From assembly GCA_943736015.1 (NCBI GenBank), contig OX031071.1, forward strand, positions 498,501-562,500: DNA of 64,000 nucleotides, written 5' to 3'. The notes beneath the pieces were generated by a model. That model worked only from the letters and a program-made list of their open reading frames with translations, had not been told where the DNA came from and ran no database searches. Positions 1 through 64,000 of this stretch are shown here, piece after piece. This DNA comes from Tridacna crocea (lineage: Eukaryota > Mollusca > Bivalvia > Cardiida > Cardiidae). The translations under genes were made by a program, and so were the position numbers. Every line of letters begins with the position of its first letter. Within the stretch, counting starts at the first letter, position 1.

Positions 1-573
1 AGTATACATTGTCCGATTGTAAAATAATTTGGTGCAAGCTATTGATCACCATGTATAGATGACATGTCACATGTAACAACCATGTCACCATCTCAAAATA
101 CTAGCAATTCTGAAGCATCTGTGCCAGTGACACATTGTTAATCTACTTTGTTTCTAAAAGCCTTCAAACCTTTGGATATAGAGGATATTTGGGGTTTTTT
201 TCCTGTGAAAGATCGAAATTATTTCATCAAGTAAACACCATCAGTAATATTTTCACTCGTGGCTGTGCCACTTGTATATAGCCCTGGGTCACTGAAGGCA
301 TGCATCAAAAGCATTCTTTCTCAGGGTCATTAAAAGTCATTATTAATTAACTATTGGATATATAGAAGTTATACAAGGAAACCGGTCCAAGCGATACCAG
401 TCACATTTCTGATTTCGTGTAGTACACAGGTCGTGACCCCGGCCAATACGGCTGACCTCAGACCTGTAACTGGGCCAATACGAAATCAATTGATCAATAA
501 CATTATAGTATTGTATGTTAAAAGGTTGAGTAAACCAATATGTTGTTTAAATTGTAATCTCTACATACTTCAG
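1..573. other. Intron or upstream sequence of the PYCR gene
   Basis: No coding exon could be supported here. Positions 176-305 carry a fragment of foldback family C (TATAGAGGATATTTG, then a GAAAGATCGAAAT / TTTCATCAAGT stretch) that recurs near 20.24, 22.28 and 26.86 kb. The end of the stretch is an AG splice acceptor (TACTTCAG at 566-573) in front of a conserved exon. Confidence 0.5.
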
Positions 574-666
574 GCATTCACCGCAATAGAAGCTTTATCA
601 GATGGTGGAGTTAAAATGGGACTGCCCCGAGACCTGGCCATGAAATTGGCCGCACAGACCATGTTG
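574..666 (+). CDS. PYCR: Pyrroline-5-carboxylate reductase, penultimate exon
   Basis: This 31-codon exon encodes a segment of the C-terminal helical dimerisation domain of P5C reductase, the enzyme that reduces 1-pyrroline-5-carboxylate to proline with NAD(P)H. The residues [19 protein letters not shown] are the hallmark of the family, whose usual form is AFTALDALADGGVKMG. The exon is bounded by an AG acceptor at 572-573 and a GTAGGT donor at 667, and both junctions are phase 0. It joins in frame to the terminal exon at 1144. The catalytic Rossmann domain and earlier exons lie to the left of the window. Recognition is by remembered family motifs; no search was run. Confidence 0.9.
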
Positions 667-1143
667 GTAGGTCTTTTCCTGTTAGATTGAGAAAATATAT
701 AAAAAATACTGTAAAACCGGAAGTGCTTGCAGCGTGTAAATCTGTGATTTTCATTTATCGATAAAAATGTTGAAGATATCCTCCAGGGTGAATCTATTAA
801 CCACTTACCATTTGTAGAGGAAATTTTAATGTGGTTCAAATGGTGGGAAAAGGTTTTTTGTTAGTGGGAAAAGGAGAAAGTGCTTGTAATTAGAACTACA
901 AATATTTTCTCCTTTTTCCACTATGTTTTCAAAACCCTTCTTTGTTAAGATTCTTAAAAATCGTTGTGTGGTTAAGCTATTTTAACCCTTTGTAGAAAAC
1001 ATTGTGTGAAAAGGAGATAATTCTGTTTGCATTTTCTCTTTTCCCCACAATATTTTCAAAAGCAGAGTCTCTGTGGGTCATTAAAATTACTGATCACGAG
1101 GTAGAAGGTTAGATCTATATCATTGTTATTACACTTTTTCCAG
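667..1143 (+). other. PYCR intron holding degenerate TTAA-type MITE hairpins
   Basis: The intron runs from GTAGGT to TTTTTCCAG. It contains two decayed hairpin cores of family A. The first is about 840-945 (GGGAAAAGGAGAAA... paired with ...TTCTCCTTTTTCC). The second is about 990-1070 (ACATTGTGTGAAAAGGAGA paired with TCTCTTTTCCCCACAAT). Confidence 0.6.
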
Positions 1144-1332
1144 GGAGCAGCCAAGATGGTGTTAGAGACTGGCAAACACCCGGGGCAATTAAAAGATGAA
1201 GTCTGTTCACCAGGGGGCACCACCATATCTGCTATGCATAAACTGGAAAAAGCAGGGTTCAGGGCAGCCCTCATAGACGCTGTTGAAGCGGCAACGTTAA
1301 AAGCCAAAGAATTAGGATCTGCTAACAGCTGA
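1144..1332 (+). CDS. PYCR: Pyrroline-5-carboxylate reductase, terminal exon
   Basis: The exon opens after CCAG at 1140-1143 with [20 protein letters not shown], continues through the diagnostic SPGGTTI motif, and stops at TGA 1330-1332 after [14 protein letters not shown]. HPxQLxxxVxSPGGTTI is the signature stretch of P5C reductases (PROSITE-type pattern). It forms the C-terminal helices of the dimer, where the proline-synthesis active site is completed between subunits. The short tail after AKEL resembles the compact PYCR3-like enzymes rather than the long-tailed PYCR1/2, but that subgroup call is an inference from the tail alone. With the exon at 574-666 it gives the last 93 residues of the protein. 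Confidence 0.92.
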
Positions 1333-1447
1333 ACTGTTTTCTCAAAAGTGTTCTCTCTCTCTGTGTCATATATGTGTAGGGTAAAATTCAATGCATATGT
1401 ATATTGTAGAAGCGCATATTTTATTATTCCCCGCTCGAAGGCAGAAG

Positions 1448-1695
1448 GATATAGCTTTAGCATTGTCTGTCCGTCCTTCCAGTGTCTGTCTGGATGAATA
1501 TCTTTAATACCATTGGACAGAATTTTGTGAAACTTTATACATGTAAATGTATAATAACCTATTCTTCCGAGATATAGCTTTAGCGTTGTCGGTCCATCCT
1601 TCCAGTGTCTGTCTGGATGAATATCTTTAATACCATTGGACAGAATTTTGTGAAACTTTATACATGTATATGTACAATAACCCATTCTTCCGGGA
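1448..1695 (+). repeat. Two-copy tandem repeat, about 123 bp
   Basis: GATATAGCTTTAGCATTGTC starts at about 1448 and recurs at about 1571 as GATATAGCTTTAGCGTTGTC. The following 100 bp (TCCTTCCAGTGTCTGTCTGG, then CATTGGACAGAATTTTGTG) are nearly identical in both copies. It resembles the core of the tandem-core mobile elements seen at 23.6 and 44.8 kb (TCCGTCC plus AAACTTT text), but no ends were found. Confidence 0.75.
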
Positions 1696-1699
1696 CACT

Positions 1700-2117
1700 T
1701 TTTTTTGTTTTTCTGACTTGATGCAAAATGGCCGACAGGGGGCGATTTTAGGTTGCGCTGGTCCTTTGCAGTGGGGAATATCATTTCAAAGAAATTGCTT
1801 GTTGATAATTGAATGTACTTTGTTATTGCATCAAATGCAGTCACACACTGTCAAACTCTAAGGGTCAAAGATACACCTGTTCTTGTTTTCGACCAGTTTT
1901 CTTACCCATGTCGTTCTTATTTTTTCAATCTACAATCATTCTTGTATTTTCATGCCAAATGTTGCCGCTGCTGGCTGCAAAATTGCACAGATTACAATGG
2001 ATAGAAAATTCATTTAACGTTTTGAAAGCCTTCCAAGCTATCGTTGTTCTTGTTGTTGTTGTTTACAGTTTTAAATGAGGACAAATCCCTTTGGGCTTTT
2101 TTTCTCATTCAGCATAT
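1700..2117. other. No supported feature
   Basis: I see no gene, repeat unit or hairpin I can defend in this stretch. The short reading frames overlap each other on both strands and match nothing I recognise. Confidence 0.5.
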
Positions 2118-2345
2118 TTATCTCTTTACCACACGACAACATTTTAGACTGGTTCAAATTGAAAGCATTTGGAGACGACAAAATAAAGGTGACTGAAAAA
2201 TTGTAATTTGTTCTGGAAAGGGTAGAAAACACTGTGGGAAAAGGAGAAAATGCTGGTTTCCAGTATTTTCTTCTTTCCCACAGTGTTTTCAAAAGGCTTC
2301 TTTCTCAGGGGCGTCAAAAGTAGGGATTGTGTGGTAATGGGTTAA
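2118..2345 (+). mobile_element. TTAA family A MITE copy
   Basis: The body runs CTCTTTACCACACGACAA... to ...GGGATTGTGTGGTAATGGGTTAA. The central palindrome AACACTGTGGGAAAAGGAGA / TTCTTTCCCACAGTGTTTTC can form a long hairpin. The left TTAA has decayed to TATC and the right one is intact. This is the orientation called plus for family A: ACGACAA side first. Confidence 0.85.
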
Positions 2346-2734
2346 CATTTATTAACCTATGTTTACACAGATTACCAATATCTGAACAATATCCGCTCCA
2401 CAAAAATTTAACCAATAAAGCAGTGGAACCAAGTTACGTTATTTTTGCAGACTGTGTAAATAAAGATCAGACTGCATTGTGCATTCTGATTTTTATCTAC
2501 ACTCTCTGCTACTTTCTTATATATTTTGGCAAGAACAACAATGAAAATTTGCACTGTCCATTCTTTTCATAATTGAAATAGTCCTTTGTATTAAGTTTTA
2601 TCTGTATTTTTTCCTATCTGGCTATAGAAATGTATCTTTAACCTTTTTTTTTTTGAAGAAACAATTGTTCAAACTTTTCAAAATAAATAGAATGTGCAAA
2701 TGAAACCCTAACCCTGAAACTTGTACATTTACAA

Positions 2735-2840
2735 ATAAAGTTCTGTGAAAGGGCAGAAAACATTGTGGGCAAAGGAAAAAATGCTGGTAACCACTATTTT
2801 CTCCCTTTCCCACAGTGTTTTCAAGACTTTTCTCTACTAG
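2735..2840. mobile_element. Partial family A MITE (hairpin core)
   Basis: GAAAACATTGTGGGCAAAGG and CCTTTCCCACAGTGTTTTCA flank a short AATGCTGGTAACC loop. The outer arms and TTAA ends are not recognisable. Confidence 0.6.
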
Positions 2841-2957
2841 CTTGTGTGATTGTCTAGTATAGAGCTGTAATGCTACAGATGTGTTCAAATTTGTGATATA
2901 AGCTGCCCGTACTGATAGGTGATATGTACATGTATATATACACAGCTATGTTCATGC

Positions 2958-3994
2958 TTAACCCATTACCAAGCGACAATATTTTACACCCCGGTTAAAC
3001 AGACTGTCGGGCTTACATCCATTTCAAATCGGTGTCATTATTTCAAATTTTTTCGCTTTTTTATCGGTTGTCATAGGTGACCTTATTTCAAGCTGTTTGT
3101 GTAAACAGCGGTAAACAGGGGTTCAATCGGTCTTAAAAATATTCCGTCTTGCGCTGGTAGAGGCCCAATCGGGATCTGACCGGTGATTAAAGATATATAC
3201 GGCCACAACATCTTTCCTTCACAATGGAGTCTTCTTGGACTTTCAAGACTTCGTTAGAGACAAACATAACAGTTTTGCCTTGGTCGACGTATTTCTGGGA
3301 GTTCCCTTTGACCGACATACTAAGACAAATCGGAACTTGTCACAGAATTGTTACAGAATCAATCAGATATGGCGCTGGTGAATTTTTGTGGAAACTGAAT
3401 TAAAATGCCTGTCGCGCATGTAACAATGTGTCTCATGGATTCCATATTTTATTCTTAGCTTTTTTCACCGGTGATTAGTATCAGTTCATGGGTGGCTCTT
3501 CGGTGGCTCTTTGGTGGCTTGTCGATGGCCTATAGGTGATATCGGTGGTAGATAAGTTGTCAATCGGTTATTTTGTAATATTTTCACCGATCGAGAATTT
3601 TAAGCATGTTTAAAAATCTAAATCTGTAACTTTTCACCGACGAAATTCATCTTTTCCCGGTAGCTTTTGATAGGTTGGGAATAGGTGACCAATATGTGAC
3701 ATAGGAGGCAAGTAGGTTTTCGTCGGTTCCCACCCTACTTCGGTTAAAAAGACCACCGATTTATCAGCGATAGCTCTGTGTAACCGGGGTGTTAGACTGG
3801 TCCAAATTGAAAGCATTTGCAGATGACAAAGTAAAAGTGATTGAAAATTTGAAATTTGTTTTGTGAAGGGCAGAAAACATTGTGGGAAAAGGAGAAAATG
3901 CTGGTTACCAGCATTTTCTCCTTTTCCCACAATGTTTTCTAAACGCTTCTTTCTCAGGGGTGTCAAAAGTAGGGATTGTGTGGTAAGGGGTTAA
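2958..3994 (+). mobile_element. Family A MITE split by a nested transposon
   Basis: TTAACCCATTACCAAGCGAC starts at 2958. The copy breaks after ATTTTA at 2986 and resumes at 3792 with TTAGACTGGTCCAAATTGAA, ending GGTAAGGGGTTAA at 3994. With the insertion and one TTA removed, the text reads like the family consensus ATTTTAGACTGGTCC, so the break is an insertion and not decay. Confidence 0.9.
2987..3791. mobile_element. Non-autonomous DNA transposon, 805 bp, CACCCCGG ends
   Basis: The terminal inverted repeats are CACCCCGGTTAAACAGA on the left and the complement of CACCCCGGTTACACAGA on the right (16 of 17 match). Flanking TTA occurs on both sides (2984-2986 and 3792-3794), a 3-bp target duplication. 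A TTA target would fit the PIF/Harbinger superfamily (TWA targets), but no transposase is present and the ends alone do not settle it. The interior is rich in CGGTG and GTGGC-type short motifs. I recognise no gene in it. Confidence 0.8.
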
Positions 3995-4554
3995 AGGCCC
4001 ACATACAGCCAAAACCACTTGGTAGTCTGATTTTATGTCAGTTTCATTTTTCTAGCAGCAATTGGACCTTTAACATGATACTTTAGTACATCAGGCCTAT
4101 AATTATATCCATACTTGTAAATATGAACTTAAGTTGCCTGTATTTTGACTGCAAGGTTTTTTTTTTTTTCATTGCTATTGGGCCTTCATTGTGTGTTAAA
4201 TTTGTATGGGTGCTTTTTGTAGTGGGACCAAAGAGCAAGTCAAATATTGATTGCAAAATGCCCAAAGTACATTCTTAGTACAATAGACACAAAAGAAAAT
4301 TATCTCTGAAAGAAAGTGAAAAGAAAAAGAGACAAACACTCTTCAAATGTCTGTTCTAGTTTTTTGATAGCAGGATTCACTTTTTACAGAGCCCACATAA
4401 ATTCAAACTCAATGTTTGACAGTCCCATGAGAAAATAAAGAAATAGTCTCAAAAGTCAGAATTTACACTTTCCATGTCCAAAAATCACTGTTCTTAATAC
4501 AAAGGCATCATTGCAGAAGCTATTTTGCAACATACACGTATTATATTCATTAAA
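3995..4554. other. No supported feature
   Basis: This is AT-rich sequence with a poly-T run at 4157-4170. No conserved coding segment or repeat boundary was found. Confidence 0.5.
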
Positions 4555-4748
4555 GTAACCTTCCTTATCTCTACCAAACAAAAAAATTTTAGACTGTTCC
4601 GAATTGACAGCATTTGGCAAATTAATGTGGCTAAAGAATTGAAATTTGTTTCAGGAAGGGAAGGAAACATTTCTCCTTTTTCAACAATGTTTTTGAAAGG
4701 CTCCTTTCACAGGGGTGTTAACGGTCAGGATTGTGTGGAGAAGGGTTA
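4555..4748 (+). mobile_element. Degenerate family A MITE
   Basis: The arm AAATTTTAGACTGTTCCGAA and the 3' end TCAGGATTGTGTGGAGAAGG followed by GTTAA are recognisable. Part of the left hairpin arm is missing. Confidence 0.65.
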
Positions 4749-4966
4749 AAAGGAAATGGGTCAAAATGGCCCTCTTTCAAAACCTGGTCAAAAAGGGCCA
4801 ACTTTACCTAGTCTTGGACTACTGTGATTTTTTTAACTGTTGTAGTTACTATTATCTGTTTTTCAAAAATACTTTAACTTGTAGAGAAGAATATTCTAGA
4901 AGTTGTGTATTTACATATAAACAGGTCAGTAACTGTACTGTATAGTCTTAGATAGGAATAAATGTC

Positions 4967-5192
4967 TTAACCCTTTACCAGACGACAAAATGTTGGCCTT
5001 GTCCAAATTGAAAGCATTTGCAGACGACAATTTCAGTGTGGCTCAAATGGTGCAAATTTTATTTGATAGGGTAGGAAACATTGTAGGAAAAGGAGGAAAT
5101 GCTGGTAACTAGCATTTTCTCCTTTGCCCACAATGTTTTCAAAAGGCTTCTTTTCTAGGAGCGTCAAAATTCAGCAGTGTGTTAAAGGGCTA
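4967..5192 (+). mobile_element. Family A MITE copy
   Basis: TTAACCCTTTACCAGACGAC starts at 4967. A central hairpin has GGAAATGCTGG and CTAGCATTTTCTCC arms. The right end GTGTGTTAAAGGGCTAAC has one change in TTAA. Confidence 0.85.
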
Positions 5193-5299
5193 ACTCTTTC
5201 AGCACCATATAAACAAACTTGACCTTGTTCAAAGGCTGTAAAAACTTGAAATTTACTAAGAATTTGATTGTATAGGCTTGACTACACAAGGAGATGGTC

Positions 5300-5350
5300 T
5301 AGATCAAAGATCAGACTGCATGTTTTGTGCAGTCTGATCTTGATCTATGC
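5300..5350 (+). repeat. Dispersed short hairpin, AGATCAGACTGCA type
   Basis: AGATCAGACTGCATG...TGCAGTCTGATCTTGATC is a near-perfect inverted repeat with a loop of a few bases. The same motif recurs at about 12600, 14219, 47886, 58977 and 62172, and more loosely at 2465. It is not part of the TTAA families. Confidence 0.75.
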
Positions 5351-5585
5351 TGTCCAAAAATTCATAGTTTTTGCCGAAAGAGTTAAATATGAGCTATATA
5401 ATGTCTATCTGTTAGAAAACTGTCCCGTCTTATTTTTTAAATTGGAACAAGGGGCAGTTTCTAGATTAGATGTAGCTTGTTACATGTTATTTCTACTTAA
5501 AAGTAAACACTGTTTGAAAGCCAGAAATTTATGCCTGAAATTAGCAATAGCTGCTTCTTCCTCTTTGTTTTCAGTGCTCTGTTTA

Positions 5586-5700
5586 TACCAGTTATGACTT
5601 CGTTATCTATCAGTGGTTGAAGCGAAATAAGACCATCTTGTATACCAGTTACGACTAATTCATGTATCAGTGGTTGAAGCAAAATAAGACCATCTTGTTT
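5586..5700 (+). repeat. Two-copy tandem repeat, about 57 bp
   Basis: TATACCAGTTA...ATCAGTGGTTGAAG then AAATAAGACCATCTTGT occurs twice in a row with a few substitutions. Confidence 0.85.
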
Positions 5701-6234
5701 GCTTTACTGTTGTTGAAGAAAGCAACAAGTTATTGACATAGCTCTGGGCTTGTCATTGTCATGCAAAAACTTTTGACATTTTGCACTATCTCTATTATTA
5801 CTGAAGATATTATCTTCAGACTTGGACAAGCTGATAACCATCAAAAGGGAAACTCATACAAAAGGGCTGATAACCATCAGTTGGAGTTAAGCCTTTATTT
5901 TATGACAGCATTTTTACTGAATCAAGCATGCAGCTGGGCAGTGGCACCCAAATGTGGTGCTCTTGTTTTATGGGTAAGACAGTATTCACGCATGTATCGG
6001 AGGCTTAGCTTATATATGGACACAATAAAATGTGTGTATAAAAGTTTTATTACCAAAGATACTTTATACATTTAGAAAAAAGTTATATACAAAGTGTTAC
6101 AAAAATATAATACAAATAAGAAATGGTCTGTGAAAAGGGGCTTAATGCATCTACAAAAAGAATCGACCCAAATCAGCCTACGCAGTCCGTGCAGGCTGAC
6201 TTGGGTCGAAACTTTTTGCTGTTGGTTGATTTTT

Positions 6235-6455
6235 GGTATGCCAAAGAAGGTCTGTACCAAATAATTAATGTAGTTGTTGGACACAGGAACGTCTGTGCCA
6301 AATAATTAATGTAGTTTTTGGACACAACCATTCAAGGGATATTATGGATCCATGAATATGTGATAAGTTGCTTGGTATCTTGCATTACTGGGATATCTTG
6401 CTTGGTATCTATCATTACTGGAATATCTTGCTTGGTATCTATCATTACTGGGATG
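6235..6455 (+). repeat. Two short tandem arrays
   Basis: A 51-bp unit with TCTGT(A/G)CCAAATAATTAATG occurs twice (about 6250-6328). It is followed by three copies of a 31-bp unit with TTGCTTGGTATCT and CATTACTGG (about 6367-6455). Confidence 0.85.
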
Positions 6456-6504
6456 TATTAAATCCCCTTTTGTCAGAGCATGGCTCAAGTAGATATACAC
6501 AAAG

Positions 6505-6699
6505 TTAACTCTTTACCACACAATCCCGACTTTTAACGACCCAAAGCAATAAGCCTGTGACCAGCATTTTCTCCTTTTCCTACAATGTTTTCTACACTTG
6601 CCAAAACAAAGTTCCATTTTTCAGTCACATTTATTATGTTGTCTGCAATTGCTTTCATTTTGGTGTGGTCCAAAATTTTGTCGTTTGATAAAGAGTTAA
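6505..6699 (-). mobile_element. Family A MITE, shortened core
   Basis: GTTAACTCTTTACCACACAATCCC opens the copy and GTTTGATAAAGAGTTAAG closes it. Only one arm of the hairpin core (GCATTTTCTCCTTTTCC) remains. Confidence 0.8.
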
Positions 6700-7068
6700 G
6701 ACAATTATTTCTTTTCAGACATTAGAAAAACGATGGCATACAATATTTTCTCCCAGGTCAACCATTTTACAATATATATCTCGAATACAAAGTTCTCAGC
6801 ACAACAAAGTTTTTCTTTATTGGATATTAATCAGTTGTGCTTCCATTGAGTCTGTGTTCATTATTTTTAATCAGAGCATATATATTAGGGTGCTTTCTTT
6901 GAAAATGTAGAGTAAGGTAAAACTGCAAACAATGTGCAGCCTGATCTTTGGTCTTTATTGTTCTGTATTGTAAAAAATTGCAGCAAAAAGAGCCTCGATA
7001 TTTCTATGTTGCATAATGAATGTTTTAGATTCTGATCAACAAATTTTTTTCTGAATGAAGTTAAACCT

Positions 7069-7297
7069 TTAACCCATTACCAAACGACAAAATTTTAGAC
7101 TGGTCCAAATTGAAAGCATTTGCAGACGACAAAATAAAAGTGACTGAAAATTCGAAATTTGTTTTGTGAAGGGTAGAAAACATTGTGGGAAAAGGAGAAA
7201 ATGCTGGTTACCAGCATTTTCTCCTTTTCCTACAATGTTTTCTAAAGGCTTCATTCCGAGGGGCGTCAAAAGTAGGGATTGTGTGGTAATGGGTTAA
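7069..7297 (+). mobile_element. Family A MITE, well-preserved copy
   Basis: TTAACCCATTACCAAACGAC starts at 7069 and GTGGTAATGGGTTAA ends at 7297. Both TTAA are intact. The core hairpin has about 34-bp arms around AATGCTGGTTACCAGCATT. The complementary strand contains the recurrent 66-codon reading frame discussed in the findings. Confidence 0.93.
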
Positions 7298-7527
7298 AGA
7301 ATTTTTTTTTTCAATATGGTTTGAGTTTTTGATGAAAGTATTTCAAAATCATGAACCCTCTAAATATTCTTATTGACAAGTTTTTCTTATATAAAAATCT
7401 TTTCTTTTTTTTTCAACCAGGGATTTTTTTTTTTAAAAAATGAAAAGAAACAAATCTGTGTGTCTGTTAATCTATGCATTAGATAGCTACATGTATGTAT
7501 CAAACAATTCTGTTTTCACAACCTTAA

Positions 7528-7761
7528 TTAACCCATTACCACACAATCCCTACTTTTGACGCCCCTGAGAAAGAAGCCTTTTGAATTGAAAACACTGTAG
7601 GAAAAGGAGAAAATGCTGGTAATCAGCATTTTCTCCTTTTCCCACAGTGTTTTCAACCCTTCCCAAAACAAATTTCAATTTTTCAGTCACCTTTATTTTG
7701 TCGCCTGCAAATGCATTCAATTTGGACCAGTCTAAAATTTTGTTGTGTGGTAAAGAGTTAA
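7528..7761 (-). mobile_element. Family A MITE, well-preserved copy
   Basis: TTAACCCATTACCACACAAT starts at 7528 and GTGTGGTAAAGAGTTAA ends at 7761. The full central hairpin is present. Confidence 0.93.
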
Positions 7762-8095
7762 AAACACTTTGTGGGAAAACAAGAGAATGCTAATCAGCAT
7801 TTTTTTTCATTTTCCTACAAAGTTTATCATTCAACTAACAAAGAAAAGAATTCCATCATAAGTGCCATATTGAACCTTTTACCACACATTTCCAAGTTTA
7901 AACAACCTTCAATGAAAATGCTTTTGAAAACATTGTAGGAAAAGGAGAAATGCTGGTTACCAGCATTTTTTTCCCTTTTTCATTAATGTTTTCCATTCAA
8001 TCAGACAAAGTCTATCGTTTGGGCCAAATTCAAATTCATAGTCTGCAAATGCATTCAATTTGTACGAGTCTAAATCTTCTCAGTCACAGAAGTAA
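7762..8095 (-). mobile_element. Two decayed family A cores
   Basis: Hairpin remnants lie at about 7765-7830 (TTTGTGGGAAAACAAGAGAA) and about 7870-8090 (ACCTTTTACCACACATTTCC, then TTGTAGGAAAAGGAGAAATG). The ends are eroded. Confidence 0.55.
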
Positions 8096-8611
8096 AGGAA
8101 AAACTATATTTGTAGTATAAGTAATTCTGTATAAAACTATTTACAAAAAATATTGATTATAATATGGATAATTTGATGAGAAATGATGAAAGAAAGTATA
8201 AAAGCATAATTTAGGACCAGGTTAAACCCTAAATGATATTGTGTTGGCTCCAATATCCAAAATCAATCTTAATGGTATTTTAAATTGTTTTCCACATTAT
8301 TTCACTACTATCAGTGCATCTGCCCATGTTTTCCATGGTCCTCATTCAAGCATCCTGAAGAACACTTAGTTTTAATTCTCAAGAATTTTCTGAACTTAAC
8401 GTGACACAGCTTCTAACAAAGGTAGCTCATATGACCAAATTTTCTCCTATTTCCACAATATTTTCAAAAGCCTACCTTGTTAGAATTGTTTAAAGTTTGG
8501 AATGAACCAAGAAGGACTTGCCAAGACAAAAGTTAATGCACAGTAAAGATATGGAATGTAAGGAGTATGACACTGTCACTATATACATGGAAATTAAACA
8601 TTTTTACATGC
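8096..8611. other. Region downstream of the claudin-like gene on the minus strand
   Basis: This would hold the 3' untranslated region of the gene that ends at 8612. A partial family A arm (TTTTCTCCTATTTCCACAAT, about 8440-8480) is visible. No coding segment is supported. Confidence 0.45.
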
Positions 8612-8799
8612 TTAATAATCATTCTTGATATCGTCTTGGCTTCCACGCCAGAAGAAAATTGCTGAGAAAAGCGAGAACCAGCCTGAAATTGCCACCATTC
8701 CGTATGACCATGAGAGATAATTCTGATCTGGCCTCGGCATCCAATTGCGACTTTCTTTCCTCACGCCAAACAGGATCAGGGTGATAAGGATTAGACATG
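8612..8799 (-). CDS. Claudin-like gene A, exon 3 (C-terminus)
   Basis: Read on the minus strand, the exon follows the acceptor CATTCACAG (plus 8800-8808). It completes a threonine codon with exon 2, then encodes CLILITLILFGVRKESRNW, an extracellular loop with NYLSWSYG, and the last membrane helix MVAISGWFSLFSAIFFW. The tail GSQDDIKNDY ends at the stop at 8612-8614. It supplies the rest of transmembrane segment 3, extracellular loop 2, transmembrane segment 4 and a short cytosolic tail. The tail does not end in the YV PDZ ligand of vertebrate claudins. Confidence 0.85.
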
Positions 8800-8910
8800 C
8801 TGTGAATGTACAAAAAATCATTAAAGTGACAATAAAGACCAAATGTAAACAAAGGGGGTGTTTAACGCTACAAAACAACAAGCCTAGAGAAAATGGTATT
8901 AAGTGGGACT

Positions 8911-9136
8911 TTAACCCTCTACTCCATAGATACTCGTTTCTACGCATTGCTTGTAGAAGCCTTTGGAAAACATTGTGGCAAAAGGTGAAATCGCTCATGA
9001 TGAGCAATTTCACTGTTTGTAACAATGTTTTCTATGCTATCAAAAGGTGTCATATACCTAAAAACTGCATCATCCTTGCTGTTATTTAGGGTCAATTACA
9101 GATACCATAGAAATGTCTTATGGGGTAAAGGGTTAA
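8911..9136 (+). mobile_element. TTAA family B MITE (in claudin-like gene A intron 2)
   Basis: TTAACCCTCTACTCCATAGA starts at 8911 and TATGGGGTAAAGGGTTAA ends at 9136. The core hairpin is CATTGTGGCAAAAGGTGAAA with a TTTCAC...AACAATGTTTTC arm. Family B shares the TTAACCC ends and hairpin plan with family A but has different arms (TACGCATTGCTTGTAG, TCATCCTTGCTGTTATTTAG). Confidence 0.9.
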
Positions 9137-9167
9137 GGAGCTTCATAGAATTTTTTTCTTGACGGCT

Positions 9168-9399
9168 TTAACTCTTTACCACACGACAAAATAATTTTAG
9201 ACTGGTTCAAATTGAAAGGATTTGCAGATGACAAAATAAAGGTGAATGAAAAATTGAAATTTGTTCTGGGAAGGATAGAAAACACTGTGGGAAAAGGAGA
9301 AAATGCTGGTGTCCAGCATTTTCTCCTTTTCCCACAATGTTTTCAAAAGGCTTCTTTCTCAGGGTCGTTAATAGTCGGGATTATGTGGTAAAGGGTTAA
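9168..9399 (+). mobile_element. Family A MITE (in claudin-like gene A intron 2)
   Basis: TTAACTCTTTACCACACGAC starts at 9168 and ATGTGGTAAAGGGTTAA ends at 9399. The core hairpin is complete. Confidence 0.92.
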
Positions 9400-9628
9400 T
9401 TCAGATTTCAGCGAATGTCAGATACCTTTTATCACTTTACGATATTTTACAAATGGTAGATCAGAAGATGCAAAACCAGGTAATATCCATAAAACCATTT
9501 GCTTCTATGAAACACACAAAAAAAGTCAAAAATGATGTAAACATGTGTGATATGGAACATAATGATCAGAAAATTAGTAATGGTGGGTAACTGGGTATAT
9601 TAAACTGAAAACAAGACAGGTTATGTGA

Positions 9629-9858
9629 TTAACCCTTTACTCCATAGATACTCATTTCTACGCATTGCTTGTAGGAGCCTTTGGAAAATATTGTGGCAAA
9701 AGGTGAAATTGCTTGTGACAAGCAATTTCATCTTTTGTCACAATGTTTTCAATGCTATCAAAAGGTGTCATATACCCATAAAAAACTGTTTCATCCTTGC
9801 TGTTATTAAGGGTCAATTTAGAGATACCATTGAACTGCCTTCTGGGGTAAAAAGTTAA
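9629..9858 (+). mobile_element. Family B MITE (in claudin-like gene A intron 2)
   Basis: TTAACCCTTTACTCCATAGA starts at 9629 and CTGGGGTAAAAAGTTAA ends at 9858, about 43 bp from the exon 2 donor of gene A. The hairpin has GAAATTGCTTGTGACAAGC at the tip. Confidence 0.92.
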
Positions 9859-9901
9859 AGTCTATCAGACAGACAATTATATGTATTATAACAAAACTTA
9901 C

Positions 9902-10057
9902 TGCATAGTAAGTTCACGGCACTGGTACCCAGATATATAAACTCTTTCTGTCTCTCTACTAGGCTCACATTCCAGTACGCCAACATGGCCAGTAGGAAAA
10001 CAAGAACTTGGAACAGGAGTGCCACACTGATCATGACTTGGCAGGCTATAAACCAAG
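9902..10057 (-). CDS. Claudin-like gene A, exon 2
   Basis: The minus-strand acceptor is CTCCTTACAG (plus 10058-10067) and the donor is GTAAGT (plus 9896-9901). The exon is phase 1 on both sides. It encodes WFIACQVMISVALLFQVLVF and then LLAMLAYWNVSLVERQKEF, followed by IYLGTSAVNLLC. That is transmembrane segment 2, the short intracellular loop and the start of segment 3. The opening WF(I/V)A(C/T)Q matches exon 2 of the paralogue at 16796 and sits at the same place in the protein. Confidence 0.88.
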
Positions 10058-10085
10058 CTGTAAGGAGAAAAATAATAATTATACT

Positions 10086-10220
10086 CAGAGCTCCAGGTAA
10101 GAGGGAGTGATGGCATTCTAAATCTTTTATTTCTCTTCCAAAGCCTTTGTTGTGGGTACTCATTAAATCTTGACCAGACGATTCTAATGAGTACCCACAA
10201 CATACAGTTTAGAAGAGAAT
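10086..10220. repeat. Hairpin family D, copy 1 (in claudin-like gene A intron 1)
   Basis: CAGAGCTCCA leads into AGTGATGGCATTCTAAATC and then an inverted pair TTGTGGGTACTCATT / AATGAGTACCCACAA (about 10148-10202). A second copy with the same plan lies at 58396-58535. Confidence 0.75.
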
Positions 10221-10439
10221 AATTCATTTTCTTTTTAAATTTGAAATCAAAATCACTCCCTCTATCTACAGCTTTGATACAGGTGAAAAAACTTATGATT
10301 TTAGAAAACCTAAGCATATCACAATTCAAAATCCACTACCCAACAAAACTCTGTGACGAGTAATCAAAGAAGAAAGACTCGTGAAAAACACTGTGGACAA
10401 AGGAGAAAATGCAGGTAACCAGCGTTTCTCCATGTCCAA

Positions 10440-10850
10440 CTCTTTAACTCTTTACCAAATGACAACACTTTGATCTGTACCAAATAGAAGACATTTGCAG
10501 ACAATAAATTGAATGGAGCTAAAACAGTACTTTTTTGTCGCAATAAGGACAGAAAACACTTTTGAAAATGGAGAAAATACTGGTAACCACTAACCAGCAC
10601 TTCCTTCTTTTGTAACAATGTTTTCAAAAAGCTTTCTTCTTCAAAAAACTTTCTTCTTCAAAAAACTCAGACTTGATTGGTAAAAGGTACAAATTCTGTA
10701 AGTCATGCAAATTTAACATCATTAACAATGTGCTGAAATTCTTAGGCAAGACTGAAGACATTGTGGGAAAAGGAGAAAATGCTAGTTTAATACCACCATT
10801 TTATCCTGTTCCCACAATGTTTTCAAAGATAAAATCCATACACTGACATA
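10440..10850. mobile_element. Decayed family A remnants
   Basis: Two eroded copies are recognisable from TTTAACTCTTTACCAAATGA (about 10441) with a GAAGACATTTGCAGACAATA arm, and from CATTGTGGGAAAAGGAGAAA (about 10760) with its partner arm TATCCTGTTCCCACAATG. Ends are unclear. Confidence 0.55.
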
Positions 10851-10898
10851 CAGGGTCATTAAAACTCTCTGATTGTCTGGAACAGTGCTTTAAACTCT

Positions 10899-11133
10899 TT
10901 AACCCTTTACTCCATCGATATTCATTTCTACGCATTGCTTGTAGGAGCGTTAGGAAAACATTGTGGCAAATGGCGAAATTGCTCGTGACGAGCAATTTCA
11001 CCTTTTGCCACAATGTTTTATATGCTATCAAAAGGTGTCATATACATGTACACATAAGAAACAGCTTCATCCTTGCTGTTTTTTAGGGTCAATTAGAGAT
11101 ACCAAAGAAATGCCTTATGGGGTAAAGGGTTAA
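10899..11133 (+). mobile_element. Family B MITE (in claudin-like gene A intron 1)
   Basis: TTAACCCTTTACTCCATCGA starts at 10899 and TTATGGGGTAAAGGGTTAA ends at 11133. The core hairpin tip is GCTCGTGACGAGC. Confidence 0.92.
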
Positions 11134-11310
11134 ACTGACTGTTTTCATGAGTCAGACAAATTGTTTTCCAGTACCCCTGGTTCACTTCCGGTATTTGACC
11201 ATTTCATAAGTTCGACAGGATGTACAGTTTATCTAAATCACAGTAATTGTCTAACTGACAGATTTTTAAAGCATATATAGTGAATAACTAACGTGAAAAA
11301 ATCTACTTAC

Positions 11311-11557
11311 GAGGTGACAGCCATTCCCAGAGGGGTCTGTACTGATCAGAAAATATGTACCAACAACCCAGGTAGCGTTTTCCGTTGTAATCTTTGTAAA
11401 AGGTGTAATCGTTGAAGCAAAACTCCCAAAGCCCACATTTCACGAATCTACTGTCCGCCCGTCCGAAGCTCTCCACCCAGTAAGGACTGGCGAAACCAAT
11501 AACCATCACAAAGATGGCGAAAAACAAACAAAATATACCGATCGTTCCCTTCTCCAT
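11311..11557 (-). CDS. Claudin-like gene A, exon 1 (full-gene annotation)
   Basis: The exon starts at ATG (plus 11555-11557) and ends at a CCTC|GTAAGTA donor (plus 11310 downward). Exons 11557-11311, 10057-9902 and 8799-8612 total 591 nt, giving a 196-residue four-helix membrane protein. Segment 1 is about residues 6-25. The first extracellular loop has W27, GLW (42-44), C47 and C65, matching the claudin/PMP22 plan W...GLWxxC...C, with a longer C-to-C spacing like insect septate-junction claudins (Sinuous, Kune-kune and Megatrachea type). The expected role is a paracellular barrier or junction component in the plasma membrane. Both introns are phase 1. The gene is head to head with a paralogue starting at 14782. 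Family placement is from motifs; the exact orthologue is not resolved. Confidence 0.87.
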
Positions 11558-11804
11558 GTTTGAAAATGGAGTCTCACCTGTAATTAGGTCAAATCACTCA
11601 GGTAAGTTAAATCGCAATTTCTTGGATTACTATGAAATTTAAGGATGAAGTAAAAATCTATCCGAATGACAGAAAGAACGACAATTATTTGGACGGATTC
11701 ATTTGAATTTTTAAAGGTAATGAAATTAATAGTTTAATTTGCGGATTTGGTCAAAGATAAAAAAAATTGTATGCATATATATATATATAGGAATTAAAGC
11801 TCAT
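11558..11804. promoter_or_regulatory. Upstream region of claudin-like gene A
   Basis: Sequence immediately 5' of the minus-strand ATG. A 5' untranslated region and promoter are expected here, but I see no convincing TATA box or initiator that I would defend. A (TA)n run lies at 11777-11789. Confidence 0.3.
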
Positions 11805-12560
11805 ACACTAGAGGTGGGTATTTAGATCTTTCACATCACACTATATATATATAACTGAAATTTATATAAAAAAAAGAAATACAAATCATCAAGAATTAAG
11901 AATCATAAAATTACAAAAACATTTTTGTTGTGATATTTCCTTTCGTAGCCTCTTAAACTTTTTGTAAGATTTCGCCCCAAAAAATAAAATGAAAAATAGC
12001 ATTGTGGGAATGTTAAGTGACTGGCAGGTGACTAGTGATGCTTAAATTCCATTACATAACAAACATGTAATTATTTTCCATAAAACCTTCTTCGGGCCCT
12101 ATGTTTGAAGCTTCGTATATAAATAAAGGAGTTGCTCATGTAAAAATAGATCGTTTTTCCCGTCGGTGTCGACCTAGGATGTAGTGAATCTCTAATTTCT
12201 CTGGTTGTTAGATGGTTTTCGACTACTGGGGTTTTATTAAAGAAAATTATAGTGCTCTGGGCGTATACGGATGATTTTTTTTAACCCTTTCCCAAACGAC
12301 AAACTTTTGGACTAGACCAAATTTAAAGCATTTGCAGACGACAATTCAGCTCTTGCTGAAAAGATAATTTCTGTCTATGATAGGGTAGAAAACATTGCGG
12401 GAAAAGGAGAAAATGCTGGTTACCAGCATTTTCTCCTTTTCCCACAATGTTTTCAAAAGGCTACTATTCTAGACCCGTAAAAACCAGGGATTGTTTGGGA
12501 AAGGGTTTACTTTGGTAAAATTTTCGTCCCAGAGTCTGAAGGGCCACCTTTAGCTCTTCC
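11805..12560 (+). repeat. Long dispersed repeat, copy 1
   Basis: This copy parallels 19312-20105 over its whole length. Shared segments include AGGTGGGTNTTTAGA, CATTGTGGGAATGTTAAGT, GGTTTTCGACTACTGGGGTT and AAAATTTTCGTCCCA. Copy 1 has an unfilled TTAA at 11953-11956 where copy 2 carries a family A MITE. Copy 1 has its own MITE at about 12284. The function of the repeat is unknown; the tail (TCTGAAGGGCC(A/G)CCTTTA) also appears inverted at 38038. Confidence 0.85.
12283..12509 (+). mobile_element. Family A MITE, CCCAAACGAC subtype
   Basis: TTAACCCTTTCCCAAACGAC opens the copy and GTTTGGGAAAGGGTTTA closes it. This subtype has CCCAAAC ends instead of CCACACG. The same subtype occurs at 16309, 39327 and 43447. 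Confidence 0.9.
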
Positions 12561-12599
12561 TTTACCAATAATGACACAAGAAGCTTTCGTGGACATTGT

Positions 12600-12650
12600 A
12601 GATCAAAGATCAGACCGTACAACAAGTGCTTTCTGATCTTCATCTATACT
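12600..12650 (+). repeat. AGATCAGAC-type short hairpin
   Basis: GATCAAAGATCAGACCGTAC pairs with GCTTTCTGATCTTCATC. It is a diverged member of the dispersed hairpin set. Confidence 0.6.
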
Positions 12651-12721
12651 TGCCGCTTAGGCAACATACAATGGTAAATAGATGATGATTCCGACATGTA
12701 ATTCATTCACACGAGCAAATT

Positions 12722-13212
12722 GCTATATATATGTCGTAGTCCAAACTGGAATCCAGGCAGATCCGGAATCTGCCTAGAGTGTAGCCTATAGACCAAACTG
12801 GAATTTGTCTATAACTAATCAGGATTTCAGTTTAGCTTTGCAGCTCTACAATCTGCCTAAACCAAATTTTAATAATTTCTCATTGAAAATAGGGCGTCTA
12901 CATTTGAATCAGCTTACTTTTAAACGTAAACCCCAAAATAAAAGCAGTTTTAGTCAGAAATTCGGAGGAAATATAAATTTTGAATGTTTTGTACTAATAA
13001 AAAAGGTGGGAAAAAGGGCAATTGTGGAAAAATCATATAAAATGCTTTAAATGAAAATACCTCTCAATTGTAAACATAATTAAATCAATATATTAAAAAA
13101 GAAATATTAGAAAACAATGTATTTTGTTCTATACAAAATTTAAATTGTAATTTGGTCTAGGCAGATTCCGGATCTGCCTAGATTCCAATCTGGCCTACGA
13201 CATATATATGCA
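12722..13212. mobile_element. TIR element with inner palindromes, about 490 bp
   Basis: The left end TATATATATGTCGTAG...GGCAGATCCGGAATCTGCCT (12727-12773) is matched in inverse by the right end AGGCAGATTCCGGATCTGCCT...CTACGACATATATATG (about 13160-13211). Arms are about 57 bp and close to 88 percent alike by eye. Each arm itself contains the palindrome AGGCAGAT(T)CCGGA-ATCTGCCT. There is no transposase. A TA-rich flank would fit a TA-targeting family, but this is not proved. Confidence 0.75.
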
Positions 13213-13276
13213 TAATCATAGAAATAACTAAAGTCGATTAACCAGATCATATCTTCCAAATACCACCTAGTATTGT

Positions 13277-13505
13277 TTAACTCTACCACACAATCCCTAC
13301 TTTTGACACCCCTGAGAAAAAAAAGCCTTTAGAAAACATTGTGAGAAAAGGAGAAAATGCCGATAACCAGCATTTTCTCATTTTCCCACAATGTTTTCCA
13401 CCCTTCACGACACAATTTTCTGTTTTTCAGTCACTTTTATTTTGTCGTCTGCAAATGCTTTCAATTTGGACGAGTCTAACATATTGTCGTTTGGTAATGA
13501 GTTAA
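13277..13505 (-). mobile_element. Family A MITE copy
   Basis: TTAACTCTACCACACAATCC starts at 13277 and GTTTGGTAATGAGTTAA ends at 13505. The core hairpin is complete except for small substitutions. Confidence 0.92.
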
Positions 13506-13537
13506 GCGTTAATATTACCCACAACGTTTTCTATCCG

Positions 13538-13598
13538 CCCCCCACCTCCCCCCCCCCCCAATGATTTTTTTTTTTTTTTTTTTGAGGGGGGGGGGGGG
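13538..13598. repeat. Homopolymer block C/T/G
   Basis: A run of C, then about 20 T, then about 14 G lies at 13541-13598. The block is nearly self-complementary and is a likely assembly-error site. Confidence 0.8.
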
Positions 13599-13599
13599 A

Positions 13600-14781
13600 G
13601 AGATCCTATTTATTTCGTCGTCAGCATGCGCTCTCAATATGGACAAGTTCGATCGATTTTCTTTTCTATTTGTTAGAATTAAGAATGCATTGATCATTCA
13701 TTTAAGAAGATGCCACCTGCTGTAAGCGACCACTTTATTTACTTCACCAGGGTGACCTGTGTATACAGGTTGGACTGCATTTTGTTTATCAAAAAATAGA
13801 ATTTATTTTAACCTTTTCAGCAGCATAGCTGAAGAAGAAAAAAAAATATTACGTATGTCATAGATTAGGACCGCATCTGTAGAAATTGTATATAAGATCC
13901 CTGCTACGATCAAGATCAGATGAGGGTTCGTATACATGTGTATGATAGATCTCTGATCAGACTGGACAGGACATGCTGTGTGGTTTAGACTCTATACTGT
14001 ACGGATGTTTCACCAAGCCTGAAAGATGAGAAGTCGGAGTTTCCGTGGGATGTACATATTTTCCTCGGTCGTTTTTCAGAGTTTTATGACCCTTTACCAC
14101 ACAATGATGACTTTAACACCATTTAGGAAAATCCTTTTGAAAACATTAAAACCGCAGTGCTGTTATTTCAAAGTTATGTCAAAGGGGATAATAACTCCTT
14201 ATTTCAAAGTGTAAATATGAGATCAGACTGCATGGTCTGTGCAGTCTGATCTTGATCGACACTGCGTGCTAATCAGCATAGGGGTTAACAGGCAGTCTAG
14301 GTAAAGTGTTGTTTGAAATTAATGAGTTCTCTTAATTTAGCTTGTTTGAAAAGTGAAGAAACATTCTCGGCGATATTGTTATAAGTCCCCATCCTGAAAT
14401 ACGGTTTCCAAGTTACGAATTTTAGGTCCTGAGCTAGCTTGAAAAATAAAAAAAAAATCTGAGGGTTCGGAGTAAAAAAATGTATAGACATAAAATTTCA
14501 TTATAAGATAGAGATTCTATGTGCACAACACTATTGTGTTGGCTTATAATCAGACAGAGAAACGAATACAAGAAATGTCCAGCATTAAAAAATATATATT
14601 ATGCATCGAAGCAAACCTATGTGACGCTTTTTACTTTAGGGGCCGAATAATAAACTTTTACAGGTGCGACAAAATTAATGAGTCACCGCGGTGTAAAATG
14701 AACTCGTCTGTCAACTGACCTTACAGGTAAACAAAAAAATTGAATGAAAATTCCAGGTTACGTTTAAAATTTTCTTACACA
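13600..14781 (+). other. Intergenic region upstream of claudin-like gene B
   Basis: A short AGATCAGACTGCATG / CAGTCTGATCTTGATCG hairpin lies at 14219-14262, and a partial family A arm (CCCTTTACCACACAATGATG) at 14091. The promoter of the gene starting at 14782 should be here. I see no defensible core-promoter motif. Confidence 0.4.
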
Positions 14782-15049
14782 ATGAGTGGCGGATCGAATC
14801 TATGGTCTGCTCTGGGCTTTATTTCATGTATTTTATCGTGTTTATTAATCGTGCTGTCGTTTTCCACGGCATATTGGGTAGAGCCCGACGATGGAGAGGA
14901 AAGCAGCGCAAAATTCGAAAAAATCGGACTATGGGAGATGTGTTTTACTGGATATACGGATATCAGGGACAGTTTTGGCCGGGTCTACAATGGTTGTTGG
15001 TGGATATTTTCTCGTCAGTATGACAGAATCAGGAAATATTTGTTACCGA
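14782..15049 (+). CDS. Claudin-like gene B, exon 1 (full-gene annotation)
   Basis: I chose ATG 14782 (MSGGSNLW...) because an earlier in-frame ATG at 14743 adds a non-conserved leader. The donor is CCGA|GTAAGT at 15050. Exons 14782-15049, 16796-16948 and 21007-21299 total 714 nt and give a 237-residue four-helix protein. Segment 1 is about residues 10-30. Loop 1 has W32, GLW (49-51), C54 and C72 followed by WWIF, the claudin/PMP22 signature with the same 17-residue C-to-C gap as the divergent paralogue. The expected role is an epithelial (septate) junction membrane protein. Both introns are phase 1, as in the paralogue. The introns are packed with MITEs. Confidence 0.88.
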
Positions 15050-15094
15050 GTAAGTAAAACAAGCCTTCTTAATTCTAGTGTTTGTTAGTCGGAG

Positions 15095-15243
15095 CACAGG
15101 AATTTGACATTCTATAACCAAAATAAATAATAAATATGAAACGAAAATCTCCCCTATTTAATATAAGTGTTTATATTATTTATAGGGCAGATCTTTTTCA
15201 TATGTTATCATTTATTTTGGTTATTGAATGTCAAATTCCTGTG
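15095..15243. mobile_element. CACAGGAA-ended MITE, 149 bp
   Basis: CACAGGAATTTGACATTC starts at 15095 and its complement GAATGTCAAATTCCTGTG ends at 15243. The arms continue inward with ATAACCAAAATAAAT / ATTTATTTTGGTTAT. Flanks GTCGGAG (15088-15094) and GTGGGAG (15244-15250) form a 7-bp target duplication with one mismatch. A half copy of the same family lies at about 30465-30540. Confidence 0.85.
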
Positions 15244-15351
15244 GTGGGAGTGGCCTTGGGCAACACACTTCAGTCATAGCCTAGTACATGATCACAGACA
15301 TGTGAGCTGTCATTTTAATTTACATGGAATAATGCCTAAAGCAGTGAAAAA

Positions 15352-15584
15352 AAACCCCTTTACCATTAGTCTAAATATCTCTTTTAAACAAAATAAATCT
15401 TTAGATAAAATGGTTGAAAAAGGCCAGGGGCAATTGCTGGTTACCAGTATTTTCTCCATTTCCCACCATGCTTTCTGTCCTTCAAAAGCCAAATCCTGTC
15501 ATTTGACTTGCATACAATATGTCGTCTGCAAAATGCTTTCAATTTCTACAAGTCTACAATTTTGTAATTTGGGTAAAGGGTTAA
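15352..15584 (-). mobile_element. Diverged family A MITE
   Basis: CCCCTTTACCATTAGTC opens it. The core is TGGTTGAAAAAGGCCAGGGG / TTCTCCATTTCCCACCATG, and the right end GGGTAAAGGGTTAA abuts the next copy at TTAA 15581-15584. Confidence 0.7.
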
Positions 15585-15812
15585 CCCTTTACCAGATGAC
15601 AAAATTTTAGCCTTGTCCAAAATGAGAGCATTTGCAGACGACAATTTCAATGTGGCTCAAATGCTGTAATTTTTCTTTAATAGGGTAGAAAACATAGTGG
15701 GAAAAGAAGAAAATGCTGGTTACCAGGCAGCATTTTCTCCTTATCCACAATGTTTTTAAACAGCTTTTCCCCCAGGGTCATTGAAAGTTGTCATTGTGTG
15801 GTAAAGGGTTAA
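15581..15812 (+). mobile_element. Family A MITE sharing TTAA with its left neighbour
   Basis: TTAACCCTTTACCAGATGAC starts at 15581 and GTGTGGTAAAGGGTTAA ends at 15812. The core is GAAAACATAGTGGGAAAAGA / CTTATCCACAATG. Confidence 0.88.
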
Positions 15813-15892
15813 AAAAATGACCAATGATTGCCAGCAACTTTATTTTTAGACTGAATGGCAAATATGCCCTTAGCTGGACCTATTTTACTCAT

Positions 15893-16312
15893 TAATTCTT
15901 GACAAAATGACAAAGTTTTAGACTTGTCCATATAGAAAGCTTTTGCAGACGACAATAAATACATGTATGACTCTTTGAGGCCTATCAGAAAAAAATCTGT
16001 ATTTAGGGATCTAGAAAGTGCTGCCTACCCTAAACTTTTTACGCCATGAATGACATAAAAGAAAATCTGTGGGGTGTGATTCCGGTACATGGTCTGTGTA
16101 AAAAGTTTCTGGAAAAAAAATCTCTACCTACCTTAACTTGCAGCATCTCGGACCAAAACTCTGAATACAGATATTTTTTTTTTATTTTTGCAGGAAGAAG
16201 AGAAAACATTGTGGGCAAAGGTTAACCAACATTTTCTCCTTTTCCCACAATGTTTTCAAGAGCCTTCATTTTCAGTGTCATTAAAACTAAGGATTGTGTG
16301 GTGATGAATTAA
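15893..16312 (+). mobile_element. Family A MITE with a nested insertion
   Basis: TTAATTCTTGACAAAATGAC opens it, and the 3' part GAAAACATTGTGGGCAAAGG...GTGTGGTGATGAATTAA ends at 16312. The middle is interrupted by unrelated sequence at about 15985-16190. Confidence 0.75.
15985..16190. mobile_element. Small nested foldback element, about 200 bp
   Basis: The left edge AAAAAAATCTGTATTTAGGG is mirrored by TCTGAATACAGATATTTTTT at the right edge. It lies inside the family A copy at 15893-16312. The target duplication is unclear because the flanks are A/T runs. Confidence 0.55.
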
Positions 16313-16539
16313 CCCTTTCCCAAACAACAAACTTTTGGACTAACCAAATTGAAAGCATTTGCAGACGACAATTCAACTCTTGCTGAAAAGAATATGATTT
16401 CTGTCTATGATAGAGTAGAAAACATTGTAGGAAAAGGAGAAAATGCTGGTTACCAGCATTTTCTCCTTTTCCCACAATGTTTTCAAAAGGCTACTATTCC
16501 AGACACGTAAAAACCAGGGATTGTGTGGTAATGAATTAA
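16309..16539 (+). mobile_element. Family A MITE sharing both TTAA sites
   Basis: TTAACCCTTTCCCAAACAAC starts at 16309 and GTGTGGTAATGAATTAA ends at 16539. Its left TTAA is the right TTAA of the previous element, and its right TTAA is the left TTAA of the family B copy at 16536. Confidence 0.92.
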
Positions 16540-16764
16540 CCCTTTATTCCATAGATAGTCATTTCTACACATTGCTTGTAGGAGCCTTTGGAAAACATTG
16601 TGGCAAAAGGTGAAATTGCTCATGACAAGCAATTTCACCTTTTGTCACAATGTTTTCTATGCTATAAAAAGTTGTCATTTACACATAAGAAACTGCTTCA
16701 TCCTTGCTGTTATTTAGGGTCAATTAGTGATGCCATAGAAATGCCTTATGGGGTAAAGGGTTAA
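16536..16764 (+). mobile_element. Family B MITE next to a splice acceptor
   Basis: TTAACCCTTTATTCCATAGA starts at 16536 and TATGGGGTAAAGGGTTAA ends at 16764. Only 31 bp separate it from exon 2 of claudin-like gene B (16796), so the branch-point region of that intron may lie inside the element. Confidence 0.92.
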
Positions 16765-16795
16765 AAACCTTTTACATTCTCTGTATCCGTTACAG

Positions 16796-16948
16796 GCTGG
16801 TTTGTGGCCACACAGGCTCTTATGACAATCAATGTAGTGTGTATCTTGACCTGTGTATTGCTTGGCTTGCTGCTTTTGCTGAAATGTTTTCCCAGTAAAG
16901 TGCAGAAAACTGTGGCAGCTGTTGTGACTCTGACAACCTATGCTGTGG
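16796..16948 (+). CDS. Claudin-like gene B, exon 2
   Basis: The acceptor is CCGTTACAG (16787-16795) and the donor is GGTATGT with GT at 16949. The exon completes a serine codon and then encodes WFVATQALMTINVVCILTCV, which is transmembrane segment 2. It continues into LLGLLLLLKCF, the SKVQK intracellular loop and the start of segment 3 (TVAAVVTLTTYAV). It is phase 1 at both ends, matching exon 2 of the divergent paralogue (WFIACQVM...). Confidence 0.87.
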
Positions 16949-18201
16949 GTATGTACATTATACTACCATTATGTATTTTGATGATCTTTAACAAAACAGA
17001 CCTGTTTTATCACAGGCCTCTGGTGTTGACTATGCATGTCATGGGCGGATCCAGAGGGGGGGGACCGGAAGTCCAGACCCCCCCTGGAATTTTGGCAAAA
17101 ATGTGGTTATCGGATTCGTGAAATGGTACTGGTTTAATATTGCACAGCATTTATGTAAAATACAGTCATAAATTATTAATTAAAAAAAAAAAAAAGGTTC
17201 TAAATGTGGAGACCTCCTCATGGTTAGAACTGGAAAAGTTGACTTTTCTTGTAAAAGGCTTACATGCACTGAAATCTGGAAATCAAAGTATCATATAATA
17301 AGACGAGTGTGTTTTCGGTGGGACCCTAAGAAAGATATCTGGATCGGCGCATGCATGTCATTTTCTACAGATTCAACCTGTCTTATATGACACATCACTC
17401 TCCCCATTATTGCAGGGATTGTGGAAATAGGCACTAATAAAGTTACAATGGAGAAAATGGCTATCATCACTTTGTTTGAGGAGAAATCAGGCCTGTTTTA
17501 GCTCCAGATTTCTTTATACTGTAATGATTTTTAGTGGCAAAAATTATTTGAAAAAAAAAATGATCAATTACTGCAAATCTTTATATACATTATCAAAAAA
17601 TAGAGCAACACAGCACACCAAGTACCTACATGTGCATTACCTAAGCCTATATTAGTTTGAAATTCAAAGTTATGATTGCCACGTAGAAATGTAGTCCGGT
17701 TCTGTACCCAGAATGCCCACATTAGATAGATGAGTATTTTTAAAATGCCATCTAGCGGGAGATAATGACCGAGGCCTCTGGGTACTGGCTGGTTCACTGG
17801 TAAAGTGTAGGACTCTCTCCTAGAGGTCCTGGGTTCAAGCTTTACTGGATCTGCGGGGTTTTTCGTGTTAGTGTCCTTGCGCAAAATACTTTAAAATCCT
17901 AGCCTAGGGTTTAGGGAATGCGTCAGTATATGAGCTGTCGCCATGATATCACAAAAATGATGTTGAATGTGAGTTATTAGGTGCAATGAGTAATCCACTT
18001 GGGCCATCACCCTTGAGGATTTCTAGTATTTATTTGCCTCATAACTCACAACTGTGGTTTATTGAGTGATAAACCATGATAGAAAGATTATTTCTTTATT
18101 GAAAAATTCACTTACCTTGTTCAGAATGACACCACTTGATAAAGAATGACGTCACTCTACATGGAATGTCGCAGATTTTACCATGCTTTCTTTGCGTGGT
18201 G
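16949..18201 (+). other. Claudin-like gene B intron 2, first part
   Basis: Positions 17044-17100 hold a G/C-rich fragment (GGATCCAGAGGGGGGGGACC and CCCCCCCTGGAATTTTGGC) that looks like the edge of a dispersed repeat. Positions 17745-17860 resemble a degenerate tRNA-derived sequence (GGTTCACTGGTAAAG and CTGGGTTCAAGC). Positions 18018-18110 share a short repeat (CCTCATAACTCA, GTTTATTGA-TGATAAACCATG) with about 26310-26380. Nothing coding was found. Confidence 0.5.
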
Positions 18202-18985
18202 GTTAACTCTTTCCCAAATGACAAATTTTAGACTCTTCCAAACTGAAAGAGATTGCAGACGACAATTTTAAATTCTACAATGACTGAAACGTCCTATCCA
18301 ACGGGCCCACAAACCAAGAAACAACATTAGTAATGTTGTGCGTATTGCGAGACGCATGTATTGGCATCAACAATAAATGTACATAGAACTCTACATGTAA
18401 CAAGGCGGACTATGACACAATACTCTTAACTGCGGATAGAAACACTAATTCCTTAGATTTTTCTTTTAACTACATTTTGGCCTGACTCGCCCAGGAAAAA
18501 CCAGAGATAAACCATTCTCTTTAATGGAAAAACTTTGGAAACCTGTACCCATTTGTCAATGTCAGATGCCATGGAATGTTGGGCCTCATTCACTTAACCC
18601 CTTTTCTCAAACCTTTCAGTATTCTGGCTACCAGTTGATTAAAACGTAAACTCAGAAATAAATATATATCGAATTTGAATTTGAAATACGTGTCGATGCC
18701 ACAAAGGTCTCTCTAGAAGTGAAGCTCAGCTACACCCATCTATAAATAGCCTCATCACATATCCCTCGTGCAAAACCGGTTTTGTATCTACCCGTCCGCG
18801 CTAGGACAATGGTACTCGGCTATACGCTGTACCACCGAATACCATCAATTCTCCAAAAGGGTAGAAAACACTGTGGGAAAAGGAGAAGTTGCTTGTTACG
18901 ACCAATTTCTCCTTTTCCAACAGTGTTATCAAAAGACTTATATTGCAGACATGTAAAAACCAGGGCTTGTTTGGGAAAGGGTTAG
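18202..18985 (+). mobile_element. Family A MITE with a large unidentified insertion
   Basis: TTAACTCTTTCCCAAATGAC opens the copy, the text leaves the consensus near 18290 and rejoins it near 18840 at TCTCCAAAAGGGTAGAAAAC. It ends GTTTGGGAAAGGGTTAG. The intact relative at 43447 shows where the arms should meet. The insert of about 550 bp has no clear inverted ends that I could confirm. Confidence 0.7.
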
Positions 18986-19081
18986 AAAGCTGAATTTGTG
19001 TGTCATGTTAGAAATACAAAACCAGTTTTATGGATTGATAATTTGTGATGACTTACTTGGTATCATAGATGATGAAGATGT

Positions 19082-19309
19082 GTTTACCCTTTACCACACA
19101 ATGCTGACTTTTAACACCCTTGAGGGAAGAGCCTTTTGAAAACACTGCAGGAAAAGGAGAAAATGCTGGGAACCAGCATTTTCTCCTTTTCCCACAGTGT
19201 TTTCTATCCTATCAGGGTCAAATTTCATTATTTTAGTCACATTGAAATTGTCATCTGCAAATGCTTTCAATTTGGACAAGGTCAAAATTTTGTTGTCTGG
19301 TAAAGAGTT
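19082..19309 (-). mobile_element. Family A MITE copy
   Basis: GTTTACCCTTTACCACACAA opens it with TTAA decayed to TTTA. GTCTGGTAAAGAGTTAA closes it at 19309. The core hairpin GGAAAAGGAGAAAATGCTGG / AACCAGCATTTTCTCC is complete. Confidence 0.9.
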
Positions 19310-19311
19310 AA

Positions 19312-20105
19312 AGGTGGGTTTTTAGAATTTTCACATCACAGGAAATTAAAAACTACATATGTCACTGAAATTTATATGAAAAAACAATACAAATCATCAG
19401 TAATTAAGAATCATAAAGTTACAAAAAATTTTTTTTGGGGTGGTATTCCCCTTAAAAGGCTACGTAGCCTCTTAACCCATTACCACACAATCCCTACTTT
19501 TGACGCCCCTAAGAAAGAAGCCTTTTGAAAACACTGTGGGAAAAGGAGAAAATGCTGGTAACCAGCATTTTCTCCTTTTCCCACAGTGTTTTCTACCCTT
19601 CCCAGAACAAATTTCAATTTTTCAGTCACTTTTATTTTGTCATCTGCTAATGCTTTCAATTTGGACCAGTCTAAAATTTTGCCGTGTGGTAAAGAGTTAA
19701 GCTATTTCTAGATTTCCCGCCGAATAGCAAAAAAGCATTGTGGGAATGTTAAGTAACTTACATGTGACTATATGACTATTAAATTCCATAACATAACAAA
19801 TATGTAATTATTTTCCATAATGTCTAGAACTTTGGATGCTAAGTTTGAAGCTTCGTCTGTATATTTCCGGTATGTAAATGAGGGAGTTGCTGGTGTAAAA
19901 AATAAGAATAGACTGTGTTTCCCGTTAGTGTTGACCTGGACTGCAGTAAATCTCTAATTTATCTAGTTGTCGGATGGTTTTCGACTACTGGGGTTTTATG
20001 AATGAAAATTATAAGGCTCTGGGAGTACATATATAAGGATGATTTTTTTGTATCCTTTTAAAATTTTCGTCCCAAAATCTGAAGGGCCGCCTTTAAGGCC
20101 TCTGT
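19312..20105 (+). repeat. Long dispersed repeat, copy 2
   Basis: This is a diverged copy of 11805-12560 in the same orientation. It carries a family A MITE at 19472-19700 exactly at the TTAA that is unfilled in copy 1 (CGTAGCCTCTTAA in both). It lacks the MITE found at about 12284 in copy 1. The pair therefore provides reciprocal filled and empty sites. Confidence 0.88.
19472..19700 (-). mobile_element. Family A MITE with an empty-site counterpart
   Basis: TTAACCCATTACCACACAAT starts at 19472 and GTGTGGTAAAGAGTTAA ends at 19700. The host repeat reads CCTCTTAA on the left and TTAAGC on the right, and the other host copy reads CCTCTTAAAC with a single TTAA. That shows a 4-bp TTAA duplication. 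Confidence 0.95.
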
Positions 20106-20242
20106 TGCTAGAGCATGGCTCACTGATATTTACCTAAAGCACGCCCAGGTAGTGCAGTCAGTGACGTACATAAATCAAGAACAGAGGGTTGCTGGTATGA
20201 TCTTTCCAATTTCTTTTGGAGGTTTGATGGTAGTAAGTACCG

Positions 20243-20840
20243 CAGGATATAGAGGATATTTGTCTTTTTTTTTTTTTGGAGAAAGATCGAAATTTATTTC
20301 ATCGAGTGTACAGTGAGTGGCTGTGCCACTCATGAAAATATTGCCGATGGTGTACTGTACACTGGATGAAACAAATTTTGATCTTGCACAGAAAAAAAAA
20401 AAAATATTCTATTTATTTCATGCTGTTAACCCTTTCTATGAGGAGCTTTATCAAAATCCAGTACAGCTCTTTTCCGTTATTCCCCGTGGCGTACCCCTCC
20501 CGCATAGCAACATATTACAATATTACATTGGGCGCGAGAAATGTAAGGTATATGACGTCATATTTCCCATCTGGTTGTTAGGCACTGCCAATTTACCACA
20601 GGAATCGGACGTTTAGTTGGTGAAAATACCTAAATGTCAGCCGAAGTGGTCACTCTCTATTTGACCACTTCGGCTGACATTTAGCTATTTTCACCAACTA
20701 ACCGTCCGCTTCCTGTGAATTTACCTAGGCAACAAGAACATGAAAATCAGTATTTTCACTGGTGGTACCAGTGTAAGATCAAAAATTATTTTCACTGCTA
20801 TTTCTCGATATCTTACCGGAAAGCATGAAATAAACATTCC
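20243..20840 (+). mobile_element. Foldback family C copy with nested palindrome
   Basis: TATAGAGGATATTTGTC, GAAAGATCGAAATTTATTTC and an inner inverted repeat around GAGTGGCTGTGCCACTC open the element. TTTCATGCTGTTAACCC and GCGTACCCCTCCCGCATAGC follow, and GTATTTTCACTGGTGGTACC lies near the end. The same text in the same order occurs at 22278-22705 and in reverse at 26400-26860. Confidence 0.8.
20597..20717. mobile_element. Near-perfect 121-bp palindrome, CACAGGAA ends
   Basis: CACAGGAATCGGACG starts it and CGTCCGCTTCCTGTG ends it. The arms are about 55 bp and almost perfect around a short CACTCTCTATTTGACC centre. AATTTAC flanks it on both sides (20590-20596 and 20718-20724), a 7-bp target duplication. 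The related family C copy at 22278 has the unfilled site CAATTTACCTAGG. Confidence 0.9.
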
Positions 20841-21006
20841 TCTCTCACCCCTGGTCATTGTTTTAACAGTGGTTATCTGGAAAAGCAGCCAGGACCTTGG
20901 AATAAATATTGTGTGGAGAAATAGGTGCATTTGCCACTATGGTGTAACTGAAATACTGTTGAAAACAGCGTTACACTCCATACAGTCAATCTATATTTAC
21001 TTACAG

Positions 21007-21299
21007 GTATAATGGGCGTTGTGGCAGCAGTATACTTTGGAACGAATGCAGCAGTTGACAGGACTTGGCTGAACTTTCCACATCTTCGCAGTTTGTCATG
21101 GTCGTTTTATGTTGGCGTGTTTGGAACAATTGTAGCTTTCATTGCAGGAATGTGTTACACAGTTTATTACATAATGATAAGAAAAGGTTTGCACAACTCC
21201 ACAGCCTACAGGGCACATGAACTTCGCTACTACGATCGTGAGCCCGTAACAAGAGCGCGGGGCGGAGGAAGTGTGAACAGCAGCCGCTACTATAGATGA
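21007..21299 (+). CDS. Claudin-like gene B, exon 3 (C-terminus)
   Basis: The acceptor is ACTTACAG (20999-21006). The exon completes a glycine codon and encodes IMGVVAAVYFG (end of segment 3), then the second extracellular loop with RTWLNFPHLRSLSWSF. Segment 4 (YVGVFGTIVAFIAGMCYTVY) follows, and then a 45-residue basic, tyrosine-rich tail ending GGGSVNSSRYYR before TGA 21297-21299. The tail is longer than in the paralogue and could carry cytoplasmic binding motifs, but it does not end in a classical YV PDZ ligand. Confidence 0.88.
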
Positions 21300-21341
21300 T
21301 AAAGAAATGGAAGTTTACCTTCATCAGAATAATATAGTGTT

Positions 21342-21570
21342 TTAACCCATTACCAGACGACAATATTTTAGACTGGTCCAAACTGAAAGCATTTGCAGAC
21401 GACAAAATAAAAGTGACTGAAAAATTGAAATTTGTTCTTGGAAGGGTAGAAAACACTTTGGGAAAAGGAGAAAATGCTGGTTACCAGCATTTTCTCCTTT
21501 TCCCACAGTGTTTTCAAAAGGCTTGTCCCTCAGGGGCATCAAAAGAAGGGATTGTGTGGTAATAGGTTAA
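21342..21570 (+). mobile_element. Family A MITE copy in the gene B 3' region
   Basis: TTAACCCATTACCAGACGAC starts 43 bp after the stop codon of claudin-like gene B, and GTGTGGTAATAGGTTAA ends at 21570. It is very probably inside the 3' untranslated region. If transcribed, its core would fold into a hairpin of about 34 bp. Confidence 0.92.
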
Positions 21571-21870
21571 CAACCCTGATGGAAGGGGCTTTTGAAAACA
21601 TTGTAGGAAAATGAGAGAATGCTGGTAAACAGGCAAACAGCATTTTCTCCTTTTCCCACATTGTTTTCAACCCTGAATATAAATCCATGCTTTCATTTTG
21701 GATTGATCAAAAATTCTCTCACCTGATACAGAGCCAGTGATGGACCCTTCATCCCTTGTTCCAGTTACCCACAGGAATAAAAACCTGTAGAAAAGTACTT
21801 TTTCCGTAATGCTTTCAGAAGGTCATTTATTCCCTCAGCCCCTGTAAAACACCTGTTTGGTAAAGTTTTA
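21571..21870 (-). mobile_element. Truncated family A remnants
   Basis: Starting right after the TTAA at 21567-21570, a half copy (CCCTGATGG, AAAACATTGTAGGAAAATGA, then TTTTCTCCTTTTCCCACATT) lacks its proper outer end. A second eroded core is near 21780-21870. Confidence 0.6.
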
Positions 21871-21920
21871 ACAATCTCAGTAATATGATCTTTTTTAACT
21901 ATTACATTATAATCGTTACA

Positions 21921-22149
21921 TTAACCCATTACCACACAATCCCTACTTTTGACGCCCCTGAGAAAGAAGCCATTAGAAAACATCGTGGGAAAAGGAGAAA
22001 ATGCTGGTAACCAGCATTTTCTCCTTTTCCCACAATGTTTTCTACTCTTCACAAAGCAAATTTCAAATTTTCAGCCACATTTATTTTGTCATCTGCAAAT
22101 GGTTTCGATTTGGACAAGCCCAAAATTGTGTCCTTTGGTAATGAGTTAA
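21921..22149 (-). mobile_element. Family A MITE copy
   Basis: TTAACCCATTACCACACAAT starts at 21921 and TTTGGTAATGAGTTAA ends at 22149. The core hairpin is complete. Confidence 0.92.
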
Positions 22150-22277
22150 GACATTTTCATTGACACTTAGTTACATAATGGTATATGTCATGATTGTAAA
22201 CTTTATTTTGTATATTTTGTATTTTTTATAGAGATGAAATATTTGAAAGATGATTTACATCTCATACTTTTGTGTAG

Positions 22278-22705
22278 GTGTAGTATATAGAGGATATTTG
22301 TTCCTTTCGGTGTAAGATCGAAATTTATTTCATCGAGTGGACACCATCGGTAATATTACTGATGGTGTTCACGAGATGAAATAAATTTAGATCTTTCACC
22401 GAAAAAAACAAATATTCTATTTATTTTATGCTTTTAACCCTTTCTGGGAGGAGCTTTATCAAAATTCAGTACAGTTCTTTTCCCTTATTCCCTGTGGCGT
22501 ACCCCTCCCGCATAGCAACGCTAAGTCAAGCGCGAGAAATGTAAGGTATGTGACGTCATATTTCCAATCTGGTTGTTAGGCATGCGCAATTTACCTAGGC
22601 AACAAGAACGTGAAAATCGGTATTTTCACTGGTGGTACCAGTGTAAGATTGAAAAATATTGTCATTGCTATTTCTCGATATCCTACCAGAAAGCTTGAAA
22701 TAAAC
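22278..22705 (+). mobile_element. Foldback family C copy
   Basis: TATAGAGGATATTTGTTCC is followed by an inverted pair GTGGACACCATCGGTAAT / ATTACTGATGGTGTTCAC (about 22338-22372). CGTACCCCTCCCGCATAGC and the GTATTTTCACTGGTGGTACC end follow. It lacks the palindrome present at 20597. Confidence 0.8.
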
Positions 22706-22779
22706 TGTTCTATCCCACAGATAGATGTAAAGGTATAGCTTGTGGTGGTATAAGGGGACACTCACACTGCCTTGCTATA

Positions 22780-22990
22780 GAGCTAGCTTACCAGTATGTA
22801 GTGACTTGGTAGAGTGTTTGCTTTGAGACCCAGAGGGCCAGAGTTCAAACCCTGCCATTGACGGCTGTTTGTGAGAACTTACACAGGTTTATTCATTCTG
22901 TAAATATCATAGATGTCATTATTGTACTGTATATATAGCTCAGAGAATCTTAAGTCATGGATAATTTTATATTTTTAATGCCCAAGCCAA
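22780..22990 (+). repeat. Possible tRNA-derived (SINE-like) fragment
   Basis: AGTGACTTGGTAGAGTG resembles an A box and AGAGTTCAAACCCTGCC a B box at tRNA-like spacing (about 22798-22860). I see no target duplication or tail, so this is tentative. Confidence 0.4.
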
Positions 22991-23204
22991 TAATTTGAGG
23001 GGGGTATTACCCCTGTCTGTTGTGTTAGTGTTTATGTATGTGTGTTATGGGAACAGTGATGTTTGTGTACACCCAATAACTTTGAGGTGCATGATCCGGT
23101 TTCATATAATTTGACACAAATTATTACTTTAGATAGACAATGTCTCAAATACAAAACCCAGTTGACAGGTCAAGGTCATGGCACTCACTTGAATTCGGTC
23201 AGTA

Positions 23205-23460
23205 GTTGCAGCAGTTATAATGATGAGAGGTTGTTGAAGTCGCATCTGTCTTGAAACATTTCTAGTTTCATTTTATATATAACATTTAGATTTATCAGAT
23301 TCTTTTTTTTAACGTTTTGCACTGTAGAAAAACCAAAATTGGATAAATGGCACTAACATAATAAATTTGGTCAGTATTTGTGGCAGTTATAATGATGACA
23401 GGTTGTTGCAGTCACATCCATCTCGAAACATTTCTAGTTTCATTTTATATATAACATTTA
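23205..23460 (+). repeat. Old two-copy tandem repeat, about 180 bp
   Basis: GCAGTTATAATGATGA, GTTGTTGAAGTCGCATC and AACATTTCTAGTTTCATTTT recur about 180 bp later with roughly 85 percent identity by eye. Confidence 0.75.
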
Positions 23461-23573
23461 AATTGATCAGTGTCTTTTTTTTCTTAACATTTTGGACCAA
23501 AGAAAAATCAAAATTGGATAAATGGCAAATATACTTAATAAATACACTGTAGAACATCAAGTCATGTTTTTAG

Positions 23574-25391
23574 CTCACCTGAGCACAACGTGCTCAGGGG
23601 GAGCTATTGTGACCGGTCATCGTCCGGCGTCCGTCCGTCCGTCCGTCCGTCTGTCCGTCCGTCCGTCCGTCCATCTGTCCGTCCGTCCGTTAACAATTTC
23701 TTTAAAAATCTTCTCCTCCAAAACCAGAAGGCCAATCTTGATAAAACTTGGCAGGAATGTTCCTTGGGTGAAGCTCTACAAAAATTGTTAAAAGAATTTA
23801 ATTCCAACAAAAACTCTGGTTGCCATGGCAACAAAATGGCTGAAAATGGAAAAAATCTTTAAAAATCTTCTTGTGACAAACCATAAGGCCGGGAGCATTC
23901 ATATTTTGTATGAAGCATCATTGGGTGACCCTTTACCAAAATTGTTAAAATTATTCCCCTGGGGTCATATTTGGGCTTTGCCCGGGCGCATCCTATTTTA
24001 CATAGAAACAAAGAAGGAAAGCTTTAAAAAATCTTCTTCTGACAAACCATAATGGCTAGAGCATTCATATTTGGTATGTAGCATTACCTGATGATCCTCT
24101 ACCAAAATTGTTAAAATTATTCCTCTGCTGTCATATTTGGGCTCTGCCCGGGCGCACCCTATTTTAAAATCTTTAAAAATCTTCTTGTGACAAAATATAA
24201 GGTTGGGAGCATTCATATTTTGTTTGAAACATCATTGGGTGACCCCTTACCAAAATTGTTAAAATCATTCCCATGGGGTCATATTTGGGCTTTGCCCGGG
24301 CGCACTCTATTTTACATAGAAATTTAGAAGGAAATCTTTAAAACTTCTTCTGGTGACAAATCATAATGGCTAGAACATTCCTATTTACGGTGTAGCATTA
24401 ACTGATGATCTTCCACCAAAATTGTTGAAATTATCCTTCTGCGGTCATATTTGGGCTCTGCCCGGGCGCACCCTATTTTACAATCTTTCAAAATCTTCTT
24501 GTGACAAACCATAAGGCGGAGGGTGTTCATATTTTGTTTGAAGCATTATTGGGTGACCCATTACCAAAATTGTTAAAATTATTCCCCTTGGGTCATATTT
24601 GGGCTTTGCCCGGGCACACCCTATTTTACATAGAAACAAAGAAGGAAACCTTTAATAAATCTTTTTCTGACAAACCGTAATGGCTAGAGCATTCATATTT
24701 GCTATGTAGCAAAATCTGATAATCTTCTACCAAAATTGCTAGAATTATCCCTCTGCGATCATATTTGGGCTCTGCCCGGGCGCACCCTATTTTACATAGA
24801 AACAAAGAAGGTAATCTTTTAAAAATCTACTTGTGACAAACCATAAAGGCTAGAGCATTCATATTTTGCATGTAGCATCATCTAGTGACCCTTTATAAAA
24901 ATAATTAAAATTATCCCCTTGGGGTCATATTTTGGCTCTGTGCCCTGGTGCACACTTTCACATGGAATCATAGAAGGAAATTTTTAAAATCAATTCCATC
25001 TAAAAAGGAGAAATTGTTTGTAACAAGCAATTTCTCCTTTCTCACAATCTTTTCTACCATATAGATCACTTATTTTTCATTTTAGATACATTTTAAAATG
25101 TCGTCTGCAATTTGTTTCAATTTGGAACGGTCTAAAATTTTGTCATCTGGTAATGGCTAAACTACAAGTCAAAAAGGGAACAAGACACTGTGAAGAGAAA
25201 GATTGATGATAAGCAGCAGCTTTTAGCTCCACTGGCCAAAGACAAAGAAGAAAATCTGTAAACATATTTTTGTGACAAACCCCAGGGTATGCCTTATTTG
25301 AAAAGAATTAATAGCCTGCTCTTGATAAACCATATAAGTTACAAATATACTCAGGTGAGCGATATAGGACCATCATGGTCCTCTTGTTTTT
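23574..25391 (+). mobile_element. Tandem-core mobile element, about 1.8 kb
   Basis: The left end is AGCTCACCTGAGCACAACGT and the right end CAGGTGAGCGATATAGGACC then CTCTTGTTTT, so CTCACCTG/CAGGTGAG is inverted. Inside are a (GTCC)n tract at 23630-23692 and seven tandem units with GGGCTTTGCCCGGGCGCA or GGGCTCTGCCCGGGCGCA. These lie near 23980, 24146, 24294, 24460, 24608, 24774 and 24940. Duplicate copy 2 (25664-25845) gives the empty site. The plan resembles bivalve pearl/HINE-type Helitron derivatives with cores of about 160 bp; that label is an inference. Confidence 0.75.
25003..25165 (-). mobile_element. Decayed family A MITE inside the tandem-core element
   Basis: AAAAAGGAGAAATTGTTTGT / AACAAGCAATTTCTCCTTTC core and GTCATCTGGTAATGGCTAA end are visible. 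Confidence 0.65.
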
Positions 25392-25438
25392 TAAAACAAA
25401 CTATTTTTTATAATTTCTATCACATTTTAACTTTCTCT

Positions 25439-25667
25439 TTAACTCATTACCACACGAGACCATTTTGGACTGGTCCAAATTGAAAGCATTTGCAGATGAC
25501 AAAAAAAAGGCGACTGAAAAATAGAAATTTGTTCTGGAAAGGGTAGAAAACACTGTGGGTAAAGGAGAAAATGCTGGTTACCAGCATTTTCTCCTTTTCC
25601 CAGAGTGTTTTCAAAAGGCTTCTTTCTCAGGGGCGTCAAAAGTAGGGATTGAGTGGTAATGGGTTAA
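25439..25667 (+). mobile_element. Family A MITE at a duplication junction
   Basis: TTAACTCATTACCACACGAG starts at 25439 and GAGTGGTAATGGGTTAA ends at 25667. It separates the two copies of the local duplication. Confidence 0.93.
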
Positions 25668-25967
25668 ATTGATCAGTGTCTTTTTTTTCTTAACATTTTG
25701 GACCAAAGAAAAATCAAAATTGGATAAATGGCACATATACTTAATAAATACACTGTAGAACATTCAAGTCGTGTTTTTTTTAAAACAAACTATTTGTTAT
25801 AATTTCTATCACATTTTAACTTTCTCTTTAATTCCTGACACAAGTTAAGATGTTTTATTTCATGCTTTAACCCTAAACCTATGACATGTGAATTGGGCAC
25901 TATAAATACAGAGCAACGAAAGCGTGGGAAAATCTAAATTATTTTCTATAGAGTGACAGCATTCTGT

Positions 25968-26162
25968 TTAACCCATTACCACACGAGAAAAATTCAGACT
26001 GGTCCAAATTGAAAGCATTTGCAGACGACAAAATAAAAATGACTGAAAATTTTAAATTTGTTCCGGGAAAGGTTACCAGCATTTTCTCCTTTTCCCACAG
26101 TGTTTTCAAAAGGCTTCTTTCTCAGGGGCGTCAAAAGTAGGGATTGTGGGGTAAAGAGTTAA
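25968..26162 (+). mobile_element. Family A MITE lacking one hairpin arm
   Basis: TTAACCCATTACCACACGAG starts at 25968 and GGGGTAAAGAGTTAA ends at 26162. The left arm of the core is gone (CGGGAAAGGTTACCAGCATT), leaving 195 bp, as expected after deletion within a palindrome. Confidence 0.9.
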
Positions 26163-26399
26163 TTTTTATTCTAAATATGAACTTGTTTTCCATTCATTAA
26201 GAGTTGGCCATGTAAGAATCAAAATAATCTACACTATACTGTGGTTTATTATTGCATGAATCATGTGAGTTACCTGGCGCGTTTGATAAACCACTCAGCC
26301 TCGTGGATTATTTATTGTGCCTCATAACTCAAAGCTGTAGTTTATTGAATGATAAACCATGATAGAATGAAGGATGAAGATTATTTCTTAATTATCAGT
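26163..26399. other. No gene; short repeat shared with 18.05 kb
   Basis: CCTCATAACTCAAAGCTGTAG and GATAAACCATGATAGAA (about 26310-26370) echo 18038-18090. Nothing else was recognised. Confidence 0.5.
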
Positions 26400-26860
26400 G
26401 AAATATTTTTCTATATTTCATGGTTAGTACCAGTGAAAATACTGATATTGTATATTCTAACACTTCATTTGAAGGCAGAAACAGTTGTTCCCGCGCATTA
26501 GCTACCAAGCGAAATTGCGCACGCCTCACAGCAAGATAGAAATATGATGTAATTTACCTTATGTTTCTCACACTTGATGTTGCTATGTGGAGGGGGTACA
26601 GCAAGGGAAATAAGCAAAATGAATTGAACTGTATTGTGATTAAGTTTCCCACAGAAAGGGTTATAAGCATGAAATGAATACAATATTTGTTGCTCTTTTT
26701 TTTCCAGTGATACATCAAAATGAACATCGCCCATCGTGAACATCACCAGTAATATTTTCATGAGCAGCACAGCCACAAGTGAAAATATTACCAATGATGT
26801 TTACTTGATGAAATAAATTTTGATCTTTCACTGCAAAAACAAATATCCTCTATGTATTGC
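26400..26860 (-). mobile_element. Foldback family C copy, reverse orientation
   Basis: GTACCAGTGAAAATACTGAT lies at the left, GCTATGTGGAGGGGGTAC in the middle, and AAATATCCTCTATGTA at the right end. An inner inverted repeat GTAATATTTTCATGAGC...GTGAAAATATTACC lies at about 26749-26793. Confidence 0.78.
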
Positions 26861-26929
26861 TTTGTTATTTGTAAATTTCTTGCTAAATGGGATTAAAATG
26901 TAATTTAGTTACCTTTGTTTGATTTTTTG

Positions 26930-28520
26930 AAGCATTTTCTACTGAGAATTTTCAATCATTTTTAGCAACTTGTGACATTATTTTCGAGGTTCTTACACTG
27001 CACATTGATCATCTTAGCATATTCAAAGTATCCATTCACATTAAAGTAGTTGGCCTAAATTAGAAAAGTAAATCGGATCAAGGGAGGGATCAAGGGAAGC
27101 CACTCTTGCAAGGTGCTTGAAAACACCAAAACAAGGTCTTCTGTCACACGTTTTCTTAAATTTACATCCATTGTCAGTGAAACTTGGCATATATGGATGA
27201 TGCAGGCATGGCAGTTTACCAAGGACTGCATCACAGCCTGCAAAGAAGACAAACCCCCCCACTTTTATGCTGATTTTTATTCACTGTTTTCTATCAATAT
27301 TTCCGGGAACCATTTTAAATGGCTCAAAGGTTTGTAATTGGATGATTGTGGGGGTGTGTCTGCAATTTGATTGGCTGATTGGGCATGTTTCTGAATTTCT
27401 CATGGCTTTTCTTATTGGATAATTTGAAGACAAGGCTGAGATTTGGTTGGCTGATTGGATGCCATTTTGATTTTCTAAAAGCTTTCGTGATTGGATAATT
27501 CAAGAGAGGACTGAGGTTTGATTGGCTGATCGGAAGGGGATGTCTGTATAACCATGTTAATTTTTGGGGTCATTTCAGCCTATTCTATGGCAAAGAAGGA
27601 ACAGACCCCTGCCCAAGACCCCTATTTTTCAGAGTTTGAATCCTGAACTTTAGGATTTTATCTATTTTTATCATTAGTTATTCTTACATCTTATTGTATT
27701 TTATTGGCTTATTTCTAAAGTCTTCAAACAAAAAAACATATATCGGAAAAAGTTTATGAAACATCAGCCGTTTGCTTCTGAATTATATATTTTTGTGCAG
27801 CGGTTAAACATAAAATCGACTCGTAACTCATGCGGTCACCAAAATTGTTTCAATGTTTTTGGGACCAGGGTAAGGGAAAATTTTGGTTGACCTTCCACTG
27901 ATTTGTGCAACAGGTATCAATTGCATCCGAAAGTGTCTAAGTTGATATTGCAATTTTATGTGCTGCATGTAACAATCACATTTGGATGGTATAGCCATCG
28001 TAACCAATTCAAAGGCCCTCATATTAAGAGAAAAGAAAAAAAATCCTATATTTTACAACAACAACAGTAACTGTCGTTGTCTGCTATGGAATGTGTCGTA
28101 AGTCGATATTTCATATTTTTCTCGGGCTTGTAACTGGCACATGAAAAGGTAGTAAACGTAACTGGGTTTCTCATAATCGTATGAAGATATAAAAGAAATA
28201 AAAATCTGTTTCCCTTTGTTTGACCTGGAATAGGTAGGAGTTGTCACTGAAAAAGCTTTCAGTCTTTTTTAGCCACCTGTGACATTATTTTCTAGATTTC
28301 TACACTGTGCATTGATCATCTTAGCATATTCTAAGTATCAATGTGCAGCATGGGAGAATGCCTGAGTTATTAACCAATTCAATGTCCCTAGTAAGAGAAA
28401 AAGAAAACAAAACTGAATTGTTCCCCATATTTGACTTAAGCAACAGTAACTGTTGTCGTCTGCTATAGAATGTGCCATAAGTCGATTTTTCATGTTTTAG
28501 CTCTACAGTAAAAGTAACAA
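26930..28520. repeat. Non-coding region with internal duplications
   Basis: CTGTGACATTATTTTC..., TTAGCATATTC and similar text near 26965-27030 recur at 28270-28345. AACAGTAACTGT, GTCTGCTATGGAATGTG and AAGTCGAT near 28063-28110 recur at 28443-28485. No reading frame here is convincing. Confidence 0.6.
27337..27560 (+). repeat. Minisatellite of three units, about 70 bp
   Basis: TTGATTGGCTGATTGGG (27377), TTGGTTGGCTGATTGG (27444) and TTGATTGGCTGATCGG (27517) mark the units, each with ATTGGATAATT in between. Confidence 0.8.
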
Positions 28521-28632
28521 GCCATTGACTTTATGTCAGAATTTGATATTGTAAAATGCAAACGCTTTATGCTATATATCATGCAGACAACTGGGGCAAA
28601 TGATATATTTAGTTACAAGGAGTTGTAATTAA

Positions 28633-28662
28633 GGATGATGATGATGATGATGATGATTATGA
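28633..28662 (+). repeat. GAT microsatellite
   Basis: A run of GATGATGATGAT ends in GATTATGA. Confidence 0.9.
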
Positions 28663-28959
28663 ATCAAAATAGTAAACAGTAAATTGGATGAATAACAACA
28701 GATGGTAACAATTACAATTTGACACAACAGAGAATACAACATTTCGTATAGGTCTTTTTTCCTAAAAAGTTCTAGTACAATTACTTCCTGAGGAGAAACT
28801 GAAATAAATTCACTTAAAGCTCTGTCCTCAATTTAAATGCCATTTTATTGAACTGCGTATCTGCCCATAAACTTTTACCAATTTAGCCTGTCATTTTACA
28901 ACCCAAATGGAGAAAGCTTTGAAGGCATTGTTGAAAAAGGATAAATACAGAAAAACATC

Positions 28960-29415
28960 CTTTAACGATCTCCAGTAAGAATGTTTTGAAAACACAGTGG
29001 CAAAAGGTAAAAGTGATGGTAACTAGTACTTTTCCTTTCCTCATGATATGCTGTACCTATTTAACCCTATATTACACAATCCTCACTTTTAATGATCCCC
29101 GGGGAAAGAAGCCTAAAGAAAACATTGTTGGAAAAATACGGTAGAAAATGTTGGTAACCAGTGGCTTTCCTTTTCACATGATATACTGTACCTATTTAAC
29201 CCTTTACCACACAATCCCCACTTTTAACGACCTGGAGAAAGAAGCCTAAAGAAAACATTGTGGGAAAAGTAGAAAAATGCTGGTAACCAGCATTTTCTCC
29301 TTTTCCCGTAATATTTTCTATGCTAACAAAGTCAGAAATCATCATTTTAACAAGATTTGTCGCCTACAGATGCTTTCAATTTGATCCAGTCCAAAATTTG
29401 TTGTTTGGTAGAGAT
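28960..29415 (-). mobile_element. Three decayed family A copies in a row
   Basis: Core remnants lie at 28985-29050, 29058-29190 (TTAACCCTATATTACACAAT) and 29195-29415 (TTAACCCTTTACCACACAAT to TGTTTGGTAGAGATTTGAA). The last copy keeps GTGGGAAAAGTAGAAAAATG / CATTTTCTCCTTTTCCC. Confidence 0.7.
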
Positions 29416-29529
29416 TTGAACACTTAATAACCATGCTATATCTAACATTTGCCAACATCTTCCACCCCTCTTTTTTATGAGATAACTGGAACAAAAAAAG
29501 AAAAGAAAAATTGATTTTACTTATTAGCT

Positions 29530-30180
29530 TCATGTCATAGCCCATTGTCCGTCGTGCGTCCGTCCGTGCGTTAACTTTCTTTTAAAACATCTTCTCTGAA
29601 ACTACCAAGCCAATTTTGATGAAACTTCACAAAAATGATCCTGCCATGGTCCTCTTCACAATTTCTTGAGAGAATTTAATCTCTTCAAAAACTCTGGTTG
29701 CCATGGCAAGAAAACTGAAATTTTTTGAAAATCTTTGAAAATCTACCTGTCTGAAACCGTAAGGCCTAGGGCTACCAAATTTGGCATATAGCTTGATCTA
29801 GTGGACCTCTACCAAGTTTCTTCAAATTATAGCCCTGGGGTCAACGTTGGCCCCATCCCGGGGGTCACAAATCTTACCTGGGCTTATTTAGGCAGAACTT
29901 TAAAATTCCTCTTCTACCTAGCCATTGGGCCTAGGGCTACTAAATTTGGCATGTAGCTTTATCTAGTGGACCACTACCAAGTGTGTCCAAATTATTGCCC
30001 TGGGGTCAGAATTGGCCCCGCCCCGGGGGGTCACAAGTTTTACATGGGCTTGTATAGGGAGAATTTTAAAATTCTTCTTCGGCCTAGCAATAGGGCCTAG
30101 GGCTACCAAATTTGGCATGTAACTTTATCTAGTGGACCTCTAGATAAATCAAAATTTTCTAATAAAGTTGTAAAACATGA
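29530..30180 (+). mobile_element. Tandem-core element fragment (GTCCGTC family)
   Basis: GTCCGTCGTGCGTCCGTCCG, CTCTGGTTGCCATGGCAAG and then repeated TAGGGCTACCAAATTTGGCAT with GTCAACGTTGGCCCC / GTCAGAATTGGCCCC units (about 150 bp) give it the same plan as 23574-25391. The right end is not clear. Confidence 0.65.
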
Positions 30181-30314
30181 CGGATATCTCCGGTTGAAAG
30201 GTGTCTACTGAGGTATGTAACTTTATCTAGTGGACCTCTAGATAAATCAAAATTTTCTGATAAAGTTGTAAAACATGACGGATATCTCCGGTTGAAAGGT
30301 GTCTACTGAGGTAT
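30118..30314 (+). repeat. Near-identical two-copy tandem, about 97 bp
   Basis: ATGTAACTTTATCTAGTGG through GGTGTCTACTGAGGT is repeated at once with only one difference seen (TCTAATAAAG versus TCTGATAAAG). Confidence 0.93.
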
Positions 30315-30464
30315 CGGCGGATGACGCAGGTACATGTACATTATTGTGTTGTCTATTTCTAGGCGAAAGGAGATTGTGATCAATGTTTGTTTCGTGGGTG
30401 ATTTTGGTTGGGAAAGGCTGTCGGGTGCTAGCGCCAGCAATCGAGACGTTGTATTCCTTGTGTT

Positions 30465-30540
30465 TATATTATATAGGGGAGATTTTTTTTTAAAATATTT
30501 TATCATTTATTTTGGTTATAGAAAGACAAATTCCTGTGTT
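30465..30540 (-). mobile_element. Half copy of the CACAGGAA MITE family
   Basis: TATTTTATCATTTATTTTGG then CAAATTCCTGTG matches the right half of 15095-15243. Confidence 0.65.
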
Positions 30541-30699
30541 TAATGACAGTTTTTTTCTTCGTAACATCTGTTTATTTCTACCGTATAAAACAAAGCCAGT
30601 CATTTGAGAGCCACATTTAGTTTGGCATCTGCAAATGGTGAAAGCTCCAAGGAAAGAATATGTGGTTTTTTTTTTCACAGGCATTGGAAATGGTATGTA

Positions 30700-31239
30700 A
30701 CTCAATTTGTTCTAAAGCCAAACGTAAAACAGCATTTTAGATTCGCAATACGGACGTCCGTTTTTCATGGCAGAGGTTTTTAGCCAGCGCCAATTTCATG
30801 GACCGAGAAATTGCGATTTCATTACTTACTGGTACTTGCTTTTATTTCTTTTTCCTTCTAAGGGTACCGCTTCCGAACATTAGGGTAGGGTACCAGTTAA
30901 AATTGTGAGTTTTGTTTTTTTTCAAAATGGCGGCTTGTCACGTTTTGCCTCGATAGTAGATGTGAGTATACAGGTGTTAACAGTATTTGCGCAGCTTTTG
31001 CATAAAGCCAGAGCATGATAACACACATTTCAATGTCTTAATGCTTTCAGTAATTATGTTGTGGTCAGAACTGATGCCGAGAGTTGACCATTTTCGCTGA
31101 AGTAGGCCTACCTTCGGTATGCGGTCGAAACGTACCCGAACCAAAACGTACACAAAAGGTAAGTCAAAAGTTAATCGTACCCAAAATCAGTCTGACAGTC
31201 TACCCCGATGCTACTTTTATACCCCCCGTAAAACAAATG
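30700..31239 (+). promoter_or_regulatory. Possible CpG-rich promoter stretch, weak
   Basis: TCAAAATGGCGGCTTGTC at about 30923-30940 contains AAAATGGCGGC, a match to the YY1 consensus often seen at transcription starts. The context is less AT-rich than its surroundings. A potential donor AAAAG|GTAAGT follows at 31158. No coding exon is recognised, so this is only a candidate. Confidence 0.25.
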
Positions 31240-31410
31240 TTTTATTTCATAAAATACTTACCTAATATTACAATATGGATTTCCTTTTTGGGTCCGCATA
31301 ATAAACCTTCCGGAAATACGGAAGTAAACAAACTTTGAGCATGCGCAACCTCACTACTTCCGTTTATCCTCGTGCTACTTCAGTTTTCCTTTTTCGGCGA
31401 AACAGTTCGC
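31240..31410 (+). repeat. DIRS left terminal inverted repeat
   Basis: TTTTATTTCATAAAATACTT, ATTACAATATGGATTTCC, CCTTCCGGAAATACGGAAGT, GAGCATGCGCAACCTCACTA and GGCGAAACAGTTCG all recur as reverse complements at 37590-37745. Small indels separate the two near 31285 and 31385. Confidence 0.92.
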
Positions 31411-31494
31411 AACGTTCTTGTGTTAAGACCTTCCGTGTGGTGCCATGTGGCTTTTTTATTTAATTTTGGACTTCATTTTTTTTTTTTTGCATTC

Positions 31495-34291
31495 ATGTCG
31501 GAAGACGGTGAATTCTCGGACGCTGCCAAGCTTTCGGAGCAGGATAGTGACGAGTCAGTGTCACGGTCCGAGACAGTTTTGCACAAAGCAAAACGAAAGA
31601 AAAAGAAATCTAGGTATTCCGAGTTGGAAATGAGATTCAATAAATTGGAATCATTGGTCACAAAGGCCTTTGAAAAGTTTGTACCCGAGACAAACTCGGC
31701 CGGCAGTAGTGGTGTGGATAAAAATTCTCGTCAATCCATGACAGATAGACACGATAGAACAGATACAGTGTCATTATTTGCCGATACAGACAATTTTGAC
31801 TCCTCGGATAATAACGAGGCAGAGAAAGAGAACAGTTTGAGTGACAAAACACAGAAATGTCTCTTTGAAATGTTTGGAGAAGATGCCATGGTCAAGAAAA
31901 AGACTGATAAAGAAGGCATTGTTTTGGATAAATCACAAGTTGAGGTGATTGAGAGCAGTTTCAGGTGTAATGAACCCAATTTCCTCACAGCTTTTTCAGA
32001 AGAGAATGTTGACTTATTTCCGTTAGATGAAGAATTTGAGAAGTTCTTGAAAGTTCCATCATTGGACTCTATAGTTGACTGCTGCTTAGTCAAAAGGTAC
32101 GGCAATAAGGCTTCTTTTGCTAGGAGCAAGCAGTGCTCTCAATAAGGGACCATTTCAGGAATTTTTGTAATTCCATGTTCAAATTTTAGGAATTTTTTTT
32201 AAAAATCAGGAATTTTTTTCCACATCGGTCAATGTGGTCTTGGGCTTATATTTATTTTGATTGTGTTGCGGAATGACCATCCTTATGTTGTGGTTACTGT
32301 AAAGTTTTATCAGGAAGACATGTCCTTAGAATAACTATATAATGGGGGTAAAAATGCATATACTCGTATATCTATAACAACACTGATCATGACATGTGAT
32401 TGGCTGACAATGATTGTCCATAGTAACTTAAGGTGGTACCATTCTCATGGAAAATAGCTATTTCCACGATAACATTATCCTAAAAAAGTTGCTTCAATTG
32501 AAAATGAGTATTATTGTACTAATTTGACCAAGCCACTTTTTCATTTTTATTTTCCTTTTAAGAATTATCACGTATAAATCTAGGGCCACTCTATTCTCAT
32601 TACAAAAGGAAACAATAATTACCTCCCTTTTCTGGAAAAAGAACAAAATATCAACAAATATCTTCAAGATGGACATCAAATAAATTTCTGGTCCACTAGA
32701 AATGTGCAAAAATATAATATCAGTATAAATCCTTATTTATTATCTGATAACAAATTTCATTCCATTTTGCGCTACAAGTGTTAGGATGGTAATAACTGAA
32801 GAATTATAACCATATCCATGTTTCATAATTGTTAAAATGACGTGTTGCACAATAGCCTGTTTCATTCGTCATTTGATTCAAACCAAGTGAACATGCGAAA
32901 CCATCCATCTTGTTTTTTGATGTGCATGAATTTCTTTCAGTTTCCTAATGAATTGTGGAAGACACGTATTTCAGACAGACGCGAATTCCTTCGTAACGAC
33001 GGTCACGTCGCACAATGATTCTTTCAAAAAAAAAATCCTTAAGTACGTTGCATAATTTCCATAAGAAATGCGTAACGAAACTATAATCTGCTGATTTTTT
33101 TAAAATAATTAGTAGATTTATTACATGTAGATCTACTCGATTATTTGAATTTCTTTCATGTTGCATTTTTTCAAACAAACAACATTCCCCGATCTTCGAT
33201 TGCATGCCTCTATTAATTGCATTTATCCATTAATTTCTATCGCTGCAGTCAAATTAAAGACGATTGATTACTAAGCGATCTTAAATTGATGGACCAATTA
33301 AACACGTACCATAATCCGGTCATAAATTGGATAAACAATCGCATATGTGTAATTGTCATCTGTACACTGTAATCTGGATCACCAAAACGCTTTAAAATGG
33401 CTATAGAGGCTCATTGCAAAGCGCCTTCCTTACATTGAATGGACGTTATCGAAGTTTTCCACAAGCGTCAAACCCTTTGTGCATTAAAAAAAAAACGTCC
33501 GGGTTGAAATTCTCGGACGTTTTTGTCATAATATGGACGTTAAAAAAACGTCCGACTTGGAAAATGCCGACGTTTTTTCTAAAAATTTGGACGTAATACA
33601 CGTCGACGTCCGCTTATTGAGAGCACTGAGCAAGGGCAAGGTTCTGTACACTCAACCATGTAAAATGGTGGATAAAATTTGTTTTAAAGGCCAGCATGCT
33701 GCTAGATTGGGTTTGATAATGCAGTGTTATGTTCAACAGAGTCTGGGAAATTTGTTGCAGTTTATTGAATCATCTTCTTTTGAAAAAGATTCTGCTATTA
33801 AGCAAGTAAAAGACATTTTCTCCATGTCCACCAAGGTATTAGATCAATTAGGAAGGACTGGTGCTTTGCATCATATCAGCCGTAGAACTGTTGCTATGAC
33901 AGATACTGGTTTATATGACCAACATGACAGTTTAGAGTTCGCTAATTTGCCATTGTCGGGCGAGGGTGTTTTTGGTCCTCAGTTAGAGACCTTGTTGAAA
34001 GAACGGAAAGAAAAGAAGAAACAAGTCAAGGACTTAGTACCAAATGTGCAGAGACAAAAAAGAAAATTCAGTGGTCAATCAGATTTCAGTAAACGTTTTA
34101 ACAATGAAAAAAGTGCAGATAAGCCAGCATCTGGACAATGGAACAATTTCCGTATCCCTAAAGTGCAGAACAGACCTGCTCAGGAGAGTCGTGGATTTGG
34201 AAGACAGAGAGGTTCTTTTCGGAACTCCAATCCAAGACGTTCAGCAACAAGTACGGGAAAGAGTCAGCTGGAGAGACCAGTTGACAAATGA
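31495..34291 (+). CDS. DIRS ORF1 (gag-like), interrupted by a transposon
   Basis: ATG 31495 (MSEDGEFSD...) is preferred to the upstream ATG at 31372, whose leader is hydrophobic and T-rich because it reads through the terminal repeat side. The N-terminal part is acidic and serine-rich with a KRKKKKSRYSELEMRFNKLE basic/coiled segment. After the insert, the frame continues with ...KGKVLYTQPCKMVDKICFKG, then SLGNLLQFIESSSF and a basic, Q/R-rich C-terminus ending RPVDK before TGA 34289-34291. That tail is typical of nucleic-acid-binding gag. Removing the insert and one target copy (1504 nt) puts both parts in the same frame. Confidence 0.82.
32131..33628. mobile_element. Non-autonomous TIR transposon, 1498 bp, in DIRS gag
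   Basis: CAGTGCTCTCAATAAG at 32131-32146 is perfectly inverted at 33613-33628 (16 of 16). AGCAAG flanks it on both sides (32125-32130 and 33629-33634), a 6-bp target duplication. Subterminal repeats differ at the two ends: AGGAATTTTT three times near 32157-32215 on the left, and (A/T)GGACGTTTTT/ACGTCC motifs several times near 33498-33600 on the right. There is no transposase. CAGTG ends would suit hAT, but the target is 6 bp rather than 8, so I leave the superfamily open. Confidence 0.9.
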
Positions 34292-34307
34292 CAAGGTAAA
34301 CACAATT

Positions 34308-36650
34308 GCAAAGTTTCCGGAGATACCTGTTGGGGGCAGACTGGTTCATTTTCTAAGCGAATGGGAACAAATTACACAGGATCAATGGGTTTTGGACATC
34401 ATAAGGGATGGTTACAAGTTGGAGTTCCAAAAGATACCTCCCTTCAACGGTGTGAAAGCAACCAATGTTCCTGTAAAACAACAAAATCTTTTAAAAGAAG
34501 AAATAAATTTTTTGTTAGAAAAAAATGCAATAGAGATTGGTCCTCCAAGTCAAATTCAAGAAGGTTTTTACAGTACATTTTTTCTCGTTCCAAAGAAAAC
34601 TGGAGGAATGAGACCAGTGATCAATTTAAAACCTCTCAATGTGTATCTCTGAAAACAGCACTTCAAAATGGACACTCTTACAAAGGTGATCAACATGGTA
34701 GAAAAGGGAGATTGGGCGATATCAATCGATCTAAAAGATGCATATCACCATATAATGATATTCAAGGGTCATCGGAAATTTCTGAGGTTTCAATTCCAAG
34801 GAGTGGCTTATCAGTTCCGTTGTCTATGTTTCGGTCCAACGAGTGCCCCGAGAACGTTCGTAAAGGTGATGGCAGTAATTGTCACTCATTTAAGGAAAAA
34901 CGGGCTTCGTTTGGCAAGTTACATAGACAACTGGTTGAATTTAAATCATTTGAGGCAAGATCTTGTCGAAAACAGAGATTTGTTGCTCAGTCTCCTTTAT
35001 CGACTAGGTTTAATGATAAACAAAGAAAAATCCCTTCTAGTTCCTGTGCAGGTTATAACTTATTTGGGAAGTTCATTCGATTTAAAGAAAGGCCTTGTCT
35101 TTCCAACACAGGAGCGTATTTACAGTCTGAGGAGAGCTGTACTAGAATTATTGGGGGGAAACATTACAGCCAGGCAATATTTAGTTGTGTTGGGAATAAT
35201 TGCATCATGTCTGGAGTTAATTCCAAACTCGAGACTGTTTATGAGACCTCTTCAACTCCATTTGTTACAAAATTGGAACCCAGCTCGTCTGCCTTTTTCA
35301 TACCAAATTGCTCTTACGTCACAAGTAGCTCATCATCTGAAATGGTGGTTAGATACTCAGAACATTTCCAAGGGCAGATCTTTAGTCAAACAGGTTTTTT
35401 CACTGACTCTAACCACAGATGCGAGTGACAAATGGGGATGGGGAGGTCACATGAACAATCTAACATGTCAGGGTCAATGGTCCTTAATGGAGAAAATGCT
35501 TCATATCAATTGTCTAGAGATGAAAGCAGTGAAGAACTGTTTACAGCATTTCCAATTGCATATTCAGAATCAAAATGTGTTGATTCATTCAGACAATACG
35601 ACTGTTTGTCAATATATCAATCGTCAGGGGGGAATGAAATCAACACAATTATGCAATCTGACAATGCAGTTGTGGGAATATGCTATAGCTCACAAAGTTA
35701 CTCTGAAAGCGGTTCATATAATGGGGAGCAAAAATATTCTTGCAGACATATTAAGTCGTCAGAGAGTTCTTGCTACGGAGTGGTCTTTGAGCATATCAGT
35801 GGTAGAGAAGTTATTTCAGATTTGGGGAAAGCCAATGATAGATCTTTTTGCCACAATAGAGAACAAGAAAGCACCTCTGTTTTGCTCTTGGATTCATCAT
35901 CAATTGCATGGCAGAACATGTTTGCTTATGCATTTCCCCAGTCCAATTAATTCCCAGAGTACTGAACCACTTTCAGCAGTATCGGTGCACAATGATATTG
36001 ATAGCCCCAATGTGGCCAAGACAACATTGGTATCCACAAATTCTGAAATTTTTAATAGCCTGTCCTGTAAGTCTCCCATGCCAAGTGGATCTGTTATCTC
36101 AGTGCAAGGGGAAAGTGATACTTCCAAATGTAGAGTCTCTACATCTGACTGCATGGCTATTATCGACAGAAAGTTCTCTTCAACAGGTTTTTCAGAAAAA
36201 ACTAGACAGCTATTATCAAAATCATGGAGAAAAGGGACCCAAAAGGATTATAGGAGTAAGTTTAGACAGTTCAATAGCTGGTGTGTTGAACACAAAATTG
36301 ATACCTATTCAGCATCTTTGGTAAATTGTGCAGAGTTCTTGACATTTTTATATGAGAAAGGTCTAAAATATAGAACTATAAATGGGTATAGGTCTATGCT
36401 TTCTTCTGTTTTAGCACCAATTGGGAATATACCAGTTGGTCAACATCCTCATGTAATAAGATTTTTGAAGGGAATTTTCAATGAAAGACCGCCTTTGAAA
36501 AGATTAGTTCCTGAATGGGATCTTCTTGTCATTCTAGGTTGTTTAAAAGAAAAGCCATTTGAACCCCTGAAAGATGCATCATTGAAGTTTCTTACCTGGA
36601 AGACTTGTTTTTTGGTGGCCATAACAACGTTTAGAAGATGTAGCGATTGA
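34308..36650 (+). CDS. DIRS ORF2: reverse transcriptase/RNase H part, broken
   Basis: In frame with 34668-36650, conserved text starts near 34308 (AKFPEIPVGGRL...HFLSEWEQIT). It continues with FYSTFFLVPKKTGGMRPVIN, and a TGA at 34650-34652 interrupts just before KMDTLTKVINMVEKGDW. The RT block holds SIDLKDAYHHIMI, FRCLCFGPTSAPRTFVK and the active-site box YIDN (usual Y-x-DD), so the second catalytic aspartate is Asn. RNase H follows (TTDASDKWGWGG, ...HSDNTTVCQYIN, ...KNILADILSRQ). Between about 35905 and 36190 the conserved methylase-like text jumps to the other two frames and back. Confidence 0.85.
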
Positions 36651-37139
36651 CAAGCTTTGCAGTTAGGTGAAGGTTTAGTAAACGTTCAAAAGCAGGGTGT
36701 CACTTTTATACGAACAGGTTTGTCGAAGTCTGATAGACCCAGTCATATGGGAAGAAACATTTTTGTGCCTCACTTGGAGAAAGATAAGAAGCTGGATCCC
36801 AAGAGAGCTTTGACTTATTATTTAAAAGCAACAGAACAGTTTAGAAATCAGAAGGGTAAGGACATTGTGAAACTGTTTTTGGCTATAAATAAACCTCATC
36901 AACCAGTTTCTTCAATTACTGTGTCTAGATGGCTGATAAGTTTAATAAAATATTGTTATAAAAAATTGAAGAAGTCTCATGGTAAAATCACAGGACATTC
37001 AACTAGAAGTGTAGGACCGTCCTGGGCCTTATTCAAGGGTGCATCTTTACAGCAGGTTTTGGAGGCTGCAGATTGGTCAAGGGAGACCACTTTCACAAGA
37101 CACTATTTGAAACCAGTGAATGTTGATTTCTTTGGTTAG
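36195..37139 (+). CDS. DIRS tyrosine recombinase, split by a TGA
   Basis: The N-terminal SAM-like domain is SSTGFSEKTRQLLSKSWRKG...YRSKFRQFNSWC and FLTFLYEKGLKYRTINGYRS. The first catalytic Arg is in TTFRRCSD, directly followed by TGA 36648-36650 where related elements usually have leucine (SDLQAL-type). The same frame resumes at 36651 and gives the HxxR box GHSTRSVG, the tryptophan of EAADWSRETT and the nucleophile Tyr in RHYL. It ends at TAG 37137-37139. The catalytic set R-HxxR-W-Y is therefore all present on either side of one nonsense codon. The enzyme would insert the circular cDNA without target duplication. Confidence 0.88.
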
Positions 37140-37440
37140 TGGAGGCACACTAGAATCGAAACATTTTTGTTTTTTTCGGCGGACCGCCAAGATAGAAACT
37201 TGGGTTATTTACAGTTTTTGGTGAATATTGTGTATACATTATGCTGTTTCAAGAAGGAAACGCATCTAGATGTTGTAAATAGGAGGGATCATGATTGAGT
37301 ACAGAAATGAAAAAAGACCTTATTTGTTGGGAGAAGGTAATCATTTCTTTTTATTGTTTTAATTCAGTAGTATGTAATCTACATTAGTGAATTAACTAAA
37401 TAATCACTCGCTATTGTTGATACTGCTATGGAATCTACAG

Positions 37441-37545
37441 TAATCCATATTGTAATATTAGGTAAGTATTTTATGAAATAAAAATTTCAAATTTGTTCTC
37501 AAATTATAGTTTTATTAATAAATACTTACCTAATATTACAACTTT
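37441..37545. repeat. DIRS internal complementary region
   Basis: GTAATATTAGGTAAGTATTT...GAAATAAAA is the reverse complement of the element's left tip (31240-31262). The adjoining AAAAATTTCAAATTTGTTCT...CTTACCTAATATTAC is the reverse complement of its right tip (37718-37780). Joining the complements of both tips is the defining DIRS-1 arrangement used in rolling-circle cDNA completion. Confidence 0.92.
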
Positions 37546-37587
37546 CCCTCCCTCCTCCCCTCGTGTTATTTAGTATGTACTTTGGCG

Positions 37588-37780
37588 AACTGTTTCGCCG
37601 AAGGAATACTGAAGTAGCACGAGGATAAACGGAAGTAGTGAGGTTGCGCATGCTCAAAGTTTGTTTACTTCCGTATTTCCGGAAGGTTTATTATGCGGAC
37701 CCGAAAAGGAAATCCATATTGTAATATTAGGTAAGTATTTATTAATAAAACTATAATTTGAGAACAAATTTGAAATTTTT
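37588..37780 (-). repeat. DIRS right terminal inverted repeat
   Basis: GGCGAACTGTTTCGCCGAAG through TCCATATTGTAATATTAGG mirrors the left repeat. The outermost TATTTATTAATAAAACTATAATTTG...AAATTTTT tip is absent from the left repeat but is mirrored in the internal complementary region. Confidence 0.92.
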
Positions 37781-38103
37781 CGGGATATATTGGAATTGGC
37801 CTGTCTGTTCGCGCGTCCATCCATGTGTCCATCTGTGTGCAAATTACTAGCAATTTTGTGTGTAGAACTCCTCCTACAGTTTTCTTTCAATTGTATTGAA
37901 ACTTTGCACGTATACTGATCGGCATATATAGAAGATTTGCAAGATGCAGTTTTCAAGTGTCAACTCTTCCTGGTTGATGATTTATATCCCCTTGAAATTG
38001 ACACTTTTTCCTGTCAAAGCGCTGGTGGGGGTATTAAAGGTGGCCCTTCAGATTTTAGGAAGAAAATTTTACAATAAATACAAAAAAAAAATCATCTTTA
38101 TAC

Positions 38104-39030
38104 CAGGGTTTTCCTTGTCGCACGATTTTGTGCGATTTGACGTACTTTTGAGGAAAATGACCCACATTTTTTTCAGTAATTCGTCGTCGTGGAATAATAA
38201 GAAAATACAATAAGAGGTAATAATGATCGTATATACTTCTTACACTGTTGCATCATGAGCAGATGAAAAATCTTGAGTACAAAGGGAAAAGGGGACAAAG
38301 CACTGGACTGTGTATCAATTTTAGTAAAATACCGTCGGTCTTTAAACGGGTCTGAACTGAACCAGTCGATCTCGAATGAAAACAATATGGCTCTGTCAAA
38401 ATCGATGTCATTCTTGCTGTCTGCTAGGAAGAAGAGCCCTTAAACAAAGAGCAGACAATACTGCGGCTGGTAAGAGCACCCAGAACAATATTTCAAGGTC
38501 TAGAGGCTTTACTGTAAATTAGCTAGAGATACACTGTGTTTTTCGTTGAAAACAGCGATATGAACGCGAGCTGCGTGTTAAAACACAAGAATCGGTCATT
38601 TATCTAATTGGTGAAAATAGTTTATTTTCGGCCGAAACAGATAATCTTTATCAAGAAAAATAACAGACTTCCCACTCTTGCCGACATCAGGCTTTCTTCG
38701 CCATCGAAATAGTCGATTCCTGTGATGAAAAAAAAAATAACCCTTAACTATAGCGAGAGGCTAAACATAAAAAAACACATACTTTCACAAATAGTAGCTT
38801 TTGTTTAAGCGATTTAGCAAATTACATTTTGTTGTGTCCCCCACAAATTCCAAAATGACCCCCATTATTTTTTACTAGGGGAATGACTCCCTATTTTTGT
38901 GGCTCAAGGAAAACCCTGTCCGGATTTTCCTTGACACACGATTTTGTGCGTTTTGACGCACTTTTAAGGAAAATGACCCGCATTTTTTTCAGTAATGCGT
39001 CGTCATGGTGGCTGACGGAAAACCCTAATT
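38104..39030. repeat. Pair of direct repeats and CAGGGTTTTCC ends
   Basis: CAGGGTTTTCC (38104) and its inverse GGAAAACCCTG (38908-38918) bound about 815 bp. The first 100 bp (GCACGATTTTGTGCG, GAGGAAAATGACCC, TTTTTTTCAGTAAT) recur directly at 38937-39003, followed by another GGAAAACCCT. hAT elements often start CAGGG, but I found no 8-bp target duplication. Confidence 0.5.
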
Positions 39031-39326
39031 CATGATGCCTACATAAGCAGTCTAAATGGGTTCAAGCCCAGTTGCAAAAACACATTTTTGTGTTTTTGTC
39101 TTTTTGCATCATGAATTCATAATGTTTGCTTGCTTAAAAGCAAAATCTCTGCCAGTGGAGCAACTTCAAGGCCTTCAGGTTTCTTACGCGTGGTCTTGCA
39201 TGTAACCAACTGTTAACAGAATTTCGATTCTAAAATGTGATTTATGCAACAATTTGCATGAGTGGGAACACTGTGTTTATATTTCATGAAATACCTTGCC
39301 ATGGAAAAGGGGGCTTAATGTGTGAT

Positions 39327-39557
39327 TTAACCCTTTCCCATGATACAACAAACTTTTGGACTAGACCAAATTGAAAGCATTTGTAGACGACAATTCAACT
39401 CTTGCTGAAAAGATGATTTCTGTCTACGATAGGGTAGAAAACATTGTGGGAAAAGGAGAAAATGGTGGTTAACAGCATTTTCTTCTTTTCCCACAATGTT
39501 TTCAAAAGGTTTCTATCTCAGGCCATAAAAACCAGGCATTGTTTGGGAAAGGGTTAA
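39327..39557 (+). mobile_element. Family A MITE, CCCAAAC subtype
   Basis: TTAACCCTTTCCCATGATAC starts at 39327 and TGTTTGGGAAAGGGTTAA ends at 39557. The hairpin core is complete. Confidence 0.92.
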
Positions 39558-39743
39558 TTATGGACCAGTAAGTCAGTTTAGCCGTCCGTCTGCCTGGACA
39601 GAATATCTTCTAAAGTCCTAAATGAACATTTATGAAACTTCATCCATGTCTTCCATAGGATGGTCCAATGATACCATTTCTTTCTGTATAAAATGACGTC
39701 ATGGAAAAAGGAGGCATGATGTATATTTTCTGTATTTGTGTTT

Positions 39744-40210
39744 AGCTCCACTGGCCGAAGGCCAGCGAGCTATTGTCATGGCGTTGTGTCCGTCGTGTGT
39801 CGGTCCGTGCGTCCGTCCGTAAACTTTTTCTTTAAAAAACTTCTCCTTAGAAACTATTGACTAGATTTTTACCAAATTTCACAGGAATATTCTTTAGGTG
39901 GTCTTCTTTCAAATAATTCCTTCAAATAATTGTGTTCCATGAATAATTCTGGTTGCCATGGCAACCAAAGTAAAAAACCTTTAAAAATCTTCTTCTCCCA
40001 AACCGCTAATTGGATAGCATTATTATTTTGCAGGAATGTTCCTTAGGTAGAGGTCTACATAATTCCTTAAAAAAAAAGGATCCGTAAAAAAAACAGGGCT
40101 TTTATGGGAGACTCATTTTCCTTTTATGGTATAAAGTACAATCTTTCAAAAATTTCTGCTCTCAAACTATTCGTTGGATTTCATTGTATTGCAGTTTAGT
40201 TCCTATGGTG
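39744..40210 (+). mobile_element. Tandem-core element fragment (GTCCGTC family)
   Basis: TTAGCTCCACTGGCCGAAGG, GTGTCCGTCGTGTGTCGGTC, then CTGGTTGCCATGGCAACC and two diverged units with CAGGAATATTCTTTAGGTGG / CAGGAATGTTCCTTAGGTAG give it the same plan as 23574 and 29530. The right end is lost. Confidence 0.65.
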
Positions 40211-40211
40211 G

Positions 40212-40430
40212 TAAGTCTTTACCATACAATCCTGACTTTTAACATCCTTAAAGAAGAAGTCTTTGGAAAACACTCTTGGAAAAGGAGAAAATGCTGGTAA
40301 TCAGCATTTTCTCCTTTTCTCTCAGTGTTTTCATCAAGGAGAGAAATCATCATTTCAATGTTTAATTTGTTGTCTGCAAATGCTTTCAGTTGGGTCACAT
40401 CCCAAATTTTGTCGTTTGGTAAAGAGTTAA
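40212..40430 (-). mobile_element. Family A MITE copy
   Basis: GTCTTTACCATACAATCCTG opens it and TTGGTAAAGAGTTAA closes it at 40430. The hairpin core is present. Confidence 0.85.
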
Positions 40431-41093
40431 AGATGGTTGCTTTACATAATCTATAATCCCTTTCATATAACACAAGAGAACCTCTGCACTTTTATTAGTT
40501 CTGTTAAAGGTTTGTTGACCTACTGGTGACCTAGTACAAAGAAGGACAGGCCTTTACTGTTGTGATAAGGCATTTTGTTATCCATTCAAACTGATCCTGC
40601 AACTTAAATAAAACAATTGCCACAATGCATATTTTTTTCTGTATTCTCATGTTTCCCCACCCAAAATGGTTTGTAACAAGACCCTCTTTAACTTTAACCA
40701 GAAGACAAAATTTTTATAACTGGCCATAATTGAAAGATGTTGCAGACAACATAATAAATCTTCAAATTAGTAAAACTTGTATCAAAAAGGGTAGATCTAT
40801 ATTATTGTGTAAAACTAAAAAAATGCAGGTTACTGTTATTTTCTTCTGTTCTCACAATGTTTTTCATAGCTTTTTTTCTTTAGTGACCTAAAATGCAGGA
40901 ATTAATGGTAATTGTTAAAACTTCTCTTCACAGTTACAGAAAAATCAGGCCTGTGGAGCGATACAGGCGCTCAAGCGCCTCTAGTTACTTAATGAAATGC
41001 CATGTTATGATAAAAGGGAACTTTATGTATAATCTCCTTATGGACTGCTTATATATTTTTTATTTGATGAAATGCTGTGCCATGGAAAACGGG
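40431..41093. other. No gene; one decayed family A copy
   Basis: Positions 40688-40920 keep TTTAACCAGAAGACAAAAT and TTCTTCTGTTCTCACAATG of a family A copy. The rest is unassigned. Confidence 0.5.
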
Positions 41094-41364
41094 CCCGCCT
41101 GGGTGGCTCAGTGGTGAGCGCGTCAGACTCATGTCCTGGTTGTTGTGAGTTCGATATCCAGGGTAGGCGAACTTTCTTTCGGGCGTATTATCGCCTCTCA
41201 CCTCTGCTGAGGCATGTGAGAAAAGTAGTTGGTGACTTTGGAAAGAAAGTAATGTAAGTACCAGTGTGAGAAAGCCAGGAAACACATGTGCGTCACCGAC
41301 CGCCATGATATGACCTTAGCTGTTAACGTGGTGTTAAACCCCAATACAAACAACCAACCAAAAA
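41094..41364 (+). mobile_element. tRNA-derived SINE
   Basis: The head GCCTGGGTGGCTCAGTGG (41097-41114) has a 7-nt acceptor strand and a good A box TGGCTCAGTGG. A B-box-like GAGTTCGATATCC is at 41147. The body ends CGCCATGATATGACC...GTTAAACCCCAATACAAAC and a short A-rich tail. Flanks GGAAAACGGG (41084-41093) and GGAAAATGGG (41365-41374) make a 10-bp target duplication with one mismatch. Mobilisation would depend on a partner LINE. Confidence 0.82.
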
Positions 41365-41401
41365 GGAAAATGGGCTGAATGTGTAATTTTATCTTGGACC
41401 A

Positions 41402-41624
41402 TTAACCCATTACCACACAATCCCTACTTTCCCTGAGAAAGTAGCCTTTTGAAAACACTGCGGGAAAAGGAGAAAATGCTGGTAACCAGCATTTTCTCCT
41501 TTTCCCACAGTGTTTTCTCCCCTTCCCAGAACAAATTCCAATTTTTCAGTCACCTTTATTTTGTCATCTGCAAATGCTTTCAATTTGGACCAGTCTAAAA
41601 TTTTCTCGTGTGGTAAAGAGTTAA
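41402..41624 (-). mobile_element. Family A MITE copy
   Basis: TTAACCCATTACCACACAAT starts at 41402 and GTGTGGTAAAGAGTTAA ends at 41624. The core palindrome is very regular. Confidence 0.93.
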
Positions 41625-41785
41625 CAAAAAGGCCACAATCATGCAACCTGTTTATGCAACATACAGTGCCTCTACAGATGTTTGTATCAATAAGGATCTT
41701 TATCGGCGTGGGATATCATTTCAAGGAAATTGCTTGTTTAATCTTAATTCTACACTGTCTGAATTTTTTGTGTATCAGTTTTGAT

Positions 41786-42120
41786 TAACCCTTTACCAAA
41801 CAATCCCTTGTTTTTATGACCAAGAGGAAGAAGCCTTCTGAAAACATTGCTGGAAAAGGAGACAAAGCTGCCTACCACACTATTCCTTTACCAGCAATGG
41901 TTTTTAACCCTCTATCACACAATTGTGACTTTTAATGACCCTGAAAGAGAAGACTTCAGAAAACATTGAGAGAAAAGGAGACCAGCAACTGTTAACCAGC
42001 ATTTTCTCCTTTTCCCTTGATGTTTTCTACTCTTCTAAAGTTAAGTTTCAGTTGTGAGTCACTTCTATTTTGCTCTCAATTTGGACAAGTCTAAAATTTT
42101 CTCGTGTGGTAAAGAGTTAA
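41786..42120 (-). mobile_element. Two overlapping family A remnants
   Basis: A half copy at 41786-41905 (TTAACCCTTTACCAAACAAT) is followed by a fuller one from 41907 (TTAACCCTCTATCACACAAT). The second ends GTGTGGTAAAGAGTTAA at 42120. Confidence 0.8.
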
Positions 42121-42651
42121 ACTGCCAGTCTGGACATTCTTACCTTGAAAATATGCATCCAGATTTGTTGTTTGTAAAAGATGTAAACTCTACTGTTTTC
42201 TTTCCCATGTCAGGTTCCATGATGTTTATCACAGGGAGAATATGATGGACTTTAGACATTTTGAGAAGATAGCACGCGGTGAGGGAGAATATGATAGACT
42301 TGAGATATTTTGAGAAGATAAAAGACCCGTATTTAAAGAGCAAAATTGACTTACAGAGAATGAGATATATACAGTCTTTGAAAGTTTGAGTGATAGATTT
42401 AACCTAGAGAAGATTACAGACTGGAGATGGTTTCTATATCAATTTACTTTAGATGGTTTAAATGTCAACAGGCTTCAGCTGGTGTAGAAGATTACAAACT
42501 TCAAGTTCAGATAGTTTGGAAACACTAGACACCAGTCCTGTCAGATGGATGAGGTGACAAACTACAGATTGTTTAGGAAATGACAACAGACTTCAGATAG
42601 TTGAGATGATGTAGAAAGTTGCAGAGATTTACATAACCATTCACAGGTAAG
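42121..42651. other. No gene; weak internal repetition
   Basis: GAGAATATGATGGACTTTAG (42236) and GAGAATATGATAGACTTGAG (42284) mark a short degenerate repetition of a GA-rich unit that fades out by about 42600. Nothing coding was recognised. Confidence 0.45.
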
Positions 42652-42827
42652 TTAACCCTTTACCAAACATACCTGGCTTTTACAACCCTGAAATAGAAGC
42701 CTTTTTGAAAATATTGAGGGAAAAGGAGAAATTGCTGGTTACCAGTATTTTCCCCTTTGCCTATAATGTTCACAAAAGCTTTTTTTCTCAAGGTTGTTCT
42801 GACTTAAGATTGTGTGGTAAAGGGTTA
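42652..42827. mobile_element. Symmetric family A variant, 176 bp
   Basis: TTAACCCTTTACCAAACATA starts at 42652 and GTGTGGTAAAGGGTTAA ends at 42827. Both halves look like the CAATCC arm (CTTTTACAACCCTGAAATAG on the left, CTCAAGGTTGTTCTGACTTA on the right), so almost the whole element is one hairpin. Confidence 0.85.
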
Positions 42828-42925
42828 ACTCTTTACTACACAATCCCAACTTTTAACAACCTTGAAAAAGAAGCCTTTTGAAAACATTGTAGGAAAAGGA
42901 GAAAATGCTGGTAACCAGTTGATAA
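42824..42925 (-). mobile_element. Half family A MITE sharing TTAA
   Basis: TTAACTCTTTACTACACAAT starts at the TTAA that ends the previous element. It stops after GAAAATGCTGGTAACCAG, exactly at the hairpin tip. Confidence 0.8.
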
Positions 42926-43039
42926 TTTGTAAGGGTGATGACAGATTTTGAAATTACCTTCACATGTGACCTTTTCAAAATTGCTTGGCAAAATAATGAT
43001 TTTGTTGCCAAAGTTTCAATACCTCAAAAAAAATTATTG

Positions 43040-43095
43040 TCTATGGTCCTCTCTAAAATTCAGGTGAGCAATCCAGGGACATCTTGTTTTTGTGA
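43040..43095 (+). mobile_element. Right-end fragment of a tandem-core element
   Basis: TTCAGGTGAGCAATCCAGGG then ACATCTTGTTTTTG is the same right end as at 25350 and 47115. Confidence 0.6.
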
Positions 43096-43121
43096 CTTAC
43101 AGCCAAAGCAATACAGTTCTT

Positions 43122-43352
43122 TAACCCATTTCCAGTCCACACAATTAATACTTTTGACGAATCTGAGAAAGAAGCCTATAGAAAACATAGTGGTAAAAGG
43201 AAAAAATGCTGTTAACCAGCATTTTCTCCTTTTCTCACAATGTTTTCTACTACTAGTATTCACAAAACAAATTTCAAATTTTCAGTCCCTTTTGTCGTCT
43301 GCAAATGCTTTCAATTTAGACAAGCCTAAAATAATGGTTTGTAATGAGTTAG
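43122..43352 (-). mobile_element. Family A MITE copy
   Basis: TTAACCCATTTCCAGTCCAC opens it, the core is AACATAGTGGTAAAAGG / CCTTTTCTCACAATG, and it ends TTTGTAATGAGTTAG. Confidence 0.8.
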
Positions 43353-43369
43353 TGGCAAAATTTCTTAAC

Positions 43370-43440
43370 TAGAACAAAACTTAACTAGAGCAGAACTTAA
43401 CTGGAGCAAAACTTAACTAGAACAGAACTTAAGCTAGTGC
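43370..43440 (+). repeat. AACTTAACTAGAGCAG short tandem array
   Basis: Four copies of a roughly 20-bp unit AACTTAACT(A/G)GAGCA(A/G)A. Confidence 0.85.
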
Positions 43441-43446
43441 ATTCAT

Positions 43447-43665
43447 TTAACCCTTTCCCAAACGACAAATATTAGACTCTTCCAAGTTTGCAGACGATAA
43501 TTTCAAATATGATAAATATGGCAGAAAGTTCTCCAGATGGGTAGAAAACACTGTGGGAAAAGGAGAAGTTGCTCATAACTAGCAATTTCTCCTTTTCCCA
43601 CAGTGTTTTCAAAAGACTTGTACGTCAGACACGTAAAAACAAGGGCTTGTTTGGGAAAGGGTTAA
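43447..43665 (+). mobile_element. Family A MITE, CCCAAAC subtype
   Basis: TTAACCCTTTCCCAAACGAC starts at 43447 and GTTTGGGAAAGGGTTAA ends at 43665. The core tip is GAAGTTGCTCATAACTAGC. It is the intact reference for the interrupted copy at 18202. Confidence 0.92.
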
Positions 43666-43739
43666 GAAAACAAATAAATATAAATAACGTTTTTTGATTT
43701 ATAAACCCAACCTACTTAGAACAGGGGGACATACTGGTT

Positions 43740-43835
43740 TCACCATGTCCATCCATCCACCCACTTATCCATCCATCCATCCACCCATCCATCCATCAAT
43801 CCACCCATCCATCCACCCACCCATCTATCCATTTG
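43740..43835 (+). repeat. CCAT/CCAC microsatellite
   Basis: Repeated ATCCATCCACCC-type units. Confidence 0.9.
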
Positions 43836-43966
43836 ACGTAGGATCCTGAAACTTTGTACAAGTGTTTACTATCCGCCAAGAAGATGAATGATTGATTTAT
43901 GGTCACATGGGTCAGGGTTAGGGTTAAAGATCAAATGTCAAGGTCACAGGTGAACTTGGAAATCAC

Positions 43967-44162
43967 TTAACCCATTACCAAATGGCAAAATTTTAGGTTT
44001 GTCCAAATCGAAAGCATTTGCAGACGAAAAAATAAAAGTGACTGAAAAGTTGAATTTGTCTTGTGAAGGGTAGAAAACATTGTGGCAAACGTTCCCACAA
44101 TGTTTTCTAAAGGCTTCTTTCTCAGGGTTGTCAAAAGAAAGGATTGTGTGGTAATGGGTTAA
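43967..44162 (+). mobile_element. Family A MITE with shortened core
   Basis: TTAACCCATTACCAAATGGC starts at 43967 and GTGTGGTAATGGGTTAA ends at 44162. The hairpin tip is cut to AACATTGTGGCAAACGTTCC. Confidence 0.9.
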
Positions 44163-44413
44163 GTGCTCTAAATCAAAAGCTGTTTGACGTAAGACCGTGA
44201 AACTTGATACAAGTGTTGTTAATAGCCCATGGAGGTACCCTATTGTATTTTTTTGGTCAAAGGTGAAGGTCACGGGTGAAGTTCTTTCTCTGACCATTAT
44301 TTCCGTTCCGTGATCGTTCTGCTCCAGTGACTAGTTGCTGGTGGTGCGTTTATGTCCGCTTTGTGACAGTTCTAGTTCAACAATGCACAGTGTTTATTGC
44401 AAAATTTTACAAT

Positions 44414-44662
44414 TTAAGCCTTTACCCCATAAGGCATTTCTATGGTATCTCTAATTGACCCTAACTTACAGCAAGGATGAAGCCGTTTCTTATGGGTTTA
44501 GGGTTAGGGTTACCCTTGCCTGACACCTTTTGATAGTGTAGAAAACATTGCAGCAAAAGGTGAAATTGCTCCTGGTGAGCAATTTCACCTTTTGCCACAA
44601 TGTTTTCCAAAGGGTCCTACAAGCAATGCGTAGAAATGAGTATCTATGGAGTAAAGGGTTAA
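44414..44662 (-). mobile_element. Family B MITE copy with telomere-like insert
   Basis: TTAAGCCTTTACCCCATAAG starts at 44414 and TGGAGTAAAGGGTTAA ends at 44662. Near 44490, GGGTTTAGGGTTAGGGTTAC replaces the usual ATGTGTATGACACC text. Confidence 0.9.
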
Positions 44663-44732
44663 GTAGCACATTCGGGGTATTCCCCACTCCTCAAGAGTCA
44701 TCCGTAATCATTTGTTGAATCACCATGGGGTA

Positions 44733-44797
44733 AAAAGCCCTTTGAAAACTTTGTGGAAAAAGGAGAAAATGCTTTTAAGCTGCATTTTCTCCTTTTT
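44733..44797. mobile_element. Family A MITE half cut by the satellite element
   Basis: AAAACTTTGTGGAAAAAGGA / TGCATTTTCTCCTTTT breaks at 44797 where the next element begins. I did not find the missing half at the other side. Confidence 0.6.
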
Positions 44798-45487
44798 ATA
44801 CGCCCGTCGAAGACGGGACGTATTATGGGATCACCCGTGGCGGGCGGGCGGGCGTCCGGGCGGTGTCCAGTTCTTTGTCCGGAGCATATCTCCAAAACTA
44901 TACAAGCTAGGGTTATGAAATTTCATGGGTGGATAGATCTCATCGAGGCGGAGTGCAGTGCACAGGAATCATAACTCTTGCTCGCTTAATTTTTGAGTTA
45001 TTGCCCTTTGTTGTTTTTCATACTTAAATTTTGTCCGGAGCATATCTCCAAAACTATACTAGCTAGGGTTATGAAATTTCATGGGTGGATAGATCTCATC
45101 GAGGGGGAGTGCAGTGCACAAGAATCATAACTCTTGCTTGCTTAATTTTTGAGTTATTGCCCTTTGTTGTTTTTCATACTTGAATTTTGTCCGGAGCATA
45201 TCTCCAAAACTATACTACCTAGGGTTATGAAATGTCATGGGTGGATAGATCTTATTGAGGGGGAGTGCAGTGCACAGGAATCATAACTCTTGCTTGCTTA
45301 ATTTTTGAGTTATTGCCCTTTGTTGTTTTTCATACTTGAATTTTGTCCGGAGCATATCTCCAAAACTATACTAGCTACGGTTATGAAATTTTATGGGTGG
45401 ATAGATCTCATCGAAGGAGAGTGCAGTACACAAGAATCATAACTCTTGCTTGCTTAATTTTTGAGTTATTGCCCTTTGTTTTTTTTT

Positions 45488-45695
45488 TGTTACGGGAGAC
45501 CACTCCTTCCTGCATGGCATATACTCCCGATTTAAATACAATACCTGGCTACTGCGTCAGGGAGATATCTCTTTGGCTCAGTGGTTAGGGTATTGGCTTT
45601 GCGTCCGGGAGTTCGGAGTTCGAATCCCGCTCCGATCCTTATTTCTGCCATGCATTTATTCATTTGTTTCTTTGTTACGGACTTCGTTCGTAAGA
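45488..45695 (+). repeat. TRIM 5' LTR
   Basis: It starts TGTTACGGGAGACCACTCC and ends GTTACGGACTTCGTTCGTAA then GA. A possible TATA-like TTTAAATA lies at 45529-45536. The tRNA-like block covers 45569-45645. Confidence 0.93.
45569..45645 (+). promoter_or_regulatory. tRNA-like block with Pol III A and B boxes in the LTR
   Basis: A box TGGCTCAGTGG fits TRGYNNARNGG. B box AGTTCGAATCC fits (G)GTTCGANTCC at 10 of 11 positions. They are 44 nt apart, the spacing of a real tRNA. The acceptor stem does not pair well, so a functional tRNA is unlikely; an internal Pol III promoter is the more natural reading. The same block is at 45893-45969 in the 3' LTR. Confidence 0.8.
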
Positions 45696-45713
45696 TGGGG
45701 GCTCGTCCGGGAT
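45696..45713 (+). other. TRIM primer binding site (tRNA-Pro)
   Basis: TGGGGGCTCGTCCGGGAT directly follows the 5' LTR. This is the complement of the 3' end of tRNA-Pro including CCA, as used by many retroelements. Confidence 0.92.
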
Positions 45714-45800
45714 TGGCCATTGAGCCATTAATCCCATTTGTTGTCCAAAATCGGACTTCCTGCCTAATAAGGCTTTGAGTCATCAATAAATGATGACTTT

Positions 45801-45811
45801 AAGAGGGGGTG
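45801..45811 (+). other. TRIM polypurine tract
   Basis: AAGAGGGGGTG lies immediately before the 3' LTR. Confidence 0.75.
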
Positions 45812-46019
45812 TGTTACGGGAGACCACTCCTTCCTGCATGGCATATACTCCCGATTTAAATACAATACCTGGCTACTGCGTCAGGGAGATATCTCTTTGG
45901 CTCAGTGGTTAGGGTATTGGCTTTGCGTCCGGGAGTTCGGAGTTCGAATCCCGCTCCGATCCTTATTTCTGCCATGCATTTATTCATTTGTTTCTTTGTT
46001 ACGGACTTCGTTCGTAAGA
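45812..46019 (+). repeat. TRIM 3' LTR
   Basis: Identical to the 5' LTR over 208 bp by eye, with its own A and B boxes. Confidence 0.93.
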
Positions 46020-47069
46020 TTTTTCATACTTGAATTTTGTCCAGAGCATATCTTCAGAACTATAGTAGCTAGGGTTATGAAATTTCATGGGTGGATAGAT
46101 CTTACTGAGGGGGAGTGCAGTGCACAAGAATCATAACTCTTGCTCGCTTAATTTTTGAGTTATTGCCCTTTGTCATTTTTTATACTTGAATTTTGTCTGG
46201 TGAATATCTCCAAAACTATACTAGCTAGGGTTATGAAATTTCATGGGTGGATAGATCTCACCGAGGCAGAGTGCAGTGCAAAGGAATCATAACTCTTGCT
46301 TGCTTAATTTTTGAGTTATTGCCCTTTGTTGTTTTTTATACTTGATTTTTGTCCGAAGCATATCTCCAAAATTATACTACCTAGGGTTATGAAATTTCAT
46401 GGGTGGATAGATCTCATCGATGGGGAGTGCAGTGCACACAAATCACAACTCTTGCTTGCTTAATTTTTGAGTTATTGCCCTTTGTTGTTTTTAATACTTG
46501 AATTTTGTCCGGAGCATATCTTCAGAACTATAGTAGCTAGGGTTATGAAATTTCATGGGTGGATAGATCTCACTGAGGGCGAGTGCAGTGCACAAGAATC
46601 ATAACTCTTGCTTTCTTAATTTTTCAGTTATTGCCCTTTGTCATTTTTTATACTTGAATTTTGTCCAGTGAATATCTCCAAAACTATACTAGCTAGGGTT
46701 ATGAAATTTCATGGGCGGATAGATCTCATCAAGGGGGAGTGCAGTGCATAGGAATCATAACTCTTGCTTGCTTAACTTTTGAGTTATTGCCCTTTGTTGT
46801 TTTTCATACTTGAATTTTGTCCGGAGCATATCTCTAAAACTATACTAGCTAGAGTTATGAAATTTCATGGGTGGATAGATCTCATCACGGGGGAGTGCAG
46901 TGCACAGAAATCACAACTCTTGCTTGCTTAATTTTTGAGTTATTGCCCTTTGTTTTTTTTTCTTACTTGAATTTTGTCTGGTGCATGCCCCAGCTTTACA
47001 ACTTGGGGTAAGACGGGCGTATCTTGCGACAATTTGCCGCTCTTGTTTATTATGTGTTTTTTGTAAATT

Positions 47070-47179
47070 TTTTTGTTTATGCTTTATTTGTATGTCTATG
47101 GTCATCTCAAAAATTCAGGTGAGCAATCCAGGGCCATCTTGGCCTTCAGGTTTTTTGTTTATGCTTTATTTGTATGTCT
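47070..47179 (+). repeat. 28-bp direct repeat around an element end
   Basis: TTTTTGTTTATGCTTTATTT followed by GTATGTCT occurs at 47070-47097 and 47152-47179. Between them lie 54 bp ending in the tandem-core right-end motif CAGGTGAGCAATCCAGGGCC. Confidence 0.75.
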
Positions 47180-47229
47180 GTAATTTGTATTGTATGGCTT
47201 GTAACAAGCAAGAAAGGGCATTTGGACAT

Positions 47230-47400
47230 CCACATTAGGTGTCGTCTAAGATAAGCCTGTACAGTCCATATAGGCTAATCTGACACCGCACTTTTTTGCC
47301 TACATTAGATTTTGTTTTTACGAGATATTTGGAAAAAAGAAAGACCAAAATGTTGTTTAGATTAACCTGCGCAGACTACACAGGCTTATCCAAGATGATA
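47230..47400 (+). repeat. Dispersed CTGCACAGGCTTATC-type hairpins
   Basis: GATAAGCCTGTACAGTCCAT...AGGCTAATCTGACAC and AACCTGCGCAGACTACACAG...TTATCC are two related weak hairpins. A similar one lies at 6164-6208 (CGACCCAAATCAGCC / GGCTGACTTGGGTCG). Confidence 0.55.
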
Positions 47401-47457
47401 CTTTACACAAATGTCAAAATGCCAGTTTTCATGTGTTGTAGGCTGTATAATAAAGAG

Positions 47458-49295
47458 TTAACCCTGTACAAACAATCCTAGGTTTTAACGACACTTTAGA
47501 AAAAAACTTTTGAAAGCAATGATTTGTTACCTTTCAGAGACAAATTCAATCAGTTTTGACATCTTACTTTGTCATCTGCAAATGTTTTTAATTTAGAATG
47601 GTTAAATATTTTGTTGTGTATTGACGAGTTATATATTTTATCATTTCAGACAGATGTTAAAAGACAAAGACAAATGGAATGTGTACAGATATTGCTACCA
47701 GTGTGGAGTGTGGATAAAAAACATTTAGGACATTTGTGGACTCTAGATGGAAACTTAGGACATTTTGGACACTTGATATCTATATAGACAACAGATTTGC
47801 ATATTTGAACACTTTTATGGCCATGTGACCCGCTGTTGTGTTTCAAGGTTGACTTTGTAAGTATATGTGTGTATCAGACGGGGTAGATCAAAGATCAGAC
47901 TGAATGGTCTGTTCAGCTTGGTCTGAATCTATGTTGTCTGTGAAAGCATTTAACCCTTTACCCAACAATATCTTGTTTTAACCCTTTACCACATAACCTT
48001 GACTTTTAACTCCTTACCAAACAACAAAATTTTAGATTGGTCCAGATTGAAAGCACTTGCAGACGACAAAATAAATGTAACTCAAAATTTGAAATTTGTT
48101 TCCAGCAGGATAGAAAACATTGTGGGAAAAGGAGAAAATGCTGGTTACCAGCATTTTCTCCTTTTCCTGCAATGTTTTCAAAAGGCTTCTATCTCAGGGT
48201 CGTAAAACCCAGGGATTGTTTGGTAAAAGGTTATAGACCCTGAAAGAGAAAGCTGTAAGAAACATTGTGAGCAAAAATTGCTGGTAACAAGCATTTTCGC
48301 CTTTTCCCCACAATGTTTCCTATCCTACCAGGGGCAGAAATCTTTATTTTAGCAACAGTAAATTTGTTGTCTGCAAATCTTTTCATAGTGGGTCAGTCCA
48401 AATTTTGTGTTTGGTCAAGAACCCTTTCTAAAACAAGCCCTTGTTTTTACTTGTCTGCAGTTCAAGTCTTTTGAAAACACTGTGGGAAAAGGAGAAATTG
48501 CTAGTAACTGGCAACTTCTCCTTTTCTACCCATTTGGAGAACATTCTGCCATTCTTATCAAATTTGAAATTGTCGTCTGCAAACTCTTAAGTTAAGGCCA
48601 AAGAAGAAGAAAGCTTTGGCAAATGAAAAAATTCTGGTAACCATCAAAATTTTATTTTTACTATTTCTAAACCAATATCTTGATTTTGGATGATATGAAA
48701 CAGTCCTTTGAAATACTGTGGGCAAAGGAGGAAATGCTGGTAACCATCATTTTCTACTTTTCCCTCAATTTTACAACGCTTTCATTTACAGTTTCCATTA
48801 TTTCAGCTGCATTTGATTTGTCATCTGCAAACGATTTCATTTCAGACAACGTTTTCAGGCTGCATTTACATTTGTTGTCATTTAGCTGCAAGTCCCTCAA
48901 CACATGGCCTCCTGGTCAAATTTGTAATGGCAGTAATTGTCAGAATAAAGAATGATCTAGATCATGTGAAAACACTGTAACAAAAGGAGAGGTTGGTCAT
49001 TGCAGTCACTTTATCCCTTTGTCACAATGTTTTCAAGTAGTTTGTTGAATGACAAAAAAGTTTCTACAGGGAGTAGAGTGTTTAACTTTTTCCCAAACAA
49101 GATATTTCAGACTCTTCCAAACCAAGAACATCCAAATAACAATTTCAGAATTACTACAGATTAGCTTCAGATCTTTAACAGGGTCGAAAAAACATTGTGG
49201 GAAAAGGAGAAATTTTCTCCTTTCCCACAATGTTTCCAAAAGCCTTCTTTCTCAGGACTGTGAAAATCAGGGATTGTTTGGTAAAAGGTTAATAT
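47458..49295. mobile_element. Cluster of family A MITE copies, mostly decayed
   Basis: Recognisable copies are 47458-47632 (eroded), 48009-48232 (near complete, TTAACTCCTTACCAAACAAC to GTTTGGTAAAAGGTTA), 48233-48420, 48421-48596, about 48680-48860, about 48960-49035, and 49089-49292 (short core, ends GTTTGGTAAAAGGTTAA). An AGATCAGACTG hairpin is at 47886-47935. No gene is supported in this stretch. Confidence 0.75.
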
Positions 49296-49786
49296 TATGT
49301 AAATAAGGGAATAGAAAATTGAATAGGAAATAAAAAATTTTGTAATAAAGGAAAAAAAAAGACATGAAGAATTTACAAAATGTCTGAAAGTCTAAGAACT
49401 GACTTACACAGTTATTTTAAATGTTTTTGAAAAAAATGGATTCCTCAATCTTCACAGTAAACATGTTTTAAAGTAAAAAATGTAATGCCTGCCAGTCAAA
49501 ATTAATTTCCTAGAAAATGGAGCAAAAAGACAAAAGATAAGGTTTATTAAATAATAGCTTAGAACACATTTATTCCTTATCAGGTTTATCTTTGATTACA
49601 CTGTTTGTATGCTGCTGGTGTTTTGACTCCTTCACCAGTTTCTATTCCCTTATCAGAGCTATTAGTATATTGTGGAATGTTTGTGTACATGATTATATAT
49701 CAGTAACCCATTATGAAACATTTATAAATAAGCCCAGCTCTGGTAAAGGGAGGGTTAATATATCTCTATGATAAGCAAGTCTTCAA
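49296..49786. other. No supported feature
   Basis: AT-rich sequence with poly-A stretches and no repeat family I recognise. Confidence 0.5.
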
Positions 49787-50013
49787 TTAACCCTTTGCTA
49801 CACAATTATTACTGTAACACCCAGTGGAAGAAGCCTTTTGAAAACATTGTGGGAAAAGGAGAAAATGCTGGTAACCAGCATTTTCTCCTTTTCCCACAAA
49901 GTTTTCTACCCTCTGAAAGCAAAATTTAACCATTTGGGTCACTTTGAAATTGTCCTTTGCAAATGCTTTCAATTCAGATAGATCTGAAATTTTGCTGTGT
50001 GGTAATGGGTTAA
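49787..50013 (-). mobile_element. Family A MITE copy
   Basis: TTAACCCTTTGCTACACAAT starts at 49787 and GTGTGGTAATGGGTTAA ends at 50013. The core hairpin is complete. Confidence 0.92.
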
Positions 50014-50225
50014 CTCTTTACAACTCAATTCAGACTTTTAACTACTCTAAGAAAGAAACCTTTCGAAAACATAAAGGGAAAAGGAGAGAATGCTGATAAG
50101 CATCATTTTCTCCTTTTAGCACAATGTTTTCCCAAAACAAATTTCAATTTTTAAGTCACCTTTGTCGTTTGCAAATGCTTTCAATTTGGACCAGTGGATA
50201 ATTTTGTCATTTGGTAAAGAGTTAA
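50010..50225 (-). mobile_element. Family A MITE sharing TTAA with its neighbour
   Basis: TTAACTCTTTACAACTCAAT starts at the shared TTAA and ATTTGGTAAAGAGTTAA ends at 50225. Confidence 0.88.
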
Positions 50226-50454
50226 ATATGGATCCATAAATGGAAAAGAGACAGACTTAGATCAGTAGGTAGAATGTTCCCTATACATGCAGAAAATGTA
50301 CATGTAGCAAAAAGGTTTTGATGCATGTCAGCCTGGGTAGACTTTAGCTTGATATAAGTGGATAGTTTTTGCAAATGATTAACTCTTTATAACACAATCC
50401 CAACTTTAACAATCCTGAAAAAGAGGCCTATTCAAAACATTGTTGAAAAAGGAG

Positions 50455-50951
50455 TGTTACGAGTCAGGCGTAACTAGAAAGAAGAAGCCAGCAACAAACG
50501 ATAACAATTAACAGAATTTATTAACAAAAATATCAAATAAACAGTGACAATATTACAATAGTACAAAACAATACCTTAGACGTTAAATTCAGAAGACAAA
50601 CTATTACAGTCTTACTTCCAATCTGATCCTGATCCAAACTGAATGTAATCCAGGCACTATTAATGACACAAACACAAGATAATCCCCACTGTAGTCTGGC
50701 AATCATGTATTAACTAGTGAACACTGAGATGTAAAAAGCCTTTCCTTTTATAATAACAGAGAAACTTCCAGAAAATTCATGTTAAAATCAGTTGCATAAC
50801 TTCTAGTAAACAGATTGTATAAAGGCCTGGAAACTTCCAGCACAATATTCCACAAGAGAGAATCCAGTTCTAAAAATAGCAACAGGGGAAAACCATTCAA
50901 AATAGATACACACATGAACAAAGCTAGGAATAACTGGGTATGTACATAACA
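50455..50951 (-). repeat. Gmr1-type element 3' LTR
   Basis: On the plus strand it runs TGTTACGAGTCAGGCGTAAC to GGGTATGTACATAACA. It matches 56034-56530 at every position I compared. Confidence 0.93.
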
Positions 50952-50978
50952 CTTCCCCCCTTGAAAAGAAAAAGAAAG
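50952..50978 (-). other. Gmr1-type element polypurine tract
   Basis: On the minus strand, a purine-rich AAGGGGGGAAG abuts the 3' LTR. Confidence 0.8.
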
Positions 50979-51175
50979 GTTTATGAAATAAATCTTTCTT
51001 TTTTGCAATATTATTTATATACATGTATGTGACACTTTATCTGAAGTATACATAGGAAATGACAAACTCAAATATTAATTATTTCAGACTAATGAAAATA
51101 ATCAAGGTAATGAAATTACAATTTAAAAGAAAAAACAGTTTAAACTTGATTTACGGAAAAACGACTATTGAAATT

Positions 51176-54100
51176 TCAAACTCTTGAAAGAGCATCTGGT
51201 ATAATGTTATCTTTCCCTTTTATGTGTCTTATGTCAAGATTAAACTCTTGAAGCAATAAACTCCACCTCAGTAATCTTTGATTCTTATTCTTAAGTTTGT
51301 GCAGAAAACTTAAAGGGTTATGATCACTGAATACAACAATTGGTGAAGTTGAAGAGGTTAAATAAACTTCGAACTGCTGGATTGCCAGAATTAAGGCAAG
51401 ACACTCCTTTTCTATGGTAGAGTAATTTTTCTGATGTTTGTTAAATTTCTTAGAAAAGTAACAAACTGGGTGATCAATACCATTATTATCTTCTTGTAAA
51501 AGAACAGCGCCAATACCAACATCACTTGCATCAACAGCTAATTTGAAACATTTGTCAAAATCAGGTGCCAAGAGAACTGGTGCGCTCTTTAGTATGGCTT
51601 TTAGACGATCAAATGCATCTTGACATTTGTCATTCCATTTGAACTTTGTGCTTTTCTTAAGTAAATTTGTTAAAGGTTCAGCAATACCCGAGAAATTTTT
51701 ACAGAATTTCCTGTAGTAGCCAGCCATACCAAGAAATCGCATCAGCTGTCTTTTACATTTAGGCACAGGAAACTCAGAGATAGCATTGACTTTAGCTTCT
51801 AAAGGTTTAACTTGACCCTGTCCCACAAGATGTCCTAGAAATGTTACAGTAGCATGACAAAATTCAGTTTTTGCAAGATTCACAGTCAGTTTCGCTTTAC
51901 TGAGTCTGTCGAAGAACTTCCTGATTCTTTGAAGGTGGTCACTCCAACTGTCTGAGTAGATGATGACATCGTCAATATATGCATCACAACCATCTAATCC
52001 ACATATAACGTTGTTTACAAGTCGCTGAAACGTTGCAGGAGAATTTTTCATCCCAAACGGCATAACTTTGTACTGGTACAGACCGTTTGGAGTAGCAAAG
52101 GCTGATACTTCTTTTGCTCTATCAGTCAGTGGAACTTGCCAGAATCCTTTTAGCAGGTCGAATTTGGTGACATATTTAGAATTTCCAACTTTGTCAATAC
52201 AGTCATCAATTCTTGGTATTGGAAAAGAGTCTGTTTTTGTCACAGAGTTCACCTTACGATAGTCAGTACACATTCTATAAGTTCCATTTGATTTGGGTAC
52301 TAATATACATGGTGAACTGTAATTACTCTGGCTAGGTTCAATAAAGTCATTTTCCAGTAAGTATTTTACTTCATCCTGGAGGTATTTCTGTTTCAAAGGA
52401 TTCATTCTATATGGATGTTGCTTTATTGGTTTAGAATCTTCCACAATGACATCATGATAGATTTTATCTGTTCTTGTGGGGATATCGGGAAATAAATGTT
52501 CATATTCATGTATCAACTGTTTCAGCTCTTCCTGCTGCGATGGTTCCAAGTGAGAAAGTTTGTTGTCGAGGTTTCTCAAAATATCAGAATTCTCAAGTTT
52601 AGATGGACCAGGATCAGATTTATCAATAAAGTCCGAATTTACTTCAAGATCAGATACATTTGATTCTTGTGGGACAGTGTTTACAACTGTAATTGGTTTT
52701 GAAATAGAGCTATCTCTGTCAAAGTATTCCTTTAACATATTTATATGACACATTTGTTTGTTTTTACGCCTTCCTGGAGTATTAATTATATAGTTCAAAT
52801 CACTTGTTTTCTTGTCAATAGTGTAGGGTCCAAAATATCTTGCCTGTAAAGGTCTGCCAGGTATTGGCAAAAGAGCAAGGACTTTGTCACCTGGTTTAAA
52901 TTTTCTATCTATAACATGGTTGTCATATCTTGCTTTCATTTTGCCCTGAGACGTTTTAAGATTAGACCTAGCAACCTCACATGCCCTAGACAGCCTATTT
53001 CTGAAGTCAGAAACATACTGTAGTAAATTCAAAGGTGTTTCATCATTTGAGAGAAATTTCTCTTTCAAAAGTTTTAAAGGTCCACGAACAGAATGGCCAA
53101 AAACTAATTCAAAAGGACTGAAACCAAGAGATTCTTGTACAGATTCTCTGGCTGCAAATAGTAACAAATGGATGCCCTCATCCCAATCTTTTTCAGTGTC
53201 AAAGCAATATGACCTTATCATATTTTTTAATGTCTGGTGAAATCTTTCTAAAGCACCTTGACTTTCAGGGTGATAAGCGGATGACCTATATTGCTTGATT
53301 CCTAATTCATGCATAACCTGTTGGAATATACCAGACATAAAATTTGACCCTTGATCAGACTGAACTGATTTTGGAAGACCAACAAATGTGAAAAATTTTA
53401 TAAGAGCTTTGACTATTGACTTTGTTTTGATGTTCCTTAAAGGAATAGCTTCAGGAAAACGTGTAGAAGTACACATAATTGTTAAGAGATACTCATTTCC
53501 TGACTTGGTTCGAGGTAAAGGACCAACACAATCTATAAGTATCCTACTGAAAGGTTCATCAAAAGCAGGAATAGGTTGTAATTGAGCTTTGGGAATGGTT
53601 TGGTTGGGTTTACCTACCATTTGACATGTATGGCAAGTTTTACAATATTTAGAGACATCTGATTTGAGACCAGGCCAATAAAAATGATTAATAATTTTGT
53701 GATAGGTCTTGTTTATACCTAGATGACCTGACATAGGACTTTCATGGGCTATACTTAGTATTTCATGACGATATGACTTTGGAACCACAATTTGGTGGTA
53801 AACAGCCCATTCATCATCAGCTGGGACATCAAATGGTCGCCATTTTCTCATAAGAATCCCATTCTTTATATAGTAACACATTGGGACTTGTGAAATTTCA
53901 TCTTCAGGTAAAGCCCTAAAAATTAATTTTGAAATCTCAGGATCAGTTTGCTGTTCCTGGATAAGCTGTGACTTTGACAGCGTGTCGTGACCTTGGTCAA
54001 TAGACCGTGGTGGTGAATGGCAAGACATTGACGAGTCTGTCTGAGTATCAGACAAACTGGGATCAAGAGACTTTTTAATCTCATTATTGAAATATTGACC

Positions 54101-55492
54101 GATAAAAGTATCCATCAAGTCAATGTCAGAGTTTGAGTTTTTCAAAATGGCCTTTTTAGCCATAGCTCGGGTAACTGCACAAGAAGGATACAAGTCAGGA
54201 ATTTCCTGCTCGATAGGGTCATCTGTTTGACCTATATTTGGTGTGTCAGTTACAAGTGGATTAACCACAACCTTATCTCCAGCTAAGTCATTGCCTAGCA
54301 GTAAATGGACACCTTTAAATGGTAAGGAAGGTTTAATACCAATAACCACAGGCCCAGTAACCAAATCTGATGACAAATTAACATGATGGAGAGGGATATT
54401 AACAGTTCCACACTCTACACCCTGAATAAGGACACTAGTACCGGAAGAAGTCTTCTCAGAAAAAGGCAGTATATCTGCTAAAATAAGAGACTGAGAAGCT
54501 CCTGTGTCTCTTAAAATTTTAATAGGGGTAGGTGGGCAATTATCACCTGAAAGTGATACAAAACCATTCAACATAAATGGTTCAAAAATCTCCATAGTAG
54601 AATCAGACTTGGGTTTTGTAACTATGTCAATTGTATTGGTTTTAATAGAAGACTGTGGCCTTGGTCTAAGAGTGGTGAGCCCTGTTGGCTTGGCTTCATC
54701 ACTTTCTAACTTCCTTTTTAATTTCAAACATTCAGAAACAAGGTGACCAGGTTTCTTACAATAGTTACAAGTGGGTCGAGATAAGGGATATTGACTTTTG
54801 GTTTCACTAGTAGAATTGGGTTTGGGTGTATTGGATTGACTGGGCATGCCAGATGAATTACCAGACGTAAATTTATTTTGGGGATGTGAGGAAGTAGGTT
54901 TTGCTTTAGCAATAAAAGAAACTTTATGTGTAAGGTAGTAATTATCAGCCAGACGAGCTGCTTCTTCTAAAGTTTCAACTTGTTTTTCGTCTAAGAATGT
55001 CTTAACATCAAATTGAATACAACGTTTGAATTCTTCAACTAACATAAGTTGTCTGAGTTTATCAAAATTTTGGTCTATTTTCTTAGAACAGCACCATCTA
55101 TCAAATAACTGTTCTTTGTTTCTAGCAAATTCAACATGAGTCTGGTTAGAATCTTTTTTACAATTTCTAAATTTTTGTCTATATGCTTCTGGGACCAGCT
55201 CATAACCTTTGAGAATAAGTTCTTTAACAGTCTCATAATGATGACATTGTTCAACACCTAGTTGTGTATAAATTTCACGAGCTTTGCCTATCAAAACACT
55301 TTGCAGAAGCAAAGTCCAGTGCTCTTTTGGCCAATTTAAGTTTTCTGCAACTTTTTCAAAGTGTAGGAAGTATTTATCAACTTCTTTTTCTTGAAATGGA
55401 GGAACAAGCCTAATATGTTTTGTAACATCGAAATTGTATTCAATCTTTTGCTTGGGCTGATTTGCTCTTTCTTGCATTTCTATTTCCCTCAT
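51176..55492 (-). CDS. Gmr1-type gag-pol polyprotein (gag-PR-INT-RT-RH)
   Basis: From the first ATG of this frame the protein is 1438 residues, but the frame is open further upstream into gag. Domains by approximate residue: gag core 30-200, CCHC zinc knuckle 242-255 (CNYCKKPGHLVSEC), and aspartic protease DTGAS 329-333. Next come the integrase HHCC zinc domain (about 583-623), the DD35E core D654, D713, E749 (SDQGSNF, HPESQGALE) and a GPY-type end near 890. Reverse transcriptase is about 1035-1215 with SKYVTKFDLLKGFWQV, MPFGMKNSP and YIDD (1172-1175). RNase H follows (AVDASDVGIG, EKECLA, SDHNPL) and ends DALSRV before the stop at 51176. All catalytic residues are present. No env frame was found. 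Confidence 0.93.
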   Translation of the reverse strand: MREIEMQERANQPKQKIEYNFDVTKHIRLVPPFQEKEVDKYFLHFEKVAENLNWPKEHWTLLLQSVLIGKAREIYTQLGVEQCHHYETVKELILKGYELVPEAYRQKFRNCKKDSNQTHVEFARNKEQLFDRWCCSKKIDQNFDKLRQLMLVEEFKRCIQFDVKTFLDEKQVETLEEAARLADNYYLTHKVSFIAKAKPTSSHPQNKFTSGNSSGMPSQSNTPKPNSTSETKSQYPLSRPTCNYCKKPGHLVSECLKLKRKLESDEAKPTGLTTLRPRPQSSIKTNTIDIVTKPKSDSTMEIFEPFMLNGFVSLSGDNCPPTPIKILRDTGASQSLILADILPFSEKTSSGTSVLIQGVECGTVNIPLHHVNLSSDLVTGPVVIGIKPSLPFKGVHLLLGNDLAGDKVVVNPLVTDTPNIGQTDDPIEQEIPDLYPSCAVTRAMAKKAILKNSNSDIDLMDTFIGQYFNNEIKKSLDPSLSDTQTDSSMSCHSPPRSIDQGHDTLSKSQLIQEQQTDPEISKLIFRALPEDEISQVPMCYYIKNGILMRKWRPFDVPADDEWAVYHQIVVPKSYRHEILSIAHESPMSGHLGINKTYHKIINHFYWPGLKSDVSKYCKTCHTCQMVGKPNQTIPKAQLQPIPAFDEPFSRILIDCVGPLPRTKSGNEYLLTIMCTSTRFPEAIPLRNIKTKSIVKALIKFFTFVGLPKSVQSDQGSNFMSGIFQQVMHELGIKQYRSSAYHPESQGALERFHQTLKNMIRSYCFDTEKDWDEGIHLLLFAARESVQESLGFSPFELVFGHSVRGPLKLLKEKFLSNDETPLNLLQYVSDFRNRLSRACEVARSNLKTSQGKMKARYDNHVIDRKFKPGDKVLALLPIPGRPLQARYFGPYTIDKKTSDLNYIINTPGRRKNKQMCHINMLKEYFDRDSSISKPITVVNTVPQESNVSDLEVNSDFIDKSDPGPSKLENSDILRNLDNKLSHLEPSQQEELKQLIHEYEHLFPDIPTRTDKIYHDVIVEDSKPIKQHPYRMNPLKQKYLQDEVKYLLENDFIEPSQSNYSSPCILVPKSNGTYRMCTDYRKVNSVTKTDSFPIPRIDDCIDKVGNSKYVTKFDLLKGFWQVPLTDRAKEVSAFATPNGLYQYKVMPFGMKNSPATFQRLVNNVICGLDGCDAYIDDVIIYSDSWSDHLQRIRKFFDRLSKAKLTVNLAKTEFCHATVTFLGHLVGQGQVKPLEAKVNAISEFPVPKCKRQLMRFLGMAGYYRKFCKNFSGIAEPLTNLLKKSTKFKWNDKCQDAFDRLKAILKSAPVLLAPDFDKCFKLAVDASDVGIGAVLLQEDNNGIDHPVCYFSKKFNKHQKNYSTIEKECLALILAIQQFEVYLTSSTSPIVVFSDHNPLSFLHKLKNKNQRLLRWSLLLQEFNLDIRHIKGKDNIIPDALSRV

Positions 55493-55566
55493 TCTTAATT
55501 GAAATTCTCTCTCCTTCTCTCTCTCTTCTCTTTCTTCTCTGTGTCTTTCCCTTTCTCTTTCTATTT

Positions 55567-55833
55567 CTAACTGTCTGATCTGAATTTTAATTCAAGTTCT
55601 TTCGAACTTGAAACTGACTGAACGTCAACTATCAGGGAAAGCGCATTTTCATTGAAAATCTCCTCATCAACAAAATATTGTACCAAAATGTTCTTAATTT
55701 CATGTTTACGCATTGAAGATTTTATTTCAGACAATTTATAGAACTTAGCAAGATTAAGCAAGTCAGTCTTTTTACCCAAATTCAGTAACTCCACAGATGG
55801 TTCAGCCGTAAATTTATCTAAGTCAAAAGACAT
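55567..55833 (-). CDS. Gmr1-type gag N-terminus, one frame out
   Basis: This 88-codon frame begins MSFDLDKFTAEPSVELLNLG and continues KSSMRKHEIKNILVQYFVDE, a gag N-terminal segment common in this type of element. It runs to a stop at 55567. The long frame downstream (charged coil of E/R repeats, then MREIEMQERAN...) is offset by one. The switch can be placed at the run of four A on the coding strand (plus TTTT 55585-55588). One missing base or a -1 slip would join them. Confidence 0.8.
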   Translation of the reverse strand: MSFDLDKFTAEPSVELLNLGKKTDLLNLAKFYKLSEIKSSMRKHEIKNILVQYFVDEEIFNENALSLIVDVQSVSSSKELELKFRSDS

Positions 55834-56010
55834 GTTTGTCTGTTGCTGGATTCAAGTACAAAATTGTATTATAATTACTGATTAGTAGACGAATGCGTTA
55901 GTCTATTTTCCAATCGATGGATAGTCCAAAATGGAAAACAAATACGTTAGTCTATTTTCCAATCGATGGATAGTCCAAAATGGAAAACAAATACGTTAGT
56001 CTATTTTCCA
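55834..56010 (-). repeat. Leader with three short direct repeats
   Basis: ACGTTAGTCTATTTTCCAAT followed by CGATGGATAGTCCAAAATGG occurs at about 55890, 55948 and 55992 (last one partial). The period is 58 and then 44 bp. It lies between the primer site and gag, where packaging signals usually sit. Confidence 0.85.
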
Positions 56011-56028
56011 ATCCCGGACGAGCCCCCA
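56011..56028 (-). other. Gmr1-type primer binding site (tRNA-Pro)
   Basis: On the minus strand TGGGGGCTCGTCCGGGAT starts five bases after the 5' LTR, an 18-nt complement of the tRNA-Pro 3' end. It is identical to the TRIM primer site at 45696. Confidence 0.92.
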
Positions 56029-56033
56029 ATTTC

Positions 56034-56530
56034 TGTTACGAGTCAGGCGTAACTAGAAAGAAGAAGCCAGCAACAAACGATAACAATTAACAGAATTTAT
56101 TAACAAAAATATCAAATAAACAGTGACAATATTACAATAGTACAAAACAATACCTTAGACGTTAAATTCAGAAGACAAACTATTACAGTCTTACTTCCAA
56201 TCTGATCCTGATCCAAACTGAATGTAATCCAGGCACTATTAATGACACAAACACAAGATAATCCCCACTGTAGTCTGGCAATCATGTATTAACTAGTGAA
56301 CACTGAGATGTAAAAAGCCTTTCCTTTTATAATAACAGAGAAACTTCCAGAAAATTCATGTTAAAATCAGTTGCATAACTTCTAGTAAACAGATTGTATA
56401 AAGGCCTGGAAACTTCCAGCACAATATTCCACAAGAGAGAATCCAGTTCTAAAAATAGCAACAGGGGAAAACCATTCAAAATAGATACACACATGAACAA
56501 AGCTAGGAATAACTGGGTATGTACATAACA
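56034..56530 (-). repeat. Gmr1-type element 5' LTR
   Basis: Identical by eye to 50455-50951 over 497 bp. TG...CA termini on both strands. Confidence 0.93.
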
Positions 56531-56667
56531 GGAGAAAATGCTGGTTACAGCATTTTCTCCTTTGCTCACAATTTTTTCTCGCCTTCCAAATACAAATTTC
56601 AATTTTCAGGCCAGCAAATACTTTCAATTTGGACAAGTCTGAAATTTTTTGTTTGATAAAGAGTTAA

Positions 56668-58395
56668 ACCGCCTTTTCAAATCTTACCTAAATTAAATTC
56701 TGGAAAACACAATTATTGTAGAAGACAGTAGTTGAAATCAAGTCAATATAAAATGTTTACTTTGATTTAACGCTGTCCTACTTTATGCATGATAATTACA
56801 AATTCTGTCCATGTCAATTCTTGTTCTTCTCGGTATATCAGATATCAGAACTCCAAATATTTGTTATATTAAGTAATGGGTTACTTTTATCTCAATAGTC
56901 CGTTTGTATGTATTGTATTTATTTTTTGTCATTTAACACTTAACCAGACAATTTTGTGATTTTACAACCTTCAAAGGCTTTGTTAGATAAATAATGCGTT
57001 AAAAGGAGAAATTGGTACATACCATGCTGTCAGCTTTTTCTCCTTTTCTCACAATATTTTCTTCTATTTTCATGAACACACTTCCCTCATTTTTGGGATA
57101 AGAATTTGATGTCATATTAAAGTTGTTGCTCACATATGCTTTCAATGTGGATAGGACTGAAATTTTGTTTTATCACATAACCTCCCTTGTTTTCAGTGTA
57201 ATATACCCATTACGAATTTTCTTATCTCACACACGTTTGATATCACTTTTGTGTGATGTCATTTTTGACGTCATTTTGTACGCATTTCATACAAGTGAAT
57301 GGGTCTCATGGAAAATACTGCCGGTGCATTTATGAATGTTCTTGCATCACCTGATCTGTATTTTGTGAAATATCGTTATGTGATAAAAAGAATCTGACAT
57401 TTGTGGACTTTTGAGATAAGATTTGATTAAACTCGTCAAGGAAATTGTTATTAAGCTCGCCAAAGGCTCGCGTAATAACATTTCCCTAGACTCGTTTAAT
57501 AAAATCTTATCTCAAAAGTTCACTCATGTCAGATCCTATATGTTTGGTATAGTGTGAATTTTTTGTTCATTAGCATTTGTTTAGCTTCAAAAAACTTCTA
57601 ACAAAGTGGCACATGCAAAAATGATTTACTGAAATAAGCACCAGAATATCATGGCAAATGGAGAAATGCAGCAACAATTCCAATACAATATCTCCTTAGA
57701 AAATAGAAATAGTCTAGATACAAATGTTTACAGACAGACACGCAAACATTTTGACAGGTGGAGAACTTGCTTAACTTGACAAGGAAGATCTCCATATGAT
57801 ATAATGTTTCATGAATATGCTGCAATCGGTTTAAAACTGTGCTAATGATGTAATTTGTAATTGATAAATACATTGTAACAAAAGGTCAAATATCCTGTGT
57901 AGACTGCGTTCATAGATATCTGAGAAAACGGCTGGCAAAAGGAAAAATTGCGAATGGTAAACAATGTCTCAATTTGTCCCACTGTTTTCAAAAGTATGAC
58001 CAGAATTGGGTTAACTCATCAGTCAACATTTTTTTCTAGATGGTTCATGAAACTTTGCCCTGACATTGAAATAGCTCCAAGCAAAGACTATATAAAACAA
58101 TTTTTTCCATCCCCTTTCTTGACAATTTTGTAAAAATACTGAATGAAAAGATGCATTTCTTTGGAGCAGGCAAATTCTTTTTTCCTACCAATGATAGTTT
58201 CACTGCTGAAAAGTAAGATCTTGCAATTTCTTGTAAATTCAAAAGTGTTTTGTAGATCAGAAACCAGTCAGTGATGGGTGAAAGCTTGATACATGTACCA
58301 GTGTATTTGACCTTGCCTGAATTTTATAGATTCTTGTTCCAAAGATGTCAAACCATATATGTACAGCTGTCAAAATGATAGCCTTATATATCAAT
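56668..58395. other. No gene; one decayed family A copy
   Basis: Positions 56937-57170 keep AACACTTAACCAGACAATTT and CTTTTTCTCCTTTTCTCACA of an eroded copy. Positions 57905-58000 keep another core (GCTGGCAAAAGGAAAAATTG). Inverted text TGAGATAAGATT / AATCTTATCTCA occurs at 57413-57424 and 57504-57515. Nothing coding is convincing. Confidence 0.5.
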
Positions 58396-58535
58396 CAGGG
58401 CTCCACATACGAGGAAGTGACGGTAGTCTAAATCCATTATCTCTCTTCAAAACTATATGTTGTAGGTACCGATTAGGATCGTCTTGATGAGATGATTCTA
58501 ACAAGTACCTACAATATAGGGTTGAGTGGAAAGTT
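58396..58535. repeat. Hairpin family D, copy 2
   Basis: CAGGGCTCCA, AGTGACGGTAGTCTAAATC, then TTGTAGGTACCGATTAG... and ...CTAACAAGTACCTACAATAT. It has the same order and spacing as 10086-10220. Confidence 0.75.
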
Positions 58536-58579
58536 ACAAATGCATTTTATGTATTGTCAACATTTTTTAGATCATTTAG

Positions 58580-58810
58580 TTAACCCTTTATCCCATAAGG
58601 CATTTCTGTGGTATCTCTAATTGACCCTAAATAACAGCAAAGGATGAAGCTGTTTCTTATGTGCATACGACACCTTTTGGATAGCATAGAAAACATTGTG
58701 GCAAAAGGTGAAATTGCTCGTAATGAGCAATTTCACCTTTTGCCATAATGTTTTCCAAAGGCGCCTACAAGCAATGCATAGAAATGAGTATTTATAGAGT
58801 AAAGGGTTAA
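58580..58810 (-). mobile_element. Family B MITE copy
   Basis: TTAACCCTTTATCCCATAAG starts at 58580 and ATAGAGTAAAGGGTTAA ends at 58810. The tip is GCTCGTAATGAGC. Confidence 0.93.
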
Positions 58811-58859
58811 GAATGGTGCAGTAACTTGCATTGATTGAATGAGAAGAGACTGCTATATT

Positions 58860-58945
58860 GTAGTATCAAAGCTGGTCAAGTCTCAATTGCAGCGTCAAAG
58901 CTGGTCTAGTCTCAATTGCAGTATCAAAACTGGTCTAGTCTCAAT
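58860..58945 (+). repeat. Short tandem, GTATCAAAGCTGGTCTAGTC
   Basis: Three units of about 31 bp, AG(T/C)(A/G)TCAAA(A/G)CTGGTC(A/T)AGTCTCAATTGC. An AGATCAAACAG / TCGATCTAGATCT hairpin of the dispersed set follows at 58977. Confidence 0.8.
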
Positions 58946-59037
58946 GTCTCTTTTATATCAGACAGTTTACATCTAAGATCAAACAGCATGTTATGTTCAT
59001 TCGATCTAGATCTTGTCTGTATACAAAAAAGATATTT

Positions 59038-59945
59038 AAGCCTTTCCGGATTTTTAACAACCCTTAGAAAGAAGCCTTTTGAAAACATTGTTGGAATAGA
59101 AAAAAATGCTGGTAACCAGCATTTTCTTCTTTTCCCACGATGTTTTCTACCCTCCTAGAACAAGTTTCATTTTTTTAGTCACATTTGTTGTCTGCAAATG
59201 CTTTCAATTTGGACAAGTCTAAAATGGTGTTGGTTGGTGAAGAATTAAACTGCACTGTGTAAATTCCCTCAATATGGACAAATCCAAACTTCTTCTGTGT
59301 GGTAAAGGCTCATCATAACTACAGCTGTACATAAATGGTGAAAAGAAATTGCAGATATGTTAAAAACTTGTTACCTTCTGAAATCAATTTGAAATCGATA
59401 ACTTTAAAATCAAAAACTTCATAGGGATCATCAACAAATTATGGATTCAGTGAAAACATTCTGAGAGGGGTAATTGTCTTTTGTTTACAATTTCTCTTTA
59501 GTCATAATTTTTTTATCAGTGGTCATTTGCACATGGCAATAAACTGTTTGTAGAAGGTAACGAGTTAGGTGTGTTTTTAAGTGTGTTTGTTATGTAACAG
59601 AGATGGCAATGTTTTAACCAGCACTTCATTGATAGATCAAAAAGAGCTTCAGATTATCTCTGTAACTATTTGATGGAGAAAAGTATTTTATTTTAGATGA
59701 ATTAGGAGACAGATTCTTTTTGGATTTATTATTTACCAAACAACTCTATGTTTTAATGACTCTGAGATAAAAAGGTTGGGAAAACTTTGTGCTAAAAGGA
59801 GGAAATGCTGAATACCAGCATTTTGTCAACAAAGTTTTCTAGCCTTTCAAAACCTGTTCCCTTTATTTGAGCCACTTTGGTCATCTGCAGGTCCTCCAAC
59901 TTTGGAAGGAACAAAAATTTTGTTGTACGGTTAAGACTTAATATG
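59038..59945 (-). mobile_element. Decayed family A copies
   Basis: Positions 59038-59250 (TTTAAGCCTTTCCGGATTTT, GCTGGTAACCAGCATTTTCT) and about 59730-59945 (ACCAAACAACTCTATGTTTT...TGTTGTACGGTTAAGACTTAA) are recognisable. The piece between them is unassigned. Confidence 0.6.
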
Positions 59946-61233
59946 TCAAGTATTTAACTGTCAGTGAAGATTATCTCAAATTTGTGTGTCCTTGTTTTGG
60001 ATTGAAATACTCAAGTGAAAAGTATTCTGTATTTAGTAAATTTTTCTGGAAAAAATTCTGGAAATTTATGTGCTGGTAATGTGTTGTCATCTCTTAATAA
60101 CTATGGGTAGTATTTGGGTATTGTTGGTGTCAAAATTTTGGGAACCAAAAGGGCCCCATGACCACTTGCCAGTGTCAAGGGGGGTAACTCAGTCCAGACA
60201 AGACTTTTGGTGAATTATTCCCCTTGAATGACTCTTTAACCAAGTTTGTGTATGGGTAGCTGATTCCCACTGGGATTGTAATGATGTGTTCTTACTGCAC
60301 AATAACAATGTATATTTTATAGTGAGCTCTTGTGAGAAAGTAGAGTCCTTTGGTGATAATGATGTATGAGCCAATGTGGACCAGCAGTATAAAACGGGGA
60401 AGTTCACGAGGAAAACCTCTGTACTTGTTGTAGTACTGTGGAGTTTATGTATCTCTGTGGTGTTGACTGGAAATGACTTTGATTCAATCTGGCCTTGAGA
60501 CATCTGCACCCAGTGTTCTGAATTTGGGTTCAAGGTGTAATTATTTGCTTTAGGAATCAACATTTGCTTGTGCTATATCCCTGTTTGAATGTAGATCAAT
60601 GTATTTGTATTTGCAAACAGTGATTATGACCATATTTCATTGCTATTTATACATGTATCTTTTACAATAATTACTTACTGTTAACTCAAACACACACTGG
60701 CCTATGCAGCAAGTTTAAAACCTGATACAGACCTTAAATAAGGCCAGGAAGATTTTTTGTGTAAAATGATAAATACATGTACAAAATATGGAGCACACTC
60801 ATTAAGTAAATGTTACAGAATAACTTTAAAATGGTTTCATGAATAAGATAAAACTAACAGTGATTATGCGATCAGAATGCTGCATCACAAAATATGTTTA
60901 ACAAAAAATGTGTACCATTGTAATATTGCATCAGTGAATAACTGAAAAATTAAAAAGTGTCAACTGTAAGGCAATGTGAAGGAATGCAGTGCTGCAGAAC
61001 TGTTGCTGTAGTGCATTTTGTGACAATTTTGACTAGACTCAATTTTGTGGAGCTTTGAACTTTAAAAAATACAGAGTACAGAAAGTTTTATTTGAAGGCA
61101 GGGAAAACTTTTAAGTAGATACCATCTTGGTCTGGTTTTCATTAATTCTTATCTGAAGCAATTTTCAACAAAAAATCTACCGGTAAAATTGTTGAGCAAA
61201 AGTGGTCTGGTGTTAGTTGACTTCACACTGTTT
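59946..61233. other. No supported feature
   Basis: A 124-codon minus-strand frame at 60189-60563 shows no recognisable domain and biased low-information composition, so I do not call it a gene. No repeat family was recognised. Confidence 0.45.
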
Positions 61234-62060
61234 GGTGGCTTTTGTCACTCTGATTGTCAAATTTATTTTGCTTTCTTGGTTGGCTGTAGCAATTGTAACC
61301 ACTATGTGAGGTTAGCCATAACAGTGTAGACACTGCACATGTCTGGTGGTTATAGCAAGTACAAACTGTTTCTCATGATTTATTGAGAGGCTGGAGTCTT
61401 TTTAGTCTGTGTTCATTTAGTTTTGTGCCAAAAGAACGGTAGATTGTAGAATAAAAACAACTATGTATCCACCTTGGCTTTTGTCACACTGTTTCTCATG
61501 TATTTCCATGCTGTTGAGTGGTTGGAACACTTTAACCAGTAAGTTTTAAGTTTCGACAGTAAGACTGTGGATTATATGACTTAGAAAGTTGTATAGTAGC
61601 ATTGTATGTGTCTACTTTGGGTTTTGTCACACTGTTTTGAATGATTGTGTATGTATACTATTGATAGGCTGGAGTGGTTATAATCTCAGTTTAGAGAAAG
61701 TCATGTGCTCTAAAAACAGTGTAGATTGTGCAAAAATAGTGGTTATGTGCCTGTCTTGGCTTTTGTCACTCTGTTTCTTGTGTACCATTAAAAGATTTGG
61801 GCATTTATTCCTGAATGGACATGCACTGAATTGTCACACAAGTATAGATTGGGAGGTTGTATGTCCACCTTTTCTTTTGCCACAATGTTTTTGTATTGTA
61901 ATTTATATAGGCAGGCACATTTTGTAGCTAAAGAGACATGCATTTGATTTTCAAAGGAACAATATGGATGTGTGTATATTGGACAATAGCGCTGGTTATG
62001 TGCCCATCTTTGCTTTTGTCTCACTGTTTTGATATTCTGTATAATTTTCCTTTTCTATTG
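61234..62060 (+). repeat. Degenerate tandem array, period about 115-140 bp
   Basis: TTGGCTTTTGTCACACTGTT-like text recurs near 61234, 61474, 61612, 61755, 61870 and 62005, with a weaker one near 61360. Shared neighbours include GGCTGGAGT and GTAGATTGTG. The units are old and diverged. Confidence 0.65.
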
Positions 62061-62937
62061 AAACTATGTCTCTCTCATTTAAACTTCTCAGTGTACATAG
62101 TTGTCTCTGGCTTTCTCCATTTGAACCAAGGCTTTAAATGTTGAGCACAAAATCCATATTATTTTCAGAGTAGATCAGGATCAGACTGTACAAATTGCAG
62201 TTTGATCTTAAATTCTGTGCCTGCTTCTGTATAATATTTTCTGGCAAAAAAAACAACCTAGGAACTGCAATATTTTGTTATTTTGAACGTCTTTTTACAT
62301 TTTGGGTTTGTAAAGGTTAGATTTTATCTGCTACAGTATACAGGAGGTCAAAGGTCAAATAGATCTTCAATATTCAGCTTCTAATGTATATAATATTGAT
62401 CATACATGTGTGTTTTAGCTGATGTGTTGGATTGATATTAGAGTTCAGGGTTTAGCCCCTTTTCTCCTACAGATAATTTCTTACATACTGTAATAGACTA
62501 CTTTCGAAAATATTGTAGAGAAAGGGGAAATATTAAAGAGCTATTTCTTCTTCAGCAGCTATCCTCAGAGAAGTTAAGTTTATATTTATTTAACCTGGAT
62601 TCATGTTGATTATATACAGTATTTTACAATGATGTTTTCACAAATTGTCTGAGGAAAAATTAGTTCACATGGTTGAAATTTTGAATTTAAACTTTCAAGT
62701 ATTTTTGGGATAACTGAATGTCGAAATTGTTTGGTACAGAACTTGTGTGAGCAAATTTGAAGGAAAAATGTTTTTATGGTTGAATGTAATTTACATTGTG
62801 TCTACATTGCATTCCTTCTAAAGTCTAAATATACCAAATCATTGCAGCAAAAGGATAAATTATAGTATAAAGGTATGGAAATATACATAGGGGCACTTTC
62901 AACATTTTTTTCACATCAGATAGAAAGTAGACTTAAA
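62061..62937. other. No gene; one dispersed hairpin
   Basis: TAGATCAGGATCAGACTGTA / GCAGTTTGATCTTA at 62172-62212 belongs to the AGATCAGACTG set. A weak family A core may lie near 62505-62565. Nothing else. Confidence 0.5.
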
Positions 62938-63185
62938 CTCTTTACCAAACAACAAAATTTTAGACATGTCCAAATTTAAAGCATTTGCAGATGACAAAAT
63001 ATATGTGGCTCAGAAATTGAAATTTATTTTGGGAAGGGTTGAAAATATTGTGGTAAAGGGAGAAAATGCTGGTTACCAGCATTTTCTTTCTCTAGTTACC
63101 AGCATTTTCTCTTTTTCCCTCAATGTTTTCAAAAGGCTTCTTTCTCAGGGTTGTTAAAAGTCGGGATTGTCTGGTAAAGAGCTAA
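62936..63185 (+). mobile_element. Family A MITE with a duplicated tip
   Basis: TTAAACTCTTTACCAAACAA opens it and TGTCTGGTAAAGAGCTAA closes it. GTTACCAGCATTTTCT occurs twice (63071 and 63096), a small internal duplication of the hairpin tip. Confidence 0.85.
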
Positions 63186-63885
63186 AAGGGGAAAAAAACA
63201 TTGAGGTTAAAGGATATAGTTTCTTCTAAAAATAGGACTGATATTTAGCAAACATACATAATTACATTTTCAATAATTTCTGCTATATCAAATAAAAACT
63301 CAGGGAATCAAGTACATCAAGGTGAAAGGTTAAATTGCCAGTTCACATTGTACCTTTTATAGATTTAACTGTTGAATGGACTACTTGTATATGAAACATC
63401 TGGAATTATACTTTAGTGCAGTTTCAACAATAATTGCAAAATTGAATAAAAACATAACTTCCCAAATAAAATGCATGTAGATAAAAGGTAAAATTGGCTG
63501 TATGTTTTATAGATTGTTGTTTGGACTCCTTGTTTTTGAATCACAAGGAAACATACTTAAATACATTTTCAACAATAATTGTAATATCAAATAAATTTCT
63601 ACAATGATTGTATTGTCAAATAGAACTGAACTTAATGAATAACAAACATGTAGGCAGACATTTAAATTGTGAGTTTAGTTTGTGCCTTTGAAAGAAAAAA
63701 TCTGTTGCTTAGACTACTGACATATTTAGCTTCATTAGGAATCATACTTAAGTATACTTTCAACAATTATTGCTGAATCAGATAAAAACCTAACTTTGTA
63801 GATCCAACACATTTAGGAAAAAGGTTTAATTGCATATAAAACTCGACACCTTTTTGAAAATTTTGATACACTAAAAATTATGCTT
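63186..63885. repeat. Diverged tandem repetition, about 170 bp
   Basis: TTTCAACAATAATTG(C/T)(A/T)A... recurs near 63270, 63422, 63568 and 63755, each followed by TCA(A/G)ATAAAAAC-type text and AAAGGT(T/A)(A/T)AATTG. It is an old, weak array with no coding content. Confidence 0.6.
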
Positions 63886-64000
63886 GATCCTTCACCACTC
63901 AATCCCGACTTTTACCAACCCTGAGAATGTAGACTTTTGAAAGCATTATGGGAAAAGGAGAAAATGTTGTAAACCAGCATTTTCTCCTTTCCCTTAATGT
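63886..64000 (-). mobile_element. Family A MITE cut by the window end
   Basis: CCTTCACCACTCAATCCCGA, AAGCATTATGGGAAAAGGAG and CAGCATTTTCTCCTTTCCC are present. The rest lies beyond position 64000. Confidence 0.8.

Follow-up and report, generated by a model that had tools for sequence, protein, structure and literature searches.

Helenus elements (TRIMp3 group) are TRIMs that carry a tRNA-like sequence in the LTR, and they include 51 bivalve families (Kojima 2024, PMC10886601). They range in size from 311 to 1263 bp, the molluscan members in Table 1 of that work all come from Pteriomorphia, and molluscan Helenus sequences were aligned to tRNA-Lys (PMC10886601). An ancient SINE insertion into an ancestral LTR is proposed as their origin, and their transcription by Pol III is expected and as yet unproven (Kojima 2024, PMC10886601). 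Cassandra of plants and Ajax of nemerteans are also TRIMs with a Pol III-type promoter in the LTR, which in their case is of 5S rRNA origin (PMC10886601). Another group, biv-TRIM, is described in the accessible part of its source from bivalves including Cardiidae, with repeats of 202-218 bp, tandem arrays and solo repeats, an internal domain of 77-80 bp that holds the segment TGATCCCAAAGGAC, no clear primer-binding site (PBS), and a polypurine tract (PPT) GGGGAGA (Satovic et al. 2019, PMC6934838).

The window, which is the whole 64,000-nt stretch of Tridacna crocea DNA analysed here (contig OX031071.1), contains on its + strand a 532-bp element (45488-46019) built from two identical 208-bp LTRs (45488..45695 and 45812..46019), which begin with TGTTACGG and end with CGTAAGA, and a 116-bp internal domain without a gene (45696..45811). 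A reading made from the sequence only had taken the LTRs as identical and the element as gene-free; the identity extends over all 208 bp, and the longest ATG ORF has 83 aa and is antisense. Each LTR carries an A box, TGGCTCAGTGG (45574..45584 in the 5' LTR, 45898-45908 in the 3' LTR), and a B box, GTTCGAATCC (45618..45627 and 45942-45951), with 44 nt from start to start, which supports the earlier proposal of a mollusc LTR miniature equipped with a pair of Pol III boxes of tRNA type. Upstream of the A box of the 5' LTR lie a TATA-like segment, TTTAAATA (45531..45538), which is a putative TBP or Pol II site, and the palindrome GAGATATCTC (45562..45571). The centre begins with a 19-nt PBS complementary to the 3' end of tRNA-Pro (45696..45714) and closes with a putative PPT, AAGAGGGGG (45801..45809), located 2 nt upstream of the 3' LTR. 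The sole AATAAA on the + strand of LTR or centre (45785..45790) precedes the 3' LTR. A search of a phage collection gave no match.

The element is almost certainly a TRIM of the Helenus type, a placement by features in which the named Helenus families are compared by description only. Like them it is a short gene-less LTR element, whose 532 bp fall within the 311-1263 bp range, with tRNA-like A and B boxes in the LTR and a block that in both is unlikely to be a working tRNA. It also shares with them a PBS for a tRNA 3' end (tRNA-Pro is among those of the bivalve families), a PPT, the 4-bp target duplications of the animal members, solo LTRs and Gypsy as supposed partner. The difference lies in the host, since Tridacna belongs to Cardiidae, Imparidentia, Euheterodonta, and is thus a heterodont bivalve, whereas the molluscs of Table 1 in PMC10886601 are Pteriomorphia only. 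The opinion of the sequence-only reading that no such mollusc family had been described does not stand, because Helenus, with its 51 bivalve families, is of the same kind (Kojima 2024, PMC10886601). Cassandra and Ajax differ by their 5S rRNA origin, while the boxes here are of tRNA type and Rfam scans of the element gave no 5S match. biv-TRIM resembles the element in its bivalve hosts, in its repeat length (208 bp here), and in its tandem arrays and solo repeats; the accessible part of its description gives a shorter inner domain (77-80 bp vs 116 bp) without a clear PBS and does not mention a tRNA-like block (PMC6934838). The segment TGATCCCAAAGGAC, searched with up to three mismatches, has five matches in the window and none inside the element, and identity with biv-TRIM is rejected on this absence and on the 116-bp centre. 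The searched literature from 2024 on, which leaves most subscription journals outside, contained no Helenus TRIM paper besides PMC10886601, and the best matches on Tridacna, LTR retrotransposons and miniatures show no such element in titles or abstract openings. The element belongs to a known kind and represents a new family within it, from a host group absent from the Helenus listing; it extends tRNA-promoter TRIMs to a heterodont bivalve, and it is suited to a direct test of whether the RNA of such TRIMs is made by Pol III.

The assembly comprises 18 chromosome-sized contigs, the next size down being 57 kb. Its mitochondrial contig C31 (29,009 bp) carries an ND5 with 99% identity to that of Tridacna crocea, vs 94% to T. 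squamosa and 79% to T. derasa; a claudin fragment used to identify the host gave no match. A whole-genome search with the element, in which 40 of 516 candidates were scored, listed 42 matches, and the 41 full-length rows analysed are biased toward young copies because they are best-scoring matches. Sixteen of these rows, one of them the window copy, have exactly the same 532 bp and lie at different sites with different flanks; 22 of the others differ from the window copy by one mismatch, one by two, and two by one gap. As the differences never exceed two mismatches or one gap, the tRNA-like block is present in all 41 rows, so neither of the doubts expressed earlier, that the block might be absent elsewhere or that further copies might not exist, is borne out. 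LTR starts (first 97 bp, up to three mismatches) number 868 genome-wide and centres (97-bp pattern, up to three mismatches) 1777, with reversed-pattern controls of 0 for both. A genome search with only the 86-bp block had no match, which carries no information because that tool passes over very common words. The excess of centres is at least partly explained by sister subfamilies, because the ungapped pattern misses a 2-bp indel found in the sister LTRs (93-98% like the window LTR) of five loci that have a centre and no LTR-start match; all five fetched loci carry such LTRs, and none of them shows a different LTR on the same centre. Eight apparently unpaired LTRs were also fetched: two are solo LTRs with 4-bp duplications (L064, CAAA; L066, CTTC), five lie in two-LTR elements, among which L065 has a truncated 3' LTR and L070 no matching duplication, and one is in a tandem array (L067). 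The element is a multi-copy family with target duplications, solo LTRs and tandem arrays, and its many near-identical copies indicate that it was probably mobile until recently.

Duplications of 4 bp flank 36 of the 41 full-length rows, and together with the many copies of the same structure and the two solo LTRs they give the genome search that had been suggested from the sequence the outcome of a family. The five rows without a clear 4-bp duplication are the window copy, L008 (3 bp), L010 and two in L039; L010 and both L039 rows are parts of tandem structures, and a TAAA stands on either side of the complete L039 array. The window copy splits a 156-bp tandem repeat (44874..46986) and lies between TTTT at 45484..45487 and at 46020-46023; owing to a T run within this host repeat, its duplication can be read as TTTT or TTTTT, and the length is set at 4 bp from the other copies. 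tRNA-derived SINEs have no LTRs and combine LINE-type insertion with duplications of variable length, in contrast to the LTRs, solo LTRs and fixed 4-bp duplications of the present element.

Strict box pairs (TGGCNNAGTGG then GTTCGANTCC, with 20-60 nt between) occur in the 64 kb, on either strand, only at these two places, which confirms the claim of an A and a B box 44 nt apart in each LTR, and 20 shuffles contain none. Looser boxes (TRGYNNARNNG, GWTCRANNC) return the same two pairs alone, with 0.25 expected per strand, and the window copy fails two other versions of the consensus, with GG at the A-box end or GGTTC in the B box. The shuffles and the identical copies at different sites speak against chance similarity or local duplication, for which no supporting point was found; the copies elsewhere refute this explanation, whose probability is negligible.

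Divergent relatives are present in 3 of 19 random 10-kb pieces (L046, L051, L053). A search with the L053 relative, in which 40 of 3939 first-look candidates were scored, gave 78 rows; 20 places were fetched from the best 27, the query itself and six others being left out, and L053 was added to make 21 older copies. Conservation, taken as the mean fraction of these 21 copies that bear the window base, is 0.94 in the A box and 0.92 in the B box, 0.68 in LTR 98-104 and 0.34 in LTR 105-130 between the boxes, and 0.58 in LTR 141-155 and 0.79 in LTR 156-185 after the B box. Upstream, it is 0.91 at the LTR 5' end, 0.61 in LTR 23-40, 0.92 in the TATA-like segment and 0.81 in LTR 55-86, and it is 0.87 in the LTR end and primer site and about 0.9 in the centre. 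Ranked by conservation among 199 LTR 10-mers, the A box is 4th and the B box 37th. The majority base of the column agrees with the window copy at all 11 positions of the A box and all 10 of the B box, at 18 of the 33 between them and at 10 of the 15 that follow (B box against both neighbouring stretches, Fisher P 0.009). With at most one mismatch, each box is found in 18 of the 21 older copies and both together in 15, and the distance from A to B is 49-66 nt in these copies vs 44 nt in the window copy. The boxes are therefore retained as well as the backbone, and part of the block was replaced or has diverged. Their retention fits promoter function, but the copies compared are mostly decayed, and the replacement may be a single event. 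One older relative (L046:3041-4858) has a 1.8-kb internally repetitive insert in its centre.

ARAGORN and Rfam find no tRNA in the block of the window copy, which folds no better than shuffles (z 0.42), and the block as a working tRNA is unsupported. L088, one of the 20 fetched older copies, is called tRNA-Lys(TTT) by ARAGORN and has 26.5 bits to the tRNA model, below its cut-off of 29 bits; the other fetched older copies, L046 and L053 give no tRNA call. The covariance-model check proposed earlier thus fails for the window copy and gives a sub-threshold score in an older one. This older copy supports a tRNA origin of the block, and its tRNA-Lys call and the tRNA-Lys alignment of Helenus together support the Helenus-type identity. 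A and B boxes without a cloverleaf are typical of tRNA-derived SINE heads. The resemblance of the block to such heads would suit the insertion of a SINE into just one LTR of one copy, or its position between chance repeats, a reading that is very improbable: the block is in both LTRs of 41 full-length rows, 4-bp duplications enclose the whole element in 36, and the boxes are also found in older copies. Insertion into a single copy is refuted by the block in both LTRs and by these older boxes; an ancient SINE insertion into the ancestral LTR of the present family is possible, as Kojima (2024, PMC10886601) proposes for Helenus.

Pol III transcription of the element is likely from its sequence, and rearranged copies bear on where its RNA would start. 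In place of the 5' LTR, L104 has LTR 75-208 with an inverted copy of it in front; the inverted repeat has 104 nt, 100 of them complementary, and its centre, at LTR 79/80 (window 45566/45567), falls within the palindrome GAGATATCTC, the presumed region of RNA start. A 36-nt pattern of the fold-back junction (up to three mismatches) matches 116 loci, at the same sites on both strands, with a control of 0; L104 is the one examined in full. Such junctions would result if minus-strand strong-stop DNA folded back where it copies the 5' end of the RNA. On this reading transcription would begin a short way upstream of the A box, a position as compatible with Pol II acting from the TATA-like segment (45531) as with Pol III. 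Six of 20 older copies have the palindrome in exact form; it may itself favour folding, which would make the fold-back point independent of the RNA end, and the 116 loci may be the multiplication of one folded copy.

The + strand of the 532 bp contains no TTTT, with 8.4 expected after shuffling (P about 0.0003); for the 324-bp unit P is about 0.01, and 20 of 1255 window pieces of 324 bp likewise lack it. The 3' flank is readable by exact match in 30 of 40 loci, and it has TTTT in 27 (median 50 bp) and none within 200 bp in 3. Since TTTT occurs in the LTR, from the A box onward, in 15 of 22 relatives, terminator avoidance as a family rule is rejected, and the absence can be no more than a trait of the young lineage. 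Neither AATAAA nor ATTAAA occurs in the LTR. The rival view of an ordinary TRIM, in which the TATA-like box at 45531 drives Pol II transcription and the tRNA-like block persists in the LTR as a SINE relic, would agree with the TTTT of those 15 relatives and with the conservation of the TATA-like segment (0.92), which lies about 30 nt before the inferred start; it would not explain why the boxes are kept and the intervening LTR 105-130 is not, nor an LTR without polyadenylation signals, the sole AATAAA being upstream of the 3' LTR, and we regard it as possible but rather doubtful.

The 22-bp T-arm/acceptor end of tRNA-Pro occurs at six places in the genome, four of which were fetched: three are tRNA-Pro(AGG) genes and the fourth is a chimera, L112. 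With CCA added, the 3' end of the genomic tRNA-Pro genes pairs with the 19 nt at 45696, which bears out the exact tRNA-Pro complement reported from the sequence. The tRNA-Pro pattern with CCA has L112 as its single genomic match. This chimera consists of LTR 60-116, a TGCG overlap, tRNA-Pro 37-75 (39 nt, with encoded CCA) and the reverse complement of the LTR 3' end, exact over the 14 nt in the stretch available; its junction is unique, and a second match with two mismatches looks like an ordinary LTR with a small deletion. A template switch by DNA synthesis that had come from the LTR end and traversed the primer tRNA would give such a structure. L112 is probably a fossil of tRNA-Pro priming, an assembly artefact being possible, and the family itself is very probably primed by tRNA-Pro. 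The fold-back copies and the tRNA chimera may preserve a natural record of the RNA start and of the priming tRNA. They can also be read jointly, in an improbable scheme in which the block is renewed from the primer tRNA (L112 being one event) and the 116 fold-backs mark the RNA start: synthesis would pass the primer site into the tRNA and switch into the tRNA-like block via a few matching bases, the A and B boxes would persist while the stretch between them is replaced, and the fold-back junctions would locate the start of the RNA immediately before the A box.

As a whole, these observations are probably best explained by a Helenus-type TRIM that uses Pol III, tRNA-Pro and a Gypsy element acting in trans. 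Pol III, through the A and B boxes, would initiate near 45560-45567, some 7-15 nt before the A box, which would place the promoter inside the transcribed, repeated part of the LTR. The RNA would pass the centre and the 3' LTR, with no TTTT en route in the window copy, and would terminate in flanking DNA; that this Pol III-made RNA is the template is somewhat favoured. tRNA-Pro would anneal at 45696 and prime minus-strand DNA, with one genomic fossil in support, and the reverse transcriptase and integrase of a presumed Gypsy partner would act in trans to give the 4-bp duplications. Besides the element structure, the copy numbers, the 4-bp duplications, the solo LTRs and the tRNA-Lys call, the points counted for this explanation are the boxes kept against LTR 105-130, the lack of TTTT on the + strand and of AATAAA/ATTAAA in the LTR, L112 and the 116 fold-backs. 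Counted against it are the TATA-like box at 45531, which would also permit Pol II, TTTT in 15 of 22 relatives, the rank of the B box (37th of 199), the poorly kept LTR 23-40 (0.61), a window-copy block without a tRNA-like fold, and a fold-back point that may stem from the palindrome.

A candidate partner is a Gypsy element on the - strand of the window (50455-56530), which has identical 497-bp LTRs (TGTTATG...CGTAACA), a 1438-aa ORF, a 4-bp duplication CTCC and a tRNA-Pro site 5 nt past the LTR. Its integrase lies upstream of the reverse transcriptase, an order that the accessible part of PMC6238403 assigns to the Gmr1 clade. It shares with the TRIM 21 bp at the PBS, nearly all of which is tRNA complement.

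Other features are present in the window. ORFs on the + strand at 31372-37139 belong to an element that we take to be DIRS-like, with a reverse transcriptase at 34668-36650 and, at 36657-37139, a weak tyrosine-recombinase match (16.7 bits, below the cut-off of 27.1). An abundant repeat of about 229 bp occurs in both orientations (e.g. 7069-7297, 19472-19700, 21342-21570) and is possibly MITE-like; a similar sequence at L053:2553-2620 forms a long hairpin with sub-threshold Rfam microRNA matches. An exon-like ORF at 14740-15057, which has a claudin/PMP22 domain (PF13903), is probably a piece of a host gene.
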